Shown here: positions 1-64,000 of the stretch, one piece after another
Position numbering within the stretch: position 1 is the first letter of the stretch
Layout of the letters: the number at the start of each line of letters is the position of its first letter
Source of the DNA: Sulfurimonas sp.
GTDB lineage: Bacteria; Campylobacterota; Campylobacteria; Campylobacterales; Sulfurimonadaceae
Reading direction: 5' to 3'
Assembly: GCA_021732045.1 (NCBI GenBank)
Contig: JAKFWK010000004.1
Coordinates: 1-64,000 of the forward strand
DNA: 64,000 nt
Notes under the pieces: model-generated
Databases searched by the model: none
What the model saw: only the letters and a program-made list of their open reading frames with translations
What the model was told of the DNA's origin: nothing
Position numbers and translations under genes: made by a program

Positions 1-170
1 CTAAGTAAACTTGTTACGAATAAAAAACTTAACAACTTTTGAAAAAGTTATTAGTCGTTCGTTCTATTTACTTGCTTAGTTTTCAATGATCTCAAACGAA
101 GTTATTTCGGCTCTTCTAGAGCGTTACACCTAAACTTTAGGTCGCTTTGTTTGTGGATGGGAATTATAGG
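1..170 (-). promoter_or_regulatory. Probable rRNA operon promoter and leader (leftward)
   Basis: On the minus strand a perfect TATAAT (163-168) is followed by about 160 nt of non-coding leader. The leader contains a stretch reading AGATCATTGAAAACTAAGCA on the minus strand (92-73), which resembles the conserved elements found just ahead of rRNA genes. A small inverted repeat (AACTTTT at 34-40, AAAAGTT at 43-49) lies further downstream. No rRNA body is inside the window, so the assignment rests on the motif only; the gene would begin left of position 1. Confidence 0.4.
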
Positions 171-292
171 TAAGAGTTGCTTAGAGAGGGCTTAATTGGT
201 GGGGGGAATTGGGAATGTTGCTGTCTATTAACCCTTTATATAATAAAATTCATATCTATAAAGAGATAGCACTATGCTAAGAAGGAGAAAAA

Positions 293-991
293 ATGGGACT
301 TTATGATCGTGATTATGCAAGAGGTGGGGAATACACCTATGGAAATGCTGCAAAAAGTGATACTCAAATAGTATCTTTTGTGAAGGAAACATATAAGCTG
401 TTTGCTGCTTCTATGATGGCAGGAGCAGTTGGCGCCTATGTTGGAGTACCTTTGTCAGGAGCGATTGTATCATACTTCTGGCCTTTAGTTATTTTAGAAA
501 TAGGTTTACTAATAGGTTTACAATTTGTAAAACATAAGCCTGGGATTAATCTAGCTGTTATGTTTGGTTTTGTTTTTATGACGGGATTAATGTTGGCACC
601 ACTATTGGCTCGTACACTTGGTATGCATGGCGGAGGAGTTATTATTGGCAATGCATTTATGATGACATCTGTAATTTTTGGTGCTATGAGTTTTTATGCA
701 ATTAAAACGACAAAAGATTTTTCCGGATATGGAAAACCCTTGATGATTGCGCTATTTGTGATTATTGCATTTTCTATAATTAATATATTTATGGGAAGCC
801 CTCTAGTGTCAATAGTTATCTCAGGCGCAGTTGTTATCTTGTTTAGCATACTTGTTACTTATGATACTCAAAATATCATTAGAGGTGCTTACGAAACTCC
901 AATTGATGGAGCTATTGCACTTTATCTAGATTTCTTAAATATATTTACAGCTCTTCTTCAACTGCTTGGAATATTTGGAAATGATGACTAG
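293..991 (+). CDS. Bax inhibitor-1/YccA family membrane protein
   Basis: A 232-residue inner-membrane protein with seven predicted hydrophobic helices from about residue 35 to the C-terminus. This is the usual length and topology of BI-1/YetJ/YccA proteins, which are proposed pH-sensitive calcium leak channels or stress-protective membrane proteins. The late stretch YDTQNIIRGA, with its acidic and polar residues before the last helix, fits the family signature. The start at 293 has an ideal AAGGAG at 282-287. The gene overlaps the next one (stop within ATGATGACTAG), so the two are probably co-transcribed. The physiological substrate cannot be read from sequence. Confidence 0.9.
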   Translation: MGLYDRDYARGGEYTYGNAAKSDTQIVSFVKETYKLFAASMMAGAVGAYVGVPLSGAIVSYFWPLVILEIGLLIGLQFVKHKPGINLAVMFGFVFMTGLMLAPLLARTLGMHGGGVIIGNAFMMTSVIFGAMSFYAIKTTKDFSGYGKPLMIALFVIIAFSIINIFMGSPLVSIVISGAVVILFSILVTYDTQNIIRGAYETPIDGAIALYLDFLNIFTALLQLLGIFGNDD

Positions 992-1382
992 TCAACTCTC
1001 ACCCGAACTTTATCGGGTGATTGATGCAAATTTAAATCGTCTCAAAGAGGGGATTAGAGTTGTTGAAGATATACTCCGCTACAAAGATAACAATAAAGCA
1101 ATCGCCTCAAAATTAAAACTACTACGGCACAAATCACAAATCAAAGAGACAATTGAGCTATTAAAATATAGAGATAGTATAAATGATGTTCTTCGAAAAA
1201 CTACAAAAAGCGAACTAGATCGTGTTGATATTAATGACATAATTATTGCTAATTTAAAAAGAGCTCAAGAGTCTTCAAGAGTACTTGAAGAGCTTTATAA
1301 ACTAAGCAATGCTGAATATAGCGAAAACTTTAAACAGATTAGATATGAGCTCTATACAATCGAAAAGGATATTTTTTGGTGA
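981..1382 (+). CDS. Stand-alone ThiD2-domain protein (thiamine biosynthesis, HMP-P kinase-like)
   Basis: A 133-residue, largely alpha-helical protein whose N-terminus contains YRVIDANLNRLKEGIRVVED (residues 11-30). This is the signature of the ThiD2 domain that precedes ThiE in some thiamine-phosphate synthases. ThiD2 is reported to be a monofunctional hydroxymethylpyrimidine-phosphate kinase. No ThiE domain follows: the protein stops after the helical domain, so this is the free-standing form. I chose ATG 981 rather than the upstream TTG 966, because 981 overlaps the stop of the BI-1 gene in a typical coupled arrangement. Older annotation would call it thiamine-phosphate pyrophosphorylase, which the missing barrel domain does not support. 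Confidence 0.7.
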   Translation: MMTSQLSPELYRVIDANLNRLKEGIRVVEDILRYKDNNKAIASKLKLLRHKSQIKETIELLKYRDSINDVLRKTTKSELDRVDINDIIIANLKRAQESSRVLEELYKLSNAEYSENFKQIRYELYTIEKDIFW

Positions 1383-1525
1383 AGTTACTTATGAAGATTT
1401 CTATTTAAAGAATATTAACAAATTTTTATTCTTTCAAAACTAAAAATAATAATAGTAGTATATTTTATATGAAGTAAAAAAAATTACGATTTGATTATTG
1501 AAAATATGATTATTTTATACAAAAA

Positions 1526-1551
1526 GATATTTGGCACAAAAGCCAAATATC
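1526..1551 (-). terminator. Rho-independent terminator of the sox operon
   Basis: A perfect 10-bp inverted repeat (GATATTTGGC at 1526-1535, GCCAAATATC at 1542-1551) with a 6-nt loop. On the minus strand it lies a few bases past the soxH-like stop codon and is followed by TTTTTG. Confidence 0.8.
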
Positions 1552-1557
1552 ACTACT

Positions 1558-2535
1558 TTAAAAACTTAATTCGTCGTATGCTCTTGAAACATTTATTGAA
1601 TTTAACAATTTATACATTGCTTTATCTTTAAATTCTAAAAGTGGAACAGCTTCAACTATACCTGTACTATCTATACCATTTTTCATTGCTTCTAAGATTC
1701 TATCTTTTGTTAAAGTAAAATATTGAACAGATTCATTCGCAGCAGTCTTATTGATTATAAATCCGTGCCCTGGAATAAGAGTATTCCATTCTTTTGAATT
1801 AATCATCTCCAACGCTTTAAGTTGGCCTAAAACAGAACCATCTCTATTTGATGTAATTCTACCATTCATAACCAAGTCTCCAGCGAAAATAAGTTTATTT
1901 TTTGGCATATACATAAAGAAGTCTTCAGCAGAATGTCCATTACCAACAGCAACGTACTCAAGCTCAACACCATCTACTTTGAATTTTATACCTTCTTTAT
2001 GCCACTCATCAACATGAATAATTTTTGTTCCTCTTATAGCGTTTTCCGAAAGAGTTTGAAACATTCTTGTATCAGTTTGACCAACTTTATAGTTTTTGTT
2101 TATTGACTCAGGTCCAATTAGTTTTGCATTATGAACTTCTTTGTAATAATTATTTCCTAACCAATGATCATCGTGTTCATGACTTAAAATTACAGTTGAA
2201 ACTGGTAATTTTGCAATTTTACTCATTGCAGCGTAGGCTTGCTTAGCATATACATACGAAGGACCAGTATCCCACAAGATATATGAACTATCTGCTTTTA
2301 TATAACAAGAATTTGACATATTACCAGCATTTTCTTTTGTTGGTGCCTCTAATGCCCCAAAGAAACACCATACATTATCACTAACTTTTTTTGGCACTAA
2401 ATTATACTGGAACTCTTTAGTTGATTTTTTTGATTTTGATACTTTTGCTTTATTATCACTTGCTGAACTTACAGTTGTAATAGACAAAAGAGCAATTGCT
2501 GAAATCATCAGTGGACTTAATATCTTTTTAATCAT
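1558..2535 (-). CDS. soxH: SoxH-like MBL-fold metallo-hydrolase, exported
   Basis: A 325-residue protein with an N-terminal signal peptide (about residues 1-25, ending VSSA-S) and a metallo-beta-lactamase domain. The HxHxDH zinc motif is SHEHDDHW (H119, H121, D123, H124). Further ligands are likely in GNGHSAED, FAGD and IPGHG. SoxH-like proteins accompany sox clusters; their substrate is not settled, though a role in thiol or sulfane metabolism is suspected. It is the last gene of the leftward sox operon, 154 nt after soxZ and separated from it by two strong hairpins. The start has AAGGAG just upstream. A paralogue lies at 26786-27760. Confidence 0.8.
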   Translation of the reverse strand: MIKKILSPLMISAIALLSITTVSSASDNKAKVSKSKKSTKEFQYNLVPKKVSDNVWCFFGALEAPTKENAGNMSNSCYIKADSSYILWDTGPSYVYAKQAYAAMSKIAKLPVSTVILSHEHDDHWLGNNYYKEVHNAKLIGPESINKNYKVGQTDTRMFQTLSENAIRGTKIIHVDEWHKEGIKFKVDGVELEYVAVGNGHSAEDFFMYMPKNKLIFAGDLVMNGRITSNRDGSVLGQLKALEMINSKEWNTLIPGHGFIINKTAANESVQYFTLTKDRILEAMKNGIDSTGIVEAVPLLEFKDKAMYKLLNSINVSRAYDELSF

Positions 2536-2612
2536 AACATCTCCTTTTGTGATTTATTTTTTCAAAGAATAGACTTGTTTTTTAGTTTTAGATAATTCAA
2601 ATCTACGCTTAA

Positions 2613-2661
2613 TAGCTGATCTTACGCACTCAAATTAAATTTTAGTGCGTAAGATCAGCTA
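2613..2661. other. Perfect 18-bp inverted repeat between soxZ and soxH
   Basis: TAGCTGATCTTACGCACT (2613-2630) and its exact reverse complement (2644-2661) flank a 13-nt AT-rich loop that can itself pair further. This is far longer than a normal terminator stem and lacks a T-run. It may be an mRNA processing or stability element separating soxCDYZ from soxH, or a remnant of a small repeat element. I did not see a second copy in the window. Confidence 0.7.
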
Positions 2662-2665
2662 ATAA

Positions 2666-2685
2666 TATCCCCAAAATAGGGGATA
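2666..2685 (-). terminator. Hairpin directly after soxZ
   Basis: TATCCCC (2666-2672) and GGGGATA (2679-2685) with a 6-nt loop lie only 4 nt downstream of the soxZ stop on the minus strand. Only a short TTATTA follows, so it probably attenuates rather than fully terminates. Confidence 0.5.
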
Positions 2686-2689
2686 AAAT

Positions 2690-2986
2690 CTATTTAATTT
2701 TAGCAGTTCCTGTATCTTTTTTACCTTTATTGTCAACAGAGTCAACAACAATCTCATCACCAGCTTTCGCACCATTTATATCAAATTTGAAATAAGGATC
2801 TTTTGATAGGAATGGCCCAGTAGAAGCCTCCCACACAGTTTTTCCATTTAATTTCGCAGTAATATGAGTAATATATTCTTCAGCTGGCAATTTTTTTGCT
2901 GCTGCTTCTTCTTTACCTGCCATCAAACTCTCTGCCATAATCTTAACTTCTGCAGAATCGCCTTTTAAAGTTGCTTTTACTTTCAT
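2690..2986 (-). CDS. soxZ: Thiosulfate oxidation carrier subunit SoxZ
   Basis: A 98-residue protein of the size and all-beta pattern of SoxZ, without a signal peptide. Features typical of the family are an N-terminal KVKATLKGDSAEVKI strand, HITAKLNGKTVWEASTGPFL in the middle, and the lysine-rich C-terminus. SoxZ dimerises with SoxY in the periplasm and is carried out with it through the SoxY Tat signal. The dimer carries the sulfur substrate between Sox enzymes. It lies 63 nt downstream of soxY on the same strand. A second soxYZ copy in a soxXYZAB cluster is usual for this group but is outside the window. Confidence 0.95.
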   Translation of the reverse strand: MKVKATLKGDSAEVKIMAESLMAGKEEAAAKKLPAEEYITHITAKLNGKTVWEASTGPFLSKDPYFKFDINGAKAGDEIVVDSVDNKGKKDTGTAKIK

Positions 2987-3049
2987 AATAATCCTTTTAT
3001 TTTTATTTTTATTTTATTGACTTATACGATAATTATTGAGGGGTTTAAA

Positions 3050-3499
3050 TCAACCTCCACAACCACCAATTGAAACTTCTACTTTTTGAGCAGTTTTATA
3101 TAATTTACCATCTGCACCTTTTGCAACAATAGTTACTTCAGCAGTTTTTTTCATTTTGATTTTAGTCATAAGGTCTATTTTATTACCATATAATTCAAAT
3201 ACAACTACAGCACTTCTAGGGTTTGCATCTTGAAAAACAGCAACAGTTGTTAACTCTATATCTGACTTGATACCGATTGGCACAGCACCACCGTTTTCTG
3301 CTAATTTAGGAGCTTTAATCTCAATTTTGCCTTCAATCATAGCACCTTTTCCAAATAGTGCCTCAATAGCTTCCTTGCTTGATGGAGCTTCCCATGCGCT
3401 AGCATTAGTTGCTCTGAAATCCGTAGCACTTAAGCCAACTGGTAATACTGTTGCAGCAGCAGCTACTGCACCTAAAGTTAAAAATTTTCTTCTTTGCAT
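3050..3499 (-). CDS. soxY: Sulfur carrier protein SoxY
   Basis: A 149-residue protein with a Tat signal (QRRKFLTLGAVAAAATVLP, residues 2-20). It ends in the diagnostic swinging-arm motif GGCGG (residues 145-149), whose Cys147 carries the sulfur intermediate as a thioconjugate. It works with SoxZ as the carrier of the Sox pathway, and neighbouring SoxCD oxidises the bound sulfane sulfur. Length and both termini are complete. Gene order soxC-D-Y-Z on the minus strand matches the second sox cluster of Sulfurimonas-type bacteria. Confidence 0.97.
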   Translation of the reverse strand: MQRRKFLTLGAVAAAATVLPVGLSATDFRATNASAWEAPSSKEAIEALFGKGAMIEGKIEIKAPKLAENGGAVPIGIKSDIELTTVAVFQDANPRSAVVVFELYGNKIDLMTKIKMKKTAEVTIVAKGADGKLYKTAQKVEVSIGGCGG

Positions 3500-3539
3500 T
3501 TTTTTTCCTTTTTTTAATGTGAGTAAATCTAGTAAGCTT

Positions 3540-4694
3540 TTACTTACTAGATTCTACCATATAATTAACAATCTCTGACATCTGTGCATCAGTTAAGTCC
3601 ATTGCGCCGCCTTTTGGTGGCATACCACCAACACCATTGATTGCATTGTGATTTACCTTATCCATGCCTTTTGCTGTTACTTTAGCCCAAGCATTCTTGT
3701 CTCCAACAGGTGGTGCACCCATAGCATCTGTTTTATGACAAACAGCACATGAAGCATCATATAGTTTTTGACCCTCAGAAACTGCTCCGCCTTTAGATGC
3801 ATCTTCTTTTGGTAAATCTCTTACTACAGAGTATGCAGGAACAACCGCAGTAATCTCATTTACAATTTTTGCAACAGATTCTTTTGGACAGTTTTTCATA
3901 CAACGAGTACCAACTGCACCAAAGTTTTTAGGATTCTTGAAGAATGCTCTTACATTTTCAACACCTTTTGCTCCATCAATATTTGGATAGAAACCATTAC
4001 GATTTGGCATAACAATTTTCATGATTGACTTTTTATCTAAAACAAAATCATCATCCATTTTTTTGCCATCTATCTTGATTTCACTTTGAGCCAATAAGTA
4101 AGCTGTTACAGCATACATTTGGTCAGGTGAGTAGCTTTTTGGATGTGCGTACGGCATAGCATCACGAATATACCAAATAAGAGTACTTACTTGTGGCCAA
4201 TATGAGCCAATAGTTCTATTTGGAGCATCTTTGCCTGGGCAAGTTCTTTGGTTTTTAAGTGAAGCTACACTTCCACCTGTTAGTGTTGGATAACCTTTGC
4301 CGCCAGCACCAAACTCTCCGTGACAAACAGCACAGTCTTTATCGTAAAGCGCTTCTCCATCTGAAGGAGTTCCAGCACCCTCTGGTAATCCTGTACCATC
4401 TGGCATAATATCTGTATCCCAAGCTTTTAACTCAGCAGCAGTTGGTGTTCTACCAAAATTTACACCTTTAGTAGCTTGTGTATTGTAACGATATGCAGCA
4501 TATGTGCCATTCGCTCTCTTGTAAGTAACACCACCGTCCAAAGCATTTTTAATTGGACTATACACACCTGCGGCAGCAGGATTTACCTTTGATTTATCGG
4601 CACTTGTTGTGGCAGCAAAACAGTTTGTAAACAAAACAGTGCTAGCAACTACAGAAGCTCCTAAAACAATTAATTTATTATTTAATTTAATCAT
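3540..4694 (-). CDS. soxD: Diheme cytochrome c SoxD
   Basis: A 384-residue exported cytochrome with a signal peptide (residues 1-27) and two CxxCH heme sites (C121-C124-H125 and C316-C319-H320), as expected for SoxD. MPNRNGFYP (from M229) and GMPP near the C-terminus offer candidate axial methionines. Extra cysteines at 152, 265 and 269 are not heme sites. SoxD accepts the six electrons released by SoxC during sulfane oxidation and passes them to the respiratory chain. It starts 16 nt downstream of soxC. If soxC is really inactivated by its in-frame stop, this subunit would be orphaned. Confidence 0.93.
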   Translation of the reverse strand: MIKLNNKLIVLGASVVASTVLFTNCFAATTSADKSKVNPAAAGVYSPIKNALDGGVTYKRANGTYAAYRYNTQATKGVNFGRTPTAAELKAWDTDIMPDGTGLPEGAGTPSDGEALYDKDCAVCHGEFGAGGKGYPTLTGGSVASLKNQRTCPGKDAPNRTIGSYWPQVSTLIWYIRDAMPYAHPKSYSPDQMYAVTAYLLAQSEIKIDGKKMDDDFVLDKKSIMKIVMPNRNGFYPNIDGAKGVENVRAFFKNPKNFGAVGTRCMKNCPKESVAKIVNEITAVVPAYSVVRDLPKEDASKGGAVSEGQKLYDASCAVCHKTDAMGAPPVGDKNAWAKVTAKGMDKVNHNAINGVGGMPPKGGAMDLTDAQMSEIVNYMVESSK

Positions 4695-4710
4695 AATCTA
4701 TGCTCCTTCC

Positions 4711-6051
4711 TTATTTACTTGCACAATTGTCTGTTCTAACTTGAACATTATGAACTGAACCATCTTGTCTAACTTCCCAAGTACAAATTGAGTTTCTGTG
4801 ATAAACACCCTCAACACCAATAATATCTTTTTCTTGAGTAACTGAAGGCTGAACAAATCCAGCATCATCTATAGCGCGAGATTGTAACAGTAGTGGCTTA
4901 CCTTCGTATTTGTACATATACGAGAATCTAGTCCAAGATTTAGGAAGAATCAGACCTTTTAGGTTTGCTTCAACATAGTTTTGTCCACCATCAAATGATA
5001 TATCTACAGTTTTAATAGTTCCATGCCCACTCCAAGCAAGTCCTTCAATTTCCACCAAATCACCTTTTTTAAGGTCTGACCATGGTTTTTCAGGACATGG
5101 GCTAGTTATGATTGAATTTACTTCTAATGGATAAAAGTGTTGGATTGCTCTACCATCTTTTGTAAGAACAGTATATTTAGAAGTCTCTTCTTTACAGTAC
5201 CAAGGCTCCGCACCGAATTCTAAACGCTTAAGATATTTAATACATAAGTTAGCTTCCCAACCTGGTAGCATCAAACGAACAGGATAGCCTTGCTCTGGAC
5301 GAAGAGCTTCACCATTTTGAGCATAGACAATCATTGCGTCATCTAAAACTTTTTCAACTGGAATAGTTCTGCTCATTTCTGAACCGTCAGATCCCTCAGC
5401 TAGCATCCATTTTGCAGTTGGCTTAAGGCCTAATTCATCAAGAATTACTGACAAACGAACACCAGTCCATTCAGCATTACTCATCATACCTTTTACAAAT
5501 TGTAAAGAGTTGAATTGAGGACCTTTCCACTCAGCAGCACCATTTGCAGGACACTCCATAAAAAGAATTCTACTCTCAGATGGATATTTTTTTAACTGCT
5601 CAAGAGTTAAAACGATTGGTTTTTCAACAAGACCATGAATCATAAGTCTGTATTTGTTAGGATCAACATGTGCAACACCATTGTGAGTTCTAGTAAAGTG
5701 CAAACCGTTTGGTGTGATAATACCACTTAACTCATGGATTGGTGACATTGAAACAGCAGCATGCATATCTCCAGCGGATGACATAAGACTTGAAGTTCTT
5801 CTTACAACATTATGCTCATAAGCAGATGGGATTCCATATGGATGCTTATTAAGCTCATCACCTAAAGTTGTTCCTCATTTTGTATGATGAACGATATTTT
5901 CATCATCAGCCAATAATTTAGCAGGCGCCAATATGCTTGCAGCAGCGATAGCGCTCACAGAATAAGCAGCAGTTCTTTTGAAGAATTCTCTTCTACTAGA
6001 TTGCTCTGCGTTTGTAGTTGTTTCTAAACTATTTTCAGAAATTTTACTCAT
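4711..6051 (-). pseudogene. soxC: Sulfane dehydrogenase SoxC, interrupted by in-frame TGA
   Basis: Read from ATG 6051 (strong AAGGAGG ahead of it) the frame encodes a 446-residue SoxC. It has a Tat signal (SRREFFKRTAAYSV), the Mo-cofactor domain with conserved Cys167 in FMECPANG, and the C-terminal dimerisation domain. Codon 59 (5877-5875) is TGA. The following residues GTTLGDELNKHPYGIPS align with the SoxC region where a Trp stands three residues before Leu-Gly, so TGA replaces TGG. The frame is otherwise intact, and the next in-frame ATG (5784, codon 90) would give 357 residues without a signal. Options are a recent nonsense mutation, readthrough or UGA recoding, or a sequence error. SoxC binds SoxD to oxidise carrier-bound sulfane sulfur in the periplasm. 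Confidence 0.85.
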
Positions 6052-6080
6052 TTAATACCTACCTCCTTCTATTTTTATAG

Positions 6081-6120
6081 TATGCAAAGTACAAGATTTA
6101 TATGCATAGTACAAAATGCA
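6081..6120 (-). promoter_or_regulatory. Tandem 20-bp-spaced repeats upstream of soxC
   Basis: Two copies of TATGCAWAGTACAARAT start at 6081 and 6101, exactly 20 bp apart, and lie 30-70 bp upstream of the soxC start. On the minus strand each reads TTGTACTWTGCATA. Two-turn spacing places them on one DNA face, as expected for an operator bound by a regulator dimer. A 17-bp palindrome (GATGATTATATATCATC, 6125-6141) lies just beyond. The regulator is unknown. Confidence 0.45.
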
Positions 6121-6298
6121 ATGTGATGATTATATATCATCTTTTCTTAAACTATCAAGAAAAAATATTAGAATATAATTATTTTCTCACATTTTTGCTA
6201 TTATTACACATTGATATGAATTATATTTCTTATTTGTGAAATTAATAATAATTTAAAATATGTTAAGATTTCTAATAAAAAAATAATAGGGTTAATTG

Positions 6299-6772
6299 AT
6301 GGCAGATCACAAAGTTGACAAAGTTTTAAAGCTTTTTATTTCACAATCAGGAACCTCTGATAGATTCGAAAGAGAGGTTATTGCTTTAGATGGTGGTGGT
6401 GTTGTTGAAGATAAGTTTCATAACAAAAACTCTCAAAGATCAGTTCTTATTGCTTCAACTGCGAGCTATAATCTAGTCAGTATATATGGTATAGAGATGC
6501 CATTTGGCTATCTTGGTGAAAATATACTTCTAGATTTTAATCCATACAATTTAGAGATTGGAACAAAAATAAAAATTGGCGATGTCATTTTAGAAATATC
6601 CCAGCAGTGTACAATATGTAATCACTTGGGGGTTATAGATGTAAAGATACCGACGCTTCTAAAAAACGATAGAGGAATTTTTGCTAAAGTCATCTCAGGC
6701 GGAGAGATAAAAGTAGATGATGATGTTTATATACTACAAGAGCAGATAAAAACCACTTCAAACTCCAGATAA
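6299..6772 (+). CDS. MOSC domain protein
   Basis: A 157-residue single-domain protein of the MOSC family, the sulfur-carrier domain named after the molybdenum cofactor sulfurase C-terminus. It shows the GYLGENILLDF motif (residues 70-80) and conserved cysteines C104 and C107 in QQCTICNHLG. MOSC proteins bind sulfur or Moco-related ligands. Its position divergent to the molybdoenzyme gene soxC, with a shared 247-bp intergenic region, suggests a role in Moco handling for SoxC (inference). ATG 6299 is preferred to the TTG at 6296. The last 46 bp overlap the convergent methyltransferase gene. Confidence 0.8.
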   Translation: MADHKVDKVLKLFISQSGTSDRFEREVIALDGGGVVEDKFHNKNSQRSVLIASTASYNLVSIYGIEMPFGYLGENILLDFNPYNLEIGTKIKIGDVILEISQQCTICNHLGVIDVKIPTLLKNDRGIFAKVISGGEIKVDDDVYILQEQIKTTSNSR

Positions 6773-7419
6773 CTTAGAGGATACTCATTTAAGAGCTTTT
6801 TACTCTCTTTATAGCTTAATATTCTCCTTGCTCCGCTAACTCCACTTCTCTTTATGTACCTAAACGCTTCTCTAGTGGATTTGAACTCTAACTTATAACT
6901 TTGAAGTTCAAAATTTGCACCAAAGTATTTTTTGTTAAGTGTTTCTATCTCGTCTGCACTTCTTAGCATGGAACTTATAGATGCTGTCTTATTTAGAGTT
7001 TTAAAGGTGTTTGCCGTAAAAATAGCCAAAGCAATCGGTGCATCTAACCTTTTGATATTTTTAAAAATAGCCTCTAAATCAGCTGCCCATTGCAAGGCGG
7101 ATGCCGAGGTAATAAGGTCATATTTGGATGCAAGTAGAGTTTCAAAAAAAACTTCATTGCCAAAATCCCCATATACACACTCTATCTTTTGTGACTTTGG
7201 ATGCAACTCTAACATTTTTGGCGCAAAATCAACTCCAACAAAGTGTTCATACTCCCAATCTATCGCCTTGCAGACACCACCATCTCCACAGCCTAAATCT
7301 AGGATTTGTTTTGGTTTTTTGACTATCTTGCCCAGCAGATGTTTTAGCACTTGATTTTGTATGGTGTTGTAACTCCCATACTCTGGTGCAAACTTAGAAA
7401 ACTCTGAGCTTATTTTCAT
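6727..7419 (-). CDS. BioC-like SAM-dependent methyltransferase
   Basis: A 230-residue class I methyltransferase. Motif I is ILDLGCGDGGVC (residues 39-50), followed by the acidic FVGVDFAP strand and SASALQWAADL. The opening FSKFAPEYGSYNTIQ and the region around SGVSGARR match the malonyl-ACP O-methyltransferase BioC, which starts biotin synthesis. No other bio gene is nearby, so substrate assignment is tentative. I chose ATG 7419, which overlaps the znuB-like stop in an ATGA, rather than an upstream in-frame ATG at 7464. It is the last gene of the leftward 13056-6727 gene run. Confidence 0.7.
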   Translation of the reverse strand: MKISSEFSKFAPEYGSYNTIQNQVLKHLLGKIVKKPKQILDLGCGDGGVCKAIDWEYEHFVGVDFAPKMLELHPKSQKIECVYGDFGNEVFFETLLASKYDLITSASALQWAADLEAIFKNIKRLDAPIALAIFTANTFKTLNKTASISSMLRSADEIETLNKKYFGANFELQSYKLEFKSTREAFRYIKRSGVSGARRILSYKESKKLLNEYPLSYLEFEVVFICSCSI

Positions 7420-8213
7420 TTTCTGTTTATTAGCAGAGATACTATGAAAATTGTTAGTACACATAAAACTATGGTTGCACCTGATGGAAGAGAGAAGTAA
7501 AACGAGAGTGTCATACCAGAGCCAACGCTAAGAAGCGCTATAACCAAAGAGATGATTATCGTCTTTAAAAAACCTACTTTAAATTGAAGCGCTGAGATAG
7601 TTGGGATAACCATAAGTGCACCTATAAGTAAACTTCCAACTACTCTTATGGAGAGAGCTATGATTACTGCAACGACGCTAACCAACAGAAAGTTTAGAAG
7701 TCTCACTTTTATGCCACTAACTTTTGCAACCTCTTCATCGTATGCTATAAAATAAAGTTCTTTTGAAAAAAGTAGCAGTGAAGTAAGCGCAATGGTTCCA
7801 AAAATGGAAATTGTATAGACATCTTCTATGCTCACAGAGAGAATTGAACCAAAAAGGTAGGAGAAGAGAGAGTTGTTAAAAGCTCCTCCCAATGAGACAA
7901 TTATAACTGCGATTGCAAGAGAGCCTGAGAGTAAAATTGCAAGGACCGCATCGCTATAGAGTGAAAATTCACTTCTAAGATACTCTATAAGCCAAGCGGA
8001 GATTATGGCAACTAATACCGCCATCCACAAAGGGTTGAATCCAGCAACCAAACCAACGGCAACACCAACTAATGCTGAGTGAGCAAGCGTTTCGCTTATC
8101 ATGGAATAGCGACGAAGAACAACAAATGTACCGCTTATAGAAGCGAGCGTGGCAATGATCATCCCAGCGATAAAAGCTCTTTGCATAAAATCGTACTCAA
8201 ACATCTCTAACAT
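7416..8213 (-). CDS. znuB: Zinc/manganese ABC transporter permease
   Basis: A 265-residue hydrophobic protein with about eight or nine membrane helices. It belongs to the ABC-3 permease family (ZnuB/MntB/TroC) and has the family stretch RRYSMISETLAHSALVGVAV near residues 34-53. It forms the inner-membrane channel with the ATPase encoded immediately upstream, from which it is separated by no bases. The His-rich binding protein two genes upstream points to zinc, although manganese cannot be excluded. Confidence 0.88.
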   Translation of the reverse strand: MLEMFEYDFMQRAFIAGMIIATLASISGTFVVLRRYSMISETLAHSALVGVAVGLVAGFNPLWMAVLVAIISAWLIEYLRSEFSLYSDAVLAILLSGSLAIAVIIVSLGGAFNNSLFSYLFGSILSVSIEDVYTISIFGTIALTSLLLFSKELYFIAYDEEVAKVSGIKVRLLNFLLVSVVAVIIALSIRVVGSLLIGALMVIPTISALQFKVGFLKTIIISLVIALLSVGSGMTLSFYFSLPSGATIVLCVLTIFIVSLLINRK

Positions 8214-8978
8214 TTAGTGCTCATGCTTGTGATTATGAAGTAGATGTGCATCTATACCGTAAAGCGTGCTCATCTCCTCACAACTCAGTGTCTGTTTTGG
8301 GTTGTTGCAGATTATAGCTTTTTGATTTATGGTGAAAAGTCTCGCTATGTCATCCGCTATTACGCCTACATCGTGAGTTATAAACACAATAGTAATTTTT
8401 TCTTCTTGATTTAGCGTTCTAAGAAGTGCGTAAAATCTTTTTTGCGACGCCATATCTACGCCAGTGTTTGGCTCATCCAAAATCAAAATCTCTGGCTTTG
8501 ATGCGAGCGCTCTTGCAATCATAACCCTCTGTCTTTGCCCACCTGAAAGCGTTCCAATCATCTTATCTTTCAGATCTAGCACATCCATTTTTACCATCGC
8601 ATCATGAACTAAAGCTCTGTCTTGCTCACCAAATGATGAAAAAATAGTTTTTTGTGAACTTCTCCCCATCTTAACAATATCTAAAACAGTCGCAGGAAAA
8701 GAGGAGTCCACATGTGATGCTCGCTGTGGAACGAAGCCTATTTTATACCACTCTTTGAAATCATTTAACTTTTTGCCAAAGATTTTTATCTCGCCACTTG
8801 TTGGCTTTTCTAATCCCAAAAGCATTCGGATAAGTGTTGTTTTTCCGCCACCGTTTGGGCCTATGATGGCTATATACTCAGAGCTAAAAATTTCCAAAGA
8901 GATATTCGATAAAACCTTTTGACCTTTGACACTAAAGTTTAAGTTTTTTATATCAAAAATTGGGATTTTAAACTTCAT
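8214..8978 (-). CDS. znuC: Zinc ABC transporter ATP-binding protein
   Basis: A 254-residue ABC ATPase with Walker A GPNGGGKTT (residues 40-48), signature LSGGQRQR, Walker B ILILDEP and switch His in FITHDVG. The C-terminus is histidine-rich (HLLHNHKHEH), as in many metal-uptake ATPases. It energises the adjacent permease for import of the metal delivered by the ZnuA-like protein. Its start overlaps the znuA stop by 4 bp, indicating translational coupling. Confidence 0.9.
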   Translation of the reverse strand: MKFKIPIFDIKNLNFSVKGQKVLSNISLEIFSSEYIAIIGPNGGGKTTLIRMLLGLEKPTSGEIKIFGKKLNDFKEWYKIGFVPQRASHVDSSFPATVLDIVKMGRSSQKTIFSSFGEQDRALVHDAMVKMDVLDLKDKMIGTLSGGQRQRVMIARALASKPEILILDEPNTGVDMASQKRFYALLRTLNQEEKITIVFITHDVGVIADDIARLFTINQKAIICNNPKQTLSCEEMSTLYGIDAHLLHNHKHEH

Positions 8979-9883
8979 CTACACTCTAATGATTTTGAAA
9001 TTTTAGTTAAGTTGTCTCTCATAATATCTTCAAAACTCAGTTTTTTTACAACTTCATCCGCAGTAATATTTTCTAGTGGCTGAAGAACCCAAACTCCGAC
9101 TTTAGCCTCTTTTGCAATACTTTTCATAACTTTATCACTTGTAAAATTTTCAAAAAAAATAGTTTTTTGTTTATATTTTTTTATAAATTCTATCAAAGCA
9201 GCCATATCTTTGGCGCTTGGCTGGGCTTCTGTGGAAAAACCACTTAGAGCTTTAACGCTAAAACCGTAGTTGTTTGAGAGGTATGAAAAAGCATTATGAT
9301 TGACTATGATTGTGTCAAGCCTACATGATTTGAGTCTGCTTTTATAATCACTATCCAGTTTTTTAAGCATCGTCACATAAGCGTCTCTGTTTTTTGCATA
9401 AAACTCTCTGTTTTGTGGGGATAATGCGGCAAGTTCTTTTGTGATTTGCTCTGTCACTTTTATCATATTTTGCAAATCTTGCCAGTAGTGTGGGTCTATT
9501 TCAGAGTCATGATGATGGTGTCCATGCCCTTCATTGTCCTCTTTTAGTTTTATGAGTTTCACATACAAACTCATGTTTATAACTCTTTTTTTAAACTCAA
9601 AATTTTTAATCCAAGGCTCCAACCCTGCCCCGCTATAAATAACTAAATCACTTTTGTATAGTTTAATCATCTCTCTTGGGGTTGGTTCATAACTATGGAT
9701 ATCCACGCCAACTGGCAAAATCATATAAGTATCAACCCTGTCCATTGCGATATGCTTTGTGATGTCATAAAGTGAAAATGTACTAGTTGCAACAAGCGGT
9801 TTTTGGCTTGATGCGTATAAAATTTGATTTGTAATAAATAGTTGAAAAATTGTAAGTGCAATAACTATATTTTTAAAACTCAA
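8975..9883 (-). CDS. znuA: Periplasmic zinc-binding protein (ZnuA-like)
   Basis: A 302-residue cluster A-I solute-binding protein with an N-terminal signal peptide (about residues 1-25). Likely metal ligands are H63 in DIHSYEP, the conserved H132 in DPHYWQD, and a His further on in the NHNAF segment. The acidic-histidine loop EGHGHHHHDSE (residues 118-128) is typical of zinc rather than manganese binders. It captures metal in the periplasm and hands it to the permease encoded downstream. It sits 29 nt after gpsA in a mixed operon, so its expression may not be solely Zur-controlled. I saw no clear Zur site. Confidence 0.9.
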   Translation of the reverse strand: MSFKNIVIALTIFQLFITNQILYASSQKPLVATSTFSLYDITKHIAMDRVDTYMILPVGVDIHSYEPTPREMIKLYKSDLVIYSGAGLEPWIKNFEFKKRVINMSLYVKLIKLKEDNEGHGHHHHDSEIDPHYWQDLQNMIKVTEQITKELAALSPQNREFYAKNRDAYVTMLKKLDSDYKSRLKSCRLDTIIVNHNAFSYLSNNYGFSVKALSGFSTEAQPSAKDMAALIEFIKKYKQKTIFFENFTSDKVMKSIAKEAKVGVWVLQPLENITADEVVKKLSFEDIMRDNLTKISKSLECR

Positions 9884-9912
9884 TGATTTCTCCGATTTTT
9901 TGAAATTATACC

Positions 9913-10803
9913 TTATCTCTCTATCAAATCTTTCAAGCTCTGTCTAGGGGGTTTTCCCTCCAAAATTGCATACACTTCTGCCGCGATAGGAAGATAGATG
10001 CCTTTTTGCCTTGCAATCTCATGAAGAGCGTAAGCCGTTCCTATGCCTTCGCTTACCTCTCCTATTTCAGTGCATGCGGCATCTTTACTCATTCCTCGTG
10101 CTAAACCAAGTCCCACGCGATAGTTTCGTGACATCGAAGAGCTTGCCGTTAAAAATAGATCGCCTGCTCCACTAAGTCCTAAAAAAGTCTCGCTTGTTGC
10201 CCCATAGCTGCGACCAAATCGCTCCATCTCAACTAATCCTCGCGATATCAAGCTCGCCGCCGCATTATGCCCAAGCGCTAAACCCTCACAAATCCCTGCC
10301 GCAATTGCGATAACATTTTTATACGCACCAGCAATCTCTGCTCCGATCACATCTCTACTTAGATATGTTCGGATAAAACTAGGAAACAGTGCGGCAAACT
10401 CCTCTGCTGTGGACAATGAAACAGAATTTATGACAAGCGCAGTTGGGAGCGAGCTAATCACTTCCGATGCAAATGATGGACCTGAGAGAAAAGCTAGATT
10501 TTCATTTGGCAAATAAGCTGCATAAATCTCATTTAAGAACTTTCCGCTTGATGCTTCAATCCCTTTTGATGCTACCAAAACTTTTTGTCCAGAAAAAATA
10601 AAATTACTTTGTAACCACTCTCCGATTTCTTGCGCAGGAACAGTTATAATGAGATATTCGCACTCCAAAACTTCACTTAGTGTTTTAAAGTTACTCCAAT
10701 CTCTTGGGGTGCGAGAAGTAATAACTACTTCATTTTTCTCACTCATCGCAAAAGCTAGTGCTTCTCCCCACTTACCGGCGCCTATCACTCCAACTCTAAC
10801 CAT
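9913..10803 (-). CDS. gpsA: Glycerol-3-phosphate dehydrogenase [NAD(P)+]
   Basis: A 296-residue cytosolic enzyme that reduces dihydroxyacetone phosphate to sn-glycerol-3-phosphate for phospholipid synthesis. The nucleotide-binding motif GVIGAGKWGEALA lies at residues 5-17. The substrate-domain motifs SGPSFASEV and AGAYKNVIAIAAG, with its catalytic Lys, are present. The later GLSGAGDLFLT and the R in SRNYRVG also match GpsA. Length is slightly shorter than E. coli GpsA but complete. It overlaps the upstream RCK gene by 8 bp. Confidence 0.95.
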   Translation of the reverse strand: MVRVGVIGAGKWGEALAFAMSEKNEVVITSRTPRDWSNFKTLSEVLECEYLIITVPAQEIGEWLQSNFIFSGQKVLVASKGIEASSGKFLNEIYAAYLPNENLAFLSGPSFASEVISSLPTALVINSVSLSTAEEFAALFPSFIRTYLSRDVIGAEIAGAYKNVIAIAAGICEGLALGHNAAASLISRGLVEMERFGRSYGATSETFLGLSGAGDLFLTASSSMSRNYRVGLGLARGMSKDAACTEIGEVSEGIGTAYALHEIARQKGIYLPIAAEVYAILEGKPPRQSLKDLIER

Positions 10804-11503
10804 TATTCTCTCCTCTTACAACTCTAATCAACTCATCTAATTTTTCTTGATAACCCATAACAACTAAAATATCTCCTGCATCTATGTGGTGGTTAAGCCC
10901 CTTAGATGCAAAGTTAAAACTTGTTCCTAGCTCTTGATCTACGATGCCCAGTAAAATAACATCATAATCTCGTCTAAAATAGATATCGTTTAGATATTTT
11001 CCACATAAAAATGAGTCTTCTCCTAGCTTAACCTCTATCACATTCAACAGATTATCTTCATATATTACACTATGCAACACCCTTGTGACAATTGGTTTCT
11101 CAAGCATATCAAAGATAATATTTGCGGCAATCTCAACGCTTGGTAGCACCTTATTTGCACCAGCGCTTTTCATCTTAAGAACGCTTTCGGCGTTTTGAGC
11201 CAACGCTATAATATGCAGATGCTCAAAGGTTGCTCTCAAAGAGATAGTCAAAAAAACATTTTCGGCGTCATCGGCTAAAGCACAAAAAACAACAAGTCTC
11301 TGCATACTAAAGCGCTCTTGAATCTCATCCCAATCGTCACTTAAGTCAATCAACTCTGCGCTATATCCAGCTTGAAGAGCCGCTATTTTCTCCTCTTCAC
11401 TAATTACAAATATAGCAATATTTTTATACTGCAATCCCGCGTGTTTTATAATCTGATGAGCATACTCATTAAAACCAAATATAGCAGCACTATACAAACT
11501 CAT
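10796..11503 (-). CDS. RCK/TrkA-type potassium channel regulatory protein
   Basis: A 235-residue soluble protein with a TrkA_N/RCK-like Rossmann domain. The opening AAIFGFNEYAHQI replaces the usual GxGxxG, so nucleotide binding may be altered. It is followed by a TrkA_C-like beta domain (about 150-225, with GDILVVMG). It directly follows, with a 4-bp overlap, a gene for a K+ channel that already carries its own RCK region. The pair probably forms a gating ring of two different subunits (inference). Confidence 0.72.
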   Translation of the reverse strand: MSLYSAAIFGFNEYAHQIIKHAGLQYKNIAIFVISEEEKIAALQAGYSAELIDLSDDWDEIQERFSMQRLVVFCALADDAENVFLTISLRATFEHLHIIALAQNAESVLKMKSAGANKVLPSVEIAANIIFDMLEKPIVTRVLHSVIYEDNLLNVIEVKLGEDSFLCGKYLNDIYFRRDYDVILLGIVDQELGTSFNFASKGLNHHIDAGDILVVMGYQEKLDELIRVVRGENNG

Positions 11504-13056
11504 AAAACCCTCTTTTTGTGTAAAAGATTGCGAAATTCACTAATTAAAGAGTGATTTGCAACCACTATTGCCACATCCCCTGAAATTATCTTAAAACTTG
11601 AATCGGGGTTAAAAACAAAATTCTCTAACCTAGTCTGATAAATCCCAAGCATGCTTAAACGCCTATAAAACAGCGGATGAAGAAGCAACTCATAAAAACG
11701 CTCCGACATATCATTATCTAACACAATCTCATCAACAATCGTTCCGCCATGCCCAGACTGCAAGGCATGTATAACATCTACTACGACCGGTTGAGTTCCT
11801 ACTCTTCTGCTGATTATCCCAACTAGCTCATGTGGATTTACAACTTGGTCAATCCCCGCAAGAGAGAGTTTTTTACGATTTTTTGGTGAGTGAAGAACTG
11901 AACACAGCGGCACATGCTTGCTTAATCCGCGGATTGTTAGCGCCGTATAGATATTTGCCACATCGCTTTCTTGTAGCAGTATCACGGCAATAACTTGCTT
12001 ATCAAGATGAATCTGCATCGAGTGATAAGCGTGAAGTGATGCTGAGTCAAAATTTAAAACAACCATTCCCTCATTTTGCGCCTGCTTGATTTTAACTGGG
12101 TCCGTCTCAACGATTATTATCTGTTTGTTTGTTTTTTTAAAGCGCTCCACAACGGCGTAAGTCAGGTTGGAATAGCCACATATTAGGTAAAATCTCTCCA
12201 TCCCTCGCACATCATCAATGAGTCTATCCTCTTTAATCTCATCTAGTTTTTCAGTAAAAGCTGACACTACGATTGATGTTGCAAATGAGATAACCGCGAT
12301 ACCAGAGACAATTACAAGCATCGCAACCACTCTTCCTTCTGGAGTAATCGGAACTATATCTCCATATCCAACGGTAAAAATTGTTACCACCGACCAGTAA
12401 ACCGCTTCAAAAAGAGTGTTAATCGGTGATTTGGGATTTGTTGCTTCCATGACATAGATTAAAACCGATGAAACAACAATAACAATCATAGTAATCATGC
12501 CTAGTATAAGCAGTTCAAACCTTTTGGAGGAGAGTATTGAGATTAGTCGTTGCACCCCTTTTGCGTAACGAAAGATTTTTAGAACCCGAAAAAGGATAAA
12601 TACACGAAAAACTCTAAATTCGTGAAAAAATGGCATGATGGCGAGCAAGTCGATAATTGCCGCAGGAGAGACTATAAAAGCCATCTTCTGCTTGGTGATT
12701 GTCTTTATAGCGGCTGATAGGTTAAATTTTCGGTGCAAAAAGAGATCGCTTTCGTACTGCTCAATAATAATTTTAGAATTATTACTATATGCCCATAGTC
12801 GTAAAATATATTCGCACAAGAAAAACAGAGAGATGATATAGTTGTTAAAAAAAACCCAAGAGGAAGAGACTTCATGCTTTACATGGCGGATAAGGATATA
12901 GATACTAAGGATAACCATAAGCATCATCAAGTAATCAAAATATTTTTTATATGGATATTTGTTGTTTTCTAAAATGTTATAGATAAATTTTTTTGTTTTA
13001 CAATAAGGAGCGTAAGAATCTAGAAAATAGGCAAAATTTACTATCCATTGATTCAA
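11500..13056 (-). CDS. Voltage-sensor-type K+ channel with RCK domains
   Basis: A 518-residue protein. Six hydrophobic segments occupy about residues 38-270. The fourth contains regularly spaced positive residues (R148, R151, R157, K160, R163), like a Kv S4 helix. The pore loop carries the selectivity filter TVGYGD (228-233). The C-terminal half is cytoplasmic: a TrkA_N-like domain beginning FYLICGYSNLTY (289-300) and a second beta-rich domain. It is predicted to conduct K+ under voltage or ligand control. It heads the leftward operon with an RCK protein and gpsA. Related channels are known in Helicobacter. Confidence 0.85.
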   Translation of the reverse strand: MNQWIVNFAYFLDSYAPYCKTKKFIYNILENNKYPYKKYFDYLMMLMVILSIYILIRHVKHEVSSSWVFFNNYIISLFFLCEYILRLWAYSNNSKIIIEQYESDLFLHRKFNLSAAIKTITKQKMAFIVSPAAIIDLLAIMPFFHEFRVFRVFILFRVLKIFRYAKGVQRLISILSSKRFELLILGMITMIVIVVSSVLIYVMEATNPKSPINTLFEAVYWSVVTIFTVGYGDIVPITPEGRVVAMLVIVSGIAVISFATSIVVSAFTEKLDEIKEDRLIDDVRGMERFYLICGYSNLTYAVVERFKKTNKQIIIVETDPVKIKQAQNEGMVVLNFDSASLHAYHSMQIHLDKQVIAVILLQESDVANIYTALTIRGLSKHVPLCSVLHSPKNRKKLSLAGIDQVVNPHELVGIISRRVGTQPVVVDVIHALQSGHGGTIVDEIVLDNDMSERFYELLLHPLFYRRLSMLGIYQTRLENFVFNPDSSFKIISGDVAIVVANHSLISEFRNLLHKKRVL

Positions 13057-13172
13057 AAACGGCTCCTTTTTATTTGTAAAATACAGATGTTCAAATTTTA
13101 TCGACTATTTCTTTTAAATTCTCTAAAGCTCTAAAATAGCTAACACTATTTTGTAATAGACTATTTTTTGGG

Positions 13173-13178
13173 TACAAT
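13173..13178 (+). promoter_or_regulatory. -10 box of the secG promoter
   Basis: TACAAT in a GGGTACAATTCG context lies 30 bp ahead of the secG ATG, with a T-rich upstream stretch typical of Campylobacterota sigma-70 promoters, which lack a clear -35 box. Confidence 0.55.
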
Positions 13179-13207
13179 TCGCAACTTTTAAAACTTTAGG
13201 ATATACA

Positions 13208-13528
13208 ATGACAGCTAGTTTTTTACTTATAGTTCAAATAATTCTAGTCGTAATGTTAGTAATAGCAGTACTTCTTCAAAAAAGCTCAAGCATCGGTCTT
13301 GGTGCATATAGTGGCTCAAATGATTCTGTTTTTGGGGCAAAAGGTCCAGCTAGCTTTTTATCAAAAACAACTTTTTTTATTGGGTTTTTATTTGTTGCTA
13401 ACACAATCGCTCTTGGGTATGTTTACTCAAAAGCTTCTTCATCATCGGTTGTTGATAATATGGTCCAATCAACAAACATAACAGCTCCAGTCGCTCCAAA
13501 AAACAACCCTACAACACCACTGAAATAG
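13208..13528 (+). CDS. secG: Preprotein translocase subunit SecG
   Basis: A 106-residue membrane protein with two helices (about residues 5-22 and 51-72). The intervening loop carries the family motif VLLQKSSSIGLGAYSG (residues 21-36) and FGAKGPASFLSK. SecG associates with SecYE and stimulates export. The tail is rich in Pro, Thr and Asn and is not conserved. It has its own promoter and is closed by a strong terminator that overlaps its stop codon, so it appears monocistronic. Confidence 0.95.
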   Translation: MTASFLLIVQIILVVMLVIAVLLQKSSSIGLGAYSGSNDSVFGAKGPASFLSKTTFFIGFLFVANTIALGYVYSKASSSSVVDNMVQSTNITAPVAPKNNPTTPLK

Positions 13529-13559
13529 TTGCATTTTGCAGCTATTTCTTCTTTTTTTT
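13522..13559 (+). terminator. Rho-independent terminator after secG
   Basis: An 11-bp stem (13522-13532 with 13538-13548, one G-U pair) and a 5-nt loop are followed by TTCTTTTTTTT. The stem begins inside the last codons of secG. Confidence 0.9.
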
Positions 13560-13572
13560 AAATATTTCTCGC

Positions 13573-13578
13573 TACAAT
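13573..13578 (+). promoter_or_regulatory. -10 box ahead of frr
   Basis: TACAAT in GCTACAATTACG lies 35 bp upstream of the frr start and just past the secG terminator. Confidence 0.45.
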
Positions 13579-13612
13579 TACGCCACTATTTTCATCAAAC
13601 AAGGACAAACAA

Positions 13613-14170
13613 ATGCTAACAGAGATACATAACGAGTGTGAAGTAAATATGAAATCAAGCATTGATCATATGCTTAGAGATTTTAAAACACTCAGAACTG
13701 GAAAAGTTACAACATCTGTTTTAGATAATGTAAAAATTGACTATTATGGAACTATGACGGCTCTTGATCAAGTTGGCTCAATCATAGCAACAGATGCTAC
13801 TACAATAGTTATAAACCCTTGGGAGAAAAATCTTTTATCTGTTATTGATTCTGCGATACTAAAAGCAAATATTGGAGCAAATCCAAATAACGATGGCAAT
13901 CAAATCAAACTATTTTTTCCAGCCATGACTGTTGAACAGAGACAAGAGTCTGCAAAACAGATGAGAGGAATGGGGGAGTTTGCAAAAGTTTCAGTAAGAA
14001 ATGATAGAAAAAATGCAAACGACAAGATAAAAAAACTTGAAAAAGATAAGATTATAACAACCGATGAATCTAAATCTGCTCAAGAAAACATACAAAAAAC
14101 CACAGATAAATATATTGCACAAATTGATACTATTTTAAAAACAAAAGAAGCAGAAATACTAAAGGTTTAA
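13613..14170 (+). CDS. frr: Ribosome recycling factor
   Basis: A 185-residue protein matching RRF along its full length. [20 protein letters not shown] (residues 27-46) opens domain II. The three-helix bundle ends in RRFs' typical Lys-rich coiled region ([15 protein letters not shown]). With EF-G it splits post-termination ribosomes. It begins a rightward operon with pyrE, which starts 2 nt after its stop. Confidence 0.97.
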
Positions 14171-14172
14171 AG

Positions 14173-14781
14173 ATGGATGTTAAAAAAATTTATATGGACG
14201 CTAACGCACTTTTAGAGGGGCATTTTAAACTTAGCAGTGGAAATCATTCACAATTTTATCTTCAATCTGCAAAAGTTTTAGAAGATCCAAAAACTGCAAA
14301 ACTTTTAGCTGATGCTTTAGCTGTGCAAATAAAAGAGAGCGGACTTAAGATTGATACAGTTTGTGCACCTGCTCTTGGTGGGCTTATAGCTGGCTTTGCG
14401 CTTGCTCAAGCACTTGATTGTCGTTATATATTTGCTGAGAGAGTCGGTGGTGAAATGTCTATCCGCCGTGGCTTTGAGGTGAGTAAGGGCGAGAGAGTTT
14501 TGATGTGTGAAGATATCATCACAACCGGCGGTTCTGCTATGGAAGCAGCGGCAGTTGTAGAGAGTTTTGGCGGAGTGATAGTTGGTGTTGCGGCATTAGC
14601 AAATCGTGGTTTTTGTAAACGCGAAAATAGCAGTGTTACAACAAAGCCAAACTGCAAACTTCCACAAAATATACCATTTTTTGCACTTGATGACTTTGAA
14701 TTCGAAATGTATGCACCAGAAGATTGTCCTCTTTGCAAAAGCGGTAGCGAAGCTATAAAACCAGGCTCTAGAGGTAATTAA
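14173..14781 (+). CDS. pyrE: Orotate phosphoribosyltransferase
   Basis: A 202-residue enzyme of de novo pyrimidine synthesis that converts orotate and PRPP to OMP. The N-terminal [19 protein letters not shown] and the PRPP-binding motif [17 protein letters not shown] are intact. It clusters with the subgroup that has a Cys-rich C-terminal tail ([12 protein letters not shown]). It follows frr by 2 nt and precedes nagZ by 22 nt, and is probably co-transcribed with both. Confidence 0.95.
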
Positions 14782-14803
14782 CAAAACCAAGCAAGGCATC
14801 TTT

Positions 14804-15907
14804 TTGAAACAAATTACACTTTTTTTAACTCTCTTTTTTTACGCCCAAATCTTAGGAGCAGCCAATCTTCCAGATGATGGAGAGCTCAAAAAAATGATTG
14901 GCAGGATGCTTGTTGTCGGATTTGAGGGTGAGAGCTTAAACGATAACAACAAAATCATAAAAGATATAAAAAATTACGAACTCGGCGGTGTTATACTTTT
15001 TGACCGCTTTTACAATGACAAGACAAAAATAAAAAACATAAGCTCCCCAGAACAGCTAAAATCACTAACCTCAACACTTAACTCATCTGCAATCAAACCT
15101 CTTCTTATTGCTGTGGATCAAGAGGGAGGAAAAGTCACAAGACTAAAACCAGCTTATGGATTTGGGGCAACTCCCTCAGCCAAAGTAGTATCAGAACTCT
15201 CGGATTATGAGACAAAAAATATCTATACAGCTCTAGCAAACACACTTCATGAAGCAGGAATAAACTGCAATTTTGCTCCGGTTGTTGATTTGGCACTAAA
15301 CCCAGAAAACAAGGTAATCTATGGGTTAAATCGCTCTTATGGAAGTGATGGTAAAACGGTTACTAGATACGCAAAGATATTTATGGATGCGCAAAAAAAT
15401 AAGCAGATTATCTCTGTTTTAAAACATTTTCCAGGGCATGGCTCTTCGCTTGATGATTCACACAAAGGCTCCGTTGATATCTCTAAAACATGGAGCACGG
15501 TTGAACTTGAACCATATATAACGCTCATAAACAGCGGTGATGCCGACATGATAATGACAGCTCATGTCTTTAACTCAAATCTTGATGCAAAATACCCCGC
15601 GACACTTTCATACAACACAAACACAAAACTGCTGAGAGAAAAACTTGGCTTTAACGGCGTTATCATCAGTGATGATATGCAAATGGGTGCAATTTCTAGC
15701 TCTTTTTCACTGCAAGAGAGTGTGGCACTTGCCATAAATTCTGGTGTTGATATGCTACTTTTTGGCAATCAGTTGGGTTTTGTGGATACCGATAAACTAG
15801 TAGAGGTTATTTTAGGTGAAATCAAAAGCGGAGCGATACCATTTGAGAGAATTCAAGATTCAAACAAAAGAGTAGAACTTCTTCTTAAAAAATTAAAAAA
15901 ACCATGA
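14804..15907 (+). CDS. nagZ: Exported beta-N-acetylhexosaminidase NagZ (GH3)
   Basis: A 367-residue family 3 glycosidase. VDQEGGKVTRL (104-114), KHFPGHG (207-213) with the downstream Asp-His pair, and SDDMQMGA with nucleophile Asp290 are all present. NagZ removes GlcNAc from GlcNAc-anhydroMurNAc (peptides) in murein recycling. Unlike the cytosolic E. coli enzyme it has a hydrophobic signal peptide (residues 1-19, ending LGAAN), so it should act in the periplasm. The start is TTG 14804 with an AAGG ahead. Its stop overlaps the start of the symporter gene by 4 bp, and anmK and an amgK-like gene follow. Confidence 0.9.
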   Translation: MKQITLFLTLFFYAQILGAANLPDDGELKKMIGRMLVVGFEGESLNDNNKIIKDIKNYELGGVILFDRFYNDKTKIKNISSPEQLKSLTSTLNSSAIKPLLIAVDQEGGKVTRLKPAYGFGATPSAKVVSELSDYETKNIYTALANTLHEAGINCNFAPVVDLALNPENKVIYGLNRSYGSDGKTVTRYAKIFMDAQKNKQIISVLKHFPGHGSSLDDSHKGSVDISKTWSTVELEPYITLINSGDADMIMTAHVFNSNLDAKYPATLSYNTNTKLLREKLGFNGVIISDDMQMGAISSSFSLQESVALAINSGVDMLLFGNQLGFVDTDKLVEVILGEIKSGAIPFERIQDSNKRVELLLKKLKKP

Positions 15908-17376
15908 TACACAGCGCTTTTTCAGCTCTTGATTGGTTAGTCTTTGGTACCTATTTTTTTATCTTAATCGCCTCATCCATATATCTAAGCCGTACTAAAA
16001 TAAAGACTTCAAGAGACTATTTTCTAGGCTCAACCTCTCTGTCTATGTTTGCCGTTGCTATCTCAGTTCTTGCAACCTCCCAATCAGCCGCCACATTTTT
16101 AGGCGCTCCGGAGTACTCTTACACCAAAGATTTTACATTTATAGGATTTTACTTCTCGGCTTTAATTGCTGTCATTTTTATAGCAGTTGTGTTTATCCCA
16201 AAATTTTACGAGATGAGAGCAATTACAGTTTATGAGTTGCTAGAAAAAAGATATGGAGCGAGGGCAAAAAGAGGCGCTGGGATAATGTTTCTCATCGGGC
16301 GAGTACTTGCTAGTGGAGCCAGACTCTACATTGGCGCAATCGCTATCTCTATGATTTTGTTCAGCGATATATCATTCTCTCATGTAGCTATCTCCATAAC
16401 TGTTCTAATGCTGGGCTCCCTTGCTTACGCCTATTTTGGTGGTATTCGCTCCATAGTTTTGAGTGATATTTTTCAAGCAACTGTCTATATAGGGGCAGGT
16501 GTTGCGGTTTTAGTTTTTCTCTACTACTCACTAGGAAATATCCAAATCATAGAGACACTCCAAACAAACAATAAACTAAACTTTATAGATAATTCACTTG
16601 ATGGTAATTTTAGCCTTATCGGACTCTTTAGTGGTTGGCTTCTACTTAACATCGCTGCATTTGGCTTAGATCAGGATATGGCTCAGAGAATTTTGTGTTG
16701 TGAAAACAAAAAAGAGGCAACAAAATCACTTATTCTCTCAATCCTTATAACAATTCCAGTCGTACTTCTTTTTCTAACTATTGGTGTATTTTTATATCTT
16801 TTTTACCTAAAAAGTGGTGTTGTTCAAAGTTTCAATGGTGAGAAAATTACCGTTTTTATGTACTACATCTTAAATGAGATGCCAGATGGTCTGCGTGGTT
16901 TGGTTACTGTTGGAGCCGTTGCAGCAGCACTTGCCAGTACAAGTTCAGTGCTTGCAGCCATGGCATCTGTCGCGGTTGAAGATATTTACAAGCCGTGGAA
17001 GCTAAAACAGGGAGAAATAGATGATATGCATTTTGTTAAAGTCTCACGATTTTCTGTGCTATTTTTTGCCCTGATTTTATCGCTTATGGCTATGGTTAGC
17101 TATTTTTGGCAGCGATATAGCGACCTTCCTCTTATCTCGTTTGCTCTTGGTGTTATGGCGTTTGCTTACACTGGACTTTTAGGAGTTTACTTCTCTGCCA
17201 TTTTTACAAAACGCGGCAACGAAACAACTGTCTTACTTGGTCTAGCTGGTGGTTTTTTTACCGTTTTAGCACTTCAGCCATACACTCTTGGATTTAATAT
17301 CAGCTTCTCATGGCAAATGGTTATCGCAACTGCTGTGGCATTTTCTATAGTACAACTAGGAGGCAAAAATGAGTGA
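15904..17376 (+). CDS. Sodium:solute symporter (SSS family), candidate amino-sugar importer
   Basis: A 490-residue inner-membrane protein with about 13 hydrophobic helices and SSS signatures: SRDYFLGSTSLSMFAVAIS near residues 35-53, ATSQSAATFLGAPE, and GAVAAALASTSSVLAAMAS. Overlaps with nagZ upstream (4 bp) and anmK downstream (8 bp) tie it to murein-sugar salvage. I infer that it imports anhydro-MurNAc and/or GlcNAc released in the periplasm by the exported NagZ, in place of AmpG, which I do not see here. Substrate is not provable from sequence. Confidence 0.82.
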   Translation: MIHSAFSALDWLVFGTYFFILIASSIYLSRTKIKTSRDYFLGSTSLSMFAVAISVLATSQSAATFLGAPEYSYTKDFTFIGFYFSALIAVIFIAVVFIPKFYEMRAITVYELLEKRYGARAKRGAGIMFLIGRVLASGARLYIGAIAISMILFSDISFSHVAISITVLMLGSLAYAYFGGIRSIVLSDIFQATVYIGAGVAVLVFLYYSLGNIQIIETLQTNNKLNFIDNSLDGNFSLIGLFSGWLLLNIAAFGLDQDMAQRILCCENKKEATKSLILSILITIPVVLLFLTIGVFLYLFYLKSGVVQSFNGEKITVFMYYILNEMPDGLRGLVTVGAVAAALASTSSVLAAMASVAVEDIYKPWKLKQGEIDDMHFVKVSRFSVLFFALILSLMAMVSYFWQRYSDLPLISFALGVMAFAYTGLLGVYFSAIFTKRGNETTVLLGLAGGFFTVLALQPYTLGFNISFSWQMVIATAVAFSIVQLGGKNE

Positions 17377-18454
17377 GCTATACATTGGTGTAATGTCTGG
17401 AACGAGTTTAGACGGCTTAGATATAGTACTTTGCAATGTTACCTCAAACTCGTGCGAGTTGATATTTTCAGCTGAATATCCTTTTGATGCTAAACTAAAA
17501 GAGGATATTTTAAATGCCATCAATGGCCAAACAACGCTAAGAGTCATAGGTCAAATAGATGCTCGTTTAGGCAAATTATATGCTAACGCAACAACAGCTT
17601 TTATGACTCACAATAACATAAAAAAAGAGAGTGTTAGAGCTATCGGTTTGCATGGTCAAACCCTCTGGCATGAGCCTTTTGGCGAGTATCCATTTTCTAT
17701 GCAACTGGGTAACGCTAACATACTAACAGCACAAACAGGTGTTAGTGTTGTTAGCGATTTTAGACAAAAAGATGTAGCCCTTGGCGGTCAAGGTGCTCCT
17801 TTTGCTCCAGCTTTTCATCAAGAGATGTTCTCAAAATTAGCTCGTAAGGTAGCTGTTATAAATATTGGTGGATTTTCAAACATCACCATTTTAGGAGAAA
17901 ATCTTATCGGCTACGATAGCGGTACTGGAAATGTTTTAATGGATTTGTGGATCTTCAAGAGAAAAAACAAAACTTACGACAAAAACGGAGAGTGGGCATC
18001 AAGTGGACATGTGGATGCTAATTTGCTAAACAAAATGTTAAGTGATCCATACTTTCAAAAAGAGCCTCCAAAAAGCACTGGTCGTGAGTATTTCAATGAA
18101 AAATGGTTAGAAAAAAAGTTAGAAGGGTTTGGGCATCTGATAGATGAAGATATTCAAGCCACACTTTTGGAATTCACTGCAGAAACTATAGTCAGTGAGG
18201 TGAAAAAAAGCTCGGCTGATTTGGCAATCATTTGTGGTGGTGGAGTTAAAAACATAGCTCTTATGCAAAAACTCCGCGCTTATCTGAGAGATATTGAAGT
18301 CTCGCCTAGTAATAAATATGGTGTAAATAGTGATTTTATGGAAGCTATGGCATTTGCGTGGCTTGCGTATAAACGAATCCACAAAGAGAGCGTAAATCTC
18401 AAATCCGTTACAGGGGCTAGAGAAAATTCCATTTTAGGGTGTATTTATGAATAA
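17369..18454 (+). CDS. anmK: Anhydro-N-acetylmuramic acid kinase
   Basis: A 361-residue sugar kinase of the ASKHA fold. The opening GVMSGTSLDGLDIV (residues 6-19) is the AnmK phosphate-binding signature. GLHGQTLWHEP, DFRQKDVALGGQGAPFAPAF and the late CGGGVKN also match. AnmK opens the 1,6-anhydro ring and phosphorylates O6, giving MurNAc-6-phosphate in the cytosol. It lies between the symporter and the AmgK-like kinase and overlaps each by 8 bp. Confidence 0.95.
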   Translation: MSELYIGVMSGTSLDGLDIVLCNVTSNSCELIFSAEYPFDAKLKEDILNAINGQTTLRVIGQIDARLGKLYANATTAFMTHNNIKKESVRAIGLHGQTLWHEPFGEYPFSMQLGNANILTAQTGVSVVSDFRQKDVALGGQGAPFAPAFHQEMFSKLARKVAVINIGGFSNITILGENLIGYDSGTGNVLMDLWIFKRKNKTYDKNGEWASSGHVDANLLNKMLSDPYFQKEPPKSTGREYFNEKWLEKKLEGFGHLIDEDIQATLLEFTAETIVSEVKKSSADLAIICGGGVKNIALMQKLRAYLRDIEVSPSNKYGVNSDFMEAMAFAWLAYKRIHKESVNLKSVTGARENSILGCIYE

Positions 18455-19394
18455 GATAAAAGAGTGGTTATCTCAAACAGAGTATAAAAACCATAGCGTA
18501 GAGATTGCATCTGCCGATGCTAGTTTTAGAAAATATTATAGATTAAAAAATGGTAGCGATAGTGTACTTTTAATGGATTCATCACTAGAGAAATACTCGC
18601 TAAAACCATTTTTGGACATAACAACAAGACTTTTAAACGCAAATATTAATGCACCAAAAATCTTACTAGAAAACCTAGAAGATGGATTTTTAATAATTGA
18701 GGATTTTGGCAATATACACTACTTAAATATACTAACTCAAGCCAACTATAAAACTCTCTATTCAAATGCGATTAACTCCATCATGAATATGCAAAATACA
18801 GATACAACTGATTTACCGCTGTATGATGAAAAATTCTTACATGTAGAGATGAATTTGATGAGAGAGTGGTATTTAGAAAAACTTTTAGGTGTAAAACTAA
18901 CTGCTTCTCAAGCCGAACTAATCGCAACAACACTCAAAGCAATCTCCAAAGTTGTGCTTGAGCAACCTCAGGGCATTTTTGTGCATCGCGATTTTCACTC
19001 AAGAAATATTATGCTTTATGATGAGAGTAAAATCGGTGTGATTGACTATCAAGATGCCATGAGTGGGGCGATTACATACGATTTAGTTTCACTTTTAAAA
19101 GATTGTTATATCTCTTTTGATGAACAAGAGATAAAAAAACTCGCGTTAGAGTTTCGAGATAAAAAAGGGTTAAGCTTTAATGATGAGACATTTATAAAAT
19201 GGTTTGATTTCATGGGACTTCAAAGACACATAAAGGTTCTCGGTGTATTTTCTCGCCTATCCATCCGGGACACCAAAGATGGCTACCTAAAAGATATACC
19301 GCTAACACTAAAATATGTGCTTGATGCTGCAAATAAATATAGTGAAACAAAAGAGTTGGCTATGCTACTAAGAGAACTAGCAGATCATAACTAA
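18447..19394 (+). CDS. amgK: AmgK-like N-acetylmuramate/GlcNAc anomeric kinase
   Basis: A 315-residue aminoglycoside-phosphotransferase-fold kinase. The N-terminal ASADASFRKYYRL (residues 21-33) is the hallmark of the AmgK branch. The catalytic loop is HRDFHSRN (D182, N187) and the metal-binding DYQDA lies at 200-204. AmgK makes MurNAc-1-phosphate, which MurU turns into UDP-MurNAc, bypassing fosfomycin-sensitive synthesis. A murU homologue lies at 44759-45421 rather than adjacent. Linkage to nagZ and anmK supports this call. The MupP phosphatase needed between AnmK and AmgK is not in the window. Confidence 0.8.
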   Translation: MNKIKEWLSQTEYKNHSVEIASADASFRKYYRLKNGSDSVLLMDSSLEKYSLKPFLDITTRLLNANINAPKILLENLEDGFLIIEDFGNIHYLNILTQANYKTLYSNAINSIMNMQNTDTTDLPLYDEKFLHVEMNLMREWYLEKLLGVKLTASQAELIATTLKAISKVVLEQPQGIFVHRDFHSRNIMLYDESKIGVIDYQDAMSGAITYDLVSLLKDCYISFDEQEIKKLALEFRDKKGLSFNDETFIKWFDFMGLQRHIKVLGVFSRLSIRDTKDGYLKDIPLTLKYVLDAANKYSETKELAMLLRELADHN

Positions 19395-19406
19395 TACCAT
19401 GTCTTG

Positions 19407-20228
19407 TTAGTTAAAACGATACTTTAACTGAACTCCTATCTCTTTTGTCTCATTCCTTGGCTCCATAACGCTCCATACACCATAGTAATTTATCTCTGAA
19501 TCATCTATTTTCCAGTAGTTAAAAAAGAGTCCCGCCGACCAATATTTCTCTTCGTATGCAGTGCTTGCACGAATTCCATAGCCACTCTTCTGCTTATTTA
19601 CGGGATCACCAAAAAGCGCTGCATCGGCAGGACTTATATCAGAAAGATAGCTCTTTTGTTCAGCCTTTAACAAGTAATCATACTCGATTGTAGTGGAGAT
19701 GCGTGATGAATTGTCAATCATAAAACGATGTGTAACACCGATAGGCAGATAGAGATATTGGCTAGTTCTTCTATATCCGCCACTCCCCAAATCTCTTAAA
19801 TCATTGTCCAAACGACGATATCCAAGACCAGCAAAAGTTGAAAGAAGATAACCATCAACAACCACTTCTTTTCCTGCAGCTAATCGAACTTCGTACATAT
19901 TATCACTTACATCTCCTGTTCCTGAAGCACTCTTATACTCGACATTTCCAGTTGCATAACGGACATCTCCAATAATAAAATAGTCGCTTCCTAAACTCTT
20001 GGTCCCAGTAAGCGAGGCTCCATATTTACTACCCTTGTTTGACATAAAAAAGGCCCCATTAACTTTCTCTTCATACTCATACCAATAACTCTGAACTCCT
20101 ATCTCTAGCGCATCTGTTGTCTTTAGAGAAATTTTACTTTTATCTGCAAAATACTCCTCCTGTGCAAAAAGAGTTAGGGCAAAAACAGATGAAGCAAGAA
20201 GATAACAAATAAATATACTCTTTTTCAT
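19407..20228 (-). CDS. Outer-membrane beta-barrel protein, unknown function
   Basis: A 273-residue exported protein with a signal peptide (about residues 1-22, ending LFAQ). The rest is made of alternating aromatic/polar strands (GVQSYWYEYEE, YFIIGDVRYATG, STAYEEKYWSAGLFFNYWKI) and ends in VQLKYRFN. This pattern fits a 10-12-strand barrel. I do not recognise the family. It is convergent with amgK (12-bp gap) and has its own upstream region. Confidence 0.75.
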   Translation of the reverse strand: MKKSIFICYLLASSVFALTLFAQEEYFADKSKISLKTTDALEIGVQSYWYEYEEKVNGAFFMSNKGSKYGASLTGTKSLGSDYFIIGDVRYATGNVEYKSASGTGDVSDNMYEVRLAAGKEVVVDGYLLSTFAGLGYRRLDNDLRDLGSGGYRRTSQYLYLPIGVTHRFMIDNSSRISTTIEYDYLLKAEQKSYLSDISPADAALFGDPVNKQKSGYGIRASTAYEEKYWSAGLFFNYWKIDDSEINYYGVWSVMEPRNETKEIGVQLKYRFN

Positions 20229-20336
20229 GGTAAACCTTTTTTAAAAAAATCGCTTATATTATAACAGTTAAATTTACTATTACATGTTATTTTCAATAAA
20301 GCAATATATGCTATCCTTTCAAAAAAGTGGAGTAAT

Positions 20337-21203
20337 ATGAAAATCTTTTTAAGAGTTATTTTTGTTATTTTTATCGTTATGCTTTTGGATATTCTTCGCT
20401 ACTTTGTATATCCATCAGTAGATTCTCTTAAGACAAACAACCCAATTCCTACAGCATTTATGGAATACCGCACTGCTGAGTGGGCAAATGAAAATAGAGA
20501 TATAAAGATTAACCAAAAATGGGTTAGTATAAAAAATATCTCTCCAAATCTTATAAAAGCTGTACTTATTGCCGAGGATGATGGTTTTTACAAACATGAT
20601 GGTTTTGATATTAAAGGCATGGAAAATGCAATAGAGCGGAGTATAAAAAAAGGGGTGCTTGCAGGTGGTAGCACCATCTCTCAACAACTCTCAAAAAATC
20701 TATATCTCTCTCCTAGTAAAAACCCTATTCGTAAGGTTAAAGAGGCAATTATCACATACAGAATTGAAAAAAGCCTCTCAAAGCGCCGTATTTTAGAGAT
20801 ATATCTAAATATCGCAGAGTGGGGAGATGGGATTTTTGGCATAGAGGCAGCATCTCGCCACTACTACGGCAAAAGTGCGAAAAATCTTAACGCAAAAGAG
20901 GCAGCACGACTAGCCACAATCCTTCCAAATCCAATCAAATACAATCCTCTTGGAAACCAAAAATATGTTATTAATCGTTCCGCAATTATCTACAAAGTTA
21001 TGATGCGTCGCGGTATTGTGATATCTGCCTTTAAAGAGGTAATGGCTCTGCCAAAAATTGATGAGATAGTAAAAGATGAAAACCAAAGTGCTCAAGCCGT
21101 GGATGAGACAAATATACAAAACGACGAGCAAAAAATAGATAAAGATATAGCTCAGGATGAACCTAAGGCAGATGTGGAAATACCAGCTGCAAATGGACAG
21201 TAG
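20337..21203 (+). CDS. mtgA: Monofunctional peptidoglycan transglycosylase
   Basis: A 288-residue GT51 enzyme with one N-terminal membrane anchor (residues 3-22). The catalytic motif AEDDGFYKHDGFD includes the essential Glu. GGSTISQQLSKNLYLS, RKVKEAI and NIAEWGDGIFGIEAASRHYY are all family motifs. It polymerises lipid II into glycan strands in the periplasm without a transpeptidase domain. The last 50 residues form an acidic, low-complexity tail (DENQSAQ...AANGQ) not needed for catalysis and longer than in E. coli MtgA. Confidence 0.94.
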   Translation: MKIFLRVIFVIFIVMLLDILRYFVYPSVDSLKTNNPIPTAFMEYRTAEWANENRDIKINQKWVSIKNISPNLIKAVLIAEDDGFYKHDGFDIKGMENAIERSIKKGVLAGGSTISQQLSKNLYLSPSKNPIRKVKEAIITYRIEKSLSKRRILEIYLNIAEWGDGIFGIEAASRHYYGKSAKNLNAKEAARLATILPNPIKYNPLGNQKYVINRSAIIYKVMMRRGIVISAFKEVMALPKIDEIVKDENQSAQAVDETNIQNDEQKIDKDIAQDEPKADVEIPAANGQ

Positions 21204-21250
21204 AGATTAAAATAATATTTTAGTCATAGGCACTCTACCTATGTTTCAAA

Positions 21251-21514
21251 TCAACAATTAAAAATTAAAATCTTATCCTCTTCAATCAGATAAAAAAGTC
21301 GATAATCTCCTATTCGATAGCGATAATATTGCTCAAATTCACCTTTTAATTTTTTAATATTTGTCCCAAAATATGGATTTTGTCGCAGTTGTGGATAGAT
21401 AATATTCTTTATTTTTGTGTAGAGTTTTTTATATATACCACTTTTTACTTTTTCAAATGTTTTGGTTTCGGCTATCTTAAAATCAAACAATCGTAAACTT
21501 TCCGCTTTTCGCAT
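21251..21514 (-). CDS. RelE/ParE-family toxin
   Basis: An 87-residue basic protein ending with the RelE/ParE core strands (YRYRIGDYRLFYLIEEDKILIF). PYFGTNIKKLKG matches the loop before them. Such toxins cleave mRNA on the ribosome or poison gyrase; which one is not decidable here. Its start lies inside the 3' end of the antitoxin gene (32-bp overlap), the normal coupled layout. Confidence 0.8.
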   Translation of the reverse strand: MRKAESLRLFDFKIAETKTFEKVKSGIYKKLYTKIKNIIYPQLRQNPYFGTNIKKLKGEFEQYYRYRIGDYRLFYLIEEDKILIFNC

Positions 21515-21719
21515 CTTCTAGTCCGCTTCGCAGATTTGATATCAGCTCCTTATCCATAAGAATATCCGCCATTTCACTGCCATCAACATACTGTGACGAG
21601 GTTAAGTATTGCATTGTTGCAAACTCAATAAAGTTAGAAATATTACGTTTTTGCCCTTGCGCCACCATTGCAAACAGCTGATAGACTGAGTCATCTACCC
21701 TCATAGTGAGTGTTTTCAT
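21483..21719 (-). CDS. Ribbon-helix-helix antitoxin
   Basis: A 78-residue protein beginning MKTLTMRVDDSVYQLFAMVA, a ribbon-helix-helix DNA-binding N-terminus. A C-terminal toxin-neutralising segment follows (ILMDKELISNLRSGLEDAKSG). I chose ATG 21719 because AAAGGATTC precedes it, rather than an in-frame ATG 30 nt further upstream. It pairs with the overlapping RelE/ParE toxin. Confidence 0.8.
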   Translation of the reverse strand: MKTLTMRVDDSVYQLFAMVAQGQKRNISNFIEFATMQYLTSSQYVDGSEMADILMDKELISNLRSGLEDAKSGKFTIV

Positions 21720-21774
21720 AATGAATCCTTTTAAATATATTTTATTCAAATTTATTCACAATGTCAAAATACCG

Positions 21775-22029
21775 CTATTGTCCTACAACTCCATCAAAAA
21801 AATCACACATTTTTACATCTAAAGCATTGGAAATTTTGTAGAGATGTTCTATATTGAAGTGTTTTTTGTTGTGATAAAGTTCAGCAACAGAGATTAGACC
21901 CACTGATTTTAGTCCAATAGACAAGGCAAGTTCGAGTTGCGTCACCCCTTTTTCTTTACGAATACGCATCACATTAAATCCGACAGTACGATGAAGTGCG
22001 TCAATATCTTGTGGCATTGTATCTTGCAA
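21775..22029 (-). CDS. XRE-family transcriptional regulator
   Basis: An 84-residue single-domain helix-turn-helix protein (GFNVMRIRKEKGVTQLELAL, residues 18-37, then the recognition helix in the SVAELYHNKKHF region). It lies 55 nt upstream of the antitoxin on the same strand and faces an outer-membrane protein gene. The shared intergenic region contains repeated CTATAGTTA elements, one of them 10 nt before its own start, suggesting it represses itself and the divergent gene. Confidence 0.85.
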   Translation of the reverse strand: MQDTMPQDIDALHRTVGFNVMRIRKEKGVTQLELALSIGLKSVGLISVAELYHNKKHFNIEHLYKISNALDVKMCDFFDGVVGQ

Positions 22030-22038
22030 AAAAACTAC

Positions 22039-22103
22039 CTATAGTTAAACTAAGTGTAAGTTTAATAGTTATACACTGCAACATCAACTAACTATAGTTA
22101 GTT
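22039..22103. promoter_or_regulatory. Divergent operator with repeated CTATAGTTA sites
   Basis: A perfect 18-bp palindrome AACTAACTATAGTTAGTT (22086-22103) lies 23 bp before the outer-membrane protein gene. The same core CTATAGTTA recurs at 22039-22047, 53 bp away, next to the XRE gene start. A weaker AATAGTTAT lies between them. The TATAGT core can double as a -10 box, so binding would block transcription. The XRE protein is the likely ligand. Confidence 0.6.
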
Positions 22104-22126
22104 AGACTACTTTAAAGGTTTAAATA

Positions 22127-22666
22127 ATGAAGAAAATTGTACTAGCAGCATTGCTGGCAAGTGGATTAATGGCAGCGGATAGTGGGGTTTATGTTGGTGT
22201 AGATTTGGGAAATACAGCTTATGATGCAAAAGCATCGGCTATGGGTATTAGTGCAACAGAAAAAGATGATGGTGGATCACAAACTCTAAAAGTTGGTTAT
22301 TATTTTGACAAAAACAATAGAGCATCAGCTTTTTTTCAAAATGTTAATACAAGTGGAGGCAAAACAAATATTTATGGAGTCGGGTATGATTATCTAATTG
22401 GAGACAATGCGCTCAAACCTTTTATTGGAGCAATACTAGGACACGGAAGCAGCAAAGCGGATGACAATAGTGTAGATTTAACTGGTGCCGTTTATGGGGC
22501 ACAAGCCGGTGTTAATTATTCAATCAATGAAAATTTTTCAGTTGAAGCAGGCTTTCGCTATATGAACTCAAAAATGCAAGATACCATTGTGGTTTCAGGT
22601 GTAGATGTAAAGATCGAAGCTGACCCAATCACAAACTGGTTCATCGGTGCTAACTACAAATTCTAA
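22127..22666 (+). CDS. Small outer-membrane beta-barrel protein
   Basis: A 179-residue exported protein: signal peptide MKKIVLAALLASGLMA (1-16), then about eight amphipathic strands ending in the classic C-terminal aromatic (GANYKF). This is the size and pattern of OmpA-barrel or OmpX/Opa-like porins. It probably stands alone between an operator-bearing promoter and a hairpin. Ligand or function is unknown. Confidence 0.78.
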   Translation: MKKIVLAALLASGLMAADSGVYVGVDLGNTAYDAKASAMGISATEKDDGGSQTLKVGYYFDKNNRASAFFQNVNTSGGKTNIYGVGYDYLIGDNALKPFIGAILGHGSSKADDNSVDLTGAVYGAQAGVNYSINENFSVEAGFRYMNSKMQDTIVVSGVDVKIEADPITNWFIGANYKF

Positions 22667-22697
22667 ATCTGTTTTCTCCTATTTTTTCTCAAACATT

Positions 22698-22723
22698 GCA
22701 AGAGCCACATCTCAGGCTCTTGC
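22698..22723 (+). terminator. Hairpin after the outer-membrane protein gene
   Basis: A perfect 9-bp stem (GCAAGAGCC / GGCTCTTGC) with an 8-nt loop lies 32 nt after the stop. Only TCTAAAAATTT follows, so termination strength is uncertain. Confidence 0.55.
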
Positions 22724-22822
22724 TCTAAAAATTTATTTCTTGCATCCACCAAAAAATATATTACACCATTTTCTCAGCTATTTATTGATACTCTTACAGT
22801 ATTAAAAAGTTTGGGGCAAGAA

Positions 22823-23407
22823 ATGTCAGATGAGAAAAATTTAGAGTTTGAAAATGCCGTAAAGAGTATGATGTTTTATGTCGGGGAGGATCCAACTAGG
22901 GAGGGCCTGTTAAAAACTCCAGAGAGAGTAAGAAAGGCGCATAAGTTTATATTTGGTGGCTACAAAGAAAATGCACAGGAAATTCTAGAATCCGCCATGT
23001 TTACGAGCTCAAATGATGAGATGGTACTCTTAAAAGATATAGAATTTTACTCCACATGTGAGCATCATCTTTTGCCAATTATCGGAAGAGTTCATGTTGC
23101 CTACATACCTGATGGCAAAGTTGTTGGGCTCTCAAAAATTCCAAGAGTAGTAGATGTTTTTGCTAGGAGAATGCAGATTCAAGAGCAGCTTACAGAGCAG
23201 ATTGCGGACGCTATTATGGATTCTATCAAGCCAAAAGGTGTGGCGGTTGTAGTTCAAGCTCGTCATATGTGCATGGAGATGAGGGGGGTTGAGAAGATAA
23301 ACTCAACAACGACATCATCAGCTCTTCGTGGACTTTTCAAAAAAGATGAAAAGACAAGAAGTGAGTTTTTCTCGCTTATAAACTCTCCAACTGGGACAAG
23401 ATACTAA
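22823..23407 (+). CDS. folE: GTP cyclohydrolase I
   Basis: A 194-residue enzyme for the first step of tetrahydrofolate (and queuosine) synthesis. [20 protein letters not shown] contains the zinc Cys and the catalytic His pair, and [12 protein letters not shown] supplies the third zinc ligand. Start ATG 22823 is preferred to TTG 22811. It is separated from fliI by 4 nt. Confidence 0.95.
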
Positions 23408-23411
23408 GCAG

Positions 23412-24719
23412 ATGCCACTCTCTTCCCTAAAAAAAAGAATCTCATCAACAAATCATTCAGAGATGTTTGGCGAAGTTGTAAAGATTAACGCAACCGTCAT
23501 CACGGGAACTGGGCTGAAAGTCAGCATCAGCGATATGGTAAGGATAGTCTCAAACGACACAGCTCAAGAGATTACAGGAATGATTACAGAGATAGACGGT
23601 GCTACTTTTTTTATAACACCATTTAGTTTTGTAGAGGGATTTTGTTCAGGCGATAGAGTTTTTCTAGATCAGGCTGGTATGAATATCCCAGTCGGCGAAG
23701 GTCTGCTTGGAAGAGTTGTAGATCCATTTATGCGGCCAATTGACGGCAAAGGTCCCATCATCTCAACAAAATTATCTCCAATCATAAAAGCACCAATTGC
23801 TGCGATGAAACGAGGAATGATTGATGAAGTTTTTAGTGTTGGAGTAAAGAGCATTGATGGACTCTTAACTTGCGGAAAAGGGCAGAAGCTCGGTATTTTT
23901 GCAGGAAGTGGTGTTGGAAAATCTACTCTAATGGGAATGATTGTAAGAGGAGCCGATGCACCCATAAAGGTAGTTGCGCTTATCGGCGAGAGAGGAAGAG
24001 AAGTTCCTGAGTTTATAGAGAAAAATCTAGGCGGGAATCTAGAAAATACCGTGATAATAGTTGCGACTTCGGATGATTCTCCACTCATGAGAAAGTATGG
24101 TGCGTTTGCTGCGATGAGTGTTGCTGAGTATTTTAAAGATAAAAATTTAGATGTTCTTTTTATTATGGACTCTGTCACAAGGTTTGCTATGGCTCAGAGG
24201 GAAATTGGACTAGCTCTAGGTGAACCACCAACCTCAAAAGGTTATCCACCATCATCCCTAACTCTTCTTCCCCAACTTATGGAGCGAGCAGGGAAAGAGG
24301 AGGGAAAAGGCTCTATTACCGCCTTTTTCACAGTCTTAATTGAGGGAGATGATATGAGTGACCCAATCGCCGATCAGTCTCGTTCTATCTTAGATGGACA
24401 TATTGTCTTGTCTCGTGAAATGACAGATTTTGGAATTTATCCACCTATCCATATACTAAACTCCGCATCAAGGGTTATGAGCGACATTGTAACTCCTGAA
24501 CACCTAAGGGCTATTTTAAAATTTAGAAGACTCTACACGCTCTTGAAAGAGAACGAGGTGCTTATCCGCATTGGAGCGTATCAGAAAGGGAGTGATCCTG
24601 AATTAGATGAAGCGATAAATAAAAAAAAGGAAATGGAAGAGTTTATGACACAAAGCTCAACACTTCAAAATCCATTTCAAGATAGTGTTAATTCGCTTTT
24701 GAGTATAGCTGATAGCTAA
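23412..24719 (+). CDS. fliI: Flagellum-specific ATP synthase FliI
   Basis: A 435-residue ATPase of the F1-beta/FliI family, with Walker A GIFAGSGVGKST, ALIGERGREVPEF and the DSVTRFAMAQREIGLA signature specific to FliI and type III secretion ATPases. It energises export of flagellar proteins. It is isolated from other flagellar genes, as is common in this phylum, and sits behind folE. Its last 4 bp overlap the convergent propeller gene. Confidence 0.95.
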   Translation: MPLSSLKKRISSTNHSEMFGEVVKINATVITGTGLKVSISDMVRIVSNDTAQEITGMITEIDGATFFITPFSFVEGFCSGDRVFLDQAGMNIPVGEGLLGRVVDPFMRPIDGKGPIISTKLSPIIKAPIAAMKRGMIDEVFSVGVKSIDGLLTCGKGQKLGIFAGSGVGKSTLMGMIVRGADAPIKVVALIGERGREVPEFIEKNLGGNLENTVIIVATSDDSPLMRKYGAFAAMSVAEYFKDKNLDVLFIMDSVTRFAMAQREIGLALGEPPTSKGYPPSSLTLLPQLMERAGKEEGKGSITAFFTVLIEGDDMSDPIADQSRSILDGHIVLSREMTDFGIYPPIHILNSASRVMSDIVTPEHLRAILKFRRLYTLLKENEVLIRIGAYQKGSDPELDEAINKKKEMEEFMTQSSTLQNPFQDSVNSLLSIADS

Positions 24720-26776
24720 TTTTGAGTTATTGCGAGCTTTCGAGCTGAGCAACTCTCATAGCTTCTCATTATTTGAGCTATCTCCAAATCATATCCGTAG
24801 GTGTCTATATATGTATAAATTATCACCTCTGCACCATCAAAATTTTGTTTCTCTAAAAGCTGCGAAACTCTTGCATAAAAACCAACTTTTATAAGCTCCT
24901 CAACCTTAACTCGTCTCTCTTTTATTTCTGCAAGTTCACCTAATCTACTTTTAATATCTTTTATATTTCCACTCAAAGCAAACTCTTCGCACTCGCCCAT
25001 GATAAAAAACCAGTGTTTTTCAAGAAGTACTCCCAACACACTGCCTTTAAGCGAGCTATTTTCATCCAAAATCTCATAGCATAACCTAAAGTTGTTATTT
25101 TGATATGCTTCTTGAAGTTTTTGCGCATTTATATACTCTAGCTTCAATTTTTGCACTCTATTTTCAATCCCAAATGCTGATTCTAGTGCTTCAATCCTAC
25201 TATCCAATAAACTTAGCTCACCACTTTTTATGAAACTCTCAATGCGCTCCAGCTCTATTTCAATCTCAGAACTTAATGTTTTAAAATTTGGAATCTCTCT
25301 TAATTCTGGATTTGAAGCTATAAGCTGATCTATTTTTTTATAATCTTTATCATTTACTGCTCTTAAAAACTCAATAAAATCCGCGTTGTGAGCTAAGATT
25401 AACTTAACAATATTCCTCTTTGAAGGAACTGCTTTATAGCTACTAAGCAGAGCTTTTGCTTCACTTTTTTCTCCCCTTATAAGTAATTTTTGTGCACTTA
25501 AAAGTGTATCTTTAAAAATCTGTTCTGTTTTTTTATACTCTGTTGTTTCTCTTAATTGTATAAATTTATCAGAAATAAGATAGATAAGTGCGTATTTTTC
25601 CTCTCTATAAAGCTCTTTAAATCTTGGGTAGTTTTTAAACGCCAAAAACAGCTCTTTAACCTGATTTTTTTTACTCTCCACATCATCATATATTTCTAAC
25701 ATCTGTTTTGCTTTTGCAGTGTCATTTTTCTCTAATGCCTTAGTTGCCTCTATATATCTCTTTCTGTAGCGTTCTTCTAGAGTCTTAAATGTTTGGGAAT
25801 TCCGAAGCATAGGCTCTTTTGTAACAAGCTCATACGCCTCTTTTATGCAGTTATGAAGAGCTAATGATTTTAGTTTCTCTTCAGTTGGAAGCTTTATGGT
25901 TGAAATTTTGTTATTTTGCAGAAGAGCCACCAAAAAACCATTATCGGCGATATCTATCTTAATTGGTTTTGAGCTAAACTCAATATACTTTTTTATGACC
26001 ACTTTTAAATTTTTTATATCAATAATAGAGACAAATTTTGCATCTGTGATTATCATTGCGAAATCTCTGTTTTGCATCATAATAATCTCTTTTATAGATG
26101 AAAATGTTGTTTTGATAACTCTTTTTGAGTTTGGATTTTCTAGTGAAATTATCTCTATTCCACCATTTTTATCTCCACAAATTAAGTTATTCTCATCTAT
26201 AAAAGAGAGTGCAGTTATACGATTGTAAACTATTTTTAGCCTAGCCACTCTGCTACTCATATCAATCACTTCTAGCGTGCCGTCAGAAAAACTAAGTGCG
26301 ATATAATTTTTATAAAATGTAAAAAGATTTATATATTTATTGTTACTAAAACTGTGGATAACATTTCGTAGCGGATATAATCTGGATATCAAAAATTGCT
26401 GTTCATATCTATATTTTAAAACTTGTAAATTATTAATTACAACTATTACATATTTTGAAGATGCGTCAAAGCTTAATTTTGAAATTGGGTTACTTGCAAC
26501 AGAGATTGTTTGAATAAGTTCTCTCTTTTTTATGTTGATTATATAAATATATTGATTATCAACAAAAGCAAACAGTTTATGATTTGGACTAAAGCAAAAA
26601 AATTTTGTATCTTGATTTAAAAATTGACTTTTTATCTCTTTTTTTTCTTGGAATGTGAGAAAGTTATAGAAGTTTATACCATCATTTTTTGTGCTGTAAA
26701 CTATATTTTCATCATCCAGGATTGCAAAATCCGTTATATCGGACTTTGCAACTAGATACTCATCTATACCAAACAC
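24716..26776 (-). CDS. Beta-propeller plus alpha-solenoid protein, unknown function
   Basis: A 686-residue protein without signal peptide or membrane segments. Residues 1-300 consist of repeated four-strand blades of WD40 type (for example FFCFSPNHKLFAFVDNQYIY and ALSFSDGTLEVIDM), giving about seven blades. Residues 305-686 are almost entirely short amphipathic helices in TPR-like pairs. The propeller-then-solenoid order resembles eukaryotic coatomer subunits. I do not recognise an enzymatic motif, so a scaffold role is the simplest reading. The long coding region has no internal disruption and its own promoter region. Confidence 0.75.
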   Translation of the reverse strand: MFGIDEYLVAKSDITDFAILDDENIVYSTKNDGINFYNFLTFQEKKEIKSQFLNQDTKFFCFSPNHKLFAFVDNQYIYIINIKKRELIQTISVASNPISKLSFDASSKYVIVVINNLQVLKYRYEQQFLISRLYPLRNVIHSFSNNKYINLFTFYKNYIALSFSDGTLEVIDMSSRVARLKIVYNRITALSFIDENNLICGDKNGGIEIISLENPNSKRVIKTTFSSIKEIIMMQNRDFAMIITDAKFVSIIDIKNLKVVIKKYIEFSSKPIKIDIADNGFLVALLQNNKISTIKLPTEEKLKSLALHNCIKEAYELVTKEPMLRNSQTFKTLEERYRKRYIEATKALEKNDTAKAKQMLEIYDDVESKKNQVKELFLAFKNYPRFKELYREEKYALIYLISDKFIQLRETTEYKKTEQIFKDTLLSAQKLLIRGEKSEAKALLSSYKAVPSKRNIVKLILAHNADFIEFLRAVNDKDYKKIDQLIASNPELREIPNFKTLSSEIEIELERIESFIKSGELSLLDSRIEALESAFGIENRVQKLKLEYINAQKLQEAYQNNNFRLCYEILDENSSLKGSVLGVLLEKHWFFIMGECEEFALSGNIKDIKSRLGELAEIKERRVKVEELIKVGFYARVSQLLEKQNFDGAEVIIYTYIDTYGYDLEIAQIMRSYESCSARKLAITQN

Positions 26777-26785
26777 GAAATAAAA

Positions 26786-27760
26786 TTATTTATCTTTTTC
26801 TTCTACTTCTGAGTAAGCTTTCATAAGGTGTTTACCCATTTGACGCTCAAATTCATCCCAGTTGTGGTAATCTTTCAACTCCGCAGATGCATCCGGCTTA
26901 ACTTCATAACTCTCTTTACCATCAGCATAACCTTTTTGTGCCCACTTTAAAACAACTTTAAAATAGTTTAAAAATGGATCAATAGTTTTATGCATTTCAC
27001 CTGATGGGCCATGTCCTGGAACATAAAGGTCATATTTTTTGTAACCTTTTTTTTGAGCAAGGATATCTTCAAGAAGCTCAATATTTCCATATATACTAGA
27101 GCTTTCATCCATACCTCCAAGACGACAATCCATTAGGTTATCACCTAACCATAATGTATTAGACTCAACATGCTCTATTAGGATGTCTGTATCAGTGTGT
27201 GCTCGTTCAGGATGAAAAACTCTAAAAGTTTGCCCATCAACTTTAAGAACATCTCCATCTTTTAAGACTTTTGTCGGGAAAGGAAACGGTCCATCTGTGC
27301 CTTTTAAATTTTTTGAAAGACCCTCTAGAATGTTATACCATACTCTAGCTTCCCCATCTTTTGCAGCCTTAATCATATTTGGATGAGCATAGCTCTGCGC
27401 GTTAGGAAATGCTTCTTGAAATGCCTTGCCAGCAAACCAATGATCCCCATGTTTATGTGTATTTAAAATAGCAAGTACTGGTTTTTTTGTAACTTTTTTA
27501 TATTCAGCGACAATTTTTTTACCAACATTATAGTTCCCACCTGGGTCAATTACAATAGTACCGTTTTTACCCTCTACAAATGAGGGATTATTCATGAAAC
27601 CTTCATTCTCAACACTTGGATTCTCTGGCGGGCCATGCATAATCCATACATTTTTAGTAACTTTTTTAAACTTGAACTCTCCAAGCTTTCCAAGCGTAAA
27701 AGCATTTAGTGATAGCGAAAGTGCAATTACTGCTGTGATTATAAAACTAATTTTTTTCAT
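26786..27760 (-). CDS. Exported MBL-fold metallo-hydrolase, SoxH-like
   Basis: A 324-residue protein with a signal peptide (residues 1-20) and a metallo-beta-lactamase core. The zinc motif is THKHGDHW (H102, H104, D106, H107). Further ligand regions are FHPERAHTD, WLGDN and VPGHGP. It resembles the SoxH/quinoprotein-relay group of periplasmic zinc hydrolases and is a distant paralogue of the sox-operon enzyme at 1558-2535. It follows the upstream lipoprotein and SQR region but is transcribed on its own. Substrate unknown. Confidence 0.75.
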   Translation of the reverse strand: MKKISFIITAVIALSLSLNAFTLGKLGEFKFKKVTKNVWIMHGPPENPSVENEGFMNNPSFVEGKNGTIVIDPGGNYNVGKKIVAEYKKVTKKPVLAILNTHKHGDHWFAGKAFQEAFPNAQSYAHPNMIKAAKDGEARVWYNILEGLSKNLKGTDGPFPFPTKVLKDGDVLKVDGQTFRVFHPERAHTDTDILIEHVESNTLWLGDNLMDCRLGGMDESSSIYGNIELLEDILAQKKGYKKYDLYVPGHGPSGEMHKTIDPFLNYFKVVLKWAQKGYADGKESYEVKPDASAELKDYHNWDEFERQMGKHLMKAYSEVEEKDK

Positions 27761-27919
27761 CTTTTTCCTATTTGTGTTAATTTTATGAGCCTAATTTTAA
27801 TACCAAATTTAACTAACTGAATATATAAAATATGCTCCAAGGATTCTACATTTTTAAGCCTTAAGGGCGTTTTAAATAAAAATTCATCCTACTGTTTTTA
27901 TACAACTAAATTTTTATGT

Positions 27920-27925
27920 TATGAT
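27920..27925 (+). promoter_or_regulatory. -10 box ahead of the small lipoprotein gene
   Basis: TATGAT after a T-rich stretch lies about 28 bp before the ATG at 27953. The rest of this 190-bp divergent region is AT-rich and shows no further clear site. Confidence 0.4.
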
Positions 27926-27952
27926 TTGCTTATCTAAAAATGGAGATTAAAT

Positions 27953-28285
27953 ATGAGCAGTAGTATCAAAAAAACTGGATTATTTTTTGGATCGATTGTG
28001 GCAATTTCGCTTTTAACATTTAGTGGATGCGCAAGAATAGGAAATGATTTTAATTCACACCGTGTAGAGCAAATTAAAGTTGATGAAACATCTCAGAGTG
28101 ATATTGTTTTAATGTTTGGGCAACCTTGGCGCAAGGGAATGGAAAATGGTATCACAATGTGGACTTATGGTCGCTACACTTATCGTCTTATAGGCGAAAC
28201 AGACACTAAAGATCTTGTTATTAAGTTCAATAAAGATGGAAAAGTAAGTTCATACACTTTTAATTCAACTGTGAATGAAAAATAG
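27953..28285 (+). CDS. BamE/SmpA-like lipoprotein
   Basis: A 110-residue protein with a lipoprotein signal (lipobox FSGC, Cys26). The mature domain has the helix-helix-sheet pattern of SmpA/OmlA/BamE folds: SQSDIVLMFGQPWRKGMENG then MWTYGRYTYRLIG and LVIKFNKDGKV. BamE belongs to the outer-membrane protein assembly complex, but many small lipoproteins share this fold, so a Bam role is only possible. It is a single gene between divergent and convergent neighbours. Confidence 0.65.
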   Translation: MSSSIKKTGLFFGSIVAISLLTFSGCARIGNDFNSHRVEQIKVDETSQSDIVLMFGQPWRKGMENGITMWTYGRYTYRLIGETDTKDLVIKFNKDGKVSSYTFNSTVNEK

Positions 28286-28307
28286 TTTGTCTGTAAAAAT
28301 TAAATAA

Positions 28308-28331
28308 GAAGCCCTATAAATATAAGGCTTC
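28308..28331 (-). terminator. Hairpin between lipoprotein and SQR genes
   Basis: GAAGCC (28308-28313) and GGCTTC (28326-28331) can pair, with TATA/TATA pairing inside the loop. On the minus strand TTATTTAATTTTT follows, so it probably ends the SQR transcript and may also act on the lipoprotein transcript. Confidence 0.5.
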
Positions 28332-28416
28332 CTAAAAAGATTTACAAACTACTAACGCAGATATCTCACGAAACAAAAAAGTTGCTCTATCTCTTTGCAG
28401 AGAATAGAGTCTTAAG

Positions 28417-29898
28417 TTATGCTCTACCTGAGAGCATTCCATACATAGTCATTGGTTTAAGTATATAAACTTTTAGTAACCACATTATCCATCTCTCTTT
28501 AGTTGGATCAAGAGGGAACGATGGAGTTGGTTTTTTAGTCCAATTGAACTCAGCCATCATAACTGTTCCAATGCCTGTAATTAATGGGCAAACAGTATAT
28601 CCATCATACTTAGATGTAGGCTCTTTGCCACCCATCGCAGAGATAACATTGTTGACCAATACCTTATATTGCTTACGAACTGAACCACCTGTCTTGCCCA
28701 TCGGAACACCGACAACATCACCTAAAGACCAAACATTTGGGAAGAAAGAAGATTTTAAAGTCTCTTTGTCAACAGTAACAAAACCAGGTCCCTGCGAACC
28801 AAGCTCCGATTGACCTACGACATCTGGAGCTTTCATGGGCGGAGAAACATGCATAAAGTCATATTTAACCTGTACTGGCTCACTAACTTTTACCTCTTTT
28901 ACGATTTTATCGCCCATCTCGTCTTCAACTTCTGTCTTCTCCATTCTCCATTTATCGAATGTTGCCGTTTTAGTTGCTGTATCTACTGCTACTAAATTGT
29001 GTTTATAGTTCCATTTAAAGCCTCTTGCCTCAAACTGCTTAACAATTGCATCATGATATTCAGGAACACCAAACATTTTTCCACCATCTGGATAGAGAGT
29101 TAACTCAACCTTATCACGAACACCAGCTTCTACAAGACGAGCATGAGTTAAATACATAATTTTCTTAGGTGCACCACCACATTTAATAGGCGTATTAGGC
29201 TCAGTAAATAGTGCTTGTAGTTTCTCAGGGCCTTTGTGAGCTTTTGCCTTAGCGACTAACTCCTGAATACCAGCCCATGTTGCTACTGCACCATCTTGGA
29301 AGTAGATTGAGTGCAATCCATCTTTAGTGATTGTGTTTTTAGTTGCGGCATTATCCTTGCCATTTGAAGTAATCACGCCATCAAGACCTTTAATTGCCGC
29401 ATAATTAAGCATAACACCAGTCGCAATAATAAGCTGATCGTAAACTATTACCTGTGTTCCATCAACAGTTACTTTGTTGTTTTTTGGATCAAAAGCAGTA
29501 ACACTACCCTTAATTAGTTTTACGCCCTTAGGTACGAATTCATCTCTATTATATTGAATATCATCAATCTTCCAAATTCCACCAGCTACAAGAGTTTGCC
29601 CAGGCTGATAAGATACGGATAGCGGATCAGGTTCAATTACAGTAATATCTGCATTGTTAATTGAGTTGTTAAGGCGAGCTGCTGTACTCATTCCGCCTAA
29701 ACCACCACCAACTATAACTATCTTCCCTTTAACATCGGAAGAAGCGCTAACTTCAGATGTTCCAATTGTAGTACCCGCTATTACAGATGCAGCCAATGGA
29801 GAGAGCGTTAAATATTTTAAAGCTTCACGACGAGACATAATCTCAGGATGTTTATCAACTTCTTTTAAAATCTCTTCTAAAATTTGATTTTTGCTCAT
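28417..29898 (-). CDS. sqr: Sulfide:quinone oxidoreductase with Tat signal
   Basis: A 493-residue FAD/NAD-fold protein. The flavin motif is KIVIVGGGLGGMS (59-71). The two redox cysteines C240 (PIKCGGAPKKIMYL) and C437 (YTVCPLITG) lie in contexts typical of type II SQR. It should oxidise sulfide to sulfane or polysulfide and reduce quinone at the membrane. Unusually it has a 55-residue N-terminal extension with a twin-arginine signal (SRREALKYLTLSPLAA, 22-37), implying periplasmic export. The C-terminal hydrophobic segment (IMWLLKVYILKPM) suits membrane attachment. It could also be a related flavoprotein, but the cysteine pair favours SQR. Confidence 0.8.
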   Translation of the reverse strand: MSKNQILEEILKEVDKHPEIMSRREALKYLTLSPLAASVIAGTTIGTSEVSASSDVKGKIVIVGGGLGGMSTAARLNNSINNADITVIEPDPLSVSYQPGQTLVAGGIWKIDDIQYNRDEFVPKGVKLIKGSVTAFDPKNNKVTVDGTQVIVYDQLIIATGVMLNYAAIKGLDGVITSNGKDNAATKNTITKDGLHSIYFQDGAVATWAGIQELVAKAKAHKGPEKLQALFTEPNTPIKCGGAPKKIMYLTHARLVEAGVRDKVELTLYPDGGKMFGVPEYHDAIVKQFEARGFKWNYKHNLVAVDTATKTATFDKWRMEKTEVEDEMGDKIVKEVKVSEPVQVKYDFMHVSPPMKAPDVVGQSELGSQGPGFVTVDKETLKSSFFPNVWSLGDVVGVPMGKTGGSVRKQYKVLVNNVISAMGGKEPTSKYDGYTVCPLITGIGTVMMAEFNWTKKPTPSFPLDPTKERWIMWLLKVYILKPMTMYGMLSGRA

Positions 29899-30106
29899 TA
29901 TGATTTCCTTTTTTTACTGGAGTTATTGCGCAACTTCTTTTTACCAAATCCATCTAAAAACTTTCATACTGTAAATGAATGGTAAATGAAATATTCGATA
30001 GATTCTACATTTGAAAAACTTAAAATTTTCTAAAATACTAAGTTTTTTGATAATTTTATCTCTTTTTCAGTGCTTTTGTATCAATAAAACCTAGTTAATT
30101 ATTTAC

Positions 30107-31699
30107 TTAATAATTATAGATTTTATTTATAATAAGCTGTGGTGATACAGCCCCGTTATACTCATTTTTTGTAACTCTGTAGCTACAAGTAAGTTTTCTA
30201 TTTTCGGGCATCTCTAGGAGTTGATAAAAGAGTATGAGCTCCAAAGTTTTTCTCTCATGCGAGAATTGTCTGATTGTTATTTTTGAGTGAGATCTATCTC
30301 TTCCCATACTATTTATGCTTATGATTTCGGCCTCTTTTACTAAAAAAAGTGGGCGCAGGTTTGCCTCACCGTAGGGCTCAAAACTCTCCAATAACTCTAA
30401 AAATTCTATATCTATCTCATCGCTAGACACTATTCCGATAAACTTCTCTTTGGGTATAAAATCTTTCTTATCTAAAGACAATGCGCTTTTGTTTATGGCA
30501 ACTCTAAACTCATCTATATTTTTTACCTCAAGCCCAAGTCCTGCTGCCATTTTATGACCGCCAAACTTTGTTAGATAGCTCTCATTTGCTTTGATAAGCT
30601 TGTAAATATCGACTTCGCCTACGCTTCTTGCACTTCCTTTTGCGACACCATCTTTACAGCTTAGCACGATTGCTGGTTTTTCAAACTGGTTTACAACTCT
30701 TGATGCAACAATTCCTACAACGCCCTCGTGCCAATTATCTCCGGCGACAACAATGACACTATCATTCTCGTTTACGCACAAGAGTGCCTCTTTCGTCGTC
30801 GCTGATTCGTTCTCTTTTCTAAGCTCATTTAGAGAATTTAGTATCTCAAACTGCACAAACGCCTTCTCGACAGTTTTGGCAGTCAAGAACTCTAAGGCAA
30901 TGCTCGCATCTTCAAGTCTTCCTGCTGAGTTTATCCGAGGTGCAATCTGAAAACCAATATCTTCGGAACTAATGACGGATTTATTTAAAAAATCTCTTAT
31001 AATGATAGAAGATGGCCTGTTTGAGTGCATCAAAAGCTTTAATCCCTCTTTTACAAGAATTCTGTTTATATCAACAAGAGGCATAATATCTGCGATAATA
31101 GCAACACATAAAATATCCAAAAATAATCTCATATCTATATTTAGATTTAGCTCTTTTTTCAGAAGTCCAAGAAGTAGCCAAGCGACTTGCGCTCCGCAAA
31201 TCTCTTTAAATGGATAGTCGCAATTTGGGAGTTTTGGGTCAATGATGGCGTAAGCATCTGGCAAGAGATCTGATGGTGTATGATGATCAGTAATGATAAG
31301 CTCAATGCCTCTTTGTTTGCAGATATTTGCTGCTTCAACTGCAGTTATACCGTTATCGACCGTTATGATTAAATTAGCATCGATTCTCTCTAGCAAGTTT
31401 GGACTAACTCCATAGCCATCTCTAAATCTGTTTGGTATTATAACTTCAAGAGGATAAGGAATCTGTCTAAAAAAATCAACCATTATTGCACTTGAGCTTA
31501 CGCCATCGACATCATAATCGCCAACAAGAACTATTTTTTTTCTCTCTTTTATAGCTTCTGCAATTTTTTTTGCTGATTTTGTTGCATCTTGAAGTAGATT
31601 TGGATCTGGGATTTGTGATAGTTTTTTATCACCATCACCAAACCTCTTTGAAAGCAGTTCAAAGAGAGTCTGTTTTGTTAGTAGTGGAGCATTTTCCAT
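30107..31699 (-). CDS. recJ: Single-stranded-DNA exonuclease RecJ
   Basis: A 530-residue DHH-family 5'-3' exonuclease for recombination and mismatch repair. The catalytic motifs VGDYDVDGVSS, VDNGIT, ITDHHTP and PRINSAGRLEDAS are present, and the OB-fold lies toward the C-terminus. It is somewhat shorter than E. coli RecJ (577) but no motif is missing. It lies 9 nt downstream of pyrG. Confidence 0.95.
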   Translation of the reverse strand: MENAPLLTKQTLFELLSKRFGDGDKKLSQIPDPNLLQDATKSAKKIAEAIKERKKIVLVGDYDVDGVSSSAIMVDFFRQIPYPLEVIIPNRFRDGYGVSPNLLERIDANLIITVDNGITAVEAANICKQRGIELIITDHHTPSDLLPDAYAIIDPKLPNCDYPFKEICGAQVAWLLLGLLKKELNLNIDMRLFLDILCVAIIADIMPLVDINRILVKEGLKLLMHSNRPSSIIIRDFLNKSVISSEDIGFQIAPRINSAGRLEDASIALEFLTAKTVEKAFVQFEILNSLNELRKENESATTKEALLCVNENDSVIVVAGDNWHEGVVGIVASRVVNQFEKPAIVLSCKDGVAKGSARSVGEVDIYKLIKANESYLTKFGGHKMAAGLGLEVKNIDEFRVAINKSALSLDKKDFIPKEKFIGIVSSDEIDIEFLELLESFEPYGEANLRPLFLVKEAEIISINSMGRDRSHSKITIRQFSHERKTLELILFYQLLEMPENRKLTCSYRVTKNEYNGAVSPQLIINKIYNY

Positions 31700-31708
31700 A
31701 TAGAAAAA

Positions 31709-33328
31709 TTACTCAGCGTCTAGTGTTGCTTGAACAAATGCCAATATTGAAGGGTTTGGAGTTTGCAGTCTTGAAGTAAACTCTGGATGAAATTGAACTC
31801 CTAAAAACCAAGGATGCCCTTTTATCTCAACAGTTTCAATAAGTCCATCAGACTCACCAGTTACAATCATACCAGCGCCCTCAAGAGCTTCTCTGTAAAT
31901 TGGATTTGCTTCGTAACGGTGACGATGTCTCTCAAATATAGTTTTTGCCCCACCGTAAGCCTTTCTAAGCAGTGAACCATCTTTTGTATCACAAGGATAT
32001 TCACCAAGTCTTAGAGTTCCACCCATTGGTGATTTGTGAGTACGAAGTTGTGTGTTCCCACTTTGATCTAAAAAGTTGTCTATTAGATAAATCATAGGAT
32101 ATGGTGTATTTTCATCAAACTCTACAGAGTTCGCACCCTCAAATCCAAGAACATTTCTTGCATACTCAACAAGTGTTAGCTGCATTCCAAGACAGATACC
32201 GAGATATGGGATTTTATTTTCTCTTGCGTACTTAATAGCCTCTATTTTACCCTCAACTCCACGATTGCCAAATCCGCCTGCAACTAAAACACTATCACAA
32301 TCCTTCAAGAGCTCCTGTGCCCCTCGTGCTTCTATAGCTTCGGAGTCTACCCAGCATATTTCAACACGAGTATCCAAATGAGCGCCGGAATGTATAAGTG
32401 ACTCTGTTAATGATTTGTAAGACTCTTTTAGTTGAAGATACTTTCCAACAAATCCAACTACAACTCTTTTTTTAGGCTGAACTATCTTTTTAACCAGAGC
32501 ATCCCACTCTTCCATATTTGGATTCAACTCATCAAAACCAAGCTCTTTTGCTATAGGACCCAAAATATTTTGTCTTAAAAATGACATCGGTACATCATAT
32601 ATGCTAGCTGCGTCAAGTGCTTCTATGACGCTATTGCTTGAGACATCACAACTCATGGCAAGTTTTTTTCTAAATGTTTTTGGAAGAGGAAGTTCACTTC
32701 TAGCAATTATCATCTGAGGAGTTATACCGATGCGACGAAGCTCTTGAACAGAGTGTTGTGTTGGTTTACTCTTTAACTCGCCAGCAGCTTTTATGAAAGG
32801 AATAAGCGTTACATGAATAAAAAATGTTCCCTCAACCTCATCATCATGCTTCATTTGACGAATCGCCTCCATAAACGGAAGTCCCTCTATGTCGCCAACT
32901 GTTCCGCCAAGCTCCACGATAAGAACTTCATGCCCTTCGCCAGCCTCTTTTATGCGTTTTACAATCTCTCCAACAATATGCGGAATTACTTGAATAGTCT
33001 GCCCAAGATAACCACCTGAACGCTCTCTCTCGATTACGCTTGAGTAAACTTGTCCTGTTGTAAAGTTGCTTGTTTTTAAAAATGAAGTATCTAAAAACCT
33101 CTCATAATTTCCAATGTCTAGGTCGGTCTCAGCGCCATCTTTCGTAACAAAAACCTCGCCATGCTCCAAGGGGCTCATGGTTCCAGGATCAACATTTATG
33201 TATGGATCTATTTTTAACATACCAACATCTTTGCCGGAGTGTTTAAGCAAAGTACCAACACTAGCTGCCGTTATCCCTTTTCCAAGAGAACTTAAAACTC
33301 CACCGGTAACGAAGATATATTTAGTCAT
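31709..33328 (-). CDS. pyrG: CTP synthase
   Basis: A 539-residue enzyme converting UTP, ATP and glutamine to CTP. The N-terminal synthetase domain begins [19 protein letters not shown]. The C-terminal glutaminase domain has nucleophile Cys in LGICLGMQL and the GVQFHPEF His-Glu pair. ATG 33328 is preferred to an in-frame ATG 12 nt upstream because TTGGAG precedes it. recJ follows on the same strand. Confidence 0.96.
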
Positions 33329-33360
33329 AAATGGCTCCAAGATGTTAAATTAAAGTAGGA

Positions 33361-33366
33361 ATTATA
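33361..33366 (-). promoter_or_regulatory. -10 box of the pyrG promoter
   Basis: TATAAT on the minus strand lies 32 bp before the pyrG ATG. Just beyond it is a GTGG-AAA-CCAC dyad (33367-33377). Confidence 0.5.
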
Positions 33367-33454
33367 GTGGAAACCACCTTAAAATGTAGAGTATCTGCTA
33401 GGCTAAAAGAATGTTTTGCTACAATGATAAAATAATATAATCTGAAAGAATTCT

Positions 33455-35080
33455 ATGGATTTTGTACTTTTTTATATCGTTGCTGCGTTGGGCATCTCAA
33501 CTGTTTTAAATCTTATTTTAAAGCGTTTTGGTGTTTCTCAAATCATAGGCTATATTTTTACGGGCACTATCATAGTCTATGCTTTTGATTTGAAAGAGAT
33601 GAATGACTCTGCCCTTTTAGAACATATTGCTGAGTTTGGTATAGTATTTTTGATGTTTACTATCGGACTTGAAATATCTTTGGCAAAAATGAATAGCATG
33701 AAAAAGGAGATATTTTTAAATGGATTTTTACAAGTCAGCCTAACGGCTTTTGTCGTTTATATAATTAGTCATTATTTTTTCAATCTCGGATCAACTCCGG
33801 CCATAATCATATCACTTGCATTCGCACTCTCATCCACTGCCGTTGTTTTGAGCTATCTAAAGAGTTCAAAAGAGATACATAATCCATATGGACAAAAAGC
33901 AACCGGAATACTTATTTTTCAAGATATTGCCGTTATTCCGATTCTGATTCTACTTAGTTTTTTATCAAATGAGGGGCATCAATCAATAGGCATTATCTTA
34001 AGAGACACGGCAATAAGCGCAATAGTAGTTATTGGACTTTTGTTTGTTGTCGGAAAAAGAGTGATGACTTGGCTTTTGCATTTCTCGGCCTCAAGCGAAG
34101 TTGATGAGCTATTTATGGGCTCTGTTCTTTTTATAGTCGTAAGCGCTTCCCTGCTTGCTTCATATATGGGCTTTACCTACTCTCTTGGGGCTTTTGTAGC
34201 AGGAATGATTATAGCTGAAACAAAGTATCATCATAAAGTAGAATCTGATATAGCGCCATTTAAAGATATTCTTCTGGGTACATTTTTCATAGTTGTAGGC
34301 ATGAAGATAGACCTTGTTTTTTTCATAGACAATCTCTCAGTGATTGTGGGTATTTTTGCTCTTATTTTAATTTTAAAAACAGCTGTTATTTTTGCCATTC
34401 TTCGCGTCAGCTCATCAACCACTCTATCTATAAAAACAGCTCTTGCACTTTCACAAGTTGGAGAGTTTTCTTTTGTAATTTTTGCGGTTGCAAACAGTGG
34501 AGGAATACTCTCTAAGGAGTTTGAATCACTCTTTATTCTTGTTGTAATTTTGTCTATGATTATTACCCCATTTTTTATCACCAGAATCAATAATTTTGTA
34601 AACAGCATAAGCAAGCGACCATACCTTGGGCTTAACACATCTGTTTTTGGTTCAAGACAAGACCATGTAATCCTGTGCGGATACAGTACAGTAGGAAAAT
34701 TTGTAGCTAAAAATCTTGACGTTATAGGTGCTCCTTATGTTATCATAGACAACAATCCAAAGCATGTTCAAGAAGCGCTACGAAAAGGAAAAGAAGCATA
34801 TCTTGGAGATATGTCAAAACTCTCTTTGCTAGAGGCACTAAATGCAAAAAATTCAGCAGCAGTGATTGTTACGCTTGACAATATTGACAAAAAAAGAGCA
34901 GTTTGTGAGGCAATTTTAAAACATACAAAAGATATAAATCTAGTTGTAAAGATATCTACACTAGATGACAAGAGAAATTTAAGAGATCTAAAAATCACAT
35001 CAGTCGTTGATGAAAAAATTGAATTAGGGCGAATTCTTGTTGAGAGAATGCTCACATGCCAAATAGGAGCACATAGGTGA
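33455..35080 (+). CDS. Kef-type monovalent cation:proton antiporter with TrkA_N domain
   Basis: A 541-residue protein. Residues 1-380 form about twelve helices of the CPA2 family (SQIIGYIFTGTIIVY, LMFTIGLEISLAKM, FALSSTAVVL, YSLGAFVAGMIIAETKYHH). The cytosolic C-terminal TrkA_N domain opens HVILCGYSTVGKFVAKNL. It is predicted to exchange K+ or Na+ for protons under nucleotide control. It overlaps the following HAD gene by 4 bp, although the two functions have no obvious link. Confidence 0.9.
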   Translation: MDFVLFYIVAALGISTVLNLILKRFGVSQIIGYIFTGTIIVYAFDLKEMNDSALLEHIAEFGIVFLMFTIGLEISLAKMNSMKKEIFLNGFLQVSLTAFVVYIISHYFFNLGSTPAIIISLAFALSSTAVVLSYLKSSKEIHNPYGQKATGILIFQDIAVIPILILLSFLSNEGHQSIGIILRDTAISAIVVIGLLFVVGKRVMTWLLHFSASSEVDELFMGSVLFIVVSASLLASYMGFTYSLGAFVAGMIIAETKYHHKVESDIAPFKDILLGTFFIVVGMKIDLVFFIDNLSVIVGIFALILILKTAVIFAILRVSSSTTLSIKTALALSQVGEFSFVIFAVANSGGILSKEFESLFILVVILSMIITPFFITRINNFVNSISKRPYLGLNTSVFGSRQDHVILCGYSTVGKFVAKNLDVIGAPYVIIDNNPKHVQEALRKGKEAYLGDMSKLSLLEALNAKNSAAVIVTLDNIDKKRAVCEAILKHTKDINLVVKISTLDDKRNLRDLKITSVVDEKIELGRILVERMLTCQIGAHR

Positions 35081-35907
35081 AAAATATATATATTACAGAT
35101 TTAGACCACACATTTTTAAGGACAGATCTCTCACTAAGTAATTTTTCTAAAACTATTTGGAATGCCAAAGCAAAACACTCTATTATGAGTATAGCAACTG
35201 CCAGAACCTATAAGAAAACAGTCCAGTTTTTAAAAGGTCTAGAGATAAATGCACCAATGATTCTTCTTGATGGTGCCCTGATAGCCACAGTTGACAAAAA
35301 GATAATTGATACAAAATTTATAGGCAAAAATATTGCAGACACCATTATTGATGAGGGGGCTAAATTTGGGATTTATCCTTTTGTTCTTACTCTTGCTGAT
35401 AAGAATCTAAATGAAGCGTTTTTGTACTCTAACATACTCAATACAAGTCAAAAAGAGGTGCTCACTCGATATACAAACGATGACAATCTTATAGAGTGTA
35501 AAAATATTCGCGCAATGGATAACAATTTTAAGATTGTCTACATGGGAGAAGAGACCATCTTAAGAGAATTAACTTTGCATATAGAAAAAATATTTGGCAA
35601 TAATTTAAAATATATTTTGGCTCCAGAAGCCTATATTGGATGTTATTTTTTAACAATTTTACATAAAGATGCGGATAAATCACATGGGATAAGAAGTGTG
35701 AGTGAATACATGGGTTTTGACCTGGAGAAACTTACTGTTTTTGGCGATAACTTTAATGATGTTGGAATGTTTGAGCTAGCAAAATATGCGGTAGCCGTAG
35801 CAAATGCTCAAGATGGTGTAAAAAAACTTGCAAATATTGTTCTTCCACATACAAATGATGAGGATGCTGTTGCAAAATATTTAGAAGGGTTGAATGATGT
35901 CAAGTAA
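35077..35907 (+). CDS. HAD-superfamily phosphatase (Cof/HAD-IIB type)
   Basis: A 276-residue protein with the HAD motifs: I ITDLDHTFLR (D8, D10), II in MSIATAR, III around KSHG, and IV VFGDNFNDVGM. A C2B-type cap domain sits between II and III, as in Cof and sucrose-phosphatase-like enzymes. It probably dephosphorylates a sugar phosphate. Overlaps with the antiporter gene upstream and the sugar permease downstream (14 bp) indicate one transcript. Substrate unknown. Confidence 0.82.
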   Translation: MKNIYITDLDHTFLRTDLSLSNFSKTIWNAKAKHSIMSIATARTYKKTVQFLKGLEINAPMILLDGALIATVDKKIIDTKFIGKNIADTIIDEGAKFGIYPFVLTLADKNLNEAFLYSNILNTSQKEVLTRYTNDDNLIECKNIRAMDNNFKIVYMGEETILRELTLHIEKIFGNNLKYILAPEAYIGCYFLTILHKDADKSHGIRSVSEYMGFDLEKLTVFGDNFNDVGMFELAKYAVAVANAQDGVKKLANIVLPHTNDEDAVAKYLEGLNDVK

Positions 35908-37168
35908 GTCAAATCTAGCTGCAATGAGCATTATTGGGGTTTTATTTTTTATATTTGGATTTGTCACATGGCTAAATGGTTCACTCATTCCATTTTTAAA
36001 AGCTATCTGTGAACTAAATGAGTTTGAAGCACTTTTTGTAACCTTTGCTTTTTATATAGCCTACACCGTTATGGCTCTACCGATGTCATTTATCTTGCAA
36101 AGAGTAGGTTATAAAAACGGTATGGCTGTTGGCTTAACCATTATGGCTGTTGGTAGTTTGATTTTTATACCGGCTGCCATAAGTGCAAATTTCATAGTAT
36201 TTTTGATTGCTCTGTTTCTTCTAGGAACAGGACTAACAATTTTACAAACAGCATCAAATCCGTTTGTGATTTACATAGGACCGACAGAGAGTGCTGCCAT
36301 GAGAATCTCTATTATGGGAGTCATAAACAAAAGTGCGGGGGTTCTTGCTCCACTTCTTTTTACGGCTTATGTGCTCTCTGGCGTTGGTAGCTTAGATAGC
36401 TTATCCTCAATAGACAAAGGAGCAGTCGCATCAAAACTTATAATTCCATATATAATTATGGCACTAGCGCTGAGTGGGCTTGCAATTTTAGTTAAATTCT
36501 CATCACTTCCAGAACTTGATTTTGAGAAAGATAAGTTGCTTGGTGAAGAAAGTATATTTGAATTTCCACGAGCAGTCCTTGGCGCTTTAGCTCTCTTTTT
36601 TTATGTTGGCATAGAAGTAGTAGCAGGTGATACCATAGGACTTTATGGGCAGTATCTTGGCATGGATAACTACACAGTACTGACCTCTTACACAATGTCA
36701 TTTATGGTTCTTGGCTACCTTGTAGGAATATTTTGCATCCCAAAATTTATCTCTCAAGAAAAAGCACTTATATCTTCCGCTGTTTTAGGATCACTTTTTT
36801 TAGTCGGGGTTGTCACATCATCTGCAGATAGTTACATAATTTCAAAGACACTTTGGGGATGGAGTGGTATAGGGGCTATTCCAAATACTGTTGCATTTGT
36901 GGCATTTCTTGGTTTTGCAAATGCTCTAATCTGGCCAACTATCTGGCCTTTAGCACTAGAGGGTCTAGGAAAGTATACAGCTCAGGGAAGCGCACTCCTC
37001 ATTATGGCAATAGCTGGTGGAGCGATTATCCCTCTGCTCGTAGGTAAAATAGCCTCAGCAAGTGGCGATATGCAGTCAACATACCTAGTTGGTTTAGTCT
37101 GTTATGCGTTTATATTTTTCTATGCGACAAAGTGGCATAAAATAACAAAATGGAAGTCATTGTGGTGA
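35894..37168 (+). CDS. FucP-like sugar:proton MFS permease
   Basis: A 424-residue protein with twelve membrane helices. It is of the glucose/galactose-fucose permease branch of the MFS (GFVTWLNGSLIPFLK near residue 20, GTGLTILQTASNPFV around 117-131, ALEGLGKYTAQGSALLIMAI near the end). It is expected to import a hexose or deoxyhexose with protons. Two in-frame ATGs (35894 and 35897) overlap the end of the HAD gene. The mutarotase gene downstream overlaps by 19 bp, so the three genes form a sugar cassette. Confidence 0.88.
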   Translation: MMSSKSNLAAMSIIGVLFFIFGFVTWLNGSLIPFLKAICELNEFEALFVTFAFYIAYTVMALPMSFILQRVGYKNGMAVGLTIMAVGSLIFIPAAISANFIVFLIALFLLGTGLTILQTASNPFVIYIGPTESAAMRISIMGVINKSAGVLAPLLFTAYVLSGVGSLDSLSSIDKGAVASKLIIPYIIMALALSGLAILVKFSSLPELDFEKDKLLGEESIFEFPRAVLGALALFFYVGIEVVAGDTIGLYGQYLGMDNYTVLTSYTMSFMVLGYLVGIFCIPKFISQEKALISSAVLGSLFLVGVVTSSADSYIISKTLWGWSGIGAIPNTVAFVAFLGFANALIWPTIWPLALEGLGKYTAQGSALLIMAIAGGAIIPLLVGKIASASGDMQSTYLVGLVCYAFIFFYATKWHKITKWKSLW

Positions 37169-38016
37169 CTATCGAGAAATTATCCAATGGTTTTGAGTAT
37201 ATTTTAGTACAAAACAGCTCAGCGGTTGCAAAGATTGCCCTTCAAGGTGCACATCTTTTTCACTACTGTAAAACTAACGAGGAACCTCTCTTGTGGCTTA
37301 GTGATATTAGCTACTATGAACAAGGCAAAGCAATCAGGGGTGGCATACCTATCTGCTGGCCGTGGTTTGGTTTTCATAAAGATAAAACTCTTCCTCAACA
37401 CGGCTTTGCAAGAACTAGCATTTGGAAATTTGTTAGTAGTGATGAGCCAGACGCAAAAACATCATCAGTTATATTTAGACTAACTCATAGTGATGAGACG
37501 CTGAAAATGTGGAATCATAAGTTTGATTTGGAGTTAAAAATCACAATAAACGACTCACTAAAACTAGAACTAAAAACAACAAACTTAGATGAGGGCGAGT
37601 TCACGATAACCCAGGCGCTTCACACTTATTTTGCAGTTTCTGATATATCGGAAGTAAGCATAAGCGGACTAAATAAAAAACCATATCTCGATGCTCTCAC
37701 GCTAAAACAAGAGATTCAAGATGGCGATATTTTCTTTAACTCAGAAGTTGACAGAGTTTACCAAAAAGTGGATGGCGAAGTGATTTTAAGAGATAAAAAC
37801 AGAGAAATTACTATTATGAACAGTTGTTCATCTTCAGTTGTAGTCTGGAATCCATGGATAGAAAAAACAAAAAGAATGAGCGCCATGAGAGAAGACGCAT
37901 ACAGAAATATGCTCTGTATAGAGTCTTCAAATGCCTATGATGATGCGGTTGTAGTAAAGCCAAATAGTTCTCATACTTTAGAAGCCGTTATTTTATCTCT
38001 GCGCAAATCTAGCTAA
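37150..38016 (+). CDS. D-hexose-6-phosphate mutarotase (YeaD-like)
   Basis: A 288-residue aldose-1-epimerase-fold enzyme. The family core motifs are RGGIPICWPWFG (around residue 59), PQHGFAR and ITQALHTYF, with the catalytic His and Glu residues. It interconverts alpha and beta forms of hexose-6-phosphates in the cytosol. The start is uncertain: ATG 37150 lacks a good Shine-Dalgarno, and GTG 37162 or 37165 has GGAAG at a suitable distance. It completes the HAD-permease-mutarotase operon. Confidence 0.88.
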   Translation: MEVIVVTIEKLSNGFEYILVQNSSAVAKIALQGAHLFHYCKTNEEPLLWLSDISYYEQGKAIRGGIPICWPWFGFHKDKTLPQHGFARTSIWKFVSSDEPDAKTSSVIFRLTHSDETLKMWNHKFDLELKITINDSLKLELKTTNLDEGEFTITQALHTYFAVSDISEVSISGLNKKPYLDALTLKQEIQDGDIFFNSEVDRVYQKVDGEVILRDKNREITIMNSCSSSVVVWNPWIEKTKRMSAMREDAYRNMLCIESSNAYDDAVVVKPNSSHTLEAVILSLRKSS

Positions 38017-38039
38017 ATCTACTTTAATAAACTGCCTTT

Positions 38040-38618
38040 TTATTTAAACAAAACTTTGTTGTTAAAAACAGGCACAGACTGAGTATTTATATACAAATAT
38101 GCGTTTTTAGCCGAGAAAATCTGATATCCCAATCCATCATCTAACAGACGGCACTCAGGAGCTTTATGGCTCTCTGCTCTATTATTGGTTACTTTTGTTT
38201 TTTGAGAAGTTAAATCAAGCACTATCTGACTTGAGCCACCAAATCCTCGCCCTTCTCTATCCTCTAAAAATATCTTAGGAACTTTCCCCTCAACAATTGC
38301 AATAGCTTTCTCAATATCAATTTTCTTCTCAATCTCTTGATCATTTTTAGCATCAAATATCTCTTGCGTAACCTGCATAACTTCAATTTGCGCTGGTCCA
38401 GTTATGAGTTTTAAATTCCCTTGACTAATACCACCAAAATATCGCTCCAACTTGCACTCTTTGGGAATAAGATATATATCTTCCCCATCGATCAAGAGTG
38501 GCTGTTGATATTTACTGCTTAGCATTTGAAGAGTTTCTGGCGTGGTATTACTAGATACAAAAATCAACTCACTAGCATAAGAAGTGATACATAATAGACA
38601 AAAAATAACTATTTTCAT
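38040..38618 (-). CDS. Exported protein of unknown function
   Basis: A 192-residue protein with a short signal peptide (residues 1-15, ending SYAS). The mature part is mixed alpha/beta with no motif I recognise. It has two cysteines (in PKECKL and APECRL) and a central acidic stretch (AKNDQEIEKKIDIEKA). Its ATG overlaps the stop of the upstream lipoprotein gene by 4 bp, so the two probably work together in the periplasm. Confidence 0.65.
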   Translation of the reverse strand: MKIVIFCLLCITSYASELIFVSSNTTPETLQMLSSKYQQPLLIDGEDIYLIPKECKLERYFGGISQGNLKLITGPAQIEVMQVTQEIFDAKNDQEIEKKIDIEKAIAIVEGKVPKIFLEDREGRGFGGSSQIVLDLTSQKTKVTNNRAESHKAPECRLLDDGLGYQIFSAKNAYLYINTQSVPVFNNKVLFK

Positions 38619-39130
38619 CTGAAAATATCCTCATCACTCACCCATAAAATCCAAGAACGCTCTTTTATTTTACTAACATCCATCAAACCATCGCTGTTTA
38701 ACTTATAATACTCATAAACAACTGAAATTTTTCCGCCCTTAACGGCATCAATATAGGGCTGAGGAATAACTATTTTATACGAATCAGTTCCAGGACCAAT
38801 CCCATCTTTATCTGCTTTGTCAAGAGCTAAAACACCATATAGTTCTTTTTCTATGTTTGGCACTTTTACACGAACATGCTTTGCGTCTCTCTCTAACGCA
38901 ACTCTATATGCACCACAAAGCCTACTATCGTGCATCAGTAAAGTGTTATATCCAACAGAACTTTGAAATGGTGAGGTAAACTCGCCCTTAAGGGTAAAAC
39001 TTTTATCTACAGCCGTAATAATAATATCAGGATTATCTATTTTGCCTTTTAAAATCGGCCTGTTATAGGTGGTTAGCGAACAACCGGCAAATGCAAAAAT
39101 CAAAAGGGCAGAGAGTAGTAAAAAACGCAT
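38615..39130 (-). CDS. Lipoprotein of unknown function
   Basis: A 171-residue protein with a lipoprotein signal (lipobox FAGC, Cys17). The mature domain is beta-rich (DIIITAVDKSFTLKGEFTSP, KISVVYEYYKL, SWILWVSDEDIF). I do not recognise the family. It is the first gene of a two-gene unit with the exported protein downstream, reading away from selD. Confidence 0.65.
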   Translation of the reverse strand: MRFLLLSALLIFAFAGCSLTTYNRPILKGKIDNPDIIITAVDKSFTLKGEFTSPFQSSVGYNTLLMHDSRLCGAYRVALERDAKHVRVKVPNIEKELYGVLALDKADKDGIGPGTDSYKIVIPQPYIDAVKGGKISVVYEYYKLNSDGLMDVSKIKERSWILWVSDEDIFR

Positions 39131-39255
39131 TGGATTCCTTTTTATATGTGGGGCTCTGTTTAATAGCTAAAAGTGTAACCAAAATAGTGTACAAATTTCT
39201 TTTTTTTGGAGTATTCATTTATACTTTTAGCTATTATTAGAAAAAAAGAAGAATT

Positions 39256-40287
39256 ATGCAAGATATAAAACTAACACAATATAGTCACGGAGCAGGCTGT
39301 GGCTGTAAAATCTCCCCAAAACTCCTAGATACCATACTTACAAGCTCAAGAGAGAAGATTCACTATCCCTCCCTTCTTGTTGGAAACGAAAGCAGAGACG
39401 ATGCTGCCTGTTTTGACCTTGGAAATGGCACCTCTCTTTTGAGTACAACCGACTTTTTTATGCCAATTGTCGATGATCCTTTTACTTTTGGACGCATCGC
39501 CGCAACAAATGCGATTAGCGATATTTACGCCATGGGAGGAAAACCTTTGATGGCAATTGCTATCTTTGGTTGGCCCATAGAAAAACTTAGTGCAGAAGTT
39601 GCTCAAAGAGTCATTGATGGTGGTCGTTCTGTTTGTGAAGAGGCAGGGATTCCTCTTGCTGGCGGACATAGCATAGACTCGCCTGAACCTATTTTTGGAC
39701 TTGCTGTTAGCGGTTTGGTTGAGAACAAAAATCTAAAACAAAACAACACTGCAACCGTTGGTTGTGAGCTGTTTTTGACAAAACCTCTTGGGATTGGGAT
39801 TTTAACGACCGCACAAAAACAGGGTAAAATCAACGATGATGATATAAATGTTGCTATTGAAGCCATGTGTACTCTCAATAAAATAGGAGCCGATATTTCA
39901 AAGTTTAAGGGTGTAACGGCGCTGACGGATGTAACAGGATTTGGTCTTTTGGGGCATCTGAGTGAGATTTGCGATGGAAGTGGCATCTCGGCACGAGTTC
40001 GTTTTAATGATGTTCCTCTTTTGGCAAATGTTAAAAAATATCTAGCAATGGGATGCGTCCCTGGTGGAACTAGAAGAAACTTTGAGAGTTACGGTCATCA
40101 CATCAGCCCAATGAGAGAAGATGTTGAAAATATTCTTTGTGATGCACAAACTTCGGGCGGACTGCTTTGTGTTGTGAAAAAAGAGAGCGTAAAAGAGTTC
40201 CTTGAATTATGCTCCAAATCAGGCTTAGAACTTAGCTCAATAGGCGAGACTATTGAGAGTTCAAAACATCTTATAGAGGTTGTATGA
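39256..40287 (+). CDS. selD: Selenide, water dikinase
   Basis: A 343-residue enzyme making selenophosphate from selenide and ATP. The N-terminal [12 protein letters not shown] (residues 9-20) has Cys15 at the catalytic site, where some homologues carry selenocysteine. The AIR-synthase-type fold motifs [23 protein letters not shown] and DAQTSGGLL are intact. The start of mnmH overlaps its stop by 4 bp, so selenium is directed at least to tRNA. Confidence 0.96.
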
Positions 40288-41357
40288 GCCTAGTTTTAGT
40301 GGATGATTTTTTATCTGTCGTTTTAGAAAACAGAGCTTTACTAGATGTGCGAGCGCCCATTGAGTTTGAGGGTGGCGCATTTCCTACCTCAACAAATATA
40401 GCTATTTTAGATGATGAACAGAGGCGTCTTGTTGGTACCTGCTATAAGCAAGATGGCAATGCAGCAGCCGTTAAACTTGGTCAAAAACTCGTAGATAAAC
40501 AACAGAGAGTTTTGGCGTGGAAGGCTTACATAAAAGAAAATCCAGATGCGTATCTTTACTGTTTTCGAGGAGGACAAAGATCTCGCATCTCTCAAGCTTG
40601 GCTAGATGAAGCAGGCGTAGTGATTCCTAGGCTAAAAGGCGGATACAAGGCGTTTCGTAGATTTTTAGCGGAGCAATCTTTAGAGATTAGTGCTAACACA
40701 AAAACAGTAATTATCGGCGGACGAACTGGTTCTGGAAAAACTATTTTGCTTCAAAAACTAAGCAATGCCATCGACCTTGAGGCAATCGCCAAGCATAGAG
40801 GTTCATCATTTGGAAAGTTTATCTCACCTCAACCATCGCAAATTGATTTTGAAAATGCTCTTTATTATAAACTCATTAAGCACAACGCAGGGCAACATAA
40901 GCAGTTAATTATTGAGCACGAAAGCCACAATATAGGACGAGTTTATATCCCAAAACCTATTTTCGATAACTTCAACAAAGGCTCTCTCGTGATTTTGCAC
41001 ACACCTTTGGCAGAGCGCATAGAAATTACACATGAAGAGTATATAACTAATGCAATCAAAGAGTATGAGGCTATTTTTAAAGAGGATGGAAAACTCCTTT
41101 GGTATGAAAATATTGTTGCAGGCTTAGATAGGATACAAAAACGATTAGGAAGCGAGCGGCATCTAAATATAAAATCTATTCTAACTCAAAGTTATACAAA
41201 CGACAATAACGAGGGACATAAAGAGTGGATTAAAATTTTACTCAGTGAATATTACGACCCAATGTATGATTATCAATTGGCAAAAAGTTCTCTACCTGTT
41301 TTGTTTGAGGGAAACGCGAAAGAGATAATTGACTTTTTACATAACACAACTATTTAA
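40284..41357 (+). CDS. mnmH: tRNA 2-selenouridine synthase
   Basis: A 357-residue protein with an N-terminal rhodanese domain (catalytic Cys93 in YCFRGGQRS) and a P-loop domain (GGRTGSGKT, 145-153), the SelU/MnmH architecture. It replaces sulfur by selenium in 2-thiouridine at tRNA position 34 via a geranylated intermediate, using selenophosphate from SelD encoded just upstream. Also known as selU or ybbB. Confidence 0.95.
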
Positions 41358-41446
41358 CTAAAATTAATTAATTTAAGAATGATAGTACTAATAGTTTAGA
41401 CATCTCAACTAGGACATTACTCGAAAATATTCTTAAGAAACAAACC

Positions 41447-41458
41447 TTAGCATGCTAA
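41447..41458. promoter_or_regulatory. Palindrome upstream of the porin gene
   Basis: TTAGCATGCTAA is a perfect 12-bp dyad 86 bp before the porin start, in a 186-bp AT-rich intergenic region. It may be an operator; no regulator is adjacent. Confidence 0.3.
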
Positions 41459-41543
41459 ATGATACCAATTCTTAATATTAATATAATTTTAAGCTTACTT
41501 ATTTTATACTTCTAAAAATTAATACCTAAAATAAAGGCTTAGC

Positions 41544-42890
41544 ATGAGTAAATCTCTCCTCCTAAGTGCTGTTGCTACTATGGTTATTGCATCCACATCA
41601 GTGAATGCCGATGAAATAAGTAGCCTAAAAGCACAACTTCAAGAACTTAACAAACGCACTGAAACACTAGAAAACAATACTAAAACAAACACTGAACAAA
41701 CACAGGCTCTTGCCGATGAATTAATCAATACACAAAATGCAACTTCTTTTGGTACAGTTGATATAAGCAAAACAGAAGCTGGACTTGGTGTTGCTGCTTC
41801 AAAAGTTTATTATTCGAAAAATCCTCTTTCTATTGGTGGGTATGGTGAAATTCATTTTTCACGCTATGCCAATAATGCCACTAATGAAACCGAGACTACT
41901 CGCTTTGTTCCTTATATCGGTTACAAATTTAGTGATAATATTATTCTAAACTCCGAAATAGAATTTGAACATGGTGGACAAGAAGTATCTGTAGAACAGC
42001 TTTATCTTGATTTTTTAATCGATCCAGCATTTAGTGTCAGAATCGGTCATCAAGTTGTTCCAATGGGATTAATCAATCTCAATCATGAACCAATCCTATT
42101 TAACACAGTCAATCGTCCAGATGTTGAAACATACATCATTCCCTCAACATGGCATGAAAATGGAATAACCATTCATGGCAAAACAGATATATTAAACTAT
42201 TATATTGGCGCTATTGTTGCCTTAGATATGGGATTGGCTGAACACGATGGATCTCTTGATAAAGATACATACGGTATCAACTGGATCAGAAATGGACGCA
42301 GAGGAGGATATGAAAGAAATTCGCGGACTTCCAACCTAGGGTTTGTAGCGCGCATCGACTATACTGGCATCAACGGACTCCTTGTAGGCACTAGTCTCTA
42401 TACCGGAGATGCTGGTCCATCTACAAATGGCAAAGAACCGGGACGATTAACTATTGGTGAGCTCCATGCTCAGTATCAAACAGATGGTTTTAAAATCAAA
42501 GGGCTCTATACTCAGGCGCATCTAAGTCATGCGGACGCTTATCTTGGAGTCCATACTGTTGGCGATACCTCTCTTGTTTTTCCGACCCATCCAAAATTAG
42601 CAGATGGAGGATATATCAATCTAGAATACAATATTCTCTCGCATCTAACACAAACAACTACGCAGTTACCTATTTTCTTTCAATACGAAAATTATAATTT
42701 AGCCAATTCAGTGGTTGGAGAAGCCGCCTTTGGAACAACCGAAAGTTTCACATATGGTATGAACTATTTTCCTCATCCTCAAGTGGTGCTAAAAGGAGAA
42801 TATACTATGCGTCACAATAAAAACGATAGTAATTCAGCTAATTATGCAAATGAAGGAATATACTCGTTTGCTTTAGGATTTATTTTCTAA
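41544..42890 (+). CDS. Outer-membrane porin-like protein with N-terminal coiled coil
   Basis: A 448-residue exported protein: signal peptide (residues 1-22, ending VNAD), then a heptad-rich coiled coil (ISSLKAQLQELNKRTETLEN, 25-44) that could anchor to peptidoglycan or trimerise, then a beta-barrel of about 16 strands. GGYGEIHFSRYA, DNIILNSEIEFEHGG and FSVRIGHQVVPMGL resemble phosphate-selective-porin-type barrels. It ends YSFALGFIF with a terminal aromatic. It touches the next gene (FMN-binding protein) by one base, so the two are coupled. Substrate unknown. Confidence 0.78.
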   Translation: MSKSLLLSAVATMVIASTSVNADEISSLKAQLQELNKRTETLENNTKTNTEQTQALADELINTQNATSFGTVDISKTEAGLGVAASKVYYSKNPLSIGGYGEIHFSRYANNATNETETTRFVPYIGYKFSDNIILNSEIEFEHGGQEVSVEQLYLDFLIDPAFSVRIGHQVVPMGLINLNHEPILFNTVNRPDVETYIIPSTWHENGITIHGKTDILNYYIGAIVALDMGLAEHDGSLDKDTYGINWIRNGRRGGYERNSRTSNLGFVARIDYTGINGLLVGTSLYTGDAGPSTNGKEPGRLTIGELHAQYQTDGFKIKGLYTQAHLSHADAYLGVHTVGDTSLVFPTHPKLADGGYINLEYNILSHLTQTTTQLPIFFQYENYNLANSVVGEAAFGTTESFTYGMNYFPHPQVVLKGEYTMRHNKNDSNSANYANEGIYSFALGFIF

Positions 42891-43411
42891 TGAAAACTCT
42901 TATATATTTACTCATCATTTTTAACAGTGGCTTTGCCCAGATTCTGGGTGATCCCGTTGCATTAACACAGCACGCATTTAATGCTAAATCAATCGAACAG
43001 AAAACCATTATACTTAATGAAAAACAGGTGCAGCAGCTTTCGAAGAGTTCGCAACAAACTATTGATACAAAATTATATAGGGTTTATATAGCAAAAAATG
43101 GGTCGTCAACAATTGGCTATGGGGTTCTACTTAATAAGAAAGTGCGAACAAAGACAGCTATAGCTCTCTACTTAATCGATATGAAATCTAGTATAAAATC
43201 AATTGAAATTGTAGCTTTCAATGAACCAATTGAGTACCTCCCTACAAAAACTTGGCTAGACGGATTTGCTAACAAGAATGGTACAAATGCGTTACATTTA
43301 AATCAAGATGTTCCTACAGTAAGTGGTGCTACTCTATCCGCACACGCCATCACAGATGGAAGTCGTCTTGCACTATCCATCCTTAATATTATAAAACTTC
43401 AACTGGAATAA
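42890..43411 (+). CDS. Periplasmic FMN-binding-domain protein
   Basis: A 173-residue exported protein (signal peptide about residues 1-16) with one FMN_bind domain of the NqrC/RnfG/NosR type. The late SGATLSAHA (S145-G-A-T148) matches the site where ApbE attaches FMN covalently to Thr. No membrane anchor follows the signal, so it should be a soluble periplasmic flavoprotein. It is coupled to a porin gene, which hints at redox chemistry on a compound entering through that porin (inference). No apbE is in the window. Confidence 0.75.
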   Translation: MKTLIYLLIIFNSGFAQILGDPVALTQHAFNAKSIEQKTIILNEKQVQQLSKSSQQTIDTKLYRVYIAKNGSSTIGYGVLLNKKVRTKTAIALYLIDMKSSIKSIEIVAFNEPIEYLPTKTWLDGFANKNGTNALHLNQDVPTVSGATLSAHAITDGSRLALSILNIIKLQLE

Positions 43412-43479
43412 CCTCAATTTTTACAGATGTACATCTATTCAATTAACCTACTTATTCATTAATATTCTACACTATTTAA

Positions 43480-44487
43480 CTAAAACCCTTTAGTTTCAAA
43501 TGGCGAAATATCTTGTGATTTTAGCATTTTATGCGCATCATAAGCCAGACGGATTACGCCAACAGCGTAGTTTGAAGAGTTATTGTAACGCATAATTTTT
43601 TTACTACACTCCCTAACAGAGTTCAATTCTGATTTATCGCAGGCATAACAATCCATTGGTTCATTTGATCTTGGATTTTTATCGTAACAAAAAGAGGCGT
43701 TGTCGTTGTTCTCCTGAAACTCATACCATTTTGATTCAAGCTCCGCAATATTTGGCATATTGTCCCAATCTATAAGTTGTGTAAAACTCCCTTTTTTATA
43801 TAGATATTTACTTGTTGAGACGATAGCATCTGACATATTTGTCAAATCACCAATCTCTTTTTTATAGCCCTCAGCATACGCGAAATTATTTGGCATAAAT
43901 TGTGGAATCCCGATTGCTCCGGCGTATGAGCTAGGAAGCGTGCACTCTTCTACCCCAATGCCTCTATCAAAACAGTGCTTTATTATTGAGACCATATTTG
44001 ATTTTCCCATGTTTATGAGCCATTTGTCTCTATCTGTCTCTGGCTTTGACTTTACAACCATCGTATTAAACACAGTAAAAGCGTCATGAGTAAGTTTAAT
44101 CTTACCTAGTTTCGTCTCTTTCATGAGGATAGAAGCCACTATCTCACGATTTACTCCATACCTGCTCTCAGCATAATCATAAACCTCAGCATACTCTTTT
44201 AGATGAGCAACTATTTCAGGAAGATACTTCTCAACAAGCGTATTATTTGCCTTTTTTTCATTCTTCTTGTGTAGTGGAATCAATGCTGGTTGCATCGCAT
44301 TTAGGCTAGCTTCATCAAACTTATCTATTTTTGATGGTGAAGTTAGAAACTCATTTACATATTCACCTGAAACACCGCTTTTTATAGCTCTTTGGCAAAT
44401 TTCTAAATAATTTTTATTTTCAAATTCACAACCATAATCTGCAAAAAGCATAATACTAACAACTAATAATAAAAATATTTTAATCAT
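43480..44487 (-). CDS. MltB-like lytic murein transglycosylase
   Basis: A 335-residue exported protein (signal peptide to about residue 16) with a GH103-type SLT domain. The catalytic Glu124 is in LMKETKLG, followed by SSYAGAIGIPQFMPNNF and late YAVGVIRLA. It cleaves glycan strands to anhydroMurNAc ends, thus making substrate for the NagZ-AnmK salvage route. An extra Cys-rich insert (CYDKNPRSNEPMDCYACDKS) before the last motif is unusual and could form disulfides. Confidence 0.85.
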   Translation of the reverse strand: MIKIFLLLVVSIMLFADYGCEFENKNYLEICQRAIKSGVSGEYVNEFLTSPSKIDKFDEASLNAMQPALIPLHKKNEKKANNTLVEKYLPEIVAHLKEYAEVYDYAESRYGVNREIVASILMKETKLGKIKLTHDAFTVFNTMVVKSKPETDRDKWLINMGKSNMVSIIKHCFDRGIGVEECTLPSSYAGAIGIPQFMPNNFAYAEGYKKEIGDLTNMSDAIVSTSKYLYKKGSFTQLIDWDNMPNIAELESKWYEFQENNDNASFCYDKNPRSNEPMDCYACDKSELNSVRECSKKIMRYNNSSNYAVGVIRLAYDAHKMLKSQDISPFETKGF

Positions 44488-44592
44488 ATAAGTTCCACCT
44501 CTTCCCCTTAGTATAACAATTTTAGCGTCAAAATCTCATTAACCAAATAGTTGAGACTAGGCAAATCTATAAAATTTATCTATTAAATTTGT

Positions 44593-44598
44593 TATAAT
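44593..44598 (+). promoter_or_regulatory. -10 box for the Cys-rich microprotein
   Basis: TATAAT in a T/A-rich context lies 30 bp upstream of the ATG at 44629. Confidence 0.5.
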
Positions 44599-44628
44599 TC
44601 AAAAAAAATATAATAGATAGGATTTAAC

Positions 44629-44772
44629 ATGGTAGATAAAGCATGCGACAACAAAATATGTTTACAAAGTAAAGATTGCGCGAGATTTCAATCATTTTTA
44701 GATGGAAACAAAGATTACAAAACATTCAAGGGTACCGAAGTAAAGGGGTGTGGACAGTTTATAGAGAAGTGA
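44629..44772 (+). CDS. Cys-rich 47-residue microprotein
   Basis: ATG 44629 to TGA 44772 encodes 47 residues with four cysteines: C6, C11, C17 and C41 (CDNKIC, KDCARFQ, KGCGQFI). It has a TATAAT promoter and a weak Shine-Dalgarno (AGGA in ATAGGATTT). There is no signal peptide, so the cysteines may bind a metal or Fe-S cluster in the cytosol. Its last 14 bp overlap the convergent murU. I know no function. A real gene is supported by the clean promoter, start and ordered cysteines. Confidence 0.6.
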   Translation: MVDKACDNKICLQSKDCARFQSFLDGNKDYKTFKGTEVKGCGQFIEK

Positions 44773-45421
44773 TGTTTGCTTCTTCTAGCCTTTGAACTGT
44801 TCCTATATCATGCCATCTTCCAGCATAAAATGAACCGCCTACTCTTTTATCTTGCATAACTAGCCGGAGCAGTGGTGCCAATGGTGCTTTTACACACTCT
44901 AAATCATTAAATAGTTTTTTTGAGTAGTATCCAATACCGCTAAATGTAAATTTCTCTTTTGCATCATTTAAAATTCTATTTTCGAGCAGAGCAAAATCCC
45001 CATTTTGGTTATGTTCTGGATTTTTTACCAAAATAAGATGCGCCAAATCTTCGCCCAAATCAAAACTATTTTTAAACTCATAATCAGACCAAATATCGCC
45101 ATTTACAACCAAAAATGTCTCACTTTTTATCAGCGGAAGCGCCTTTACAATTCCGCCAGCACTCTCTAGCCCTCCACAAATCTGCTCGTCGGAGTAGATG
45201 AGGCTAACTCCCCATCTTGAGCCATCTCCTAGTGCTTCTGGGATTTTGTATCCTAGATGTGCAATGTTTATGACAATGTCACTAAAGCCCAAAAAAGCGA
45301 GTTTTTCTATATGCCAAACTATCAGGGGTTTATTATGAACTTTAAGCAGGGGCTTTGGAAGAACATCCGTTAATGGACGCATCCTCTCCCCTCGTCCAGC
45401 CGCTAAAATCATTGCAGTCAT
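44759..45421 (-). CDS. murU: MurU-like nucleotidyltransferase (MurNAc-1-phosphate uridylyltransferase)
   Basis: A 220-residue single-domain sugar-phosphate nucleotidyltransferase with the signature AMILAAGRGERMRPLTDVLP (3-22) and the Lys in PKPLLKV. VNGDIWSD binds metal. The short length without a left-handed helix domain matches MurU rather than GlmU or RmlA. MurU makes UDP-MurNAc from MurNAc-1-phosphate, the AmgK product. amgK lies at 18447-19394, so the pathway is split over two loci. A different sugar-1-phosphate substrate remains possible. Confidence 0.8.
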   Translation of the reverse strand: MTAMILAAGRGERMRPLTDVLPKPLLKVHNKPLIVWHIEKLAFLGFSDIVINIAHLGYKIPEALGDGSRWGVSLIYSDEQICGGLESAGGIVKALPLIKSETFLVVNGDIWSDYEFKNSFDLGEDLAHLILVKNPEHNQNGDFALLENRILNDAKEKFTFSGIGYYSKKLFNDLECVKAPLAPLLRLVMQDKRVGGSFYAGRWHDIGTVQRLEEANITSL

Positions 45422-45548
45422 CTAAATCCCCTGTTGTTAATTCAAATATAGTACTAAATCCGCTCTTAATTTTGGTTTTAGTGAGAAATTTTAATACAAT
45501 AGCAAAAATATCAAATTACTCTCAACAACCACCAAAACAAGGAAAAGT

Positions 45549-47174
45549 ATGGATCTGCTATCAAAAAGTGCCCCACTTGAAGAGTCTATTTCAAAGATGA
45601 AGAGTGTTTTAGAAGCCGTTGGATGTGAGGTAATATTTTCTCATCAAAAGCATCCACTTCAAAACTGCTTCTCTGTAAATCTTGCCTCCGCTGAAGCTCC
45701 AAAACATATCTACTCAAACGGCAAAGGAGTTGTTGAGCAGGCTTCGGTTGCTAGTGCGCTTGGCGAATATATAGAGAGACTTCAGACAAATAATTTTTTT
45801 ACGGATTTTTATCTTGGTGGAGAAAAACACTATCCAGATGAGATCGCGTTTGAGTTTGGTGGGAATTATCTCAGCAATGAACTAACTCATATTTATGATC
45901 CACTTGAGCAGTTAACTTATGAAGATTTAGTGGATTTCAACAGTGATTTTACGGATAAAATTGTCGCACTTCCATTTGTAAAACACTCAACCAAAGAGAG
46001 CATCTATTTTCCAGTAAATATCTTAAATAATCTATATGTAAGCAATGGACTAGCAACAGGAAATACACCAAAAGAGGCGCAGGTTCAGGCTTTAAGTGAG
46101 ATTTTTGAGAGATACGCGAAAATAGAGATTATCAAAAACGGCTACACTCTGCCAAAGTTTCCACAAGAGATACTTGAGCAATTTGAAAAAGTTAGCAACG
46201 ATATTCTAGCTCTTAGAAACCTCGGCTATATAGTGGAAGTTCTTGACGCATCTCTTGGTGGGAAGTTTCCAGTTACAGCCATTTCTCTCATTAATCAGAA
46301 AAATTCCACCATCTTTGTCTCATTCGGCTCTCATCCCATACTTGAAGTTTCACTAGAGAGAACTATGAGCGAACTTATGCAAGGTCGAAATTTAGACAAT
46401 CTTGACACTTTTGAAACGCCAACATTTGACATGAGCGTAGTCTCAGACAGCTTTAACATTGAGTCTCATTTTGTTGACTCAAACGGAAAGCTTGGATTTG
46501 GATTTTTAAGTTCTAAAAAAAGTTTTGAGTACGCATCATGGGCGTATGCTGGAAGCTCCACCGAAGATGAACATAACTTTCTTTTTGATATCTTAGATAA
46601 AATAGGCAAAGAGCTGTATCTGCGAGAGTATGATTACCTTGGGTTTTACTCATGTCAAATGATAGTTCCCTCGCTTTCAGAGGTTTATCCTATTGAAGAT
46701 TTGATATACAACAATAAAAACAGTGGAAAATTTCTCCGTGATTTTGTCTTAAACTACTCAAATTATGACCCAGAAGATATACTCTTTGAAATTGAACAAC
46801 TAGATGATTCTTTGGATGTTGGAAAGTATATTGGTGTGATATTTGAAGAGAGTTTTAGTATGCGCGAACTAAAAGCCCAAACTCATCTCTTGCTTGGCAA
46901 TAAAGAAGAAGCACTGGAACTGTTACAATTTGAAACAAATAAGCTTGGATATATTGTCGCTGAACTTCTTAGAGCAGATGAGCAAAATCTATCTCTAGAG
47001 GATTATGAAGAGGGTATGATAGAGATTTTTACAAGCAAGAAGTACCAAAAAGCCCTAAAAGCAGTAACAAACGAAGGATTACTCTTTTGCACAAAATTTC
47101 ATCTGGATTATTTAAATATTTTAGAGATGTATAAAAAATTGCAAAATCGTAAAGTTGCATATAGTAAAAAATAG
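45549..47174 (+). CDS. ycaO: YcaO-domain protein with C-terminal TPR region
   Basis: A 541-residue homologue of E. coli YcaO over its full length. The YcaO ATP-binding domain (about residues 50-380) contains NGKGVVEQASVASALGEYIE, LPFVKHS, NNLYVSNGLATGNTPKEA and EIFERYAK. The C-terminal 130 residues are helical and TPR-like. YcaO enzymes activate amide oxygens with ATP; the E. coli type has been linked genetically to RimO-dependent S12 methylthiolation. No partner peptide or cyclodehydratase gene is adjacent, so a bacteriocin role is unlikely. Confidence 0.9.
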   Translation: MDLLSKSAPLEESISKMKSVLEAVGCEVIFSHQKHPLQNCFSVNLASAEAPKHIYSNGKGVVEQASVASALGEYIERLQTNNFFTDFYLGGEKHYPDEIAFEFGGNYLSNELTHIYDPLEQLTYEDLVDFNSDFTDKIVALPFVKHSTKESIYFPVNILNNLYVSNGLATGNTPKEAQVQALSEIFERYAKIEIIKNGYTLPKFPQEILEQFEKVSNDILALRNLGYIVEVLDASLGGKFPVTAISLINQKNSTIFVSFGSHPILEVSLERTMSELMQGRNLDNLDTFETPTFDMSVVSDSFNIESHFVDSNGKLGFGFLSSKKSFEYASWAYAGSSTEDEHNFLFDILDKIGKELYLREYDYLGFYSCQMIVPSLSEVYPIEDLIYNNKNSGKFLRDFVLNYSNYDPEDILFEIEQLDDSLDVGKYIGVIFEESFSMRELKAQTHLLLGNKEEALELLQFETNKLGYIVAELLRADEQNLSLEDYEEGMIEIFTSKKYQKALKAVTNEGLLFCTKFHLDYLNILEMYKKLQNRKVAYSKK

Positions 47175-47244
47175 TGCTATTATAGAAGCAGACACCATTG
47201 GTATGCGGTTTGCTTCATACAACTACAAAAATAAAAGGTAGCTC

Positions 47245-48048
47245 ATGAAAAAGAAAATATTACTACTCTCTCTACTTTGTTCTATTAGCCTATTTGCTGA
47301 TATAAACAAGGAAGAGTGCAATAAATTTGAAGTAAAAGCACTGCTCATTAAAGATATGAACACTCATAAATTACTATACTCAAAAGAAGCCACAAAGAGA
47401 GTAGCTCCTGCTAGCCTTACTAAAATCATAACAGCTCTTTTAGCCATCGAGAAAAAAAGCCTTGGCAGAGAGGTGAAAATCACAAGAGAAATGACAAGAG
47501 TTGAGCCAACAAGAGCCGGATACAGAGTCGGTGATGTTATTTTGATGGAAGATTTGTTAAAAGCCGCAATGATAGAGTCTGATAATGACGCAGCAAAATC
47601 AATTGCTATTGCCATTGGTGGAACTGAGGCTAAGTTTGTAGAGATGATGAATAAAAAAGTTAAAAAAATAGGCATGAAAAACACACACTTTACAAACGCT
47701 TGCGGATTTGACAACAAAGAACACTACTCCACTCCACAAGATTTATTAAAAATGGCAGAGTATGCTATAAAAAATGAGAAATTTAACAGCGTTAGCTCAC
47801 TAAATAGTCATAAATACGCTTCACTTGACAGCAAACATAGACCATTTCATGCAAACACTCACAACCATCTCTTAAGCAGTTATGAGTATGCGGTAGGAAT
47901 CAAAACAGGCTACACTTCAAAGGCTGGACCTTGTTTGATAGCACGAGCGAAAAAAGGTAAAAAAGATTGTGTTATTGTAATGATGAATGCAAAAGAGAAC
48001 CGCTGGAAAACAGCAAAAAATATATTTGAACAGGTTTTAGAGAGTTAA
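47245..48048 (+). CDS. Short D-alanyl-D-alanine carboxypeptidase (S11, PBP5/6 type)
   Basis: A 267-residue exported serine peptidase (signal peptide 1-19). The three active-site motifs are S57-L-T-K60, S112-D-N114 and K220-T-G222. It trims terminal D-Ala from murein stem peptides in the periplasm. It is much shorter than E. coli PBP5 (403): the C-terminal beta domain and amphipathic membrane anchor are absent, so it may be soluble. It has its own 70-bp upstream region after ycaO. Confidence 0.92.
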   Translation: MKKKILLLSLLCSISLFADINKEECNKFEVKALLIKDMNTHKLLYSKEATKRVAPASLTKIITALLAIEKKSLGREVKITREMTRVEPTRAGYRVGDVILMEDLLKAAMIESDNDAAKSIAIAIGGTEAKFVEMMNKKVKKIGMKNTHFTNACGFDNKEHYSTPQDLLKMAEYAIKNEKFNSVSSLNSHKYASLDSKHRPFHANTHNHLLSSYEYAVGIKTGYTSKAGPCLIARAKKGKKDCVIVMMNAKENRWKTAKNIFEQVLES

Positions 48049-48112
48049 TATTCGTTCATATTTATTGTTTTTATGGTTCTGTTACAAAGAACAAGCAACT
48101 AATAATTTGAGC

Positions 48113-48118
48113 TATAAT
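48113..48118 (+). promoter_or_regulatory. -10 box for the fibrinogen-like protein gene
   Basis: TATAAT in GAGCTATAATATAG lies about 28 bp before the ATG at 48147. A Shine-Dalgarno (AAGGAAA) follows. Confidence 0.5.
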
Positions 48119-48146
48119 ATAGTGTAATTTATTTTAAGGAAATTAG

Positions 48147-49025
48147 ATGATAAAGATTGTTACTTTGGTAATGTCGTTGTATATTTTGGTTGGTGCTTCT
48201 GATTATAGTCGCGCGAATGCTGCTTCAAAAGAGGCTCTCAAAGGGCTAGATTGTGAATATGGAGATTGCCCAAAAGTTGAGGAGAAGATAGTCGAGAAAC
48301 CGGTTATTATATTTGTTGAAAAGCCTGTAGTAGTAGAAAAAGTTATAGTTAAAGAAAAGATAGTTGATAGGCCAGTATACATTGAGCAAGAAGAAAAGCC
48401 AGTATCAAAAAAGAAATTCAGTCGTGATACGGCTGTCGTAAAAAGTGGCTATAGCTCTTGTGCGGAGATCAAAGAGTCCTTTCCTGAGTCAAAAAGTGGG
48501 TACTTTGATATTATCATTGACAACACAGACAATAAAGTATATTGTGAAATGTCAATCGCTGGTGGCGGATGGACTAGAGTTTGGCAAGCAACTGATAAAA
48601 ATTACAATCAACCTCAATATGATTATGATGTCTCGTACAGTTTCACTGAACAATCATCTCAAACTATGATCTCTTTTGACAATAACGGCAGACAGATAAG
48701 CCCATACTATTTCAGCACGCCAGCAGAGTGGAAAGTTCAACACCCAATGGCATATAACAGAGGCGAGAGTACAGTTGAGGCGATAGATGCTTACACGAAC
48801 AAAAGCTACAGAAACAGAAAAGTGTATTATGGTTTTGAGCAATTCTCAAGCAGATGTACGGATAATTTTTATAACGGAAAGTATGGAAAAGTTTGTATAG
48901 CTTCTACTGAGGCACCATTTTATTCAGGATTTAATACATCTTACGAGGATTACTGCAGTACATCTAACAAAAACTACAGTGAAGTTTCGTGTGGAAATAT
49001 GAGATTTTCAATATTTATGAGATAA
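48147..49025 (+). CDS. Exported protein with fibrinogen-like C-terminal domain
   Basis: A 292-residue protein: signal peptide (1-17), a linker of charged valine-rich repeats (EEKIVEKPV, VEKPVVVEKVIVKEKIV, about 44-88), then a domain starting SCAEIKESFPESKSGYFDII. That opening, and VYCEMSIAGGGWTRVWQ, match the start of fibrinogen C-terminal (FReD) domains. The remaining residues are Tyr/Asn-rich with paired cysteines and end CGNMRFSIFMR. It is predicted to lie in the periplasm or on the surface and may bind glycans, as FReDs often do. Partner unknown. Confidence 0.75.
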   Translation: MIKIVTLVMSLYILVGASDYSRANAASKEALKGLDCEYGDCPKVEEKIVEKPVIIFVEKPVVVEKVIVKEKIVDRPVYIEQEEKPVSKKKFSRDTAVVKSGYSSCAEIKESFPESKSGYFDIIIDNTDNKVYCEMSIAGGGWTRVWQATDKNYNQPQYDYDVSYSFTEQSSQTMISFDNNGRQISPYYFSTPAEWKVQHPMAYNRGESTVEAIDAYTNKSYRNRKVYYGFEQFSSRCTDNFYNGKYGKVCIASTEAPFYSGFNTSYEDYCSTSNKNYSEVSCGNMRFSIFMR

Positions 49026-49041
49026 GTGGAGTGCATAGCCA

Positions 49042-50019
49042 TCACATTATTGTGTATGGCTGAACCTCACCCCTTGAAGCAAATGGCGAGCTCTTAAACT
49101 CGCTACTATCACAAGATAGCGTATAAACAACATCCTCTTTTGCTTTACAGTAAGTAAGCACTATCTTCATCGCTAACTCTTTATCTGCACTGCTTGCATT
49201 TTTACTAAGTATTGCATGTGGAGCCGGAATCCCAATAGTTTTGATATGAACATATTTTTCACTCTTTATATTTTGAAGATGAACATTCTCATCTTGATTT
49301 CGACCAACCACAAGTTTTGCACCATCAGAGAGTCTTAGATGGCGACCGAATTTCATAAGTGGAATGTCTGAGACTTCAAACTTATCATATTTTATAAAGT
49401 CGTACATTTTTTTGGCAAAATTTGCATCAGTTAAAAGACAACCACCGCCAGGGCTCTCAAAATTGTCAAGTCCTATCTCTTTTACAAGCTCAAGCTGTCT
49501 ATCTCTGCTTCTTCCGACAATCTCTTCCAATTTTTCTCTATCTACCCATCCATTTAACTCCGCAATTGTTGGAGCCAATGCTTTAGCTGAGAGTGGACGA
49601 AGAAGCAGACCATCACAGTTACTCTCGTTTAGTACAAGTTGAAGAGAGTCTTTGTTTTGACTCATCGGTCTCTGCCCTAAAACTTCACCACTTATAAGAA
49701 ACGATGCTCCCTCCGCCTCCATAACTCTTTTTGCAACTGAAAACATCTTTGCATGACAATCTATACAAGGGTTAAAGTTTTTACCATATCCATGCTTTGG
49801 GTCAAAGAGAACATCTTGCAAAAACTCACTCTCTATATCTATGATTTTTAGCTCTGCACCCACTTGCTTACACATATTTTGCATATGCTCTAGCCTATCT
49901 TTTGTACTTCCAAAACCAGTGTTTATGTTTACTGCTAGAACTTCTATACCCTGATCTATGATAAGTTTTATTGCCAAAGTCGAGTCTAATCCACCGCTAA
50001 AAAGTGCGATTGCTTTCAT
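49042..50019 (-). CDS. PP-loop ATPase with NFACT-R-like C-terminal domain, tRNA-modification type
   Basis: A 325-residue protein. The N-terminal PP-loop is FSGGLDST (7-14). A CxxC pair (C85, C88 in NPCIDCHAKM) and a further Cys194 (PGGGCLLTD) resemble catalytic cysteines of thiouridylases such as ThiI or MnmA. Residues 215-290 (RLSDGAKLVVGRNQDENVHL) look like the small RNA-binding NFACT-R domain. This architecture is seen in Campylobacterota and other anaerobes, usually annotated vaguely as argininosuccinate synthase-like. RNA sulfuration is my inference. Confidence 0.7.
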   Translation of the reverse strand: MKAIALFSGGLDSTLAIKLIIDQGIEVLAVNINTGFGSTKDRLEHMQNMCKQVGAELKIIDIESEFLQDVLFDPKHGYGKNFNPCIDCHAKMFSVAKRVMEAEGASFLISGEVLGQRPMSQNKDSLQLVLNESNCDGLLLRPLSAKALAPTIAELNGWVDREKLEEIVGRSRDRQLELVKEIGLDNFESPGGGCLLTDANFAKKMYDFIKYDKFEVSDIPLMKFGRHLRLSDGAKLVVGRNQDENVHLQNIKSEKYVHIKTIGIPAPHAILSKNASSADKELAMKIVLTYCKAKEDVVYTLSCDSSEFKSSPFASRGEVQPYTIM

Positions 50020-50063
50020 GTTTTTTCCTCTATCTAGTTTGCAAATTATATAAAAAAGTTGTT

Positions 50064-51326
50064 TTATCTTCGTTTAGAACTATCTTTTGATGAGCTTTGT
50101 GGTGAAGAGTTTCTAGGTCTTGAGCTTCTATTTCCACCTCTATTGCCTCCCCTATTTCCACCTTGATTTATCGGCTCTGCTTTTATGGCTGGGTCTGGCT
50201 TAAACGCTTTTAACCATACTTTTGGTATATCTTTTTTTATCAATTTTTCAATATTTGCAAGGTACTCATGTTCATCCACACAAACAAGCGAAATTGCCTC
50301 GCCTTCATTACCAGCTCGCCCAGTTCGCCCTATTCTATGAACATAATCCTCTGGAACATTTGGCAGTTCAAAATTTACAACATGAGGAAGCTGGTCTATA
50401 TCTATCCCCCTTGCTGCGATGTCTGTAGCAACTAAGACTCTAACTTCCCCGGCTTTAAAGTCTGCCAATGCCTTCGTTCTAGCATTTTGACTCTTGTTTC
50501 CATGGATTGCAACAGATGTTATACCATCTTTTTCAAGCTGTGCACTTAAACGATTTGCTCCATGTTTTGTTCTTGTAAAAACAAGAACTTGCTTCCACTT
50601 TCCATCCACAATAAGATGCAATAACAACTCTTTTTTACGAGTGCAGTCAACTGGATAAACGGCTTGCTTAACACTCTCTGATGCAGTATTGCGACGAGCG
50701 ACCTCTATGAGAACTGGGGAGTTTAAAAGAGTTTCCGAGAGCCTTTTAATCTCATCAGAGTATGTTGCTGAAAAGAGTAGATTTTGTCTATCTTTTGGCA
50801 GAAGTACAAGCACTTTTTTGATGTCATTTATAAAACCCATATCGAGCATTCTGTCCGCTTCATCAAGAACAAGAAATTTAACTTCCTTCAAATCAATACA
50901 ATCTTGAGATATAAGATCCAAAAGTCGCCCAGGAGTAGCAATAACTATGTCCACACCTTTGCGAAGTTGCGCTATTTGTGGGTTTATCTTTACTCCACCA
51001 AAAATAACCGCTGATTTATACGGAAGATATTTTCCGTATGTATCAACACTCTCGCCAACCTGTGCAGCTAGCTCTCTTGTAGGTGTGAGAATAAGAGCTT
51101 TTACTGCGTACTTATTTCTAGTTGGCTTAACTTTTGTGAGCAACTCTAACAGTGGTAGAGTAAAACCTGCTGTTTTTCCAGTTCCTGTTTGAGCACCTGC
51201 TAAAATATCTCTTTTGCTTAATATAACTGGTATAGCTTGTTGCTGTATAGGCGTTGGTTCTGTGTAACCTTGGTCTTTAATAGCTTTTAGTAGTGGTTCC
51301 GATAGTCCTAATGTGGTAAATGACAA
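50064..51326 (-). CDS. DEAD-box ATP-dependent RNA helicase (RhlE-like)
   Basis: A 420-residue helicase with the Q motif, motif I AQTGTGKT (45-52), DEAD (155-158), SAT (186-188) and motif [10 protein letters not shown] (330-337). The C-terminal tail is basic and low-complexity ([18 protein letters not shown]), suited to RNA binding. It probably remodels rRNA or mRNA structure. It is back to back with the degenerate helicase-like gene at 51437, sharing a 110-bp promoter region. Confidence 0.95.
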
Positions 51327-51436
51327 TGTTTATCCTAATTTTTTGCCTATGGTAGCATAATTTATTAGATATAAGATACAATTCCTAGACTTCTTTTTTT
51401 GAGAGATCGACCATATCACTTCACTAGGATTTTCAC

Positions 51437-52354
51437 ATGTCAACTACTCAAATCAACATAAAACACAACAATCATCGTGTTCATCCTTGCCCAAACGAAA
51501 AAAAACTAGAACTACTTAACCTGCTTATTGCAAAAAATAGTAAAACAAAGATCACAATTGTTACAGCAAATAGTCTTGAGCTGTTAAAGGGTGCCATTTA
51601 TGAAGAGAATATCACTGTTGTAGATGACAATGAACTTATAAAATCAAACGATTTAATCAGCGAACTTCTTATCAGTTATGACTTACCAGATAGAGCAATT
51701 ATCTATATGGCGAGATTGGCAAAGGCAACTCAGACGGCACTTGTCTTGCTAGATTCAAGTGAGCAAAAAGAGCTGTACCCAATAGAGACGCTTCTTGGAA
51801 GAGCCATCAAACAAGAGATTATTACTGGTTTTGAGTATCAGAATATAGAGAAATTTAAAGTTATCCAAGAGAGCAAAAAGCCGAAAAAAGAGTATGCATT
51901 TAACGCTTCATCTGGTGAAAAACCAAAATATGATAAGCCAAAAAGAGATGGTTTTAAATCTGAGAAAAAACCTTACGATAGGGCAAAGAGGGATGATTCA
52001 ACATCAGAAAAAAAGCCTTACGACAAAGCAAAAAAGGCTGACTTTAATTCTGAAAAGAAGCCTTATGGCAAAACAAAAAGAGATGATTTCAAATCCGATA
52101 AAAAACCTTATGACAAGGCAAAGCAAGGTACTTTTTCAGATAATAAACCAAAAAAATGGGATGATAAAAATAGACCACAAAATAAATTTTTAGGTAAAGA
52201 TGAAAATGGTAAAGCTATATTTTCAGGAAAGAGTAAAGATAGAAATCATCGCTATGATGGAAGCGCCAAAGAAGCACCAGAGACCGTGCAAAAAGTTGGA
52301 AGAAAAATAAATATCAAAGCGCTAAAACCAAAAGAAGATAAATCTAGCTCTTAA
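51437..52354 (+). CDS. Degenerate DEAD-box RecA2-like protein with 15-residue basic repeats
   Basis: A 305-residue protein. Residues 14-140 parallel the second RecA domain of the neighbouring helicase: VHPCPNEKKLELLNLLI matches its [12 protein letters not shown] region, LISYDLPDRAIIYMARLAKA aligns with the NFELP...HRIGRTGR region, and LYPIETLLGRAIK aligns with its IEKLI segment. The motif IV-V stretch is shortened, motif VI arginines are lost, and there is no N-terminal ATPase domain. Residues 161-234 are five tandem 15-mers of the type EKKPYDKAKRDDFKS. It is predicted to bind RNA or protein without helicase activity. It overlaps dnaG by 11 bp at the 3' ends. Confidence 0.6.
   Translation: MSTTQINIKHNNHRVHPCPNEKKLELLNLLIAKNSKTKITIVTANSLELLKGAIYEENITVVDDNELIKSNDLISELLISYDLPDRAIIYMARLAKATQTALVLLDSSEQKELYPIETLLGRAIKQEIITGFEYQNIEKFKVIQESKKPKKEYAFNASSGEKPKYDKPKRDGFKSEKKPYDRAKRDDSTSEKKPYDKAKKADFNSEKKPYGKTKRDDFKSDKKPYDKAKQGTFSDNKPKKWDDKNRPQNKFLGKDENGKAIFSGKSKDRNHRYDGSAKEAPETVQKVGRKINIKALKPKEDKSSS
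51917..52138 (+). repeat. Five in-frame 45-bp tandem repeats
   Basis: Within the helicase-like gene, five consecutive 45-bp units encode EKPKYDKPKRDGFKS, EKKPYDRAKRDDSTS, EKKPYDKAKKADFNS, EKKPYGKTKRDDFKS and DKKPYDKAKQGTFS (the last one residue short). Copy number is likely to vary between strains. Confidence 0.85.
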
Positions 52355-53996
52355 AAGCTACCAGTTCACCCTGTTTTAGTCTTAAAATCTTCCCACGATA
52401 CTTACGAATATGAAAAGCTTTCTCTTCAAATGAGATTGCTGAGTGACTATTTATCTTTTTTAACTCTCTTTCGTAGTACTTCACCAAAAAAGTAATTAAC
52501 TCATTCTTTAGTGCCTCTTCGTCTTCTAATGCCCTTATCTGCTCATCTACCAAAATAGCCATAAGACTTGGTTCATTATATTCACCTTGAAGTGCAAGTA
52601 AAAATTCAGATGAGTGAAATTGTAAAAGTGATGGATCCAAAACATCCAAAATCCAATCAATAAACTGCGGTTTTTCTAAAACAGTTTTAATTAGTGTTAG
52701 CTCCCACATATCTCTATAACGGCTATTTTGTGTTATTGGTTTGTTTTGGTTAGTGTTTGTTTGAACGCCCACTCGAATGAACGATTGGCTAACGCCTAGC
52801 CTTGATGCGAGATATGATTTATACTCCTCTGCTAAAAGTGGCGAGAGAGTTTTAAGATAACCAACTGCTTCGTGCATAGCACCCTCTTTTGCCTTTGGAT
52901 CTCTTAAATCATAAAGCGAGAGAGTCTCATCTATAACAAACTCTATAAACGGAAGAGGAGTCCTAAACATAGATGCTAGCTCCTCAACAGCGTTAGCATT
53001 TACCATATCCGCTGGGTCTTTACCACCTTTAAAAATCACAACTCCGCCACTAAACCCACTAACACTTAGAAGCCTTGATGCCTTTAGGGCTGCCGCTCGT
53101 CCCGCATTGTCACCATCATAAGCCATGATAATTTTTGGCTCTCCTTTTCTAAGAAGTGGCAGATGCTCTAGCGTTAAAGCCGTTCCTAGGGTTGCAACAG
53201 CATTAGTAAAACCTGCTTGATGAAGCATGACAACATCCAGATAACCCTCTGTTATGATTATCTCTTTTGTTTTATGGATACTCTGCTTGGCATGATGGTA
53301 GGCGTAAAGAAGGCGAGATTTGTTAAAAAATGGAGTCTCTGGAGAGTTTACATACTTTGCTTGATGCCCAGTTATGGTTCTTCCGCCAAAACCGACAATC
53401 ACTCCATTTGCAGAGTGGATCGGAAAAGTTATTCGCTCTATAAATCTTGCAAAATATCTTCCATTATCATATCCAATAACACCCATTTCTATGGCTTCGT
53501 TCATATTAAAAAGACCATTTTTTATGAAATCTATTGTCGCGTTTGTATCTGGTGCATAACCTATACCAAATTTCTCCAATGCGCTCTCATAAACTCCTCG
53601 CTCTTTTAAATATGCTAGTGCTGTTTGTTTTGTTGTTAGTTGGTTTTTGTACCAATCGTTGAGCTTTTGCATAAGTTTGGAAGCTGGTTTATTTTGTTTG
53701 TTCTCGGTATAACCGAGCGAAAAGTTGTTTGTTAGTGCTAGTTTTTCAAGTGCTTCAGGGTAGTTTAGCTTTTCATACTCCATCACAAATTTTACGCTAT
53801 CACCACCGGCACCACAACTAAAACAGTGGTATATTTGCTTGGATGGACTAACTACAAATGAGGGAGTTTTTTCACTATGAAATGGACAGTTTGCCTTATA
53901 ATTTACTCCAGCTTTTCTAAGCTCAATATAGGAACCAACAACATCAACAATATCAAGGCGTGCTCTTAGGGCTTCTATGGAGTCTTGGGTAATCAT
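52344..53996 (-). CDS. dnaG: DNA primase
   Basis: A 550-residue primase with an N-terminal CHC2 zinc finger (C37, H40, C58, C61). The Toprim core has IITEGYLDVVMLHQAG and the acidic MAYDGDNAGRAAA. A C-terminal helicase-interaction domain follows. It makes RNA primers for replication. It is not linked to rpoD or rpsU as in E. coli, though rpsU lies 435 bp away on the opposite strand. Confidence 0.96.
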   Translation of the reverse strand: MITQDSIEALRARLDIVDVVGSYIELRKAGVNYKANCPFHSEKTPSFVVSPSKQIYHCFSCGAGGDSVKFVMEYEKLNYPEALEKLALTNNFSLGYTENKQNKPASKLMQKLNDWYKNQLTTKQTALAYLKERGVYESALEKFGIGYAPDTNATIDFIKNGLFNMNEAIEMGVIGYDNGRYFARFIERITFPIHSANGVIVGFGGRTITGHQAKYVNSPETPFFNKSRLLYAYHHAKQSIHKTKEIIITEGYLDVVMLHQAGFTNAVATLGTALTLEHLPLLRKGEPKIIMAYDGDNAGRAAALKASRLLSVSGFSGGVVIFKGGKDPADMVNANAVEELASMFRTPLPFIEFVIDETLSLYDLRDPKAKEGAMHEAVGYLKTLSPLLAEEYKSYLASRLGVSQSFIRVGVQTNTNQNKPITQNSRYRDMWELTLIKTVLEKPQFIDWILDVLDPSLLQFHSSEFLLALQGEYNEPSLMAILVDEQIRALEDEEALKNELITFLVKYYERELKKINSHSAISFEEKAFHIRKYRGKILRLKQGELVAFKS

Positions 53997-54036
53997 AGTG
54001 GATTATACTAAATTGTTAGTTAAGGGGAGTTTTAGT

Positions 54037-54065
54037 TATAGCACAACGGGCAAAAGCCCGCTATA
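54037..54065 (-). terminator. Bulged hairpin downstream of the exported micropeptide
   Basis: CGGGC-AAAA-GCCCG (54047-54060) is extended by TATAG (54037-54041) and CTATA (54061-54065) with a 5-nt bulge on one arm. It lies 32 nt beyond the stop of the micropeptide gene. A T-run is lacking, so termination is uncertain. The remainder of 53997-54096 shows no gene. Confidence 0.35.
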
Positions 54066-54096
54066 AAGTTTTAGAAGGAGAAAGAAAACTTTATGA

Positions 54097-54228
54097 TTAA
54101 TATAAATCTGTGCTTGGGTGGTTAGGTTTACTAATTGGACTCTGAGCATCTCTTACATCGTAGTGAACAGTATTATCAGCTTGAAGAGCACCTATTGTTA
54201 ACATAGCCATTAAAATGATCTTTTTCAT
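54097..54228 (-). CDS. 43-residue exported peptide
   Basis: ATG 54228 to TAA 54097 encodes a 43-residue peptide with a complete signal sequence (MKKIILMAMLTIGALQA, cleavage before or after Asp18). The mature part is about 26 residues (starts DNTVHYDVRDA, rich in Ser, Pro, Asn and His). A good Shine-Dalgarno (AAAGGAAAC) precedes it. It has no cysteine. Function unknown; a secreted or periplasmic micropeptide is all that can be said. Confidence 0.6.
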   Translation of the reverse strand: MKKIILMAMLTIGALQADNTVHYDVRDAQSPISKPNHPSTDLY

Positions 54229-54430
54229 TTTGTTTCCTTTGGTAAGAACGCATTACGCTCTATATTTTTAAATCAGAGGAATTTTATCCGATTTAGAATA
54301 ATAATTATTGATATAAGTCAATTTTACACAATTTTTTTATGTTTATTATAAAAAAGAGCATAAATTAGTCAACTTAAGCTAGTTATGATATGATTTCGGC
54401 TTATTTATAAAAGAAAGTGGGTGATTTATT

Positions 54431-54643
54431 ATGCCTGGTATTATACTACGCAGTGATGACAATTTTGAAGCATCATACCGTCGTTTCAAAAAGCAGACTG
54501 ACCGTAACCTAACAGTTACTGAAGCTCGTGCTCGTCGTTATCACGAAACTGAAACAGACAAACGCAAAAAATTCAAAATTGCTTCTCGCAAAAAAATGCT
54601 TAAGCGTCTTTATATGATGAGACGCTATGAGTCTCGCCTCTAG
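54431..54643 (+). CDS. rpsU: 30S ribosomal protein S21
   Basis: A 70-residue, very basic protein matching bS21 along its length ([19 protein letters not shown], then [18 protein letters not shown]). It helps the 30S subunit in initiation. It is monocistronic with its own terminator. Confidence 0.97.
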
Positions 54644-54650
54644 TAACAAA

Positions 54651-54681
54651 TGATATAGCCTTTTGGTTATATCATCTTTTC
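54651..54681 (+). terminator. Rho-independent terminator of rpsU
   Basis: A 10-bp stem (TGATATAGCC / GGTTATATCA, one G-U pair) with a TTTT loop is followed by TCTTTTCC, 7 nt after the rpsU stop. Confidence 0.8.
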
Positions 54682-54696
54682 CTTGCTTCTAATTAT

Positions 54697-55791
54697 TTAT
54701 CTACCGTACATTTCATTATGAAAACTAAATGCATATCTATCACTCATAGAAGCTATATAATCAGCTATTATCCTATGTTTTTCTCTACTACCCAACTGTT
54801 CATAGTAAAACTTCGGAAGCATCTTCTCTTCCTCTATTAGCCCTTTATATATCCCCTTAATAGACTGTTTACCAGCATACATCTTTATAACAATCTTTTT
54901 ATGCTGATAAAGTTTTATATATAGTATTTTCTTCAACTTTTTTATTTTTGTCTCTAACACATCATCAAAACCTATAGGGAGTTCACTTTTGCTGTCAATG
55001 CAAGCACTAAAAATCCTGCTGTTGTCAACTTTATCACTTGAATGCTCCAAAAGAGAGTAGATTAGATGATTTATGAGATGCGAGCTAAAGCGATAACGAA
55101 ACATCTCATCTTCATTTTCAGATATTTCCTCGTTTTTTACCTTCTCTAAAATCTCTTGAATCAACTCACTCTCTCGTAGATCATCAAAACTAATAAGCCC
55201 AGAATTTATGCCATCATCAATATCATGGCTCATGTAAGCAATCTCATCAGCACGGTCAACAACCATCGCCTCAATGGAGGGATGAGTCCCAAAATTAAAC
55301 TGCTCATCAATGATAGGCGGTAAAAAGCTTTTTTTGTATGGATATGAGTGTTTTAAAATCCCCTCAAGCGTTGCAAATGTAAGGTTTAATCCACTAAAGT
55401 TTTTGTATCTCTTCTCGATGGATGAGACAACTCTAAAACTCTGGAAATTATGCTCAAAGCCATTTGTATGCCCATCATGTTTTAGACACTCATCAAGCGC
55501 ATCTCCGCCAATATGACCAAAAGGTGTATGTCCTAGATCATGAGCCAGTGCGATAGCCTCCGCTAAAGATTCATTAAGTCCTAGATGCGAGGTAATGGAG
55601 CGTGCGATTTGAGAGACCTCTATAGAGTGAGTAAGACGAGTGCGGAAAAAATCACCCTCTTGATTTAAAAAAACCTGCGTCTTATACTCAAGTTTTCTAA
55701 AACTTCCAGAGTGAATAATCCTGTCTCTATCTCTTGCATAAGGATTTCTAAAATCTGCATCTATTTTATGAAATCTATCAGATGGATTCAT
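54697..55791 (-). CDS. dgt: dGTPase-like deoxynucleoside triphosphohydrolase
   Basis: A 364-residue HD-domain enzyme. The metal ligands are H55 (TRLTHS), H84-D85 (ALAHDLGHTPFGHIG) and an Asp in the HDIDDGI region. It cleaves dNTPs to nucleoside and triphosphate, controlling dNTP pools. It is shorter than E. coli Dgt and of the type found in most non-enteric bacteria. It follows phnA by 7 nt in a leftward unit. Confidence 0.9.
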   Translation of the reverse strand: MNPSDRFHKIDADFRNPYARDRDRIIHSGSFRKLEYKTQVFLNQEGDFFRTRLTHSIEVSQIARSITSHLGLNESLAEAIALAHDLGHTPFGHIGGDALDECLKHDGHTNGFEHNFQSFRVVSSIEKRYKNFSGLNLTFATLEGILKHSYPYKKSFLPPIIDEQFNFGTHPSIEAMVVDRADEIAYMSHDIDDGINSGLISFDDLRESELIQEILEKVKNEEISENEDEMFRYRFSSHLINHLIYSLLEHSSDKVDNSRIFSACIDSKSELPIGFDDVLETKIKKLKKILYIKLYQHKKIVIKMYAGKQSIKGIYKGLIEEEKMLPKFYYEQLGSREKHRIIADYIASMSDRYAFSFHNEMYGR

Positions 55792-55798
55792 ATTTTGC

Positions 55799-56344
55799 CT
55801 ATGCTTTTTTAAGAAATTCTGTTTTTAAGTAGATTTTTGTTCCATTTACGCGACCCTCTATATGACCATCAACATCTGATGGTATAGAGATATTTTTAAC
55901 GATTGTGCCTCTTTTTGCAGTAAAACCAGCGCCTTTTACTTCTAGGTCTTTGATAATAACAACGCTATCGCCAGCACTAAGTAAAACACCATTGGAATCT
56001 CTTACTGTTGCGCTAGATGAACTACTGTTCACCAAGGCGTCTGCCCAGATTTTCTCGCTATCTTCAAGGTAAATCATCTCTGATAAATCTTGGCGACCTA
56101 AAATGTTTAAAAGTCTATATGAAAGAACCTTAACAGCAGGGATTTCACTCCACATACTATCGTTTAGACAATTAAAATGGTTTTCATCCATACTGTCTAA
56201 ATTTTCAATTTGGCCTTTACATACACAGCAGACAAGAACGCCTTCTTCTGACGGTTCAACCTCAAAAACACTAAGTCCTTCACTAGAGCCACAAAGCTCA
56301 CAAATCCCACCACTTCTTGCCATTAACTCTTTTTCTGTATTCAT
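55799..56344 (-). CDS. phnA: PhnA/YjdM family zinc-ribbon protein
   Basis: A 181-residue protein with an N-terminal zinc ribbon (C15, C18, then C39/C40 and C42) and a C-terminal SH3-like PhnA domain (SNGVLLSAGDSVVIIKDLEVKG, then TVKNIS-type end). Despite the name, the family is not the phosphonoacetate hydrolase, and its cellular role is unknown. It lies between a lipoprotein gene and dgt on the same strand. Confidence 0.85.
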   Translation of the reverse strand: MNTEKELMARSGGICELCGSSEGLSVFEVEPSEEGVLVCCVCKGQIENLDSMDENHFNCLNDSMWSEIPAVKVLSYRLLNILGRQDLSEMIYLEDSEKIWADALVNSSSSSATVRDSNGVLLSAGDSVVIIKDLEVKGAGFTAKRGTIVKNISIPSDVDGHIEGRVNGTKIYLKTEFLKKA

Positions 56345-56353
56345 TTAAATCTC

Positions 56354-56575
56354 CTATTCATTCTCTTTTTTTACTTTTAAAAGCTCTTGATCACTAACTT
56401 TAGTTTTGTCTTTAACTTTATCAAACGCTTTTTGCGCCTCTGCTTCTTTATAGTTTCTGCACTCTTGAGGAATTGACTGCTGGTCTGTGAAATCTCTATC
56501 ACACATTCCAACATTAAACTCAAACTGCGAACATCCACTAAATAAAAAAATAGCTACCAAGAGATACTTTGACAT
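56354..56575 (-). CDS. Small lipoprotein
   Basis: A 73-residue protein with lipobox FSGC (Cys15). The mature part is charged and Lys-rich (EAEAQKAFDKVKDKTKVSDQ), with two cysteines early on (MCDRD and QECRN). The last segment is probably helical. Function unknown. It sits 6 nt after thyX and 9 nt before phnA. Confidence 0.65.
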   Translation of the reverse strand: MSKYLLVAIFLFSGCSQFEFNVGMCDRDFTDQQSIPQECRNYKEAEAQKAFDKVKDKTKVSDQELLKVKKENE

Positions 56576-56581
56576 ATTTGC

Positions 56582-57406
56582 CTACCTTTGTTTTATAATC
56601 AAATCTAAATATTTTTTTGGAGTAACTCTCATCATCTCTTCGGCTAACCATCTGATTTGAAAAAATGCAGCCCCATTGTATCTTAGTGTGAAGTAGTTCT
56701 TTAAGCTTCTAAGATTAAATGTTACGACCATATCAACTTTCCAATTATCGGTTACTATGTGCTTAAAGGCATCGCCGACATTCCGCTTTTTCTTACCAGA
56801 CTCAAGCGCTAAAAATAGCCCCTCTTCGTCGTTAATATACTCATCTAAAAATATCAAAGAACTTTTTGCAACTGCAATCTCATAGAAATCATCAATAATT
56901 TTTGATTGATAGGCAAGCTTATCGTAAATCGCACCTAGCTCTATCTTGTTATACTCCTCATCAGTGGTCACCAGCATATCAAACCCTAAGACTTTATTTA
57001 CAAAAAACTCTTTGTTACCAGTTGCTCCAGAAGCAACAAAAGCATTTATAAGTGAGCTCATAGTATAACGAGTACTTCGCACAGAGATGGCCTGTATGCG
57101 GTGTCTGGCGTGCTCTTGTAACACACCTCTTGAAGTTCCACGAATTAAAAAGCTAAGAGTTGCATGCTCCAAAATAGAGTGATGAAAATGTGTCCAAGCC
57201 AAATCCTCTAAAAGTGAGGATTCATCTATATTATTTATCTCATGGCACGCAGAATTATCTGGCATACTCTTTTGAATACACTTAATAGCCTCATTTTCGC
57301 TATTAGCAAACGAGTCGTAGCAGGTTCTAGCCGCGACCTCAGCCACACCAATACCACTTTGTTGCATTAAAATTACTTCGGGCTTAGAGTACTCGATACC
57401 ATACAT
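56582..57406 (-). CDS. thyX: Flavin-dependent thymidylate synthase
   Basis: A 274-residue ThyX with the RHRx7S motif (R101-H-R103 ... S111). It makes dTMP from dUMP using methylene-tetrahydrofolate and NADPH, replacing ThyA as in most Campylobacterota. FHHSILEHATLSFLIRG precedes the motif and FNLRSLKNYF follows. It heads a leftward run with the lipoprotein, phnA and dgt. Confidence 0.95.
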   Translation of the reverse strand: MYGIEYSKPEVILMQQSGIGVAEVAARTCYDSFANSENEAIKCIQKSMPDNSACHEINNIDESSLLEDLAWTHFHHSILEHATLSFLIRGTSRGVLQEHARHRIQAISVRSTRYTMSSLINAFVASGATGNKEFFVNKVLGFDMLVTTDEEYNKIELGAIYDKLAYQSKIIDDFYEIAVAKSSLIFLDEYINDEEGLFLALESGKKKRNVGDAFKHIVTDNWKVDMVVTFNLRSLKNYFTLRYNGAAFFQIRWLAEEMMRVTPKKYLDLIIKQR

Positions 57407-57626
57407 AATGGACTCCTAAAAATTCCAAGATTAGTCAATGTTATTTTACAATAGAAATCTTTTAAGCTACCTGCGGACTTCAAAACAAATTCATAAACTT
57501 TAATCAAAAAGTAAAAGGTGTACTCTTGCTTCTAAATGTAAATAAAAGAACCAAACCTTACTGATTTTTATAAAGGCAGAAGATAAATATTGCTATCCTA
57601 ACAATATAACAGTAAATGAAGGATGT

Positions 57627-59051
57627 GTGTTGCCCAATAAACTACAAATAATTAAACGCCAGAATAGTGCACTTCATGAACTTAACGAAATTGCAGCAAT
57701 ATCAGATATAAACCCCAAAGAGACTCTTAGAAAAGCTTTGGAAATTGGGAAGAAATATTTTGGCTTAGAGTTTGGAATTGTCAGTCATATCGTAGGGGAA
57801 GATTATACGGTAGATGTCCAATCATCACCCACAGAAACACTATTTGATGGACAGCTGTTTGTACTTGGTTCAACATATTGTAAAACCACCATAGAAATAG
57901 ATGATGTTTTAGCAATTACCGATGTTACAAAATCAAAATATGTTGGTCATCCATGCCATAGAGATTTTAATCTTGTATCTTATATCGGTGCACCCATTAG
58001 AGTAAATTCTAAGGTATACGGTACTATAAATTTTTCTTCAGCGCAAGCAAGGCACTTGGAATATGACAAAATAGATGACGAATTTATGAAACTTCTCTCT
58101 AGGTGGGCGGGATCATTTTTAGAAAGACAATTTGTTGTCAATGAGTTCTCCCTAGAAAAACAAAAATTTGAAATGATTTTTGAAAATAACGGATCGGGAA
58201 CACTGCTTATAGATAACAGTTGTCAAATTTTAATGGTCAATAAACGATTCTGTGAAATAATAGGTTTTTCAAAATCTGAACTTGTAGGACAAAATGCAAT
58301 AATCTACTACCTAGACGAGCTCTCCTACCAAACGGCAAGAGATAAAATTTCAAAGACTGACAAAAGTTCTTATATAAATATGGAACATCAGCTAAAAAGA
58401 AAAGATGGCAAACTAATTTGGTGTAAATTTATTGGTTCTCAAATAGAGTTGGCAAAAGATTCAACCACTATGATTTGGAGCATATTAGATATTACAATTC
58501 AGAAAGAGATGCAAGAAAAACTTGAAAAACAGGCAACAACGGACTTTCTGACAGAGCTTTACAATAGAAGATATTTTACAAGTCGTCTAGAAGAAGAGGT
58601 GTCTAAAATGAAACGGGATAAAACAACTAGGACTTCTTTGCTCATATTTGACTTAGATAAGTTCAAACATGTAAATGATACACTTGGGCATTTAACAGGT
58701 GATGTTGTACTAAAAGAGTTTGCTAACATTTTAAAAAAAGACCTGCGCAAAACAGATATTGTAGGAAGAATAGGCGGGGAAGAATTCGCCATGATTTTGC
58801 CAAATACAGATGCAAAACATGCGACAATTTTAGCAAATAGAATCAGAGAAGAAGTTTGCAACAAAACAATAAATATTGACAACAAAAATATAAATTTTAC
58901 CGTCAGCATAGGTCTTACAACCATAATGCACGATGATATTAACTCTGATACTGCTTTTGCACGAGCCGATACTGCACTCTATAAGGCAAAAGAAAATGGA
59001 CGCAATAGGGTTGAAGAGTATGACAAATCTTATAGCAGTCTACCCTTATAA
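57627..59051 (+). CDS. GAF-PAS-GGDEF diguanylate cyclase
   Basis: A 474-residue soluble sensor protein. A GAF-like domain covers about residues 20-175, a PAS domain about 180-300 (DNSCQILMVNKRFCEIIGFS), and a GGDEF domain 305-470. The active site GGEEF (383-387) is intact, and the inhibitory I-site RxxD (R374-D377) is in place, so cyclic-di-GMP synthesis with feedback control is expected. There is no transmembrane segment. The start is GTG 57627 or TTG 57630; the latter is better spaced from AAGGA. The 220 bp before it show no other gene. Confidence 0.9.
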   Translation: MLPNKLQIIKRQNSALHELNEIAAISDINPKETLRKALEIGKKYFGLEFGIVSHIVGEDYTVDVQSSPTETLFDGQLFVLGSTYCKTTIEIDDVLAITDVTKSKYVGHPCHRDFNLVSYIGAPIRVNSKVYGTINFSSAQARHLEYDKIDDEFMKLLSRWAGSFLERQFVVNEFSLEKQKFEMIFENNGSGTLLIDNSCQILMVNKRFCEIIGFSKSELVGQNAIIYYLDELSYQTARDKISKTDKSSYINMEHQLKRKDGKLIWCKFIGSQIELAKDSTTMIWSILDITIQKEMQEKLEKQATTDFLTELYNRRYFTSRLEEEVSKMKRDKTTRTSLLIFDLDKFKHVNDTLGHLTGDVVLKEFANILKKDLRKTDIVGRIGGEEFAMILPNTDAKHATILANRIREEVCNKTINIDNKNINFTVSIGLTTIMHDDINSDTAFARADTALYKAKENGRNRVEEYDKSYSSLPL

Positions 59052-59052
59052 T

Positions 59053-59700
59053 TTACTTCTGAACACCATCCAAAATAGGAACGAAGTCACACTCCTCTAG
59101 CTCCTCCCTTTGCAAAACGCCTCCAACTTTTTTAAAGCGGGTAATAACTTGTTTTAAACCTTTTTGCATCGGAGCCAGCAAAATGCCATTTTCACTTAGT
59201 TGGTCAAAGAGTTTTTGTGGTATTTTTTGCGCTGTTGCAGAGAAAATGATTCTATCATAGGGAGCGTACTGAACCCACCCATTTTGCCCATCGTCTGTTC
59301 TTGTATGGATATTATTTATGCCAAGCTGTCTAAACCTTGCTTTTGCCTCAAGCATCAAAGACTCAATCCTCTCAATAGTAAAGACACCACGAAACAGATG
59401 TGAGAGTACAGCGGCTTGATAACCACTTCCACAACCAATCTCCAAAACTCTATCCGCACCTTTTGATTCCAAATATTGTGTCATTTTGGCAACCGTCAAA
59501 GGAGAGCTTATCCACTGCGCCGAGCCCATTGGTAGGGCATCTAGTTTGTATGCATTGTGTCTAAAACCAGCAGGCACAAAAACCTCTCTATTTGTATTGG
59601 CAATCGCATCTTTTACTTCACTCTGCAGTTTAAATATTTTGCCGCACTCTTCTGCCAATTTTGCGGTTTTTGTGGCCGTTATCCTATCCAATGCCAACAT
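59053..59700 (-). CDS. pcm: Protein-L-isoaspartate O-methyltransferase
   Basis: A 215-residue SAM-dependent enzyme that starts repair of isoaspartyl residues. Motif I is VLEIGCGSGYQAAVL, and the family-specific PMGSAQWISSPLTVAKMT precedes it. YDRIIFSATAQKIP is the third conserved block. It overlaps the nitrilase-family gene by 17 bp and ends one base after the convergent GGDEF gene. Confidence 0.92.
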   Translation of the reverse strand: MLALDRITATKTAKLAEECGKIFKLQSEVKDAIANTNREVFVPAGFRHNAYKLDALPMGSAQWISSPLTVAKMTQYLESKGADRVLEIGCGSGYQAAVLSHLFRGVFTIERIESLMLEAKARFRQLGINNIHTRTDDGQNGWVQYAPYDRIIFSATAQKIPQKLFDQLSENGILLAPMQKGLKQVITRFKKVGGVLQREELEECDFVPILDGVQK

Positions 59701-60424
59701 CCATATATCGTCTCATGGCAATTATCTCTTTTTTATCATACGCTATTTCTAAAAATTCCATATCCTCGTTTCTCACACTCTCACCGCTTGGTTTTACGAT
59801 GCCACTCATCTTTGTACACTCTTCATTTAATGAATCACTTGCAATTACAAAACACTGATTCATAATGGCAAGAGCCGTTGTTAAGATTACATAATTTTGC
59901 GTTCTTAAAACTCCCCACCATGAGGGAACCGCTATCACATCACACCCTTCTAATTTTTGCCATAAATCTTTAAAGCGAAGCTCAAAACAGATAAGAACGC
60001 CTATCTTTATCCCATCAACTTCTATGATTTCAACACTCTCATGACTATCCTCGGACATATATTTATGCTCATTGCCAAAGCGAAATAGTTTTGCTTTTCC
60101 TCTCTCATAAACTATCTCACCATTGAAAAATATCTTAGCAAAGTTAAAAACCTCACCATCTTTTTTCTCAATTATAGTGAGGATGATTATTTTGTTGTAT
60201 GAAGCTTTTTTTATCTCTTTATTTGCAATATGTGCGAACTCCAAAACCTCTTCAAAATTATCATAATCATACCCAGTAAGACACACCTCGGGTGCTACAA
60301 TTATCGAGTTCTCTTGAGACTCGTTTATCAGACCTAAGAGAGTTTGTAGATTGGCATTATAATCTGAGGTTGTTTTAAAGAGGAGTGAGCATAACTTATG
60401 CTCACTATTTTTAGAAGTCATCAT
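59684..60424 (-). CDS. Nitrilase-superfamily amidohydrolase
   Basis: About 246 residues from ATG 60424 (a second ATG follows at 60421). The catalytic triad Glu ([11 protein letters not shown]), Lys ([11 protein letters not shown]) and Cys ([10 protein letters not shown]) is present. It probably hydrolyses an omega-amide or carbamoyl compound in the cytosol. The upstream in-frame ATG at 60508 would lie deep inside nrdB and is less likely. It overlaps nrdB at the start and pcm at the end. Confidence 0.82.
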
Positions 60425-61433
60425 CAAATGTAAGACTACCTTTTGAGTAGTTAGCAACTGTTCCCTCAAAGAAGTTAGTTTTTTGATCATTAAATTTAGA
60501 GAAATCATCCACCCACTTTATAGGGTTTGTGACATTATAAAGTTTTTCAAATCCAACGGATGAGAGCCTATCATCCGCCAAATAATGAATATATTGCTCT
60601 ATGATGGTGTCTGTTAGACCCAGAATCTGTCCTGCAGTTATATATTTACCCCAAGCAACCTCAAGCTCAACTGCCTCTTTAAACATCTCTATAACTTCTA
60701 CAATTAGTCTATCAGTAAAGAGATCGGCTCTCTCTTTTCTTAGAGTGTTGATAAGGTTTTGAAATAGCACCAAGTGAGTTACTTCATCTCTTTGGATAAA
60801 TCTAATCATCTGAGCAGAACCAAGCATCTTTCCACTTCTGGCAAGCGTGTAGATATATGCAAATCCACTATAAAAGTAAATTCCCTCTAGTATCTGATTT
60901 GCAAAACACGCTTTTACGAAATTGTGTTCTGTCGGGTTTTCTGAGAGCTCTTCATAAACTTTTGCGATTGAATCATTTTTTGTCTTTAACATCATGTCAC
61001 GACGCCAAAGATCATAAATCTCTGCTGAATTTGTTGAGATGCTATCTACCATAACGGCATAACTTTGGGAGTGAAGCGCCTCTTCAAATGATTGACGAAC
61101 TAAAATAAGGTTTATCTCTGGAGATGTAACATAAGGATTAATATTGTCAATTAGATTATTTGTTTGGAGCGAATCCATAAAGATAAGCTGTGAGAGAGCC
61201 TTGTCATAGGCAGTTTTTTCGGCTTCTGTAAGATTTTTATAGTCATTTACATCGCGAGTCATATCAACCTCTTTTGGGAACCAAGTGTTATTTAGCATCA
61301 TTTCCCAAAGATTGTAAGCCCACTGATATTTGATATTATTTAACTCAAAAATACCAGTTGGATCCCCACCAAATATTTTTCTATCATTAACACTCTCTTT
61401 AGAGTCGGGGTTGTATATTTTTTTTCTTTTCAT
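60411..61433 (-). CDS. nrdB: Ribonucleoside-diphosphate reductase beta subunit
   Basis: A 340-residue class I R2 protein. The di-iron ligands appear in [13 protein letters not shown], the ExxH motif [10 protein letters not shown] and [12 protein letters not shown]. The C-terminus ends FDDDF, the tail that docks into NrdA. It generates the radical for deoxynucleotide synthesis. nrdA is not in the window, so the subunits are encoded apart, as is frequent in this phylum. Confidence 0.95.
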
Positions 61434-61548
61434 GCAAATACCTCAAACATTTTAATCCGTAATTATACCGAGCTTTTTGAGCTCCTTTATAGTAACTTTA
61501 TAAAAATGTCTAGGCTAAAAAATCTATCATCTAAATAAAAAAATATTT

Positions 61549-61554
61549 TATAAT
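61549..61554 (+). promoter_or_regulatory. -10 box of the msrBA promoter
   Basis: TATAAT in an AT-rich stretch lies 23 bp before the ATG at 61578; AGGGG follows as a possible ribosome site. Confidence 0.5.
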
Positions 61555-61577
61555 TAAACAAAAAATAGGGGCAAAAT

Positions 61578-62441
61578 ATGGATTTAGTAAAATGGAACGC
61601 CAATATAGAAAAACTTACTCAAGATGAAAAGCATGTTCTTATAAACAAAGGCACTCAAAGAGCCTTTGTTGGCGAGTATACAGAAGAGAGCAGAGATGGA
61701 GTTTATAGATGCAAGCTCTGTAAAGCACCACTTTATACTTCAAAAGATAAATTTAGCTCACACTGTGGATGGCCTAGTTTTGATGACGCCATAAAAGGAG
61801 CAATTAAATCGATTCCTGATGTAGATGGCAGACGGACAGAGATAGTTTGTGCAAATTGTGGTGCTCATATGGGTCATATTTTTAGTGGGGAAGGTTACAC
61901 ACCAAAAAACGAGAGGCACTGCGTAAACTCTATTTCTCTGGAGTTTATAGTGAAAGCAAAACTCTCAAAAGCCTATTTTGCCGGAGGTTGTTTTTGGGGA
62001 GTTGAGTATTACCTAGAGAAACTCCCAGGCGTAAAAGAGGTAACAAGTGGTTTTATGGGTGGAGAGCTAAAAAATCCATCTTATGAAGATGTTATTTATA
62101 AAAAAACAGGGCACCTTGAAGCTGTCGAAGTTATTTATGACAATACTAAAATCTCATATAAAGAGTTAGCAAAAGCATTCTTTGAGATTCATGACCCAAC
62201 CCAAGCAAATGGACAAGGTCCAGATATTGGAGAGCAGTATCTAAGTGCTGTTTTTGTGTCATCGAAAGAAGAAAGAGAAATTATCTTGGAACTCATATCA
62301 CTTCTTAAGGCAAAAAAATATGCCGTAGTTACAAAGATACTGGATAAAAAAGAGTTTTTTGCGGCTGAAGATTATCATCAAAACTATTACAACAAAAAAG
62401 GTTCTAAGCCCTACTGTCATAGTTATACAAAAAGATTTTAA
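61578..62441 (+). CDS. msrBA: Fused methionine sulfoxide reductase MsrB-MsrA
   Basis: A 287-residue fusion with MsrB first. The MsrB zinc cysteines are C45, C48, C91 and C94, and its catalytic Cys115 is in RHCVNSISL. MsrA begins about residue 130 with catalytic Cys138 in GGCFWGVE, and GPDIGEQYLS and EDYHQNYY follow. Together they reduce both epimers of methionine sulfoxide. No signal peptide is seen, so the enzyme is cytosolic, unlike the secreted Neisseria fusion. Confidence 0.95.
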   Translation: MDLVKWNANIEKLTQDEKHVLINKGTQRAFVGEYTEESRDGVYRCKLCKAPLYTSKDKFSSHCGWPSFDDAIKGAIKSIPDVDGRRTEIVCANCGAHMGHIFSGEGYTPKNERHCVNSISLEFIVKAKLSKAYFAGGCFWGVEYYLEKLPGVKEVTSGFMGGELKNPSYEDVIYKKTGHLEAVEVIYDNTKISYKELAKAFFEIHDPTQANGQGPDIGEQYLSAVFVSSKEEREIILELISLLKAKKYAVVTKILDKKEFFAAEDYHQNYYNKKGSKPYCHSYTKRF

Positions 62442-62502
62442 AATAAGCTGGGAGATAGACAGTCAAAAGGAAATCCCTTTTGACTAGAGGATATTAAAGA
62501 AA

Positions 62503-64000
62503 TTATTTACGATCGTTTCTTTTTCTTTCGCTCTCTGTTAGGTATTTTTTACGAATACGAATACTAATAGGAGTAATTTCTAAAAGTTCATCATCTTCAA
62601 TCCACTCTAAAGCACGCTCTAGTGACATATCACGAGGTGGGATAAGCTTGATAGCTTCATCTGCGCCGCTTGAACGAACATTCGATTGAGCCTTACCTTT
62701 TATAGGATTTACAACTAAGTCATTTGAGCGAGAGTGTTCACCAACAATCATACCCTCATAAACTTTAGTTTGCGGTCCTACAAAAAGAACGCCGCGATCT
62801 TGAATATTAAATAGTGAATAAGCAAGTGTTTCACCATTCTCCATTGAAATAAGCGCGCCATAACTTCTTGACTCAACTGTTCCACTGTACGGGCGGAATT
62901 CCAAGAATGAGTGATTCATGATTCCCTCACCTTTAGTATCTGTTAGGAACTGTCCACGGAATCCAATTAGTGCACGAGCAGGAATCTCAAACTCGATTCT
63001 CTGGAAACCTTGACCCATTGGAAGCATAGATTTCATCTCAGCTTTTCTTTTTCCAAGGCGCTCAATAACACTACCGCTCAACTCTTCAGGGACATCGATA
63101 ACAAGATGTTCAAATGGTTCACATTTAACACCTTCGATAACTTTAACAATAACCTCTGGACGGCTTACACCAAATTCAAAATTCTCACGACGCATATTTT
63201 CAGCAAGAATAGTGATTTGTAACTCCCCACGACCTGAAACTTTAAATTTACCCTCACCAACAACTTCTAACTTCATTGCAACATTCGTTTGCATCTCAGA
63301 TTCAAGTCTATCTTTTAGTTTATTTGAAGTAACATGTTTACCCTCTTGACCGGCAAGTGGAGAGTCATTTACGGAAAATACAACCGTTAAAGTTGGCTCT
63401 TCGATGTGAAGTGGATCAAGTGGCATAGGTCTAGCTGGATCACAAACAGTATCTCCAACATCAACGGTCTCTAACCCAGCAAAAGCAACAATATCGCCAG
63501 CTTCAGCTTCATTGATTTCCATACGGTTAAGTCCGTGGAAACCGATTAATTTAGAGATTTTACCTTTAACAAGTTCGCCATCAGCTTTTGCAAGCATAAT
63601 GTTATCGCCTTTTTTAATTACACCATTAAAGATACGAGAGATACCGATTTTACCAACATAGTTATCATAATCAAGTGTAAATACTTGAGCTTGAGTTGGG
63701 TTTTCTCTATCGCCTTCTGGCTCAGGAATATGATTTATAATAGTTTCAAAAATACATTGAAAGTCACCACCCTCTTCACTCATATCAAGCTTAGCTATAC
63801 CATCTCTTGCTGCAGCGTATATAACTGGGAAATCTTGCTGGTCATCAGTTGCGCCCATCGCTGCAAAAAGGTCAAACATCTCATCTACAACACGATCTGG
63901 CTCAGCTGAAGGTTTATCGATTTTGTTAATAACAACAATTGGTTTTTTACCAAGTGCTAACATTTTTTTAACAACAAACTTAGTTTGAGGCATAACACCT
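62503..64000 (-). CDS. typA: GTPase TypA/BipA, 5' end outside the window
   Basis: The C-terminal ~500 codons of a translational GTPase. The NKID motif (VVINKIDKP) lies near the visible start. Domain II, the EF-G-like domain and the BipA C-terminal domain ([35 protein letters not shown]) follow. About the first 100 residues, with the P-loop, lie beyond the right edge. BipA assists 50S assembly under stress. The stop has a short region before the convergent msrBA. Confidence 0.95.

Follow-up and report, generated by a model that had tools for sequence, protein, structure and literature searches.

An in-frame TGA at a conserved tryptophan codon of soxC in a Sulfurimonas contig, probably a recent nonsense mutation

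The soxCDYZ cluster and the interrupted soxC frame

The stretch of DNA analysed here, referred to as the window, comprises 64,000 nucleotides (positions 1 to 64,000) of contig JAKFWK010000004.1 from a Sulfurimonas sp. [GenBank assembly GCA_021732045.1]. A row of sox genes lies near its start, and the features relevant to this report are as follows.

4711..6051, minus strand: soxC, encoding the molybdenum subunit of sulfane dehydrogenase, a 446-codon frame broken at codon 59.
5914..6051, minus strand: codons 1 to 46 of soxC with the twin-arginine (Tat) signal (boundary approximate), which the TGA separates from the mature enzyme.
5875..5877, minus strand: the in-frame TGA, codon 59 of soxC, which is TGG in the nearest genome compared (G001) and in 77 of 80 relatives.
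4711..5784, minus strand: the remainder of soxC, 357 codons beginning at the next in-frame start beyond the TGA, the product of which would be without an export signal.
3540..4694, minus strand: soxD-like gene for a c-type cytochrome, named by its place after soxC and by matches to c-type cytochromes, all below cut-offs.
3050..3499, minus strand: soxY (TIGR04488, 121.8 bits, just under the cut-off of 125).
2690..2986, minus strand: soxZ (TIGR04490, 90.1 bits, cut-off 76).
1558..2535, minus strand: SoxH-like zinc metallohydrolase gene beside soxCDYZ (TIGR04558, 156.5 bits, below the cut-off of 300).

The soxC frame consists of 446 codons followed by TAA, and its one internal stop is the TGA at 5877-5875, located between the twin-arginine signal and the mature enzyme. 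The sequence SRREFFKR near the N-terminus is presumably the Tat motif, and an AAGGAGG was seen by eye ahead of the start at 6051. The next ATG, GTG or TTG in frame after the TGA is the ATG at 5784, ahead of which no strong ribosome-binding site was seen by eye. Against the SoxC model TIGR04555 the remainder of 357 residues reaches 551.2 bits, above the curated cut-off of 420, in a match that extends from model position 70 through to the last. The gene has the neighbours of a soxC, with a soxD partner and soxYZ alongside, and soxD, soxY, soxZ and the SoxH-like gene are all open with zero base differences from G001. The original prediction, that codon 59 of an otherwise open 446-residue soxC is TGA and that soxC has no other defect and soxD, soxY and soxZ are intact, is borne out by the reading frames, in which no further stop or frame break was seen.

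Conservation of codon 59 and direction of the change

G001, which is 99% complete and has 89% of the window's sampled words in common, aligns with the window in two blocks, one of 21,207 bases at 99.85% identity and one of 41,243 bases at 99.49%. Around soxC, 4,066 of 4,071 bases are identical. Codon 59 is TGG in G001, the 58 codons upstream of it are kept, and the 446-residue frame is open, in line with the proposal that a single TGG to TGA change had occurred. An unbroken frame leading from the Tat signal into mature SoxC is therefore present in G001 and absent from the window, and because the identical 446-codon frame is open in G001 it is not a chance frame.

Three bases of soxC differ between the window and G001, at 5584, 5875 and 5908, and four further genomes (G022, G125, G024 and G006) were used as outgroups for polarising them. 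At 5875 all four carry the base of G001, while at 5584 all four match the window, and at 5908 three match the window and none G001. The differences at 5584 and 5908 are synonymous and are assigned to the G001 side, which leaves the TGA as the sole soxC change derived on the side of the window. At both synonymous sites the window has the commonest codon in a set of 110 loci (TAT 78 versus TAC 32, the latter not being rare, and GCT 47 versus GCC 5).

The tryptophan predicted to be conserved at this site was found in nearly all relatives. Codon 59 is TGG in 77 of the 80 relatives fetched, and the remaining three are L033 and L054, in which a contig end leaves the site uncovered, and L059, in which the aligned Trp is displaced by one residue towards the C-terminus. 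A wider set of 110 loci, which includes G001 and partly repeats the genomes of the first set, has TGG in 107 and no exceptions besides these three. Chain A of 2XTS, the best-matching solved structure, also has Trp aligned at the site, and Trp is, judging from these alignments, the ancestral residue. SoxC matches at E ≤ 1e-100 were obtained in 110 of 135 genomes of the genus, including G001. The site is covered by 107 of these matches, among them the partial matches of G088 and G012, and no stop was found there; those of G065, G087 and G093 begin after residue 59 and are uninformative on the site. None of the 110 matches has an internal TGA. Eight of them contain one TAA each; the only one of these placed, that of G107 (locus L128), falls at codon 434 in a frame of 438, close to where the gene normally ends. 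In the other 25 genomes, 11 of them among the 79 good ones, SoxC was not matched at this threshold, which a distant or fragmented SoxC may have escaped.

We consider it probable that the Trp-59 codon of soxC became a TGA stop through one recent transition private to this strain. The main rival explanation, a serious possibility though short of an even chance, is that the TGA is an error of the consensus or assembly, or a minority variant that the assembler picked, and that the soxC of the organism is intact. One transition is the sole defect of the cluster, with zero differences from G001 in soxD, soxY and soxZ and hence no indication of wider decay, and no stop occurs at the site in the 107 covering matches of the genus; both observations are as expected of an error. 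The latter also counts directly against the nonsense mutation, as a loss allele would be selected against unless it were very young.

The remaining differences between the window and G001 argue the other way. Of the 238 substitutions, 184 are synonymous, 40 are nonsynonymous, 12 are outside listed ORFs and 2 are nonsense. The second nonsense difference, at 22817, was rejected as an artefact of the mechanically placed TTG start of ORF 22811-23407. Polarised coding changes number 31 synonymous, 11 nonsynonymous and 1 nonsense on the side of the window, and 42, 11 and 1 (the start artefact) on that of G001, in a comparison that omits 81 mixed and 48 unresolved coding changes. Most private coding changes of the window (31 of 43) are synonymous, a pattern resembling ordinary variation between strains under purifying selection and not noise, and consensus errors thus cannot be frequent. 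Gap columns are likewise few, with just 5 across the two aligned blocks. Those at 32920 and 32924 cancel in length within ORF 31709-33340, that at 33331 is 10 bases inside the mechanically chosen start of the same ORF, that at 21203 borders a 1.55 kb insertion, and that at 41502 is between ORFs. As 33 of the 1,338 transitions possible in soxC make a stop, one stop in 43 private coding changes is unremarkable by mutation alone. The TGA is derived on the lineage of the window and the frame is intact in near-identical G001. Nonsense (pseudogene) alleles known within bacterial species share this combination of one derived stop and an intact copy in a near-identical relative, and the present case, known from assembled sequence, differs only in the gene concerned. 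A nonsense mutation is favoured over a single-base consensus error.

Other differences from G001 were recorded over the window. A segment of approximately 1.55 kb (21207-22760), which contains ORF 22127-22666, is located between the aligned blocks and is missing from G001, and substitutions pile up immediately past it. Substitutions are strongly clustered at 22000-24000 and 32000-35000 (37 in a single 1-kb bin and 42 in another), with almost none from 42 to 63 kb, a mosaic pattern of the kind that inter-strain recombination would leave. The first base of the window is aligned with base 26 of a contig of G001, and the contig of the window thus probably ends close to where that one does, possibly because of a repeat.

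UGA decoding and internal initiation

TGA is a normal stop codon here, with 12 of the 61 listed ORFs ending in TGA, 36 in TAA and 13 in TAG. An altered genetic code was considered and rejected after the 14 frames of at least 250 codons that are bounded by TAA or TAG and contain an in-frame TGA had been sorted by eye. In nine the TGA is the end of a listed ORF, four run antisense to ORFs of the list, and the last is soxC, so that no other sense gene with an early TGA was found among such frames in the window.

Low-level misreading of UGA by tRNA-Trp is known in bacteria. Were the ordinary tRNA-Trp to read through the soxC UGA at a low level, the Trp carried at this site by nearly every relative would be restored and SoxC would be partially active, as a consequence of the mutation and not by a designed signal. 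This is improbable, given that TGA ends ORFs elsewhere in the window, that no other sense gene there (frames of at least 250 codons) has an early TGA, and that the TGA is absent from relatives and has no conserved context. As for a suppressor tRNA, the window contains no tRNA gene. Programmed recoding is marked by an in-frame UGA kept in relatives, which here is TGG in G001 and in the 77 relatives, and since the TGA was made on the side of the window alone, programmed recoding at codon 59 appears very unlikely.

Selenocysteine insertion had been raised because selD is present in the window (39256-40287), but selD adjoins mnmH (40284-41357), which encodes a tRNA 2-selenouridine synthase, and it is accounted for by tRNA selenouridine. 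In G001, taken as a stand-in for the strain of the window, there is no SelA match, and the best matches to SelB (191.6 bits, cut-off 242.25) and tRNA-Sec (35.1 bits, cut-off 47) are below the cut-offs; in 14 named genomes examined as controls, 2 were above the cut-off for selB, 5 for tRNA-Sec and 1 for selA. The SECIS-like hairpin that might follow the TGA was also not seen, as the 56 bases beginning one codon ahead of the TGA have no unusual fold (z -0.32, with 67 of 200 shuffles folding at least as well). With TGG in G001 in addition, selenocysteine at this UGA has a negligible probability. The selD-mnmH pair (39256-41357), as no selenocysteine machinery was found in G001, points to selenium use without selenocysteine.

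Initiation at the ATG at 5784 would give a cytoplasmic form of 357 residues, which would need a function of its own. The remainder is open and covers most of the SoxC model, as such a form would require. However, the start at 5784 has no counterpart by eye to the AAGGAGG found ahead of 6051, and SoxD and SoxYZ, the partners of SoxC, act in the periplasm. A protein search gave 4,926 matches, and among the best 120 the shortest is 416 residues, none is near 357 residues, and only the query itself exceeds 93% identity, in a database clustered at 90% identity where rare truncated forms could be hidden. A functional internal start is accordingly rated as highly improbable.

Sox complement and predicted consequences

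Under the preferred explanation, a recent nonsense mutation, translation would stop at 58 residues, shortly beyond the Tat signal, and a restart at 5784 would yield the enzyme core without an export signal, unable to reach periplasmic SoxD and SoxYZ. Because the product would end at 58 residues and any restart product would not be exported, the strain would be without a working sulfane dehydrogenase. Loss of SoxC would most likely block the oxidation of SoxYZ-bound sulfur to sulfate. G001 has no match to SoxB and, in a search covering 7 genomes, none to SoxA, and the classical Sox thiosulfate route is for this reason seemingly absent from the species. The one soxZ copy of G001 is within the soxCDYZ cluster, which may be the only Sox cluster of the species. 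With neither SoxB nor SoxA matched in the nearest genome, what the strain would lose is probably the SoxCDYZ-dependent step by which sulfur or polysulfide is oxidised to sulfate, and not the classical Sox thiosulfate pathway. A SorA-like sulfite dehydrogenase of G001 (375.9 bits over a 328-residue slice, below the cut-off of 600) would not be expected to replace SoxC.

The original prediction, stored sulfur as the product of thiosulfate, is valid where SoxXA and SoxB are present, but is doubtful for a species whose nearest genome lacks SoxB and SoxA matches. Thiosulfate could still be affected by another route, as strains with soxCDYZ only are described as turning thiosulfate into sulfur (PMC7952632). 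In Cupriavidus pinatubonensis, an engineered soxCD deletion, which shares the loss of sulfane dehydrogenase, is reported to slow thiosulfate oxidation with a transient build-up of sulfane sulfur (PMC9959259). That organism differs in having a complete Sox system, and its thiosulfate phenotype therefore need not carry over.

The closest known counterparts are Sulfurimonas strains that have soxCDY2Z2 without soxABXY1Z1, namely strain CVO, S. xiamenensis and S. lithotrophica. According to the strain comparison in PMC7952632, soxCDY2Z2 is present in 11 of 11 strains and soxABXY1Z1 is missing from S. xiamenensis and S. lithotrophica, both nevertheless able to oxidise thiosulfate to sulfur. The account in PMC10045233 ties elemental sulfur oxidation to soxCDY2Z2 together with an adjacent soxH2-like gene, and cites strain CVO as oxidising elemental sulfur without soxABXY1Z1; oxidation by soxCDYZ only is a proposal there, with the hydrolysis step unresolved. 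The window shares with these strains the row of soxC, soxD, soxY and soxZ and the adjacent SoxH-like hydrolase gene, as well as the lack of a SoxA or SoxB match in its nearest genome G001, and differs in that its soxC is interrupted by a stop. The papers are not fully in agreement on the sox content of the genus, as PMC4584964 attributes soxXYZAB to every Sulfurimonas genome sequenced by 2015 and records strain CVO as a non-user of thiosulfate.

We tentatively suggest that SoxC has been lost, in a natural Sulfurimonas strain, from the one Sox cluster its species possesses, and that the strain subsists by oxidising sulfur incompletely, with sulfur or thiosulfate perhaps left over for its neighbours, though this fuller scenario is more doubtful than the mutation itself. 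Should the TGA prove genuine, this strain would represent a naturally occurring soxC null, in a species for which the nearest genome has soxCDYZ but neither soxA nor soxB, and it would offer a natural knock-out in which the role of soxCDYZ without soxABX could be tested. If the base is an error, it is a warning against taking single stops in assembled genomes as biology.

Across the genus, SoxB is above the cut-off in 54 of 135 genomes, with some match in 39 of the 79 good ones, indicating that the SoxB model works in the genus and that absence of SoxB is common. The 25 of 135 genomes without SoxC at the threshold used here stand against the presence of soxCDY2Z2 in every one of the 11 strains in the comparison of PMC7952632. 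SoxC matches were found in 110 genomes versus 54 for SoxB, and a SoxC of the soxCDYZ type without SoxB seems to be common in the genus.
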